Shown: positions 1 to 29,273 of the stretch, piece after piece
How the letters are laid out: each line of letters begins with the position of its first letter
Position numbering within the stretch: position 1 is the first letter of the stretch
DNA from: a virus
IMG/VR virus record: IMGVR_UViG_3300025085_000126
Location: 1-29,273 of that record
Length of the DNA stretch: 29,273 bases
Reading direction: 5' to 3' (one strand)
The notes under the pieces: model-generated
What the model saw: the letters and a program-made list of their open reading frames with translations, nothing else
What the model was told of the DNA's origin: nothing
Database searches by the model: none
Translations under genes and position numbers: made by a program

Positions 1-2059
1 AACTGGTGTTTATGACTTTGTTCCTGCTGTAAACTTTTGTGGAACTGGAACATTTACATGGAAAGTTACTGATGGTTCATGTGAAAAAGAAGCAACAACA
101 ACATACAATATAAGTTGTGTTTGTGATGTACCAAAATTTGCCGTTTATCAAGGAGCTAATCAACCTTGTGGAGCAGCATCAACTGCACCTTTATATACTG
201 ATCCTTCAGGTGGATCTTATCAATGGGTGGGTGATTATTGTGATCCAGATAATGCATATACTGATGTAACACTTACAACAGAATATTCTCTTGATGGTGG
301 TACAACTTGGATAGCAGGTCTTCCAGCAGGAACAACAATACAAAAAGATGTACCTGCACCATGGAAGTTTACTTTTGATCAGCCTTCTGTCCCAGCGGGT
401 AATCAGACATTTAGATTTACACTTCAAGATGTAGATGTAACTTGTAAGAGCACATACATTTTTAATGTAACTGCAGCTTTAGATATATTAAATAGATTTG
501 AATTTCAGGTATCAAATGAAGCTGGAACAGCAACAGCTGCAGCAGCACTGTTTCCTTTCAGAGCTAATACAAATTTACCTGTATTTGGAGCTACTGGAGG
601 TACGTGGAATCCTTCAGCTCTTCCTAATTCACAAAACTGGATGGGAAATTATGTTAATCAAGGACGAAGATTAACTCAATTTACATCTCAACCAAATGGT
701 CTAGCTGGTTCAGGTTTAAGTAATAATGATGAAGCATTAAATATTACACCAAGTGGTGGAACATACCCAGGGGTTGCAAATTCAACGTTTCAATTAGTAT
801 ATGTAACTGCTGGATATCAAACTAATTCAACTCTTATTGAGACAAGAACGCCAAATATTTGGGTTAATCCTATGTCTTACCCTGCTAATGATAATATATC
901 AGTGGGTGATACCATAATTTTTGATGCTGCTACAATAAATAATGCTTTTAATTTATCAGGTGGAAATGCTGTAACAGGTAGTCTAACTTATGTAATTCAA
1001 AATGAAGATGTTGGTTATGCTCCTTTAGCTACATCAGCAATAACTTTAGCAGCTAATGCTAATTCTGGTCATGCTTGTAATGATGGTGCATTTAAAATAT
1101 ATGCTGCTATTACGAATGCTTCTGGTGCAACAGAAGTTTATTATTTACTTAGAACCTCTACTTCTAACGGTAGTCCGCAAAATCCTTTTACTAATAATCC
1201 AAATCCTATAAGAAGATATAGTTTAGACAGTGTTTCTCCTTCAATTGGATATTTAACTGGACCAGGTGGAAGAACTTGGTCAAGATCATATTCAAGTGGT
1301 ACTCAAGCTGGAGTAGGACAAGCAGGAGCACCTGCTATAATGAGTTCTTCTAATATTGATTACACATTCCGTGGTTCTGCAATGTCTAAATCTAATACAA
1401 TGTATAACTATGATGGAGGATATGTAATTCCACAAAATAATCAAGATACAGACTATAGTTCTACAGGAGCGCAAAGACTTCAAGCAGATGTTATACAACA
1501 GATAGCTGCTAATAGTATAGATGGTAATATAGTTTTTTATATTGCAGGAGATACTTGGGCCAAAACATCTGCTACAACTTTAGCAACAGGTATAATTAGT
1601 TCAGTAGATGCTAATGGAGGAGTTACTGGTATAACATTACAAAGTGGTGGCGTTGGTTATAATCAAGGATTATTTACTAGTACTGCTTCTGGTACTACTA
1701 GAGCAGAATATTTTTTAAGTGGTGGGGATAATCAATGTTCAGCTTTTGTAACTATGAGCGGTACAACAGTTAATGAAAGTATACAGTCTGTAATCTCAAT
1801 ATCTAGACCAGGTTCAGGTTATGTGGTTGGACAACCTTTTGCTTTTGATCCAGATCTTACATGGGTTGCACACTCTCATGGTGATGCAGCAACTCTTAGA
1901 ATATTTAAAGAAGACCCAAATAATACACTAGATCAAATAGAAGTATTTAATGGCCCTCCTTTTAATAACACTGGTACAGCAACTGGTACAGCATTTAAAG
2001 CAGGTGACGGAACATCAGTGCAAGTAAATATATTTACGGGTGTAGTAACAATTTTATAA
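1..2059 (+). CDS. Large phage surface/tail-associated protein, Ig-like/beta-rich, 5'-partial
   Basis: The frame is open from position 2 to the TAA at 2057-2059, so the gene begins upstream of the window and only its C-terminal ~685 residues are seen; the GTG at 227 is internal. The first ~160 residues look like repeated beta-sandwich (Ig/PKD-like) units with spaced cysteines, for example FTWKVTDGSC and FRFTLQDVDVTC. The rest is rich in G, T, S and N. Near the end two similar units occur, one ending GGVGYNQG and one ending GSGYVVGQ, a pattern common in phage tail and fibre proteins. No enzymatic motif is visible. Its opposite orientation to the replication genes suits the late virion module. 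A role in tail, appendage or host binding is inference; the exact virion part cannot be named. Confidence 0.8.
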   Translation, partial: TGVYDFVPAVNFCGTGTFTWKVTDGSCEKEATTTYNISCVCDVPKFAVYQGANQPCGAASTAPLYTDPSGGSYQWVGDYCDPDNAYTDVTLTTEYSLDGGTTWIAGLPAGTTIQKDVPAPWKFTFDQPSVPAGNQTFRFTLQDVDVTCKSTYIFNVTAALDILNRFEFQVSNEAGTATAAAALFPFRANTNLPVFGATGGTWNPSALPNSQNWMGNYVNQGRRLTQFTSQPNGLAGSGLSNNDEALNITPSGGTYPGVANSTFQLVYVTAGYQTNSTLIETRTPNIWVNPMSYPANDNISVGDTIIFDAATINNAFNLSGGNAVTGSLTYVIQNEDVGYAPLATSAITLAANANSGHACNDGAFKIYAAITNASGATEVYYLLRTSTSNGSPQNPFTNNPNPIRRYSLDSVSPSIGYLTGPGGRTWSRSYSSGTQAGVGQAGAPAIMSSSNIDYTFRGSAMSKSNTMYNYDGGYVIPQNNQDTDYSSTGAQRLQADVIQQIAANSIDGNIVFYIAGDTWAKTSATTLATGIISSVDANGGVTGITLQSGGVGYNQGLFTSTASGTTRAEYFLSGGDNQCSAFVTMSGTTVNESIQSVISISRPGSGYVVGQPFAFDPDLTWVAHSHGDAATLRIFKEDPNNTLDQIEVFNGPPFNNTGTATGTAFKAGDGTSVQVNIFTGVVTIL

Positions 2060-2238
2060 TGAGTAAAGTAAAAACAAATAGTGCAAGTAACCCTATGAGT
2101 CCACACAGTCCTAAAGTAAGGACTGGTGGCTCAGTAGTTGCTAATAAAAGTACAGGTAAAGGTGGCTTTAAAGTTGCTCAAGATTCAACTGTATTGGGTA
2201 CAATGAATGGTATAATGAAAGATCAGTATAACAAGTAA
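2059..2238 (+). CDS. Small Ser/Gly/Lys-rich protein, translationally coupled
   Basis: A 59-residue ORF whose ATG (2059-2061) shares its A with the TAA stop of the upstream structural gene (TAATG), which suggests coupled translation. The protein starts MSKVKTNSASNP and is polar, rich in S, K, G and N, with no membrane segment or enzyme motif. Its position directly after a virion protein suggests a small structural or assembly role, but the family is not recognised. Its stop lies one base from the stop of the convergent minus-strand gene, so no room exists for a conventional terminator. Confidence 0.65.
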   Translation: MSKVKTNSASNPMSPHSPKVRTGGSVVANKSTGKGGFKVAQDSTVLGTMNGIMKDQYNK

Positions 2239-2239
2239 G

Positions 2240-2551
2240 TTACTTTAGATCTTCTAACTCTTTTTGTAAACATGCAAGTGCACGCCAAGCAACTTTTGCT
2301 GTATGACGTATTCCGTCATCATCAATTGTTCCTGCATCTATAAGGTGCCTAGCTAATGCATCAAAATCATCATTAGATTTATTACGATCCCAATGTAATG
2401 GTTTATCAGGATGATGTTGTTTGTTTCCTTGTAAGGAGACTCTTGCTATTTCCATAATAGCATCCGGGAAGTATTTAAGAACACCAGTAAATACTGGAGT
2501 TTCTTTTCTTTTTTCAGCTTTATCCATAAATAGCCATTCTTTTTTTATCAT
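2240..2551 (-). CDS. dATP/dGTP pyrophosphohydrolase-like protein (DUF5664 / dGTP_diPhyd_N type)
   Basis: A 103-residue protein with the signature of the phage family annotated as dATP/dGTP diphosphohydrolase N-terminal domain: FTGVLKYFPDA at residues ~21-31, then GNKQHHPDKPLHWDR, DALARHL and a C-terminal RHTAKVAWRALACLQ. The family is small and helical, usually found in phages, and related members hydrolyse dATP/dGTP to monophosphates. Assignment is from motif memory, not a search. The gene is last in its transcription unit, ATGA-overlapping the gene before it, and converges on the plus-strand genes. A second nucleotide pyrophosphohydrolase (MazG type) lies in the same block, which suggests pool control or hydrolysis of modified dNTPs. 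The first ATG is used; a second ATG at codon 9 is possible. Confidence 0.72.
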   Translation of the reverse strand: MIKKEWLFMDKAEKRKETPVFTGVLKYFPDAIMEIARVSLQGNKQHHPDKPLHWDRNKSNDDFDALARHLIDAGTIDDDGIRHTAKVAWRALACLQKELEDLK

Positions 2552-2754
2552 TTCTTTTTCTTTTTTCTCCTTTCAGCCATAACATCTTCAATCTTTCTAA
2601 CTTCATATGCTCCACATGGACCATTTGCAGCACGAGATGTTGCTTTCCTATTGGTTCTTTGCCAACTGTAAATTTGACTATCTTCACTACATGGTATAAA
2701 GTTTATACCTGCTTTATTATATCTTTCTTGTTCTCTTTTTTCTTTCTTTGTCAT
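2548..2754 (-). CDS. Small basic hypothetical protein
   Basis: A 68-residue, strongly basic protein: N-terminus MTKKEKREQERYNKAG and C-terminus AERRKKKKK. Two cysteines lie in FIPCSED and NGPCGAY. No domain is recognised; the charge suggests nucleic-acid or acidic-partner binding, but that is a guess. It overlaps the genes on both sides by four bases, the typical ATGA stop/start arrangement, so it is part of a coupled string with the membrane gene upstream and the dNTP pyrophosphohydrolase-like gene downstream. Confidence 0.6.
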   Translation of the reverse strand: MTKKEKREQERYNKAGINFIPCSEDSQIYSWQRTNRKATSRAANGPCGAYEVRKIEDVMAERRKKKKK

Positions 2755-2942
2755 TTGTCTTTATTTTTACGATAATCAATTATGAATCCTACAGCTACTA
2801 GTATGTTTAAACCTAAGCTGGCAATAACCTCATGAATATCTTTATATGTATTTATACTTAGATGTACATGTCCAATTACCCAAAATGGAATTGCCATTTG
2901 CTGACTATACCATATTAATGCAAACTCCAGAAATTTTTTCAT
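2751..2942 (-). CDS. Small membrane protein, two hydrophobic segments
   Basis: A 63-residue protein with hydrophobic stretches at ~6-29 (ALIWYSQQMAIPFWVIGHVH region) and ~40-56 (ASLGLNILVAVGFIIDY), ending in a basic tail YRKNKDK. It is probably an inner-membrane hairpin; no family is recognised. Its leader on the minus strand contains the nested inverted repeat at 2973-3034, so its expression may be controlled by RNA structure. It is ATGA-coupled to the basic protein downstream. Confidence 0.6.
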   Translation of the reverse strand: MKKFLEFALIWYSQQMAIPFWVIGHVHLSINTYKDIHEVIASLGLNILVAVGFIIDYRKNKDK

Positions 2943-2972
2943 AACTAATTTTTGGTTTTTATATTTTGTAAA

Positions 2973-3034
2973 TTAGGTGTAGGGGCCTACATGTAAAACA
3001 TGCAGTTGGTTTAGCCCCATTATTATTCACCTAA
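2973..3034 (-). promoter_or_regulatory. Nested RNA hairpin in the leader of the small membrane gene
   Basis: Three nested complementary pairs lie in 62 bases: TTAGGTG (2973-2979) with CACCTAA (3028-3034), GGGGC (2982-2986) with GCCCC (3014-3018), and CATGT (2990-2994) with ACATG (2998-3002) around a 3-base loop. On the minus strand this folds as one long stem with asymmetric internal loops. The outer arm overlaps the end of the 27-residue ORF above it. No U-run follows, so it does not look like an intrinsic terminator; a cis-regulatory element or processed RNA is more likely. It matches no riboswitch class known to me. Confidence 0.5.
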
Positions 3035-3106
3035 CTTCCTACCTTTTAGGATCCATATTATATATATTATTATAATTAAAAAAAGTATTCTTAATCCTGG
3101 GCTCAT
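3023..3106 (-). CDS. 27-residue single-pass membrane microprotein
   Basis: An ATG at 3106-3104 overlaps the TGA stop (3105-3103) of the DUF932-like gene as ATGA, the same coupling used elsewhere in this genome. The peptide begins MSPGLRILFLIIIIYIIWIL and ends with a basic KGRKLGE tail, giving one clean membrane segment with a cytoplasmic positive end. Its stop codon is next to the outer arm of the hairpin at 2973-3034. It is short enough to be chance, but the coupling and composition support expression. Confidence 0.45.
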   Translation of the reverse strand: MSPGLRILFLIIIIYIIWILKGRKLGE

Positions 3107-3984
3107 ATTCTACCCATGTACATTTCTTGAACTAATACTTTTTCTGTTATATCTATATCAATTGGAACTTCAACAATATCTTCCATAACTATGTCTATGT
3201 CATTAACATTAGTATTGACTTCTAGATTAGCATATAAGTTATTGTTTATTACTTCAGCAGTTACAAAATCATGAAAGTCTTTTTGATCTGATAACCAATC
3301 TCTTGGATGTGCTTTCTTTAATGCATGCGTTACATGATTATAAAAAGCCCATGCACTGTTATTACTCTGACCATAATCAAAAGATGGTTTATCCATTTCT
3401 TTCTTTATCATAGATACTTGTTGTGTGTCTATTATATCTTCATCAATAAATAATCTTCCTACTAACTCTGACTGCTGTTTACAGCTAAGTTTAACAGACT
3501 TTAGATATTCTTTATCATTTATTAATCTTTTATAATATACTTCAGCATTCTTGATTTGATCCGTCATATGTAACTTAGTATCCATATTAGCTGTTCCGGT
3601 ATGCTTTCTAGTGTAATTCATCATATCACCAGCAACCATTCCGTTTGAACATACTTTAACATAAGCTCCTATAGCACACTGAAACCTTGTACTTTTATCA
3701 TAAGAGTTTGTCCAAGAGAACATCATACCTAGTTCTTCTTCTTCCATTATACTGCTATCAACAGGATTTAGAGGCTTTAAATGATAGATACCTTGTGCTA
3801 CATTAGCATTCATATTAGATCTATAGACCTCTTTTATTATAGTGAATCCACTTGCATTAAGTAGACTCATAGTGTTGTCTATCACTTCTTTGTGTGATAT
3901 GACTGTGTAAGATTTACCATGGTTAGGTAAAGGTTGACTTTTTAGAAATGCTTTAGTCACTTCTGTTGGTTTTTTATATCCCAT
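3103..3984 (-). CDS. DUF932-like phage/plasmid protein
   Basis: A 293-residue protein resembling the DUF932 (phage/plasmid-like, TIGR03299-type) family: a central FSWTNSYDKSTRFQCAIGAY is followed by VKVCSNGMVAGD, and later NNSAWAFYNHVTHALK, matching the family's order of an 'S-x-D' strand, a cysteine-containing 'CxNG' turn and a C-terminal 'SAWalyNa.T' helix. Molecular function is unsettled; members are common in phages and plasmids near replication genes. It has its own likely promoter at 4005-4035 and opens a short unit with small membrane genes. It starts at ATG 3984 after an AATT leader with no Shine-Dalgarno box. The family call is moderate and made by eye. Confidence 0.65.
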   Translation of the reverse strand: MGYKKPTEVTKAFLKSQPLPNHGKSYTVISHKEVIDNTMSLLNASGFTIIKEVYRSNMNANVAQGIYHLKPLNPVDSSIMEEEELGMMFSWTNSYDKSTRFQCAIGAYVKVCSNGMVAGDMMNYTRKHTGTANMDTKLHMTDQIKNAEVYYKRLINDKEYLKSVKLSCKQQSELVGRLFIDEDIIDTQQVSMIKKEMDKPSFDYGQSNNSAWAFYNHVTHALKKAHPRDWLSDQKDFHDFVTAEVINNNLYANLEVNTNVNDIDIVMEDIVEVPIDIDITEKVLVQEMYMGRI

Positions 3985-4004
3985 AATTATAAACTTATTA
4001 AGTG

Positions 4005-4035
4005 TAAATATAATAAATTAATCTGACTCAGCAAA
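4005..4035 (-). promoter_or_regulatory. Bacteroidota-type promoter for the DUF932-like gene
   Basis: On the minus strand a TTTG (4035-4032) is followed after 19 bases by TATATTTA (4012-4005), close to the Bacteroidota -33 TTTG / -7 TAnnTTTG consensus (one mismatch in the last base). It lies in the short gap between the radical SAM stop and the ATG at 3984. Confidence 0.4.
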
Positions 4036-4878
4036 TTAAAATATATATCTTATTGTGTTTAAAGGAAAATACTTCTTGTATATATCCTTGAATTCATTGA
4101 TTAGCCTGCCTTTATGTTCTAAAGGATACCTCATAACGCCTGATTGATTTTTAACTTCATAAGAACGCCTCATTAGTTCCTGGGCTTCTGGTGATGCTTT
4201 AATCATTTGGTTCTTATGATTGGTTAAAGCTATAACCTCACATTTATTTATACCTGCTAGTTCTTTTACCTGTTTAAAAAGCTTATTATATTCTTCTTTC
4301 CAACCGGGATAAAAGACTAAAGGGCTATAATTAAGATGAACTTGCCAACCTAAATCTTTGAGACGGTTAACATCAGCTATACGGCTTTCTATCTTTTGCA
4401 TCTTAGGTTCTAATATATTAGAATACTTCTGAGGCATAAGACTAACACGTACTCTTGGAGGCTTGTTAAAATTACTAACGTCTAACGTTAATAGTCCTGG
4501 ATACTTTGTAGCCATTGTTGTATTAAGATTTTTATGTTTATCATACATAAGCAAGTAATCATATAAAGAAATTCCTGCTTTCTTTACATGTTTTTGCATA
4601 AGTACTAAATCTGTATTACAAGCAATGTCTACCATTGTGTATATAGGGTCTTGTTGATCAGGTACCTTATAGTAACTTTTTTCCCAATCAACAACAGACT
4701 TAAATATTTGGTCAACGTTTCTATTTACAAAAACTCTTTTACCATTATACCTAGACATATAACAATAGGTATCTACACAGCCACCAAAACAACCATATAT
4801 GAGGTTTGGGGCTATGCAGTTAGCACTATTATTATTTGGTTTAGTTACAAGAGTTGTTGTTTTCTGTACCTTAATCAT
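4036..4878 (-). CDS. Spore-photoproduct-lyase-like radical SAM protein
   Basis: A 280-residue protein with two hallmarks of the SPL family. One is a cysteine cluster after an NLIYG turn (C30, C34, C39: GCFGGCVDTYCYMSR). The other is a central-to-C-terminal segment, SRIADVNRLKDLGW then VHLNYSPLVFYPGW (~165-193), that matches the SPL order 'sRIea..kl.eaGy...hfdPii.yegW'. SPL enzymes use S-adenosylmethionine and a 4Fe-4S cluster to reverse UV-induced thymine dimers of spore DNA. Here the cysteine spacing is CX3CX4C rather than the usual CX3CX2C, so cluster binding or chemistry may differ. It overlaps MazG by 8 bases and follows PolB, which suggests DNA repair or base modification during phage replication. 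Confidence 0.7.
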   Translation of the reverse strand: MIKVQKTTTLVTKPNNNSANCIAPNLIYGCFGGCVDTYCYMSRYNGKRVFVNRNVDQIFKSVVDWEKSYYKVPDQQDPIYTMVDIACNTDLVLMQKHVKKAGISLYDYLLMYDKHKNLNTTMATKYPGLLTLDVSNFNKPPRVRVSLMPQKYSNILEPKMQKIESRIADVNRLKDLGWQVHLNYSPLVFYPGWKEEYNKLFKQVKELAGINKCEVIALTNHKNQMIKASPEAQELMRRSYEVKNQSGVMRYPLEHKGRLINEFKDIYKKYFPLNTIRYIF

Positions 4879-5230
4879 TTCTTATGTAAGCTGACTCAGT
4901 GCCAGATATAATATCTATATCTTTTACTTCAATATCTTTTACAAATTGACCGTTAACCATCTTTCCGGTACGTTTAGAGATTACATCATAAGCTGACTTG
5001 AGGCAGTATTCTAAAGATACATTCTGCATCTTAGCCTGAATAATCAAGGTGACCATAATATCACCCATAGCATCAACAATCTCTTCACGGTCATCAGCAT
5101 TGATAGCCGTGCAGAGTTCAGTTGTTTCTTCTAATGTTTTCAACGCTTGGGCCATTGGTGTGGCTTTGTCAAAAATACCTTTTTCTTCTGCCCAGCTTTC
5201 TACTGCACATTCTAGTTCAAAATAATCCAT
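4871..5230 (-). CDS. MazG-like nucleotide pyrophosphohydrolase
   Basis: A 119-residue all-alpha NTP-pyrophosphatase. The metal-binding motif EExxE is seen at 34-38 (LEETTEL) and ExxD at 50-53 with a further Asp at 57 (EEIVDAMGDIM). The length fits single-domain phage MazG proteins. These hydrolyse (d)NTPs to monophosphates and pyrophosphate; in phages they may clean non-canonical nucleotides or adjust host nucleotide signalling. It lies four bases downstream of PolB and overlaps the radical SAM gene, so it is in the polymerase transcription unit. Confidence 0.85.
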   Translation of the reverse strand: MDYFELECAVESWAEEKGIFDKATPMAQALKTLEETTELCTAINADDREEIVDAMGDIMVTLIIQAKMQNVSLEYCLKSAYDVISKRTGKMVNGQFVKDIEVKDIDIISGTESAYIRND

Positions 5231-5234
5231 ATGT

Positions 5235-7226
5235 TTAAAATAATTTTAATTGATTAGATGACACCGTTAATATACTATTTATCTCAGACTCAATTGCTTG
5301 TAGATAATAAAGCTTATTGATATTATAGTTTTCCCATTTAGGTTCTACTTGCATATCATTAAATAAACTTTGTAACCACTTACCAGCCTCTAGTTGTATT
5401 TCACGATCATCATTTTTGTTAACTTTTACGATCTTTACTCCATCTTTAGATATAAAATACCTATTGATTTTTTGTAATTTATCTTCAGTGTACTTGCCAT
5501 CTTTAACATATCTTGCTACTTGTTGCCAATTACCCTTTGATTTACCACCTATACAATAATCTAGAATGTTTTTATTTTGTTCTAGATAGTCTTCAGGTAA
5601 TATGTTTTTTACGAAGAAAGCATATATAGCTTTTGGTATAACTAACTTAGACTTGTTTTTATGTAACTGTAGGTTATGAAAATCAAATCTACCTTTCAGC
5701 TTAACAGGAGCATAGCTAAACTTATCATTCTTGACATTAAATAAATAATGTGGTAATGATTGTTTTACTTCTCTAAACTTTGTTATGTCAACATCAATAA
5801 AGTTGTTTACACCTATATAGTTATTTACATCTGAAAGTATTAATTTTTGATATTCATCATGTTCTAAGTTTAAACTAGTTTTCTCCTCCCACTCTTTACA
5901 TATCTGCATATATAAATCATAGTGCTCTCTTGGTATAATAGTTTCTACACCATCCGTGTTCTGTAATAAAGCAACAGCACCCGGTATACGCTCCATGATT
6001 TGTTCATACAACATCATCAACGTTAGCTGACCATTAATTGTAATTCTCATACACAATTCTGGATCATAAAAGAAGCTATTTACATCATTGCTAAGACCAA
6101 ATGTAGAATTAAGTATAATCTTATATACATAATTCATTGGATTGCTCTTAGGAATCTTCTTACGCTCTTCAAAGAACCACTCATACTGATCACAAAACTG
6201 GTCAACTGGAAAATGTTCAGGAGACCATTTATTTTTGATTGCTAAGTTTGGGTAAAAAGATGTTACATCTGAACTCATAATTAACATATCATCATCACTT
6301 TCATAAACACCTTTGTTAGCAGCACCATGTGCACCACCTAAACCAAAATGTGTCTTTACAGATTTATAGTTTATATGATATTTGAAACTACCTTTCAGGT
6401 TAGAAGCATCTATCTCTAAAGTTTTAAACCTATCATGTAGTGTTTTAAACTCTTGAGATGTAAATGAAATGTATGGTAATAAAATATCAGATACTTTAAT
6501 ATTAGATCTATGAGTCCTCATTTGTTTGAGATCTCTTTTTGGTATATTAAGCTTTTCTGATAAATAATAACCAAATAGTTCTTTACTAATTCTTGGTTCA
6601 GAGGCGCTATATAGATTTATATTATATGTATCTGTTAGTTCTTTACGTAGTTTAATCTGTGACTTTGACCTATTAAATATTTCTTTGGTTGACTGTACAT
6701 CATTAACATTATATTCAATGATAGTGTTAATCTCCTCAAGAGTTTTAATTTCAGCTGTATGATCTATAGGCATTTCTAATATATTTTGCCAGTCCATACT
6801 ATATTGTATCCACTTAAGACTAGAACGTTTAGCCGGGTTATCCCAATGGTGTAACTTAAATAGATCTATCTGACCTATTTTCATCTTCCATATGGGGTAA
6901 TCCATAAACTCTTTGTTATTAGACTTATTAATACAGTACTGTGCGTACTTATAAATTATATTAGCTATCTCACATCCTTTAAGATTGTCCCATAAATAGT
7001 AATTATCTATTATATATTGAGTGATCTGGCCATCAAATGCTAAACCATTGTATGATATATGCCACTCTTTATTATCTACATTATCTTTTAAGAAACTTAT
7101 AAAATCATCAAAATCATTACGCAGGTCATGAACAACAAATGTTTTACTCTCATTTGTTTTATAATGCTCAAATACCCCGGTGAAACAATTAGATAAAGTT
7201 TCATAGTCCATTACCCAGTGTTTCAT
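5235..7226 (-). CDS. Family B DNA polymerase
   Basis: A 663-residue replicative polymerase. The N-terminal 3'-5' exonuclease has ExoI D7-x-E9 (MDYETL), ExoII N60...D65 (YNGLAFDG) and ExoIII Y172xxxD176 (YNVND). A GLGGAHG motif (295-301) precedes the palm. Motif A is DVTSFYP (320-326), motif B KIILNSTFG (369-377) and motif C QNTDG (422-426). The A-to-B distance is only ~45 residues, so there is no TPR1-type insertion and protein-primed synthesis is unlikely. In motif C the usual DTD is NTD, so the first aspartate is missing while the catalytic second one (D425) is kept. The compact size resembles PolB of crAss-like phages. It starts at ATG 7226 and is followed closely by mazG-like and radical SAM genes. 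Confidence 0.92.
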   Translation of the reverse strand: MKHWVMDYETLSNCFTGVFEHYKTNESKTFVVHDLRNDFDDFISFLKDNVDNKEWHISYNGLAFDGQITQYIIDNYYLWDNLKGCEIANIIYKYAQYCINKSNNKEFMDYPIWKMKIGQIDLFKLHHWDNPAKRSSLKWIQYSMDWQNILEMPIDHTAEIKTLEEINTIIEYNVNDVQSTKEIFNRSKSQIKLRKELTDTYNINLYSASEPRISKELFGYYLSEKLNIPKRDLKQMRTHRSNIKVSDILLPYISFTSQEFKTLHDRFKTLEIDASNLKGSFKYHINYKSVKTHFGLGGAHGAANKGVYESDDDMLIMSSDVTSFYPNLAIKNKWSPEHFPVDQFCDQYEWFFEERKKIPKSNPMNYVYKIILNSTFGLSNDVNSFFYDPELCMRITINGQLTLMMLYEQIMERIPGAVALLQNTDGVETIIPREHYDLYMQICKEWEEKTSLNLEHDEYQKLILSDVNNYIGVNNFIDVDITKFREVKQSLPHYLFNVKNDKFSYAPVKLKGRFDFHNLQLHKNKSKLVIPKAIYAFFVKNILPEDYLEQNKNILDYCIGGKSKGNWQQVARYVKDGKYTEDKLQKINRYFISKDGVKIVKVNKNDDREIQLEAGKWLQSLFNDMQVEPKWENYNINKLYYLQAIESEINSILTVSSNQLKLF

Positions 7227-7238
7227 TTTTTATGTTTT

Positions 7239-7562
7239 TTAAGAGCTAGAGTCATTATTCTCTTTCTCATTTGAATTAGTGTTTCCATCATTATAATTTT
7301 TAAGTGCCACTACTTTAGCTTCTAGTATTAGATCCATAATACTATCATAGATACTTTCTACCGCTTCTGGTGATCCATCACGCTCTAACTTTTTATCTAT
7401 TTCTCTCTCATATAAGTCAACTGTTTTGATTACATGCTTAATCTTTTGTTTAACTTTTTGAGTATGTATATACTGTAACCCGTGTGCTATCTCACCCATG
7501 CACTTAGTCATAGCAAACAGGATGTTAACATCCATTATTTCTTCTGCTTTTAATTGTTTCAT
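7239..7562 (-). CDS. Hypothetical helical protein upstream of PolB
   Basis: A 107-residue protein, mostly charged helix with a polar, disordered Asn/Ser/Glu-rich tail ending ENNDSSS. No family is recognised. It is the first gene after the terminator at 7582-7607 and lies 12 bases before the polymerase gene, so it is likely co-expressed with PolB; an accessory role is possible but unsupported. It starts at ATG 7562 with the usual AATT leader. Confidence 0.65.
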   Translation of the reverse strand: MKQLKAEEIMDVNILFAMTKCMGEIAHGLQYIHTQKVKQKIKHVIKTVDLYEREIDKKLERDGSPEAVESIYDSIMDLILEAKVVALKNYNDGNTNSNEKENNDSSS

Positions 7563-7581
7563 AATTTAATTTATTAGAGCC

Positions 7582-7607
7582 AAAAAAAGCCCAAATCAAT
7601 GAGCTTT
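7582..7607 (-). terminator. Rho-independent terminator (may work on both strands)
   Basis: An 8-bp stem, AAAGCTCA (7607-7600) with TGGGCTTT (7593-7586, one G-U pair), with a 6-base loop, is followed on the minus strand by a run of seven T (7588-7582). It closes the long unit that ends with the gene at 7638. On the plus strand it is also followed by a T-rich CTTTTT. Confidence 0.75.
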
Positions 7608-7637
7608 CTTTTTAAAAATCAATAAAGTGTTAGACCT

Positions 7638-8057
7638 TTACTGACCAGGTAGAATTAAATTAGATGTTTTAGTTTCCTTTACATCTACATTCATAAACTG
7701 TGTGTAGTCAAATTCTGAAGCATTAACAGCAAACATATGAATAAAAGTTTCTATATCAGCTTTATCATTAAGATAAAACTCAGAGAAAGTATCTACTAGC
7801 CTTCTCTCTTCTTTAACCGTTTTACCAGTTTGTTGATTTGGTGTTTTTAATCTTTGTGGATCTCCGTTATCATCTAACTTTGGTACCATATGATAAGATT
7901 GTTTCATCACTTTACTGATGACAGCTAAAATACCTGACGCAGGGTCAAACATAGCTTCTGTATAAGGTGAGTCTAAACTCACAGGAATTAATGTAAAAGA
8001 ATTTACATTTCTAAATACTGATTTTACCAGCATCATATTTTGTCCTATTTGTGCCAT
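7638..8057 (-). CDS. Hypothetical phage protein
   Basis: A 139-residue soluble protein, starting MAQIGQNMMLVKSVFRNV, with a beta-rich first half and a polar linker (residues ~60-85 with GDPQRLKTPNQQTGK). No domain is recognised. It is the last gene before the terminator at 7582-7607 and has a possible separate promoter box (TATCTTTG, 8085-8078) in the end of the gene upstream, so it may be expressed more strongly than its neighbours. Confidence 0.65.
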   Translation of the reverse strand: MAQIGQNMMLVKSVFRNVNSFTLIPVSLDSPYTEAMFDPASGILAVISKVMKQSYHMVPKLDDNGDPQRLKTPNQQTGKTVKEERRLVDTFSEFYLNDKADIETFIHMFAVNASEFDYTQFMNVDVKETKTSNLILPGQ

Positions 8058-8065
8058 AATTGGTT

Positions 8066-8644
8066 TTATTTATTGCTCAAAGATATTGAAGTATCTTCTA
8101 ATAACCTAGCTAAAAGATAATTATTATCAACTAAGGTTTCTTTTTCTAGATCTGGAGGTGTGCATATCTCATGAACATCTTTCAATTGTTCAACTGATAC
8201 ATTCAAGAACTCTGCATATTCTTCATGACTTTCTTGTGGTGATAAAAATGAATGAACATACTCAGAAACCTTATCATCATCTCCAAAATAATCTAATATA
8301 TTAATTTTACTATCTATACTTATGTTTGAATACTTACCTTTAATGAAGTTATCATAATCAAACTTTAATGAAGTAAAATCATAAACTATCAGGTGTCTTC
8401 TCTCACTAAGTTTTATATGCTTATAAAAATGTTTATGAGAAAATACATGCTTTTCCAAAAACAATATAAATTTCTTAGTCATAGGGGTCTGATATAAACA
8501 CATAAACATTGTATCATCAATAGAGTAGACATCTTCCAAGGCTATATAAGTTTGCCTAGGAACATGTCCAATGCCTTTTTTGTACCCAAGTAATGGATAC
8601 ATAAAAACTTTACTCTTTTGAAAATAGTCTGTGTAAACACCCAT
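8066..8644 (-). CDS. Hypothetical phage protein
   Basis: A 192-residue protein, starting MGVYTDYFQKSKVFMYPLLG. It is rich in aromatic residues in the first ~110 residues and acidic-helical in the last third (DDDKVSEYVHSFLSPQESHE). There is no signal peptide and no recognised enzyme motif. It sits one base downstream of the PD-(D/E)XK nuclease gene, which implies shared expression and possibly a linked role in recombination, but nothing in the sequence proves this. Confidence 0.65.
   Translation of the reverse strand: MGVYTDYFQKSKVFMYPLLGYKKGIGHVPRQTYIALEDVYSIDDTMFMCLYQTPMTKKFILFLEKHVFSHKHFYKHIKLSERRHLIVYDFTSLKFDYDNFIKGKYSNISIDSKINILDYFGDDDKVSEYVHSFLSPQESHEEYAEFLNVSVEQLKDVHEICTPPDLEKETLVDNNYLLARLLEDTSISLSNK
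8078..8085 (-). promoter_or_regulatory. Possible -7 promoter box for the 139-aa gene
   Basis: TATCTTTG on the minus strand matches TAnnTTTG and lies 20 bases before ATG 8057, inside the 3' end of the neighbouring coding sequence. No clear -33 TTG is at the expected spacing, so this is weak. Confidence 0.3.
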
Positions 8645-8645
8645 A

Positions 8646-9641
8646 CTATAATTTAACTTTATTTACTAAAAATTCATAGGGTAAACTATAGTTTCTTTCA
8701 TTATAATGATACTCAGCTGCTTTTAATACACCACCAAGACCTTCTGCCCAACCACCTAATGTTTGTTGAGACACATCAAATACATAAGTTTGATTATATT
8801 TATCAATTACAACAAATTTAAAGTCTATTGTATAATCATCACGGTTCTCTACAGATTCCATATAGTCCCATACTAACTTACAATATATAGCTGCTTGCAA
8901 CCAATAATTATAAAAATCTACTGTTTCTTTAAAATCACTTATTGTTTTACCTGTGGTTTTTAAATCAGTTATAACAGCTTTTTTCTCCTTATGATCTATG
9001 CTAAAGAAATCTATATAACCATGTAAACCAAAAGGTAAACCTTTCAATTTACAGCTAAGGTATTTTTCTGCATGTGTTTCATAATCATCTAATTCAAAAT
9101 CTGTAGGTGCCTCTTCAAATATAGCCATAACATCACTGTTACTTTTAATAATCTCAGATTGATCTTTACATCTTAGTAAAGTATCTTCATCTATTACATC
9201 TACATTGCTATTAGATAAAAATTCCCAGTAAGGTTCAAACTCATCTTTTATGATTTTAACTATACGTTGTTCATCTGTTTTAAGAGATTGATACAAGTTC
9301 ATTTCTTTGAGTGAATCCAATACTATTTCAGATGGAACATCAAAGAGCTTTTCTGCATCTGTATACAAAGACATATTTTTTAATACCTTTCTGACACTAT
9401 CTGATGGTGCTTTACCGGGTGTTATACTAAACTTATCTTTTAAATTATCAGGTTCAAATAATAAACAATGAAGTAGCTTTCCTTCTACTAAATGCTTATC
9501 TGTTCTAACCTCTTTATCTTTTAATATATAATCCTTATAAAATAAGAATGGTGAAAATAATAACTTGTTTAAAGAAGAGTAGCTAAAGCAAAATTTATTA
9601 TTTGCATAAAACTCCTCTTCTTTTTGAAAATTTCTATTCAT
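8646..9641 (-). CDS. PD-(D/E)XK exonuclease (RecE/Cas4-like)
   Basis: A 331-residue nuclease. Its motifs come in the expected order: a helix with GKLLHCLLFEPDN (54-66, H58 as the RecB/Cas4-type histidine), the catalytic aspartate in HGYIDFF (D211), the core ITDLKTT (D226-x-K228) and QAAIYCKL (Q249xxxY253). The family degrades dsDNA from ends to give 3' tails for phage recombination, or processes DNA ends. No four-cysteine Fe-S set is obvious, so it is more like phage RecE/YqaJ-type nucleases than Cas4. It overlaps the gene upstream by 8 bases and shares a unit with RusA and primase. Confidence 0.82.
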   Translation of the reverse strand: MNRNFQKEEEFYANNKFCFSYSSLNKLLFSPFLFYKDYILKDKEVRTDKHLVEGKLLHCLLFEPDNLKDKFSITPGKAPSDSVRKVLKNMSLYTDAEKLFDVPSEIVLDSLKEMNLYQSLKTDEQRIVKIIKDEFEPYWEFLSNSNVDVIDEDTLLRCKDQSEIIKSNSDVMAIFEEAPTDFELDDYETHAEKYLSCKLKGLPFGLHGYIDFFSIDHKEKKAVITDLKTTGKTISDFKETVDFYNYWLQAAIYCKLVWDYMESVENRDDYTIDFKFVVIDKYNQTYVFDVSQQTLGGWAEGLGGVLKAAEYHYNERNYSLPYEFLVNKVKL

Positions 9642-10776
9642 TTACGTTTTCTTCTATTTTGTCTACAATATACAAATTATCTAAATCAACTTTAAATATA
9701 TCTGAACTATCACCAACAATTGGTCCAAGTAAAGTATTTAAAAGCTGCTTTCTAGATTTATCTACTGCAAACCTTGTTAATTTTCTATCTTTTGCTAATA
9801 ATGATAAGTAATTATTAAAACTATATATGGTGTTTGTGTTATGAACTCCTTCATATGCTTTTAATCTATTACGCATTGCCTTAACATTAACTGAATTCCA
9901 GTTATTTGTACTCTTGAACCATTCATATTTCCAATAATATAATCCTGATACTACATCAAAAGATTTTTCTATATTACAATTAGCCATCATTTCTACTGCT
10001 AAAGATCTGTTGTCTATATCTGTGCTTTCAATCATTTTTCTAATATCTTCATATTTATCATTCCCTATTACTGCTAGCTCACTATCAATAATATTAGATA
10101 TATCAGTATCAAACACAATTTGACTTGTTGACTGCATAAGATTATTAAAAGCTTCCGCACTCTTTTTAGGTAATATCCAATCATTACCCTCATCATTACT
10201 CAGATCTTCATCAATCATATATTTATTTACCTCGTCATATAATTTAGGGCTGCTGCCGTTCCAATGCTTATTTACTTTAAAATCTATCATACTAAAAGTT
10301 GGAGTTTCATTTAAAAACTCTTGTATTTTAGCTGTTGCTAAATCAGTAAATGCATCTTTATCTGCTTTCATCCATTTTACAACTTGAAATAAAGACTGAT
10401 ATGGTATAGAACTAGCCCATGTTCTTTCAAGTAGGGTGTCAAATAATTTTAATGATACTATACATATATCTGCTTTTGTTATATCTCTTATAACTTTACA
10501 ATTATATTTATCTTTTATCAAATCCATTTTTTGTCTTGGCAGAGTTATCTTAGGAAATCTATATATTTTTTTATCCTGCAGATCTATTTCTTGATCACTT
10601 TCTACTACAGGTAAACCTATTTTTTCTAAATCTTCAGCTTCAACTTGCCAACCATTTTTATTATATAGCCATTGCTCTTCAACTTTATTAAATTCTATAG
10701 CGGATGCTTTAATTTTGCCATTTGAATCTATATGCTCATCATATAGATAAATATTAAATTTGTACTTCGGTCTCAT
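9634..10776 (-). CDS. Unknown protein A, possible diverged paralogue of its neighbour
   Basis: A 380-residue protein of unknown function. Residues ~68-107 (KKIYRFPKITLPRQ, then KVIRDITKADICIVS) align with KKKAFILPKCNVSQ, then ITVTNDYELADLIIG of the next gene upstream. A second matching stretch lies near residues 240-285 (EDIRKMIESTDIDNRSLA against DLKAQLNSYGDDKALALK). The strand-helix-strand pattern ending in 'ADxII' could be a BRCT-like fold, which is speculation. It follows the MoxR and VWA genes in one unit, so it may belong to the same machine. It overlaps the nuclease gene by 8 bases. Confidence 0.75.
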   Translation of the reverse strand: MRPKYKFNIYLYDEHIDSNGKIKASAIEFNKVEEQWLYNKNGWQVEAEDLEKIGLPVVESDQEIDLQDKKIYRFPKITLPRQKMDLIKDKYNCKVIRDITKADICIVSLKLFDTLLERTWASSIPYQSLFQVVKWMKADKDAFTDLATAKIQEFLNETPTFSMIDFKVNKHWNGSSPKLYDEVNKYMIDEDLSNDEGNDWILPKKSAEAFNNLMQSTSQIVFDTDISNIIDSELAVIGNDKYEDIRKMIESTDIDNRSLAVEMMANCNIEKSFDVVSGLYYWKYEWFKSTNNWNSVNVKAMRNRLKAYEGVHNTNTIYSFNNYLSLLAKDRKLTRFAVDKSRKQLLNTLLGPIVGDSSDIFKVDLDNLYIVDKIEENVNE

Positions 10777-10783
10777 AATTTTT

Positions 10784-11815
10784 TTATTTTAAATATTTTT
10801 GATATTCTTTTTTAACAGCTACTTTAAATGTGTAAAGGTCTCTGTTATGAATGCTTATCTCTCTTCTTACTATAGGTTCAAGATATCTAAACGTTATTGT
10901 GTCAAGTTTACCTTCTTGCTCTAACCATAATATCATGTCTTGTGCACTCTTACGGTTAAAATTGTGAAAGTTTGACGAATCCAACCAATACTGTAGATCC
11001 TTATCTCTATTGTCTGCATATGTTATACTACTACAATCTTGTGCAAACTGCCATAATAAATGATAGTTTTTCTTATAGTCTATAGTAGGAACAATTTTAA
11101 GAGCTAAAGCTTTATCATCACCATATGAATTCAACTGGGCCTTAAGATCACTGAGAAGTTGCTCATCAAGAGTCATTTTGGTAGCAGACGCATGAAGGAC
11201 TGTCTCAGGATCAATAACACTAACATCTGTAGTATCAATTATATGAGCTAAGTTTATAGCCATACCAGTTAACATCCAGCTATCATATAAGCTATCTTCT
11301 ATATCTATATCATAGTATCTTACATTATCTGTAATCTTTGGTGTAATGATACATTCTAGACCCGAATTAGCTATATTTTTAAGAACGCCATGTCTATTCA
11401 CATCTCCTTTTGTAGTCTCATAATTCCATAACTTATTCATCATTATAGTAGTTGGAATATTCTCCGCATTACTTAATTTATGAGTTGTTATTTCTTCATG
11501 ACCTATGATTAGATCAGCCAATTCATAATCATTTGTTACAGTTATACCATGCTCTTTAAGAGCAGACTTTAATCTATCTTGTGATACATTACACTTTGGT
11601 AGTATAAAAGCTTTCTTTTTGGTTCTAAAAGTTTGGTCATCCTCAGTAGGGACCGTTAGTATAGTGTTTATCTTTTCATAAGTTGTTTTATCTTGAGTAC
11701 ATAATACTTTATTAATACCTGTACTAGAAACTAACCCATAAGTAGGGTCAGTCTCTAGTCCAAAGTATACTAAAGCATCAGTATCAAAATCTTGATATAC
11801 TGATTTATTTGCCAT
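10784..11815 (-). CDS. Unknown protein B, possible diverged paralogue of its neighbour
   Basis: A 343-residue protein starting MANKSVYQDFDTDALVYFGL. A segment at ~66-106 (KKKAFILPKCNVSQDRLK, then ITVTNDYELADLIIG) resembles the equivalent part of the 380-residue neighbour, and similarity continues in the helical C-terminal half (ALALKIVPTIDYKKNYHLLW). It may have arisen by duplication followed by strong divergence. It lies one base downstream of the MoxR-type ATPase, so it is a good candidate partner or substrate adaptor of that ATPase. No catalytic motif is seen. Confidence 0.75.
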   Translation of the reverse strand: MANKSVYQDFDTDALVYFGLETDPTYGLVSSTGINKVLCTQDKTTYEKINTILTVPTEDDQTFRTKKKAFILPKCNVSQDRLKSALKEHGITVTNDYELADLIIGHEEITTHKLSNAENIPTTIMMNKLWNYETTKGDVNRHGVLKNIANSGLECIITPKITDNVRYYDIDIEDSLYDSWMLTGMAINLAHIIDTTDVSVIDPETVLHASATKMTLDEQLLSDLKAQLNSYGDDKALALKIVPTIDYKKNYHLLWQFAQDCSSITYADNRDKDLQYWLDSSNFHNFNRKSAQDMILWLEQEGKLDTITFRYLEPIVRREISIHNRDLYTFKVAVKKEYQKYLK

Positions 11816-11816
11816 T

Positions 11817-13088
11817 TTATTTCATTGTCATTTGGACAATCTCTGGGATCATCATTAGTTTATTAAACTTCTTTTTATTACCATTAAATATGGTACGTAC
11901 AATTAAATACTTAAGATCATTAGTAAAATAATCTTTAGTACATAATGCTTTAAGTCTATCAGTTACTTTCTGATTTATTGTATTATCCTGAGAATATACA
12001 ACAGAGAAGTTACCAAGTCTTGTAGCTAAAGTAGACGCAATATCTGCACGATATGTGTCATCTTTACCAATACAACTTCTAAGCTCATTAAGAATATATT
12101 GCTCATTTTCATGTGTCAATAAATCTTTTGGTGTTACCAGCTTATCAAGTTTATTATTAATAAAGGTTGTAAACATAGAAGCAAAAGCATCACCTACACT
12201 ACCTTCACCAATCATTTGAATCATACCAAGGTTATCTTCAAAGCTGTCAAAGCTTGATATTGCATTAAAGAATGTAGTAATAGATCTTGCATTTGTTTCT
12301 TGTGTTACAAGCTCTGGATGTAAAAGCAAGAAGTTAATACATCTTGTATCAATCCCTGCACCTTCTGCCCATTGTGCCCATACATTAACATCAAACTTCA
12401 AGTTAGCGGTTACATATCTGGTTTTCTGTGCACTATCTACACTGTTAACCATATAATCCCCGTTATCTGGATTTGCTGTTAAAATTATATGCCAGTCTTT
12501 TGGTAAAGTCCATGAAATATAAGATTGTCTGTCAATCAATTCCATAACTGCTTGAATAAATCTTGTATCAGCACGGTTCCAGTCATCTAGTAATAAAATA
12601 CCACCAGCCTTTGCATCAGCAATCCATTCAGGAGCACAATAAGACATTCTGTTCTTACCTGTCATTTTGTATCCATTTTTTAGATACTCTTGCACGGCAA
12701 GTTCATCAACCCATTGTCCTACTTTCTTGGTAACTGTTTGATTAAGATTAGCTAAACTAGTACCTGCAGCTCTTTGTGTTGCTGTAACCATAGACAGATT
12801 ATCTTGTTGTTTTATTGCTACCTTTTTTTCTTTATACATCTGGAACTGACGTACAGGGAAGCCTACTAAGTCACCTAACTCTTCTATCTGTGCTAAATTA
12901 AGTTTTACAAACTTTAGGTTATTATCTTGAGCAAGCTCTACTATAGTAGAAGTCTTACCAATACCTGATTCACCTACTACTTCTACTGATACAGAATTCT
13001 TTCCTGCTTCTTGTAAATACCTGTTGTTGGTAATTATATGATTTACAAATCCTTTTAGTTCTGTTACATTTAAATTTACTTGTGCCAT
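11817..13088 (-). CDS. MoxR-type AAA+ ATPase
   Basis: A 423-residue AAA+ ATPase. Walker A is GESGIGKTS (39-47), Walker B GGILLLDDWNRA (162-173), sensor 1 ILTANPDNGDY (202-212) and an arginine in SAQKTRY (R224). The 'TaNPd.gdY.v..lD.A...R' run is typical of MoxR/CbbQ ATPases, which act as chaperones for VWA-domain partners, remodelling or metal-loading target complexes. The VWA-metallopeptidase gene lies directly upstream with 11 bases between them, the classic pairing. Residues ~95-125 form an insert between the Walker motifs. In this phage it shares a unit with primase, RusA and a nuclease, pointing to a job in DNA metabolism or protein-complex remodelling. Confidence 0.87.
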   Translation of the reverse strand: MAQVNLNVTELKGFVNHIITNNRYLQEAGKNSVSVEVVGESGIGKTSTIVELAQDNNLKFVKLNLAQIEELGDLVGFPVRQFQMYKEKKVAIKQQDNLSMVTATQRAAGTSLANLNQTVTKKVGQWVDELAVQEYLKNGYKMTGKNRMSYCAPEWIADAKAGGILLLDDWNRADTRFIQAVMELIDRQSYISWTLPKDWHIILTANPDNGDYMVNSVDSAQKTRYVTANLKFDVNVWAQWAEGAGIDTRCINFLLLHPELVTQETNARSITTFFNAISSFDSFEDNLGMIQMIGEGSVGDAFASMFTTFINNKLDKLVTPKDLLTHENEQYILNELRSCIGKDDTYRADIASTLATRLGNFSVVYSQDNTINQKVTDRLKALCTKDYFTNDLKYLIVRTIFNGNKKKFNKLMMIPEIVQMTMK

Positions 13089-13099
13089 TTTCTTTCTAA

Positions 13100-14263
13100 T
13101 TAATTAAGTTGTATTTTCTGTCCTGGTAAATCTTCATTTATACTACTCCTGCTACTATGCACCCATAATGTATTATGAGGACAGTTATCAGGAGAATATG
13201 CTTCACCATCTGTTAAATATATAAGGGCTGTATATTGCCCTTTGTTTTCATTAAAGTGATCTATTACTGGTTGGAAGCTTGTCCCACCACGACCATGTAT
13301 TTCCCAATCCTTTTTTGGATTAAATTCCTTCACGCTATTCAAGCGGGTATCACACTGTGCAACTGTAATTTTATGACCAGTCTTATGCATATGCGTAAGC
13401 TCACTAAAGAATTCCTTTAGTTCATCATTGTTTACAGATCCACTTGTGTCAACACCAACAAGTATATGATTCTTGAATTTAATTTTAAGTCCCGGATTAG
13501 CTGAATAACGTTTATTGTATTTACGTCTCAGCTTTTTAGTATAAACTATACTAGAGTTACCTACAAATCTTCTTAGATAACCTTTCCAATCAAACTTTGG
13601 TGGTTCAATATGCATTAGTCTATGAATTAAATCAGCAAGCTCACCAGGCATACTACCTTGTTTCTTTTCTGTTTCCTCTGCGGCTGCTTTTAATTGATGT
13701 TCTATCTGCTTTTGAACCAACTTCTTATCAGCTTCAGGTAATTCTTCAAAATCTTTCCATGTGCTATGACAATAAGGTGACTCACCATTCATTTTATCCA
13801 TTAAACTATCTAGAGATGGGGATGTCCCGTCCTCTTGTGCCTGCTCCAAAAGTCTATAATATTCTTTTGTACCGGCTTTAGTAGGGAGGTTTAGTTCTGG
13901 GAAACTTGATAATAATAAACCACCTTCAGGTAATTTACTTTCCAGTATGTACTGGTTTATCTCTAAATCTGCAGCTATATTAAATAGCTTATGATCACTG
14001 TAGAGATCTCTTAATATTAAATGACCAAATGCAATATGCAATAGCTCATGTTTAATTAATCCAAATCTGTGATCTTCACTGAGTTCATTATAAAACTCTG
14101 GGTTTATAGTCAATTGCATACCAATACCTTGCTTACTAACTCCTGCTGTAGGAATCTTATTGCTGTATTGCTTATTGATACCAATTAAAAAGAGCCCATA
14201 AAAGGGCTCTGTAAATATTAAACTTTTGGTTGTTCTTGCAACCTGGTCTTGTATATTTATCAT
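13100..14263 (-). CDS. VWA-like protein with zinc metallopeptidase motif (DUF2201-like)
   Basis: A 387-residue two-part protein. The N-terminal half has HELLH (72-76, in IKHELLHIAFGH) with a further NIAADLEIN helix (95-103), as in putative metallopeptidases of the DUF2201 type. The C-terminal half is a von Willebrand A-like domain: MIDAS motif DTSGS (272-276), Thr in GGTSF (T328) and Asp in YLTDGEA (D352). All MIDAS residues and the zinc-binding HExxH are intact, so both metal sites may be active. It overlaps the preceding gene by ATGA and is followed by the MoxR ATPase, its expected partner. A peptidase acting on a phage or host target is plausible but unproved. Confidence 0.85.
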   Translation of the reverse strand: MINIQDQVARTTKSLIFTEPFYGLFLIGINKQYSNKIPTAGVSKQGIGMQLTINPEFYNELSEDHRFGLIKHELLHIAFGHLILRDLYSDHKLFNIAADLEINQYILESKLPEGGLLLSSFPELNLPTKAGTKEYYRLLEQAQEDGTSPSLDSLMDKMNGESPYCHSTWKDFEELPEADKKLVQKQIEHQLKAAAEETEKKQGSMPGELADLIHRLMHIEPPKFDWKGYLRRFVGNSSIVYTKKLRRKYNKRYSANPGLKIKFKNHILVGVDTSGSVNNDELKEFFSELTHMHKTGHKITVAQCDTRLNSVKEFNPKKDWEIHGRGGTSFQPVIDHFNENKGQYTALIYLTDGEAYSPDNCPHNTLWVHSSRSSINEDLPGQKIQLN

Positions 14264-14559
14264 CTTTTTATTTTTCTAAGAATATCCATGTATATATCAT
14301 CTACTTTACTTTTTTTAATGAATGCATAAATTTTATTTGTGTCTAATGAGTTAATTTTAAAGCTATATTTTACAGCTATACAAAAATCTACACGATCTTT
14401 AAACATTAAAGCTTTGGCCATAAGTCTATTAACTACTTCTTTTTCCTGGTAGTCAGTATTATTATACATATGCCAAGCCAATTCTTTATCTTCTTGTAGA
14501 CCACTAAACATTTCTTTGTATTTAAAAAATTCATCAAGAGTTATTACTTTTTTTTTCAT
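14260..14559 (-). CDS. Small hypothetical helical protein
   Basis: A 99-residue, basic, mostly helical protein starting MKKKVITLDEFFKYKEMF. No family is recognised. It overlaps the RusA-like gene by 26 bases and the VWA gene by four bases (ATGA), so all three are translated from one message. The tight link to the VWA/MoxR pair makes it a possible accessory, without direct support. Confidence 0.65.
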   Translation of the reverse strand: MKKKVITLDEFFKYKEMFSGLQEDKELAWHMYNNTDYQEKEVVNRLMAKALMFKDRVDFCIAVKYSFKINSLDTNKIYAFIKKSKVDDIYMDILRKIKR

Positions 14560-14932
14560 TCTCTATTAATTCTATCCATACGCCTGGGTTCTTTTTATCA
14601 TAAGTATATTGTTCAAATGCAGGAATTATAAACTCTGCATTATCATCTTCTATCCAACCATACTTGACCATATCATCTTGCACTGTTTGTGCAGGATTTA
14701 TATAATCAAACTTATGGCGGCTGCCTCTAATAAATTCAAAAGAAATTTTTACTGGAAGCTTATGCTTCTTGAGCTCTTTCTTGAACTCTTCAGTATATTT
14801 AAGATAAATATCTTTAGTAGCTTTCCTGTAGTTCATTACAGCTTTGCTAGCAATAAAGTATTTACCTGTCCATCTTCTTCCGTTTTTACTAGAAGGTACA
14901 TTTCCTGGTATAAACCATCTATTGTTCTTCAT
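14534..14932 (-). CDS. RusA-like Holliday junction resolvase
   Basis: A 132-residue protein close to the usual RusA length. The N-terminal strand carries IPGNVPSSKNGRRW (8-21), and the catalytic region holds the spaced acidic residues of RusA: KFDYINPAQ (D76), VQDDMVKYG (D86, D87) and WIEDDNAEFI (E95-D97). RusA cuts four-way junctions symmetrically to resolve recombination or replication intermediates before packaging. It begins one base after the primase stop and overlaps the next gene, which places junction resolution in the same unit as priming. The call rests on motif order only. Confidence 0.85.
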   Translation of the reverse strand: MKNNRWFIPGNVPSSKNGRRWTGKYFIASKAVMNYRKATKDIYLKYTEEFKKELKKHKLPVKISFEFIRGSRHKFDYINPAQTVQDDMVKYGWIEDDNAEFIIPAFEQYTYDKKNPGVWIELIENEKKSNNS

Positions 14933-14933
14933 A

Positions 14934-15911
14934 TTATTTATTTAATGTTTCTTTTAATAAGGGCTTAAGCATAGAGTGTACTTTATCAAAACCATGATTC
15001 TTCATAGCATCTGATATATCTTTAGACATAGTTGGTACACAACCGTGTATTTTATATGTTTCTAAATATCTTTGTACAGCTTTTACGCCTGCATCATCAT
15101 TATCAAATAGAGTTATAACTTTTTTATACTTCTGCTTCAGATTAAATATTATATGAGGTTTAATCATTGTATTTTCTGAATCAGGGCATATTACTTCTAT
15201 ATTATAACCCATACCTTTAAGACACATAGCATCTTTAAGTGAACTGCATATTACTAAATAAGGTTGATTGTATTCTAGTTGATCAATACCTTGTATATAA
15301 TTCTTAACTTTATGAAACTTATGCTTTTTACTATGAGGTTGATATATTTTATATACTTCACCGTTTTTATCAAAGTAACCATAACAGCATTTGCTTCCAA
15401 CTTGTAAGCTTTTATGCAAACCATTATCATCCTTGGCCATATTAAAATAATCAATTGGTTTTACATTATATTTAGTTAACATAGTTTTACCTATTCTAAA
15501 CGATAACCAATACTTTTGATCTTCAATGGTCCAATTTCTATACTTTATATAATCTATCTTCCACTTTGCTTGTGGTTTAAATGATTGATCTATTGATCCG
15601 CCTGATTGTATAAAGTTGTTGTAGTCTTGAATTATTCTCCTGGTTGCTTGTGGATAACCTAAGTTAAATAGTAATCCAACTAAGTCAGCCTTGTTACCAC
15701 CTTTACCTGTTGAGAAATCTTTAAATTTATATTGCATAATTGATTTATCAACATATATGCAGAAACTTGGTGTCTTCTCATTAGGATTAAATATAGATCT
15801 AATCTTAATATCTTGACCCGTAAGTTGCTCAGGTAAATCTAAATAATATTGAAATACCCAATAACTTGGTATTTCTGATTCTTCTAATTTTAAATTTTTA
15901 GTGCTGAACAT
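14934..15911 (-). CDS. Phage DNA primase with Toprim domain
   Basis: A 325-residue primase-like protein. The N-terminal part (IFNPNEKTPSFCIYVD, ~40-55, then KFKDFSTGKGGNKADLVGLL, 62-81) resembles the DnaG CHC2 domain fold but lacks the zinc cysteines. The C-terminal Toprim domain shows VICSSLKDAMCLKGMG (220-235), where the usual glutamate of 'EG..Da' is replaced by serine, as in several phage primases, then CPDSE (242-246) and the metal motif LFDNDDAG (D270, D272). It would make RNA primers for the phage fork. It is the first gene of its unit, directly after the terminator at 15924-15958 and a -7 box at 15916. Confidence 0.85.
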   Translation of the reverse strand: MFSTKNLKLEESEIPSYWVFQYYLDLPEQLTGQDIKIRSIFNPNEKTPSFCIYVDKSIMQYKFKDFSTGKGGNKADLVGLLFNLGYPQATRRIIQDYNNFIQSGGSIDQSFKPQAKWKIDYIKYRNWTIEDQKYWLSFRIGKTMLTKYNVKPIDYFNMAKDDNGLHKSLQVGSKCCYGYFDKNGEVYKIYQPHSKKHKFHKVKNYIQGIDQLEYNQPYLVICSSLKDAMCLKGMGYNIEVICPDSENTMIKPHIIFNLKQKYKKVITLFDNDDAGVKAVQRYLETYKIHGCVPTMSKDISDAMKNHGFDKVHSMLKPLLKETLNK

Positions 15912-15915
15912 AAAC

Positions 15916-15923
15916 CAAAGATA
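15916..15923 (-). promoter_or_regulatory. Possible -7 promoter box for the primase unit
   Basis: TATCTTTG on the minus strand, a full TAnnTTTG match, ends four bases before the primase ATG (15911). A start site at the usual distance would fall on or next to the ATG, giving a leaderless or nearly leaderless transcript. No clear -33 element is visible because that stretch holds the terminator hairpin. Confidence 0.4.
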
Positions 15924-15958
15924 TTAAAAAGAAATGGGCCCAGCATAACACTGAGCCC
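15924..15958 (-). terminator. Rho-independent terminator of the replisome operon
   Basis: On the minus strand GGGCTCAG (15958-15951) pairs with CTGGGCCC (15943-15936; one mismatch) around a 7-base loop and is followed by ATTTCTTTTT. It lies 16 bases after the stop of the SSB-like gene and separates it from the primase unit. Confidence 0.75.
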
Positions 15959-15974
15959 AATCTTTAGGTTTATA

Positions 15975-16649
15975 TTATAAATCAAAGTCACTACCTGTTG
16001 AAGATACAGGCTCAAAACTATTTGTTGGTGCTGACTCTTTCTTTACAAAGGGTCTAAAATGATTTGTATTATTTCTATCAAACGTTAGTAAGTTAGAAGA
16101 CTCTGCATCAATTGCTTCCAATGGCATACCATCTCTACTTCTTTTAGGTAAGAATAGATCATTGTTAACATAACCTTCTTTGTTTTCCCACTCACGTGCA
16201 CCTAAACAAGCATTGATGTAACCAGTTTCTGAACAAATCTTTGCAGCTTTAATCATAAAGTCTTCAATAGTATTTGCCTCAATAGCATCTAACTCAGTTC
16301 TTTTACCAACTACTTCAGATAAGAATACCATTGCTTTTAGAACTTCAGTATCACGACTAATCTCATTTCCATTATTTAATGTAGCATCTTTAAATGGATA
16401 TGGAGAAAATCTTACTCTACCAACTTGGCCTGCATAGCGCTCACCATTAGGATTATTCATATCTTTTAAGAATCCATTAAATTCTCCTGTAACTGGCTCT
16501 GATTCTACATGCAATGTGATATTGTATGCTTCAGAGTCATAAGGTGTCTGATCAAATGTAATTGAGTTAATTTTCACTTTGTGATTTCCTGTTCCAATAA
16601 CTGGTTTTGTCCCACCATTACCGGCAGACATGTCTTTAGTACTTAACAT
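15975..16649 (-). CDS. Single-stranded DNA-binding protein-like
   Basis: A 224-residue protein. The N-terminal part starts after a Gly-rich leader (SAGNGGTKPVIGTGNHKV) and looks like an OB-type beta barrel (KINSITFDQTPYDSEAYNIT). The C-terminus is a flexible Ser/Pro-rich linker ending in an acidic-hydrophobic tip, GSDFDL, like the protein-interaction tail of SSBs. It is the last gene of the operon that also encodes a Sak4-like ATPase and DnaB helicase, where SSB is expected. Several crAss-like phages carry an SSB of this kind in this setting. The fold call is inferred from tail and context more than from sequence similarity. Confidence 0.65.
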   Translation of the reverse strand: MLSTKDMSAGNGGTKPVIGTGNHKVKINSITFDQTPYDSEAYNITLHVESEPVTGEFNGFLKDMNNPNGERYAGQVGRVRFSPYPFKDATLNNGNEISRDTEVLKAMVFLSEVVGKRTELDAIEANTIEDFMIKAAKICSETGYINACLGAREWENKEGYVNNDLFLPKRSRDGMPLEAIDAESSNLLTFDRNNTNHFRPFVKKESAPTNSFEPVSSTGSDFDL

Positions 16650-16674
16650 AATTTACTTTTTTATTAATTATTAA

Positions 16675-17358
16675 TTATTGATTATACTTTTCAATACAAT
16701 CTTTTACAAACTGCAGGTCATTTGGGATAAACTTATCCTCAAACATACCCATTGGTGATTTACATGTGTTCTCTCCTGAGTTTTGTGTTTCAAAACCATA
16801 TTCAAGTTCACCATCATCATTTTTATTTACTTTACCAAATAATACTATAGAGAATAGTCCTTCTAATGTTAGAGTATTGTCAATCATTTTGCCAATAGTC
16901 TTAGCTTTAATTTTTCTATTCCCATTTATATCAGTTGAATCTTCTGAGTGAGTCAAAAAGATTACTGTTAAATCTTCTCTTAGATCTTTAGGTAACTTAG
17001 CAACCATGGCTAAATTTGCTGCAATCTGAGTAAATTTATCATATCCTTTTTCATTTGCTCTATCAAAATATTCAAAAGAACTCATATATTGCCAATCATC
17101 TACAACTAGATTAGTTATATGTGGCATTTTATCATTAACATGTTGTATAGCTTTAACTATACCTGCAGAAGAAGACGCTGAGGTTAAATTTCCATCTTTA
17201 TTTTCTTTACTGATTTGTGTATACTTGCTTTTCCATCCTTGAAATGGAAGTGGTTTGTTAGCAATGTTTATAATGAAAGTCTCTTTAGGGTTTAATGTTC
17301 TGATTGAGGTAGACTTTCCTGTACCTGAATCTGCAATTACCAATACGCTGTTTGCCAT
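16675..17358 (-). CDS. Sak4/AAA_24-type RecA-fold ATPase
   Basis: A 227-residue P-loop ATPase: Walker A IADSGTGKST (8-17), Walker B NLVVDDWQY (83-91) and a sensor strand VIFLTHSED. Size and motif order match phage 'nucleotide-binding protein' AAA_24, which includes Sak4 single-strand annealing/recombination ATPases. Sak4 proteins load onto ssDNA and work with a cognate SSB; here an SSB-like gene follows 25 bases downstream, strengthening that reading. It starts at ATG 17358, one base after the stop of the unknown gene upstream. It could instead be a helicase accessory ATPase. Confidence 0.75.
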   Translation of the reverse strand: MANSVLVIADSGTGKSTSIRTLNPKETFIINIANKPLPFQGWKSKYTQISKENKDGNLTSASSSAGIVKAIQHVNDKMPHITNLVVDDWQYMSSFEYFDRANEKGYDKFTQIAANLAMVAKLPKDLREDLTVIFLTHSEDSTDINGNRKIKAKTIGKMIDNTLTLEGLFSIVLFGKVNKNDDGELEYGFETQNSGENTCKSPMGMFEDKFIPNDLQFVKDCIEKYNQ

Positions 17359-17359
17359 A

Positions 17360-17914
17360 TTACTTGTTTTTGATTATAGTTATTAATTCTTTTAATGTAT
17401 TATTTAATTCATCTAGTTTATTTACTACAGGAATTAGGTCGGGAGCAGTGGAGGAAGGGAGCAGTTCATCTGGATTTGGTAAATCTGGATTAGCAAAATC
17501 TATGATTGCTTTACCTCTACTTGTTACATCATTAATAACTTTAAGTTCATTGACAGGTATTATGTGTCTGATAAAACCAGCACTTGATTGTATTAATTCA
17601 TACTCATCTCTCCAATGTGGATTATGCTTATGCAAATATAACGTTCTCTTTGGATCCTCTGTATCATAATCTATAGATACAAACTCTGTGTATATATCTT
17701 CACCTTTCTCAAATTCACTGGGAAAGAAACTGATATGTAAATCATCTTTTCCAGATGGTCTATACGCCATCTTAGGTATATATAGAGAATTAATTATTCC
17801 CATTGTTTGGAAGTAATCCTCATGTTCTTCTCTGAGGGCTGCTACCTTTTGCTTTCTTTCTTGAGGTGTTAGTCCCATTCTTTTTTTATTATTTAAGTTT
17901 TTAGTATTTATCAT
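17360..17914 (-). CDS. Hypothetical protein in the replisome operon
   Basis: A 184-residue protein starting MINTKNLNNKKRMGLTPQ, with a charged helical N-terminus, a central beta-rich stretch (DLHISFFPSEFEKGED, then YTEFVSIDYDTEDPKR) and a C-terminal coiled helix (NKLDELNNTLKELITII). ATG 17914 overlaps the helicase stop as ATGA; an internal ATG at codon 13 is an alternative. No family is recognised. Its place between helicase and recombination ATPase suggests a DNA-replication role. Confidence 0.7.
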   Translation of the reverse strand: MINTKNLNNKKRMGLTPQERKQKVAALREEHEDYFQTMGIINSLYIPKMAYRPSGKDDLHISFFPSEFEKGEDIYTEFVSIDYDTEDPKRTLYLHKHNPHWRDEYELIQSSAGFIRHIIPVNELKVINDVTSRGKAIIDFANPDLPNPDELLPSSTAPDLIPVVNKLDELNNTLKELITIIKNK

Positions 17915-18867
17915 CTGCGTTCTTGTTGTCCTGGTGTTAACATTTCTTCTATTTGCATTTGTTCAAACTTTGCTTTAAAGAATGACATACGTGCATCACC
18001 ATTTCTGGCTTTTAAAAAATGTAGCACCAATGTTCTATCATTTTCTATTATATATCTATCAGGCCCATAGTATCTGATCTTCTGCTTAGCTGGCCGGTTA
18101 ATACCAATCAACATATCTGCATGTTGTAACATTGCATCTGAGCCAAATATATCTGACTCAAGTATATAATTACCATACTTACCATCTATAGCTCTGTCTG
18201 GATTATCTATATTCCTATTTAGCTGTGATAAAGCTATAAATAAACATGGATAATCTCTTTTACATTGTGTAAAGAACTCACCTAATTCAAATAACATATC
18301 TAAACTACTATTCTGATAGGGTGCTCTCTTTACAAGCATTGTATGATCTAATGTTATAATAGTATTTACACCTTTATGTAAAGTCATATACTGATCAATT
18401 TGCTCACGCATTTGATTTACAGTCATAGGTGTACTAATTATATCAACCGGGTGCTTTACTCTTTCTTTTGCATACTGATGACATTTGTTTAATTCATTAG
18501 TACCTAATACAGATCCTGCACTACATAATTCTTTATATGTCTTGCCGGTTATAGAACTGAATTCTCTAATAGCTGATGTTCTACCAACCATCTCAAATTG
18601 AAATTCTAATACTCTAAATTTATCATTTGGATTTAATGCAAAAGACTCTCTTATAATTTGATCTTTAATTAATGTTTTACCTGAACCAGGTCTACCACCA
18701 ATTACTGTCAATGTATTCCACTCTAATCCATCTGTAGCAGCATCATTAAACTTAGGCCAAGGTGTATATATAGATTTCTCTTCCCCTGTAGATCTCCTGT
18801 ACATGTACTTAAGAGCTTCATTAAAGGCTGCATATTGCCCAACCCATGCTTCTGATGTTTTTTTCAT
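17911..18867 (-). CDS. DnaB-type replicative helicase
   Basis: A 318-residue RecA-fold helicase. Walker A is VIGGRPGSGKT (55-65), Walker B NTIITLDH (168-175), the H3-H4 region FIALSQLNRNIDNPDR (210-225) and the arginine-containing C-terminal motif LHFLKARNGDARMSFF. It lacks the DnaB N-terminal collar domain, as in many phage helicases, so it is about two thirds of bacterial DnaB length. It would unwind the fork 5'-3' ahead of PolB. It overlaps the winged-helix gene and the next gene by four bases each, indicating coordinated translation with a likely loader. Confidence 0.88.
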   Translation of the reverse strand: MKKTSEAWVGQYAAFNEALKYMYRRSTGEEKSIYTPWPKFNDAATDGLEWNTLTVIGGRPGSGKTLIKDQIIRESFALNPNDKFRVLEFQFEMVGRTSAIREFSSITGKTYKELCSAGSVLGTNELNKCHQYAKERVKHPVDIISTPMTVNQMREQIDQYMTLHKGVNTIITLDHTMLVKRAPYQNSSLDMLFELGEFFTQCKRDYPCLFIALSQLNRNIDNPDRAIDGKYGNYILESDIFGSDAMLQHADMLIGINRPAKQKIRYYGPDRYIIENDRTLVLHFLKARNGDARMSFFKAKFEQMQIEEMLTPGQQERR

Positions 18868-19430
18868 ACTACGTTTTCTTTAAAGTGTTCATCTTCTGTG
18901 CTTACTCCGTCAACTATCATATCACAATAATCAGCTAATCTAGAATGTTTAACTCTATGCTTATCTTGTTTAGATATAAAGTATTGACTTGTCTGCATAT
19001 ACAAGTAGTCTGCATCTCTATACTCATTCACATACATTCTGGTTGCTTTTATTATATCATCCCATGTATGATCATAAGTTTCAAAGAACCATCTAAAATT
19101 TTCTCCTAATGCTTTAACATTATTTCTTGCTGGATTACCGCTTGGTAGTTTCTTAGCAGGAAATATTTCTCTATAAGTATGGATCTTATCATTAAAGTCC
19201 TTACCCATGAGTTGTATATCAGTTTTCTTTTTAGCTTTAATAAAATAGTTATCTAGCTTTGCACAAAATGCTTTTGCATCTGGTGTCATTTTATAAAGAC
19301 CATCCTCTAGAGTGAGCATGTTCATTTTTAATAAATATTCTTTGTCTTCAGATAATGAATTAGGTAATGATACGCCTTGCTTCATTCCAAATAGGATCAA
19401 CGCTTGGTTTGGTGTTATCTTTACTTTCAT
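18864..19430 (-). CDS. Winged-helix protein, candidate helicase loader
   Basis: A protein of about 188 residues from ATG 19430; a start at 19454 adds 8 residues and one at 19385 removes 15. The N-terminus (MKVKITPNQALILFGMKQGV, then EDKEYLLKMNML and DGLYKMTP) has the pattern of a winged helix. The C-terminal half is helical with conserved-looking aromatics (NFRWFFETYDHTWDD). It overlaps the DnaA-like gene by ~70 bases in another frame and the helicase gene by four bases. Position between initiator and helicase suggests a replication mediator or loader; this is inference from order. Confidence 0.65.
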   Translation of the reverse strand: MKVKITPNQALILFGMKQGVSLPNSLSEDKEYLLKMNMLTLEDGLYKMTPDAKAFCAKLDNYFIKAKKKTDIQLMGKDFNDKIHTYREIFPAKKLPSGNPARNNVKALGENFRWFFETYDHTWDDIIKATRMYVNEYRDADYLYMQTSQYFISKQDKHRVKHSRLADYCDMIVDGVSTEDEHFKENVV

Positions 19431-19869
19431 TATCTTCTGAAATAGTTCCCACATATTTTTCTAAGTGTTTTAAAGTGTTATCATGAGCATCCATAACTTT
19501 TTTATCATTTGTAAAAAATCCATTTTCAATCATTGTACATGAATTGATGATGGTTGCATGGTTGCGTTTTAAAAATCTACCTATACTACTTTTAGTATGT
19601 CCTTCCTTGTGTGCCAAGTAAGACATTACCTGTACATATACAAGGTAATCTCTGAATCTAGTCCTATGCTGTAGATTTTTAACTCTACTAAATTTTGGTT
19701 CATTCTCATGTAGAGCTGCTAATGCACTGTCATGAAATATACCTAAAGGAATCCTTTTGTTTTTTTCTTGGGGGGTGTAAATATACAATTTTACTCCATA
19801 AGATGTATAAAAAGATTTTTTAAATTCAGCAATATCTTGCTTCTGGTTAAGTTCCTGGTTATTAGCCAT
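19360..19869 (-). CDS. DnaA domain IV-like DNA-binding protein, candidate initiator
   Basis: A 169-residue protein. Residues ~67-115 read as the DnaA C-terminal DNA-binding domain: RTRFRDYLVYVQVMSYLAHK, then SSIGRFLKRNHATIINSC, matching the DnaA order 'R.R....R..a.yL......s...IG..fg.RdHtTv..a'. The AAA+ part of DnaA is absent, so it could bind DNA but not melt an origin by ATP-driven oligomerisation. First in the operon with winged-helix protein, DnaB helicase and SSB-like protein, it is a good candidate for origin recognition. A promoter with both boxes lies just upstream. Confidence 0.75.
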   Translation of the reverse strand: MANNQELNQKQDIAEFKKSFYTSYGVKLYIYTPQEKNKRIPLGIFHDSALAALHENEPKFSRVKNLQHRTRFRDYLVYVQVMSYLAHKEGHTKSSIGRFLKRNHATIINSCTMIENGFFTNDKKVMDAHDNTLKHLEKYVGTISEDNESKDNTKPSVDPIWNEARRIIT

Positions 19870-19891
19870 TTATATTAAAATTTAAGGTTAT

Positions 19892-19922
19892 CAAAGATAG
19901 TAAAATTTACCATTCTATACAA
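19892..19922 (-). promoter_or_regulatory. Bacteroidota-type promoter of the replisome operon
   Basis: On the minus strand TTG (19922-19920), 20 bases, then TATCTTTG (19899-19892), a full match to TAnnTTTG with acceptable spacing. The -33 part overlaps the last codons of the UDG gene. ATG 19869 lies 22 bases downstream of the -7 box. Confidence 0.6.
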
Positions 19923-20596
19923 GGTATATCTTGCTTTTCTAACTCTTGGTTTACTTTATTAAAGACATCATTACAATCCCATTCACCACCTCTGTATGCT
20001 GCTGAAGCTGGATGTGTAACTTTATAAATTTTTTGATTATTAAGCATTGTTTCCCATGCTTCTGCTTTCTTACCCATAAGTATTACAGGTATGTTTTTCT
20101 TATGTCTATTTATATTTTCAAATATATATCTTGAAAATGGTTTCCATAAATCATAATGTGAGCCAATAGAGTTTACTTCACATGTAAATGCTGTATTAAT
20201 AAGTAATACGCCTTGGTTAGCCCAACATCTTAAATCAGTGTGATCTGTACCAATTGCTTTGTTTATATATTGTAAAGACTTTTCTGCTTTACCTTTTCTG
20301 CTACAGCTAAAAGCTATACCATCCGCAACACCTAGCTGTGGATAAGGATCTTGACCTACTATTATACATTTAAGATCACTATAATTACATTCTTTAAAAC
20401 CATTAAAGATGTCTTTAAATCTAGGTGTAAATCTTCTTTCTGCATTTACTAAGCTTACTAGTCTTTCAACTATAAGATCAAAGTCAAGACCATTTATAAA
20501 AGGAGTAAGCATAGGTGCCCATCCTGAGTCTTGTAGTTTATCATTTGCTGAATCTCTTAATTCATTTATGTCAATGTTAATTGGTATTTGTTTCAT
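19907..20596 (-). CDS. ung: Uracil-DNA glycosylase, family 1
   Basis: A 229-residue enzyme of typical UDG length. The water-activating motif is GQDPYPQLGVADGIAFS (81-97) with catalytic D83, the uracil-recognising strand LLINTAFT (131-138) holds N134, and the DNA-intercalation motif HPASAAYRGG (195-204) has H195. Compared with the classic GQDPYH and HPSPLS, the family variations P86 and HPAS are mild. UDG removes uracil from DNA to start base-excision repair; several crAss-like phages encode it near replication genes. Its start (ATG 20596) faces the plus-strand gene at 20639 across a 42-base divergent gap. Confidence 0.93.
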   Translation of the reverse strand: MKQIPINIDINELRDSANDKLQDSGWAPMLTPFINGLDFDLIVERLVSLVNAERRFTPRFKDIFNGFKECNYSDLKCIIVGQDPYPQLGVADGIAFSCSRKGKAEKSLQYINKAIGTDHTDLRCWANQGVLLINTAFTCEVNSIGSHYDLWKPFSRYIFENINRHKKNIPVILMGKKAEAWETMLNNQKIYKVTHPASAAYRGGEWDCNDVFNKVNQELEKQDIPCIEW

Positions 20597-20621
20597 AATT
20601 AGTTAATTATTTGTATCTTTG
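20588..20621 (+). promoter_or_regulatory. Bacteroidota-type promoter for the isolated plus-strand gene
   Basis: TTG (20588-20590), 23 bases, then TATCTTTG (20614-20621) on the plus strand. The -7 box matches TAnnTTTG and ATG 20639 follows 17 bases later. The spacing is at the long end of what is accepted. Confidence 0.5.
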
Positions 20622-20638
20622 ATTAAAATCTATTTATT

Positions 20639-21055
20639 ATGTCTGAGAAAAAAACTATTATAAGCTACGATGTTACTAAAAACATGGACTGTCAAATAAA
20701 TCCAGCATTTATTAGCGGCTTACAGCAAATATACTATAGATATATTACTGAGTTTTATGATGATGTAGGAAATTTTGGTGAACTTATAAAAGACTTTAAC
20801 CTATTGGTTACTAATCCTAAAGAAGCTAAAGCTAAGAATAGAATTTTTACACCTGTTGAGAGTGATATTTATACACTATATTCCCTTATAACATTACTTA
20901 AAGGATTTGCTGTTGAACAAGGTTTAGAAAGAACTGAAGAAACTGCTGTAGATAAAGAAGCATTTAAAAATGCTGCTGATAAAGCTATGAAAGATAGTAG
21001 CAATCCTATAGAGATACTAAATAATCTTACTAAAAACTTAGGAGAGCTATCTTAA
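20639..21055 (+). CDS. Hypothetical protein, lone plus-strand gene in the minus block
   Basis: A 138-residue acidic, helical protein starting MSEKKTIISYDVTKNMDCQ, with SDIYTLYSLITLLKGFAVEQ in the middle and a polar helical C-terminus. No family is recognised. It is the only plus-strand gene between 2.2 kb and the right edge, has its own promoter, and its 3' end overlaps the convergent gene at 21047 by 9 bases. Independent orientation and control suggest different timing from the replication genes, perhaps late expression. Confidence 0.75.
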   Translation: MSEKKTIISYDVTKNMDCQINPAFISGLQQIYYRYITEFYDDVGNFGELIKDFNLLVTNPKEAKAKNRIFTPVESDIYTLYSLITLLKGFAVEQGLERTEETAVDKEAFKNAADKAMKDSSNPIEILNNLTKNLGELS

Positions 21056-21430
21056 TTGCATTCCATTAAAGTCACCTATCTCTATACATGACTGTATTGC
21101 TAAGTTCAACTCATCTTTATCACAGTCTGCAAAAGATTTACAATACTCTTGTTTGTCTCTTACAAAACATAGCCCTGCGGATCTTTTCACTTGTATTTTG
21201 GCTTCTTCAAAGGTGTAACCAATTTCTTGTGCTATTTCTCTAATCATTGCATGTACACGTGCTAATTGTGGGTTACTACCCTTATCACCACTCACACCTA
21301 CAAATATTTCTAATTTAGATCCTTCTTCAAGCTGCTCAAAGAACTTTCTATACTTAGTACCCATTGCTTTAATAGGGAAATGTAGTTGACCGTCTTTAAC
21401 TGATGCTTTTATGTATAAATTATCTTTCAT
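21047..21430 (-). CDS. Hypothetical phage protein, weakly NinB-like
   Basis: A 127-residue protein starting MKDNLYIKASVKDGQLHFPI. The segment NPQLARVHAMIREIAQEIGY followed by TFEEAKIQVKRSAGLC recalls the 'QNr..ha....ia' helix and following helix of NinB-type recombination mediators, but the similarity is weak and no catalytic residue is known. It is the last gene of the unit that begins upstream of the SF2 helicase and is ATGA-coupled to the small membrane protein before it. Its stop end overlaps the convergent plus-strand gene. Confidence 0.65.
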   Translation of the reverse strand: MKDNLYIKASVKDGQLHFPIKAMGTKYRKFFEQLEEGSKLEIFVGVSGDKGSNPQLARVHAMIREIAQEIGYTFEEAKIQVKRSAGLCFVRDKQEYCKSFADCDKDELNLAIQSCIEIGDFNGMQLR

Positions 21431-21576
21431 AAAGATATTATATTGTATAAACCAGTAACTGCTACGCTAGATAAAAATATTACTATCATCCAAAAGCAAC
21501 CTTTATAAACTTTTTCCATTTGTTCAGGAGATCTTCCTTGATTGCTCCTGTACTGTCTAAATTTTTTTTGTTTCAT
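21427..21576 (-). CDS. 49-residue single-pass membrane protein
   Basis: ATG 21576; its TGA (21429-21427) overlaps the ATG of the next gene at 21430 as ATGA. The peptide starts MKQKKFRQYRSNQGRSPEQM, strongly basic, then has one hydrophobic segment (GCFWMIVIFLSSVAVTGLY, ~26-44). The positive N-terminus suggests it stays in the cytoplasm. No family is recognised. The coupling and charge pattern make it more than a random ORF. Confidence 0.55.
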   Translation of the reverse strand: MKQKKFRQYRSNQGRSPEQMEKVYKGCFWMIVIFLSSVAVTGLYNIISL

Positions 21577-21703
21577 TTTGTTTAATTTTTTTTAATGTTT
21601 CTAATAAAAGTATAGCAACATCCAGGTTCCTTTGTGAGGTCCCCGGATTTACTTCTACTTTATCTAATAAAGTTATAATATCCTCTACTAAATTAGCTTT
21701 CAT
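21557..21703 (-). CDS. 48-residue hypothetical helical protein
   Basis: ATG 21703 lies 11 bases inside the end of the preceding gene and the TAG at 21559-21557 lies 20 bases inside the next one. The peptide starts MKANLVEDIITLLDKVEVNP and continues with a second amphipathic helix (NLDVAILLLETLKKIKQNE), which looks like a small helical hairpin. Without it, a ~120-base gap would break an otherwise gapless gene string. Confidence 0.5.
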   Translation of the reverse strand: MKANLVEDIITLLDKVEVNPGTSQRNLDVAILLLETLKKIKQNETKKI

Positions 21704-21935
21704 GATATTCTAATACTTTTTCTTCTATATCTTCTTCTAATAAATGTTGTACATCTACGGTAACTTGATTACCGTTAGTATCCGTGTTAGTATACCAAAC
21801 ATGCTTTATATCTGCCGTTGGCCCATAACCCGGTGTCCCTGGATCTCCATTAGAATCATACCATTGGTCTGGTTCTCCTGGATCATAAGTATATTCTACT
21901 TCTACTGTTTCTCCTGTGTTAGTTATAAATTCCAT
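21693..21935 (-). CDS. Hypothetical Pro/Gly/Asp-rich small protein
   Basis: An 80-residue acidic protein starting MEFITNTGETVEVEYTYDPG, with PG-rich turns (YDPGEPDQWYDSNGDPGTPG) and an acidic end (LLEEDIEEKVLEYHES). The ATG at 21935 overlaps the zinc-ribbon gene's TGA by one base (TGATG); a GTG one codon earlier is less likely. PG-rich small proteins of this style occur in phages, but no function is known to me. Confidence 0.65.
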   Translation of the reverse strand: MEFITNTGETVEVEYTYDPGEPDQWYDSNGDPGTPGYGPTADIKHVWYTNTDTNGNQVTVDVQHLLEEDIEEKVLEYHES

Positions 21936-22174
21936 CACAAAAATCTTAGTGCTCCTCCGTCAACATAAACAAACTCTTGTGCACACTCAGTACACTTGGC
22001 GTTTGATTCATTGCGTAACAAAGTTGGCATATTACAGTTAGGACAAGGAGTTTCTCCTTCTTCTATATATTCTTCAATTGCTTTTCTTGCGTAGCTATGT
22101 ATCATTGCATCATGTGCACCACGATACTCTAGCTCTTCTTGTTGCTCAATAAAGAGCTCTTTCATTCTTCCCAT
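21935..22174 (-). CDS. Small zinc-ribbon protein
   Basis: A 79-residue protein: a charged helix (MGRMKELFIEQQEELEYRGA) followed by a treble-clef or ribbon module with CPNC (C44, C47) and CTEC (C61, C64), spaced as in zinc ribbons. Such small ribbons bind nucleic acid or protein. It lies two bases downstream of the SF2 helicase, so it may be a partner of that enzyme. Confidence 0.75.
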   Translation of the reverse strand: MGRMKELFIEQQEELEYRGAHDAMIHSYARKAIEEYIEEGETPCPNCNMPTLLRNESNAKCTECAQEFVYVDGGALRFL

Positions 22175-22176
22175 AA

Positions 22177-23298
22177 TTAATTTTTTAGTGGATTATAACG
22201 TTTTATTTTACTTGAGTCAAATGAACTAAGAGCTGACTCTACCCATTTCTCATCTTGTGTTCCTTTATAGCATAGTATATGGCATACAGCTGTCTCAGTT
22301 GGGTTAAGTCTTAATAACCTACCAATCCTTTGTGCTGTTTTCTTTTCATTACCATATGCATGCATAATAATACCTTGTTTTAGCTGAGGTATTGTAACAC
22401 CTTCTGATAACTGTAACACACAGGATAACTTATTTATACGTCCATCTGAAAAGTATTCTAAGTTATCTGCTGATTTATTATTTCCTGAATGATAGCTGTA
22501 CTTACAAACACGGTCTGCTTGATCTTGTGTGTTTGCAAATATTATACATTTATCATCTATATTATTAACCATAGACTTAACATATGCTTCTTTAGTAGTA
22601 TATTCCATAAGTGCACGCATTCTCATAATATAAGCCCATTGCTGTTGCTTAGGAGTTTGTGCTTCTGCTACTCTACGAGTAACATAAGTATAGTCTTTAA
22701 TTTCACTTGTGTACCAGTGTCCACCATTTTTGTTTTTCTTCTTAAGTGATGGTACACCTGATAATTGTAAATCATGTATAACTATTCTATAATCATTTAA
22801 TATGTTTGAGTCAGTAGCATCATCAACTTTAAATGTATATTTTATAGGACAGTATTTTTGTACAAGCTTTCCCTTCTCTGATTGTTTATCTCTTGGCGGT
22901 GTGCCTGTCAAACCTAATATCTTACCTGTATAAGGGCCTAAAAACAATTCATGAGAGTGTTTTAATGAATGACACTCATCTAAATACACTATGTCATAAT
23001 TATTAGGATCTTTCTTTTTAAGAGATATATAAGTTGTAAAAGTAATATGCTGAAGTAGGGACTCTAATCCCATTTTGCCTAGTTCATCAATCCAAGACTG
23101 AGTAACTGAATGCTTTGGTACTACTACCAAGACTTGTATAAATTGATTATAGTTCATCTGCAGGTGCTGTATAGCAATTCTTGTTTTGCCTACACCCATA
23201 GATATACCTAAACCACATCTTTTATGTTGTGTTGCAATTGCTAGTGCGTCACTCTGTACTACATCTCTGGAAAGATTAGCTGAAGGATTGTATGCCAT
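22177..23298 (-). CDS. SF2 DNA helicase/ATPase (SNF2/RAD25-like)
   Basis: A ~373-residue helicase core. Motif I is SMGVGKT (33-39), motif II YLDECH (105-110), motif III GLTGTPPRD (129-137), then a RecA2 domain with IIFANTQDQAD (~253-263) and motif VI QRIGRLLRL (323-331). The DECH box and compact two-lobe form resemble phage SNF2/UvsW-like helicases, which remodel forks, branched DNA or help recombination. I chose ATG 23298 rather than a TTG at 23331, because the longer form adds only an Asn-rich run and the region upstream encodes another peptide. Confidence 0.85.
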   Translation of the reverse strand: MAYNPSANLSRDVVQSDALAIATQHKRCGLGISMGVGKTRIAIQHLQMNYNQFIQVLVVVPKHSVTQSWIDELGKMGLESLLQHITFTTYISLKKKDPNNYDIVYLDECHSLKHSHELFLGPYTGKILGLTGTPPRDKQSEKGKLVQKYCPIKYTFKVDDATDSNILNDYRIVIHDLQLSGVPSLKKKNKNGGHWYTSEIKDYTYVTRRVAEAQTPKQQQWAYIMRMRALMEYTTKEAYVKSMVNNIDDKCIIFANTQDQADRVCKYSYHSGNNKSADNLEYFSDGRINKLSCVLQLSEGVTIPQLKQGIIMHAYGNEKKTAQRIGRLLRLNPTETAVCHILCYKGTQDEKWVESALSSFDSSKIKRYNPLKN

Positions 23299-23372
23299 AA
23301 TATTATTGTTATTGTTAAGATTATTGTCCAAACTAATGTTTTTATTAGTCTATCTTTTTGATATTGTTTCAT
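23259..23372 (-). CDS. 37-residue membrane microprotein overlapping the helicase start
   Basis: ATG 23372 overlaps the TGA of the 71-residue gene as ATGA. The peptide starts MKQYQKDRLIKTLVWTIILT and continues ITIILWHTILQLIF, one membrane segment after a basic N-terminus, ending at TAG 23261-23259. Its last 40 bases overlap the helicase gene in another frame. Coupling and topology support it, but it could be chance in AT-rich DNA. Confidence 0.42.
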   Translation of the reverse strand: MKQYQKDRLIKTLVWTIILTITIILWHTILQLIFPEM

Positions 23373-23584
23373 TTCTCTTTGGTGTTAAAGGTTTTGTAGA
23401 AATCTTCAAATGTTCCGTCTCCGTCACATTCATACATACCATCTTGCCAAGCAGACTCCATCACCTCTTTCTCTTTCTCAAGCATTGCTTCGGCTGCCTC
23501 AATACACGGAGCAACCTCGTAAGAGTCTCCGTACTTGGCTATTTCCCACATTTGGTCAATCAACTCCTGCATTGGTGTTTTCAT
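23369..23584 (-). CDS. Small conserved-type phage protein
   Basis: A 71-residue acidic protein: MKTPMQELIDQMWEIAKYGD, then EAAEAMLEKEKEVMESAWQD and a C-terminal TFEDFYKTFNTKEK. The 'TPMQELID...LLEKEKexI..A...G' pattern recurs in many small phage proteins of unknown function. It is the first gene after the tRNA cluster and twin hairpins, and is ATGA-linked to the membrane microprotein after it. Confidence 0.7.
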   Translation of the reverse strand: MKTPMQELIDQMWEIAKYGDSYEVAPCIEAAEAMLEKEKEVMESAWQDGMYECDGDGTFEDFYKTFNTKEK

Positions 23585-23607
23585 TTCTCTTTTGTTTTAA
23601 AGGTTTC

Positions 23608-23661
23608 GTAAGGTTTTACTCTTACTTTATATAGTCTATTGTAAGGTTATACTCTTACTTT
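23608..23661 (-). repeat. Two tandem hairpin repeats after the tRNA cluster
   Basis: GTAAGGTTTTACTCTTAC (23608-23625) and GTAAGGTTATACTCTTAC (23641-23658) differ by one base and are 33 bases apart. Each has 5-base arms GTAAG/CTTAC around 8 bases, so each may fold. The flanks also share TTTTAAAGG. They lie between the tRNAs and the 71-residue gene on the minus-strand message, and could be processing sites, a protein target or a former tandem duplication. Confidence 0.6.
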
Positions 23662-23672
23662 GGTTTTAAAGG

Positions 23673-23746
23673 TGGACCCTACAGGACTTGAACCTGTGAC
23701 CTATCCGTTATGAGCGGAGTGCTCTGACCAACTGAGCTAAGAGTCC
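23673..23746 (-). tRNA. tRNA with CAU anticodon, probably Ile2 (AUA); Met possible
   Basis: 74 bases fold as a complete cloverleaf on the minus strand: acceptor GGACTCT with AGGGTCC, D stem GCTC/GAGC, anticodon loop CTCATAA (anticodon CAU) and T arm ACAGG/CCTGT with loop TTCAAGT. Discriminator A; CCA is not fully encoded (A, then CC, then T). The G1-C72 pair argues against initiator tRNA. CAU could be elongator Met or lysidine-modified Ile2; the sister tRNAs read AGA and UUA, and AUA is frequent here, so Ile2 is favoured by inference. Its 5' end abuts the CCA of tRNA-Leu. Confidence 0.9.
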
Positions 23747-23835
23747 TGGTAGCCGGAGTGGGACTTGAACCCACACGAACTATCCAGTTCAACAGATTTT
23801 AAGTCTGTCATGTCTACCAATTCCATCATCCGGCC
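23747..23835 (-). tRNA. tRNA-Leu (UAA), CCA encoded
   Basis: 89 bases including CCA. Acceptor GGCCGGA pairs with TCCGGCT (one G-U), the anticodon stem ACAGA/TCTGT holds loop CTTAAAA (anticodon UAA), a long variable arm GAACT/AGTTC marks class II, and the T arm is GTGGG/CCCAC. It reads UUA, the main leucine codon in AT-rich DNA. It abuts tRNAs on both sides without spacer. Confidence 0.95.
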
Positions 23836-23912
23836 TGGTGATCCCACTAGGATTTGAACCTAGAACCTACAGCTTAGAAGGCTGTTGCTCTATCCAGTTG
23901 AGCTATAGGACC
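23836..23912 (-). tRNA. tRNA-Arg (UCU), CCA encoded
   Basis: 77 bases including CCA. Acceptor GGTCCTA with TGGGATC, anticodon stem ACAGC/GCTGT with loop CTTCTAA (anticodon UCU) and T arm CTAGG/CCTAG. It reads AGA, the common arginine codon here. It is the first tRNA on the minus-strand message, six bases after the HNH gene's stop, so the cluster is probably co-transcribed with that gene. Confidence 0.95.
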
Positions 23913-23918
23913 ATAAAG

Positions 23919-24188
23919 TTATGTTCTAGAGCCTGAAAATCCTAATTCATAAGATTCTTCTGGGTGTTCTTCTATCCACATGTGACAGTTTCTGCAAACT
24001 GGTAACCATGTAGATGTATCTAAGTGATAAATACCACGACCATGCATATGATGGACATCAGTAGCTTGCACAGAACACTTATGGATCTTTGCATGACATA
24101 CTGGTTTGTCTGTTAAATACTGCCTACGCAATTTGCTGTAAGCAGTATTTAATTTAGACATTTTACTTGAGACTTTTTTGATGCTCAT
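23919..24188 (-). CDS. HNH-type zinc-finger nuclease-like protein
   Basis: An 89-residue HNH-fold protein: C31 and C38 (VCHAKIHKCSV), the core ATDVHHMHGRG (42-52) with H46/H47, then WLPVCRNCHMWIEEHP with C65, C68, H69. This order of first knuckle, 'D-V-H-H', and 'CxxCH' matches small phage HNH nucleases. The second half of the ββα-metal site appears present, so it may be active, but many such small phage proteins are of unknown role; homing is possible given the tRNA cluster next to it. ATGA overlap with the gene upstream. Confidence 0.75.
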   Translation of the reverse strand: MSIKKVSSKMSKLNTAYSKLRRQYLTDKPVCHAKIHKCSVQATDVHHMHGRGIYHLDTSTWLPVCRNCHMWIEEHPEESYELGFSGSRT

Positions 24189-24703
24189 TTTTTTAGCTGT
24201 AAATAGTTTTTAGGAAGTAAACCTAAAGACATGAATTTTAATATAACATCCTCATATGTAATACCTAAGTCTTTGAAACTCATGGTATTAGTATAATCAT
24301 CTAAAATCTCATCAGCAGGTATACTTGCCATATACTGTGCTGTTGGTGAATGCTTGAATGTTTCACTAAGATAAGCATTTATACGCTTATTACAAATAGT
24401 TTGTTTCCATGCATTGATCTCTCTTTGGCTTCTTTTCCAAACTTTAGTTATTCTACGTTTCTTGTCCCAATGTAGCTTCTTAACTTCTTCAGGTTTATAA
24501 ACCTTGAGGCCATGAAGTACACGTTTAAACAAAAAATGTTGATACGGATTTAGTTTAGTATAACTTAAAGAGTTTACTATTGATTCAGGATGTAACTGGT
24601 ATTCTGTTAATATCCCATAGTATTGGTAGCGTTCCTCTCTCTTTGAGAGTAACTCACGTTGTTGTTGTTGTTTGAGTATATTTATTTGATCTTGAGATAG
24701 CAT
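24185..24703 (-). CDS. Hypothetical basic protein
   Basis: A 172-residue, strongly basic, helical protein starting MLSQDQINILKQQQQRELLS, with a Lys/Arg-rich middle (LHWDKKRRITKVWKRSQREI) that suggests nucleic-acid binding. No family is recognised. It is the first gene of a unit leading through the HNH protein, tRNAs and the SF2 helicase. Confidence 0.7.
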   Translation of the reverse strand: MLSQDQINILKQQQQRELLSKREERYQYYGILTEYQLHPESIVNSLSYTKLNPYQHFLFKRVLHGLKVYKPEEVKKLHWDKKRRITKVWKRSQREINAWKQTICNKRINAYLSETFKHSPTAQYMASIPADEILDDYTNTMSFKDLGITYEDVILKFMSLGLLPKNYLQLKK

Positions 24704-24747
24704 AATGATTTAGTTGTTATTGATTAAGTAAAGTGATTAAAGTATTA

Positions 24748-24785
24748 AGCCTGCATAGAAATTAACTAAAATCTCTACACAGGCT
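24748..24785 (-). other. Hairpin in the gap downstream of the 202-aa gene
   Basis: AGCCTG (24748-24753) and CAGGCT (24780-24785) are perfect arms around 26 bases, with a possible inner TAGA/TCTA pair. It lies after the stop at 24809 on the minus strand. A T-rich but not pure-T stretch follows, so it is a weak terminator or an attenuator of the next unit. Confidence 0.4.
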
Positions 24786-24808
24786 CTCTACATATTTAGA
24801 AAACTATA

Positions 24809-25417
24809 TTATAGTTCAAAAGTCTCTTCTACGAGTTCTTCTGTTTCTTCACTTACTTCATCAGTAACTTCATCATTGCTTTCTTCTAAGTCATCAACAT
24901 CATCTACTGTAGAGTTATCAAAGCCTTCTGATTTAATATCAAATGCTTCTTCTACACTAGCAGCTGGTACACCTATACTGTTAGACTTAGTATTACTAGT
25001 TCCATTAGCATCTTTGATGTCTTCACCATTTGTATGAGCTAATAATACGTCTTGTGCTGTAGTATCAGCTACAAAAAACGTTTTCCTATAAATAGGTTGA
25101 CCATCAACACAACATATGATACCTGTATCACCTGCGTATTTATAATCTCTATCTGGATCATTACTATTGAATGGTTCCAATTGCTCTTTAATAATGATTT
25201 TACCTGCTAACTCACTGTTTGCTTTAAAATCTAATGATTGTAAGTCTTCTAACTTACCATGTAATAGAGTTGATACTTTAGATCTTTTGACCCAACCTCC
25301 ATTACCAAAGGTTACTCTGTCTTGTTGTAATCTGATGTACCCATACTCTGAGTTGTTGTTTGATTGACGGATAACATTGCCCATGTCATCAGCTAAGATA
25401 ATTACTTGCTTTTGCAT
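24809..25417 (-). CDS. Hypothetical phage protein with long acidic tail
   Basis: A 202-residue protein. Residues 1-125 form a beta-rich domain (MQKQVIILADDMGNVIRQSN, later GGWVKRSKVSTLLHGKLEDL and GTGIICCVDG-like turns, then PIYRKTFFVADTTAQD). The last ~50 residues are a disordered, highly acidic D/E tail ending ETEELVEETFEL. Similar two-part proteins occur in gut phages as hypotheticals, as I remember them. The tail could mimic DNA or bind a basic partner, as in SSB-like or DNA-mimic proteins; this is inference. Confidence 0.72.
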   Translation of the reverse strand: MQKQVIILADDMGNVIRQSNNNSEYGYIRLQQDRVTFGNGGWVKRSKVSTLLHGKLEDLQSLDFKANSELAGKIIIKEQLEPFNSNDPDRDYKYAGDTGIICCVDGQPIYRKTFFVADTTAQDVLLAHTNGEDIKDANGTSNTKSNSIGVPAASVEEAFDIKSEGFDNSTVDDVDDLEESNDEVTDEVSEETEELVEETFEL

Positions 25418-25458
25418 TTTTTTGAAATTTAATAAATTAATAATTGTTTTGTTGATGA

Positions 25459-25728
25459 CTACACGTCATCTGAATGAAAATATGGATCATCTAGCTTTTC
25501 ATAAGCTTCCAGTTCATCTAATGCTTTCTCATACTCTTCTATGAACTCTGGTTCATCTTGTACGGAAGGCACTTGTTTACCTGAAAACCTATTATAAAAC
25601 GGATTGACCACTTCTTTGGTGTATGCTGAACTTAAACCATTAAGGTCCTGTACTTCTTCATCAGTTAATGAGAGGTATTGCTCTACTGAGCATTCAATTA
25701 TACGTCCATTGGGCAGTTGTACTATCAT
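25459..25728 (-). CDS. Small acidic hypothetical protein
   Basis: An 89-residue protein from ATG 25728 (MIVQLPNGRIIECSVEQYLS); a TTG four codons upstream would fall inside the TATCTTTG box, so ATG is preferred. The C-terminal half is very acidic (EPEFIEEYEKALDELEAYEK). Its stop codon lies in a small dyad, GATGAC/GTCATC (25454-25470). No function is recognised. Confidence 0.65.
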   Translation of the reverse strand: MIVQLPNGRIIECSVEQYLSLTDEEVQDLNGLSSAYTKEVVNPFYNRFSGKQVPSVQDEPEFIEEYEKALDELEAYEKLDDPYFHSDDV

Positions 25729-25737
25729 ATCTGTAAA

Positions 25738-25745
25738 CAAAGATA
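25738..25745 (-). promoter_or_regulatory. Possible -7 promoter box for the 89-aa gene
   Basis: TATCTTTG on the minus strand, nine bases before ATG 25728. No clear -33 TTG is at standard spacing. If used, the transcript has a very short leader or none. Confidence 0.35.
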
Positions 25746-25827
25746 AAAATATAACTAACCCTGGCTCACTAATTTTAAGGAATTAATGTCTAAGATCAAA
25801 AATAAATTGCATATATATAGCTATCAC

Positions 25828-26079
25828 TTATATGATAACCAACTTGCCCTTTACTCTTTTTATGTAATTGTGCTCTCTCAGCTCTTTTAATAGTTTAAAT
25901 ATGTACCTTTGGGATACATCTGCTGAGTCAGCTAATGTTGAAGCAGACGGATATGCTTCACGGTTTTTATCTGCATAGCACGCTATGAGACTATATAACC
26001 CTTTTGCTTGTATAGACAAACTTGGATCTGACAATACTTTGTATTTGACTATCCCAAACCTATCTGATTTCTTGGACAT
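25828..26079 (-). CDS. Winged-helix DNA-binding protein (HTH_36-like)
   Basis: An 83-residue protein: FGIVKYKVLSDPSLSIQAKG, YSLIACYADKNREAYPSAST then LADSADVSQRYIFKLLKELR and a wing HNYIKRVKGKLVII. This is the pattern of HTH_36 / replication-initiator-type winged helices ('Ls..AKglY..l..ya......PS...LA...g.s.r.i...l..L...g.I'). It could be a small regulator of phage genes or an origin-binding protein; no dimerisation domain is present. It overlaps the gene upstream by 20 bases. Confidence 0.8.
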   Translation of the reverse strand: MSKKSDRFGIVKYKVLSDPSLSIQAKGLYSLIACYADKNREAYPSASTLADSADVSQRYIFKLLKELREHNYIKRVKGKLVII

Positions 26080-26272
26080 GGTCTTTTAAAAGCATTAGCA
26101 TGGCCATAGATTCACTTTCTTCTTTAGCAAGTTCATCACTGTTCATACCATACTTGTCATTCATATATCTCCCAAAGGATATATTCTTGCCATTAGCGTC
26201 TTTTAAAGCATTGTCTAATAGTTTCCAAGATGCTTGTTCACTATGTAATAAAGCCATTGATATTTTTGCCAT
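26060..26272 (-). CDS. Small hypothetical protein
   Basis: A 70-residue, helical, slightly acidic protein: MAKISMALLHSEQASWKLLD, with KNISFGRYMNDKYGMNSDEL in the middle. No family is recognised. It lies two bases after the 185-residue gene and overlaps the winged-helix gene, so the three share a message. Confidence 0.6.
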   Translation of the reverse strand: MAKISMALLHSEQASWKLLDNALKDANGKNISFGRYMNDKYGMNSDELAKEESESMAMLMLLKDHVQEIR

Positions 26273-26274
26273 AA

Positions 26275-26832
26275 CTATTCTTTTATAGTATTATCTTCTG
26301 TTTGCTCTACATTCATAAATAAATCAGCTTGATGTATAGGCTCAGAATCTGTAGCCAATATATCAAAATATTTAATATCATCAACAGATACAGCTATTAA
26401 TTCTAATGGTGAACAAGAGTGCTCATACATTTCCAATTGCTTTTCTTTATTATGATACATAAATTCTATCTTAATGCTACTATAGAAAGGATTAAATGGT
26501 TCTGATCCCCATGAAGTATCACCTATAACTTTTGCATATACCATACCATGGCCTGCATAAAGACCCATATCTTGCAATATGTCTTCTTCATACTTGTCTG
26601 ATCTATGATAAGATGGTGGTATTAGTTTTACATAACCATTTAGTGTCACTGGTTTATATACTTCTTCTATAAGACTTAAGTGTACTATAGATTCTTTTGC
26701 AGTGTCATTAAGATTATCCATAAGGATCTTAAACATGTGTTCATAGTTCTGCGGTTCTTTTGATTTGATAGAGATAGCATTACTTAGAATGTTCTCCATC
26801 ACTTTTTCTGAAATTTTAAATTGATTTGCCAT
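26275..26832 (-). CDS. Hypothetical protein
   Basis: A 185-residue soluble protein, starting MANQFKISEKVMENILSNAI, with a helical first third and a beta-rich middle (YVKLIPPSYHRSDKYEED, GHGMVYAKVIGDTSWGSE). The C-terminus is acidic and polar. No function is recognised. Its leader holds the pyrimidine-rich motif (minus strand) at 26864-26884 and the hairpin at 26891-26929, so it heads a unit with possible special control. Confidence 0.7.
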   Translation of the reverse strand: MANQFKISEKVMENILSNAISIKSKEPQNYEHMFKILMDNLNDTAKESIVHLSLIEEVYKPVTLNGYVKLIPPSYHRSDKYEEDILQDMGLYAGHGMVYAKVIGDTSWGSEPFNPFYSSIKIEFMYHNKEKQLEMYEHSCSPLELIAVSVDDIKYFDILATDSEPIHQADLFMNVEQTEDNTIKE

Positions 26833-26863
26833 TGTTTATTATTATTTTAAGGTTTGACGAATG

Positions 26864-26884
26864 AGAGGTAGGGAGCAGTGAGTA
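26864..26884 (-). promoter_or_regulatory. Purine/pyrimidine-biased leader motif, copy 1
   Basis: GAGGTAGGGAGCAGTGAGTAT (plus strand) lies 31-51 bases upstream of the minus-strand ATG 26832. A near copy, GAGGAAGGAAGCAGTGAATAT, lies at 28961-28981 in the leader of another gene. Strong strand bias in otherwise AT-rich DNA suggests a protein-binding or promoter-associated site. Confidence 0.45.
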
Positions 26885-26890
26885 TGATAT

Positions 26891-26929
26891 GCAACAGCTA
26901 CATGATATAAATCACGTATATGCTGTTGC
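26891..26929. other. Imperfect long hairpin in intergenic region
   Basis: GCAACAGC (26891-26898) and GCTGTTGC (26922-26929) are perfect arms; inside, TAC-A-TGAT pairs with ATCA-C-GTA around ATAA, with a 3-base bulge. The total is ~15 pairs. It could be a leader structure of the minus-strand gene, a small RNA, or a DNA site. The remaining ~95 bases up to 27028 hold AT-rich sequence with a TATATTATATATA stretch and the 14-base dyad at 27018-27031. Confidence 0.5.
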
Positions 26930-27017
26930 TATCAAGGGTCATCACTTACATAACCAATCTCAAGGCCTAACTATAGTAGTATATATTATATATAAATATC
27001 TACTGGTACTGTTTGTA

Positions 27018-27031
27018 TGAACCGTGGTTCA
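27018..27031. other. Dyad TGAACC-GT-GGTTCA at a gene end
   Basis: Perfect 6-base arms separated by two bases, overlapping the stop codon of the gene at 27029. On the plus strand it is followed by CTTTTTTTC, so it could act as a weak terminator for transcription in that direction, or as an operator. A 12-base string just before it, TACTGTTTGTAT (27007-27018), recurs at 28467-28478. Confidence 0.35.
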
Positions 27032-27358
27032 CTTTTTTTCTATACTAAACTCAAATGATACGAAAGGTATGAGTAATAACCATGATACTCTATGTTTTAT
27101 ATCTGGATCTACACCAAAGGCAAATCCAAATATAGGTATAAACTCTACCTTGACGTTAGGGAACATCTTTATCTTTGACATAAAGACGAGGTACATAACT
27201 GAGTTTGCTACAACAACTACACCTAGTAAGGTAATAGTTGTTAGCATAAATGTGTCTACATCATAATTTGTTACAAAATTATATGTACCTATTACGAATG
27301 CTAGTGGTAATACCACAACGTATAGGATTTTTACTAATGATCTGATGAATGATTTCAT
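27029..27358 (-). CDS. Membrane protein, two to three hydrophobic segments
   Basis: A 109-residue protein from ATG 27358 (MKSFIRSLVKILYVVVLPLA). Hydrophobic stretches at ~10-25, ~36-58 (FMLTTITLLGVVVVANSVMY region) and ~74-84 (VEFIPIFGFAFG), with a charged C-terminus ending EKK. A longer ORF from 27394 would overlap the lipoprotein gene at 27382 and skip the AATT leader, so 27358 is preferred. The agtgatta leader motif lies 14 bases upstream. No family is recognised. Confidence 0.7.
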   Translation of the reverse strand: MKSFIRSLVKILYVVVLPLAFVIGTYNFVTNYDVDTFMLTTITLLGVVVVANSVMYLVFMSKIKMFPNVKVEFIPIFGFAFGVDPDIKHRVSWLLLIPFVSFEFSIEKK

Positions 27359-27381
27359 AATTTGATTTATTAAGTGATTAA

Positions 27382-27552
27382 TTAACGACCCCATTTGGAT
27401 CTTTTGTGTTTCTTATTTGGTTTCCAGTAGTTTTTTTTGGCCCATGCTTTCTTTGATTTAGATGTCTTACATCCACGAGATGATCCACAAGACTGAAGTA
27501 CTGGTCCTCCTATAAATAGGAGTAACATTAAATAAAGGATTTTCTTTTTCAT
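27382..27552 (-). CDS. 56-residue basic lipoprotein
   Basis: ATG 27552 overlaps the stop of the previous gene as ATGA. The N-terminus is a lipoprotein signal peptide: KKK, a hydrophobic core (ILYLMLLLFIGGPVL) and lipobox LQSC with Cys22. The mature part is short and very basic (KTSKSKKAWAKKNYWKPN, then KKHKRSKWGR) with a second cysteine at residue 28. A lipid-anchored cationic peptide would bind surface or periplasmic polyanions. Missed by length cut-offs, but coupling and signal are convincing. Confidence 0.72.
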   Translation of the reverse strand: MKKKILYLMLLLFIGGPVLQSCGSSRGCKTSKSKKAWAKKNYWKPNKKHKRSKWGR

Positions 27553-27908
27553 AATTTTGCTATTGAAGATTGAACTGTTATTACTACGTATTGTTGACCA
27601 TTATTGATAAGTCTATTATCAAAGAGATAATATAAATCATCTCCTACATACTCTGGTTGTCCATTTGCTCCTGGTACATACCATGGTTTAACTATATATA
27701 CATAGTCATAGTCTGAAGATGTAGGTAACAATGGATAACATTGATTGGTAGGCCAAGCTACATTGTAGTCAACTAATTCTACTTCAGTATCATACTGATA
27801 AATTATGTTAGTACATTGTATTTGTTCTGGTTCAGTAATTTCTAATTCCTCTTTCTGACAAGAGGTGAATGCTAAGGTTAGGCATAAGCCTATGAATAAA
27901 TGTTTCAT
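27549..27908 (-). CDS. Surface lipoprotein candidate with LES-like motif
   Basis: A 119-residue lipoprotein: signal peptide MKHLFIGLCLTLAFTSC with lipobox FTSC (Cys17), then QKEELE directly after the cysteine. In Bacteroidota, acidic motifs of this type next to the lipid cysteine (for example QKDDE) act as lipoprotein export signals that send proteins to the outside of the outer membrane. The mature domain (~100 residues, beta-rich, Tyr/Pro/Asp-rich, extra cysteines C32 and C57) is not recognised. Phage-encoded surface lipoproteins can block receptors against superinfection; that role is inference. The agtgatta leader motif lies 15 bases upstream of ATG 27908. Confidence 0.78.
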   Translation of the reverse strand: MKHLFIGLCLTLAFTSCQKEELEITEPEQIQCTNIIYQYDTEVELVDYNVAWPTNQCYPLLPTSSDYDYVYIVKPWYVPGANGQPEYVGDDLYYLFDNRLINNGQQYVVITVQSSIAKL

Positions 27909-27923
27909 GATGGTTTTTATTTA

Positions 27924-27931
27924 AGTGATTA
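27924..27931 (-). promoter_or_regulatory. Leader motif TAATCACT, one of three at a fixed distance
   Basis: TAATCACT (minus strand) lies 15 bases before ATG 27908. The same eight bases lie 14 bases before ATG 27358 (27380-27373) and 14 bases before ATG 28133 (28155-28148). The fixed distance in three neighbouring genes suggests a ribosome-recruiting or leader-binding signal. Confidence 0.45.
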
Positions 27932-27932
27932 A

Positions 27933-28133
27933 TTATATACGATGATAGTAATCATCTGCTACGATGACTGCTGGTATCCAACCAATGAGTAACATAGTAA
28001 ATATGGTTGCTCCATGGCTAAATGATTGTTTAAATGTAATAATATCTGTTAGATACCATACGATAGTATTGACGATTAATAAAGTGATTACGAATGTGGT
28101 TATGCATACAAGCATAGTTTTAGTCTTTAACAT
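27933..28133 (-). CDS. Small two-pass membrane protein
   Basis: A 66-residue protein with two hydrophobic segments, TMLVCITTFVITLLIVNTIV (~6-25) and FTMLLIGWIPAVIVA (~45-59), ending in DDYYHRI. A basic start and short polar loop (KQSFSHG) suggest both ends are cytoplasmic. No family is recognised. It starts the membrane/lipoprotein group and carries the same leader motif as the next two starts. Confidence 0.7.
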   Translation of the reverse strand: MLKTKTMLVCITTFVITLLIVNTIVWYLTDIITFKQSFSHGATIFTMLLIGWIPAVIVADDYYHRI

Positions 28134-28557
28134 AATGATTTAGTATTAGTGATTAGTAAATAACTTAGAGTGCTTATCCATCTTATGTTGACTAGCTATA
28201 CATGTATCTCATGCTTTAGTTGTCCAATGGCTGACACTATCTCAGAATAGTCAGTGGTATTGCTTGACTCATATCTCTAAGCTTTTGATTACAATATTCC
28301 GGGTACTATGTCTATTATCCTATAGAGGAAGAGACAAACATTACCCATGTAGTATTGTTGAGTGTAATTGTTACTCTTGTAGTAGTGTTAGCTATATTAA
28401 TATATTAATGTGCTATGGAAGTTATGATAGTGGTAAAAGGTGGTATATTGTGGGTATGTGATGTCATACTGTTTGTATAACACACATTAATGCACAAAAA
28501 ATAAAAAGATTAACCAGCTTTTACACTGATTAATCAATTTATCTACGGTTTACTAAA
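28134..28557. other. 424-bp non-coding region
   Basis: No convincing gene on either strand; minus-strand ORFs are under 25 codons and a plus-strand 65-codon ORF at 28264-28461 lacks the leader and composition of real genes here. It contains a bulged hairpin CTGAC-AC-TAT/ATA-GTCAG (28231-28254), a perfect 14-base palindrome ATTAATATATTAAT (28396-28409), GTATG/CATAC arms near 28454-28469, the TACTGTTTGTAT string (28467-28478) and, at its end, a terminator. Such density of dyads suggests promoters, a small RNA or a replication site. Confidence 0.5.
28495..28535 (-). terminator. Strong rho-independent terminator
   Basis: On the minus strand GATTAATCAG (28535-28526) pairs with CTGGTTAATC (28517-28508, one G-U) around 8 bases, followed by TTTTTATTTTTTG. 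It lies 22 bases after the stop of the gene at 28558 and isolates it from the membrane-gene group. Confidence 0.85.
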
Positions 28558-28893
28558 CTAAACTGCCTCTACCCATCTCAAATCTGTTTCTTCTCCAGTT
28601 GATAGGTTCATTACTGGATTATCAGACAATCTAAAGCCAGGCATCTTATCACCTCTGTTTAGTTTGCTCTGTAATTGTTTTATTGTAGGATGATCTGCCT
28701 TCATTACTTGACCTGTCTCTGGGTCCATTAGGCTTAACACACCAAAGCTAATGTTGGTCTGCTTTCTACTTGCCACTTTTAAACCGGCTATAGTAGTTTC
28801 AGATTGTACCATTGGCACATCTGATACAATAAGTGTTGCACTGTTAGTATTCTGATTGATACTAAATTTTCTAAAATAAACTGCTGTTTGCAT
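28558..28893 (-). CDS. Hypothetical protein, duplicated family, copy 1
   Basis: A 111-residue protein starting MQTAVYFRKFSINQNTNSAT, a beta-rich first half (LIVSDVPMVQSETTIAGLKV) and a C-terminal half LSLMDPETGQVMKADHPTIK, FRLSDNPVMNLSTGEETD. That half is strongly similar to the end of the gene at 29086. Monocistronic: a long leader above and a strong terminator below, typical of highly expressed early genes. Function is unknown. Confidence 0.75.
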   Translation of the reverse strand: MQTAVYFRKFSINQNTNSATLIVSDVPMVQSETTIAGLKVASRKQTNISFGVLSLMDPETGQVMKADHPTIKQLQSKLNRGDKMPGFRLSDNPVMNLSTGEETDLRWVEAV

Positions 28894-28946
28894 AATAAAT
28901 GTATTTAATGAATAATTATTTTGTGTATAAATGTATACGTATTATA

Positions 28947-28981
28947 GGTGGGGAGAAGTGAAGAGGAAGGAAGCAGTGAAT
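28947..28981 (-). promoter_or_regulatory. Purine/pyrimidine-biased leader motif, copy 2 with partial tandem
   Basis: GGTGGGGAGAAGTGAAGAGG (28947-28966) and the adjoining GAGGAAGGAAGCAGTGAATAT (28961-28981) are two related units; the second matches the motif at 26864-26884 at 18 of 21 positions. Located 54-88 bases before ATG 28893 on the minus strand. Confidence 0.45.
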
Positions 28982-28984
28982 ATA

Positions 28985-29019
28985 TACAATAGGATTGTAT
29001 GGTCTATAGCAATAGGATT
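28985..29019. repeat. Short direct repeat CAATAGGATT and small dyad
   Basis: CAATAGGATT occurs at 28987-28996 and 29010-29019 (23-base period). The first copy lies in a dyad TACAAT-AGG-ATTGTA (28985-28999). Together with the neighbouring motif it suggests an operator or promoter region for the gene at 28558. Confidence 0.4.
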
Positions 29020-29044
29020 TGAAATGTATACCCTAAAGCAGTAG

Positions 29045-29073
29045 AAAAAAAAAGGTGTGCTGTTACACACACC
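29045..29073 (-). terminator. Strong rho-independent terminator
   Basis: On the minus strand GGTGTG (29073-29068) pairs with CACACC (29059-29054) around 8 bases and is followed by nine T (29053-29045). It lies 13 bases after the stop of the partial gene at the right edge. Confidence 0.85.
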
Positions 29074-29085
29074 CCTTGTTCCTGA

Positions 29086-29273
29086 TTAGGCTTGTTCAAC
29101 CCAGAACAGGTTCTGGTTCTCTTCACCAGTCTGTAGATTAACTACCTTTTGCTCACTTAACCTGAAGCCAGCCATCTCGTCACCAAGGTTGAGCTTTTGC
29201 CCAAGAGCTTTGATTGTTGGATGAGTACTCTTCATCACCTGATTAGTTTCAGGGTCTATCAGAGATAACACAC
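29086..29273 (-). CDS. Hypothetical protein, duplicated family, copy 2 (5'-partial)
   Basis: The frame is open to the window's right edge, so the N-terminus is missing; the GTG at 29271 is internal and aligns with the Val before LSLMDPE of the other copy. The visible 61 residues, VLSLIDPETNQVMKSTHPTI, FRLSEQKVVNLQTGEEN and FWVEQA at the end, align without gaps over most of their length with the C-terminal half of the gene at 28558. It is followed by its own terminator. Function is unknown. Confidence 0.75.
   Translation of the reverse strand, partial: VLSLIDPETNQVMKSTHPTIKALGQKLNLGDEMAGFRLSEQKVVNLQTGEENQNLFWVEQA

Follow-up and report, generated by a model that had tools for sequence, protein, structure and literature searches.

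Do two adjoining phage genes for small lipoproteins, one acidic and one basic, act on the envelope of the infected cell, and to what end? The genes, here called A and B, lie in a 29.3-kb virus record, the whole of which is referred to as the window. An earlier note on this DNA had described a 119-residue protein in which the lipobox FTSC is followed by QKEE, joined by ATGA to a 56-residue, highly basic lipoprotein. The two ORFs were found as described, on the minus strand, and the overlap is present. The features of the locus are as follows:

27029..27358, minus strand: membrane protein of 109 aa, predicted to have two TM helices, which follows B directly
27382..27552, minus strand: gene B, 56-aa basic lipoprotein with lipobox LQSC, without export motif
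27549..27552, minus strand: ATGA, in which the stop codon of A overlaps the start codon of B, read from the sequence
27549..27908, minus strand: gene A, 119-aa acidic lipoprotein, from ORF and translation
27933..28133, minus strand: 66-aa two-TM membrane protein, directly before A
28285..28465, minus strand: conserved stretch of DNA that precedes the lipoprotein operon, in the same place in most B-containing loci

Two lipoprotein genes and an export motif

The protein encoded by gene A begins with MKHLFIGLCLTLAFTSC-QKEELEITEPE..., comprising an SPII signal peptide (residues 1-16), the lipobox FTSC with the +1 cysteine C17, and QKEE at positions +2 to +5, and its mature form has a net charge of -11. 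Gene B reads MKKKILYLMLLLFIGGPVLQSC-GSSRGCKTSKSKKAWAKKNYWKPNKKHKRSKWGR, with the lipobox cysteine at C22; its mature form starts with CGSSRGC..., ends in the tail KKNYWKPNKKHKRSKWGR and carries a net charge of +14 in 35 residues. The signal peptide and lipobox cysteine of A were recognized both by inspection and by pattern match, and those of B by inspection, as the P and Q in its signal let B escape the signal-peptide pattern. The AlphaFold model of A was poor (pLDDT 51), so that no fold-based argument is made for this protein.

Homologues of A were found in 10 viral contigs and those of B in about 60, 57 of which contain a complete B. The mature B was positively charged in all 57, ranging from +6 to +16, and its tails were of three kinds, KKHKRSKWGR, (K)MRKYR and CWNAKK. 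The invariant residues of B in the family alignment A1 are P17, L19, S21, C22, G23 and C28, besides the start, and those of A in the alignment A2 are C17, Q18, K19, E20, E21, C32 and C57. Codon comparisons gave a dN/dS of 0.07-0.16 for B, at unsaturated synonymous sites, and 0.37-0.64 for A. The many homologues and the dN/dS values indicated that A and B are real genes, both selected as proteins, A less strictly than B.

The minimal surface-export signal of Capnocytophaga canimorsus is K-(D/E)2 or Q-A-(D/E)2 just behind the lipidated cysteine; an AKEEA construct reached the surface, though AKDDA performed better, and the charge seems to have to be negative overall (PMC5080379). The C-Q-K-E-E of A contains K-(D/E)2 starting at +2/+3 and was invariant in 6/6 aligned homologues. 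The proposed similarity of A to the export signals of Bacteroidota surface lipoproteins therefore held, since QKEE fits the experimentally defined signal, including its KEE variant. Expected from composition at about 0.0012 per cysteine (about 1.2 per 1000) in these phages, C-X-K-(D/E)2 was carried by only 5 of the 881 cysteines in three relatives, and 2 of these 5 sites were the lipobox cysteines of A and its counterpart. The motif is rarely expected, and every A homologue carries it at the lipobox cysteine, which indicated that it is more than chance. The corresponding positions of B read C-G-S-S-R, with no acidic residue, and B should stay periplasm-facing because it lacks a Capnocytophaga-type motif. 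Genes, lipoboxes, motif, conservation and neighborhood can be read directly from the DNA; lipidation and location of the two proteins are predictions from them.

Compared with the LES surface lipoproteins of Bacteroidota such as C. canimorsus, A shares the +1 cysteine followed by Q-K-E-E but is phage-encoded, small, and has E instead of the preferred D. No homology of A to SusD or other host lipoproteins was found. Another predicted LES-like lipoprotein (SCSTDE) is YP_009321199 of the cultured crAss-like Flavobacterium phage Fpv3, encoded on the replication strand, in its promoter-proximal part (NC_031904, 84227-84733, minus strand), and annotated merely as hypothetical. Its body showed no homology to that of A (hhalign probability 0.8%), and no B-like neighbor was identified beside it.

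A crAss-like phage and the operon around the genes

From about 1 to 29 kb, the window matches a 78.9-kb contig with 99.8-100% identity in each kilobase. Named matches in the search with the terminase (TerL) were mainly crAss-like phages at 25-26% identity, namely Bacteroides, Flavobacterium, Cellulophaga and uncultured cr phages. PHROG matches were obtained for TerL, portal and head protein (the last two to PHROG head families), and genes for DNA polymerase, DnaB and UDG were found in the window. Related contigs reach about 115 kb, and two ORFs of one relative are very large (3390 and 1923 aa). Crassvirales are recognized by a crass-type terminase, portal, major capsid protein, replication set (PolB, primase, DnaB and UDG) and giant RNAP-sized ORFs, and terminase and gene content indicated that the phage is crAss-like, a distant relative of crAssphage; a Bacteroidota host is expected for this reason. 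The only match in the search of genome contigs, WLWP01000004.1 (114,697 bp), belongs to a MAG labeled Pseudomonadales. It was rejected as host evidence on account of a 127-bp direct terminal repeat and phage genes, and is probably a complete, misbinned phage genome of this group. When 50,697 phage records were searched by tblastn, neither A nor B had a match; the low-complexity filter may hide B.

A and B stand near the head of a leftward replication-gene operon that diverges from the late operon. In crAss001, middle genes precede the late lysis and structural genes (PMC8375218). By analogy, A and B are likely to be expressed early or in the middle phase. Membrane proteins flank the pair in relatives as well: in at least 40 of the 57 contigs, the gene after B or A encodes a protein similar to the 109-aa two-TM protein, and homologues of the 66-aa protein stand before A or B in many relatives. 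The start of the 109-aa protein is more likely at 27358 than at 27394, because its homologues begin at MKSF.

The upstream element at 28285-28465 was about 83-100% identical in A-carrying relatives and 85-88% identical over about 180 nt in many others, with the near-invariant runs ATATAGCTAAC and GTCTCTTCCTCTATAGGATA. A promoter region, a leader and an overlapping small gene are the candidate roles. The element had no Rfam match and no conserved RNA fold, and a Bacteroidota-type promoter pattern did not occur above chance. One frame of the opposite strand reads PIEEETxTTxVVLLSVIVTLVVxLAIFI, which is TM-like, with variation mostly at third positions; this frame has no clear start codon and is interrupted by an early stop in 2 of the 18 sequences. 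No Shine-Dalgarno motif was seen by inspection upstream of A and B, as is usual in Bacteroidota.

Further observations concern other parts of the window. Paralogous proteins of about 110 aa are encoded in tandem at its head (28558-28893 and 29086-29271, minus strand; MQTAVYFRKFSIN... and FGVLSLMDPETGQVMK...), and in the 78.9-kb relative a 65-aa ORF separates the tandem copies, at the point where the window diverges from it. Three tRNA genes (Met, Leu and Arg) lie end to end without spacer at 23671-23912 on the minus strand.

Pairing of A and B across relatives

The ATGA overlap is weak evidence of a special coupling of A and B, because exact 4-nt overlaps were found in 8 of the 82 same-strand neighbor pairs of the nearly identical 78.9-kb relative. 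The distribution of the genes was more informative. The pair was looked for in other phages: an acidic lipoprotein adjoins B in 27 of the 57 contigs with a complete B, before it in 10 (the arrangement of the window) and after it in 17, and the other 30 contigs have B without an acidic partner. B stood beside the partner in 10/10 A loci and in 9/9 loci found with the other partner family, and no acidic lipoprotein away from B was found among the loci searched. The association thus recurs in other phages, in fewer than half of the B loci, and A and B need not act together.

The acidic partners are of at least two kinds, which share the signal peptide and the export motif. The two families align over 27 columns covering this part (hhalign E 5e-10), and homology between their bodies was undetectable with hhalign. 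A common leader and motif with unlike bodies is as expected of a diversifying surface module. Among the 27 partner lipoproteins, 15 have CQKEE, and 12 have CEQEP or CEKEP only. The model of the downstream partner family was of moderate quality (pLDDT 69) and had no structural match with E < 0.001 in PDB and BFVD. Near-identical A genes adjoin B genes of differing tails (loci L009 and L010), and the tail kinds occur with either partner order, recombining independently of A. Partner orders, partner bodies and B tails all vary, which indicated that the locus is a mosaic with B as its constant part and not a co-adapted acid/base pair. The fixed acidic/cationic two-part device imagined in the earlier note does not agree with the frequent loss of the partner, the unrelated-looking bodies, the placement on either side and the tail swaps.

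Possible roles at the cell envelope

A and B probably alter the surface of the infected cell. As to the purpose, we tentatively favor an envelope cassette for superinfection exclusion, a reading that we put forward with less than even confidence. Both proteins would be exported and lipidated. A, with its Q-K-E-E signal, would be flipped onto the outer face of the outer membrane, and B, which has no such signal and is strongly positive next to its lipid anchor, would remain on the periplasmic face. The cassette would occupy or jam an outer-membrane receptor and thereby close the infected cell to further phages; the receptor may be blocked by A from outside, by B from the periplasm, as T5 Llp does, or by both. 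B would be the constant part, and A an exchangeable, faster-evolving surface module.

Exclusion is favored because the two are predicted outer-membrane lipoproteins, A is surface-directed and fast changing, B is under strong purifying selection, the position is of an early type, the neighbors are directed to the envelope (two-TM proteins and, in 13 contigs, a DUF4846 protein), the lysis genes lie elsewhere, Llp provides a precedent, and docking points to suitable receptors. Cor of T1/phi80 and Llp of T5 are superinfection exclusion lipoproteins, small, phage-encoded and located at the outer membrane, as A and B are predicted to be. T5 Llp is a small lipoprotein that acts on the periplasmic side to block FhuA, and proteins of this sort are thought to be common (PMC9586334). 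For crassviruses, docking suggests TonB-dependent receptors as the targets of the tail spike (PMC10569736). Llp is an early protein with an intramolecular disulphide; A has the conserved C32 and C57 besides the lipidated cysteine. The systems differ in that Llp is periplasmic and has no surface-export motif, whereas here two lipoproteins occur, one of them with such a motif, and in that the expected host is a member of Bacteroidota and that of Llp and Cor is E. coli. The profiles of A and B showed no similarity to Llp or other exclusion proteins, PDB chains including the Llp complex 8A60 being searched, and searches of Pfam, PHROGs, NCBIfam, PADLOC and PDB found no homologue with a known function. 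Weak PHROG matches to B were rejected, as they mainly covered the signal peptide and lysines. It also counts against exclusion that the model of A is poor and its counterpart has no structural match, that about half of the B loci are without an acidic lipoprotein, that we infer both expression time and host, that no Bacteroidota-type promoter stood out from chance, that the export rule comes from Capnocytophaga, and that KEE is a weaker signal than KDD there.

The evidence from the mosaic locus may be read differently, with B alone as the conserved effector, a periplasm-facing cationic block that jams the receptor plug or DNA passage, and A as independent cargo for another surface task, e.g., adhesion, decoy or nutrient capture. 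The contigs with B and without A (30/57), the strong purifying selection on B, the near-identical A genes beside B with differing tails, and the periplasmic action of Llp are consistent with this; yet the acidic lipoprotein, whenever present, lies beside B on one side or the other, which suggests some functional link, and we regard the explanation as rather unlikely.

Remodeling without exclusion, in which the cassette would stabilize or reshape the envelope or peptidoglycan over the course of a long infection, is likewise unlikely. It draws on the membrane proteins on both sides of A and B and on a secreted DUF4846 protein (PF16138, E 1e-70) in the lipoprotein locus of 13 contigs, e.g., L095:6997-7842; this family was proposed to be an NlpC/P60-like wall-modifying enzyme with a papain-like fold (PMC10318531). 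However, DUF4846 is missing from the locus of the window and of most relatives, and work on peptidoglycan requires no surface-export motif. As a control, DUF4846 was searched for in named genomes; there was no match anywhere, and the control was uninformative.

The more specific proposal of a two-sided device, in which the constant cationic B in the periplasm and an exchangeable LES surface lipoprotein jointly shut a TonB-dependent (SusC/D-type) receptor, with phages swapping the surface part to match different receptors, is improbable when taken as a whole. Least probable is a lysis cassette, in which the 109-aa two-TM protein would be the holin and B (or A) would be either a lysis lipoprotein of the outer membrane or part of a spanin: a two-TM protein does adjoin small lipoproteins and the 78.9-kb relative has no holin directly beside its endolysin, but the late strand, opposite the replication operon of A and B, carries the endolysin (PG_binding_1 + Amidase_2) and the holins (phrog_3427; PF05105), a TM and coiled-coil-like protein sits elsewhere in another genome, A and B have no C-terminal TM helix of a u-spanin, and their neighbors are a second lipoprotein and two-TM proteins, with no i-spanin-like partner of one TM helix and a periplasmic coiled coil among them.

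Lipoproteins by which phages alter the outer membrane are already known. A limited literature search found no description of a swappable phage lipoprotein that carries a Bacteroidota surface-export signal and adjoins a constant basic one. Superinfection exclusion is poorly understood in phages of Bacteroidota, the abundant crassviruses included. A phage lipoprotein that appears to borrow the surface-export signal of its host would allow a direct test of the control of the outer membrane by crassviruses, and proteins of the A type may serve as small phage substrates to study the surface-export pathway of lipoproteins.
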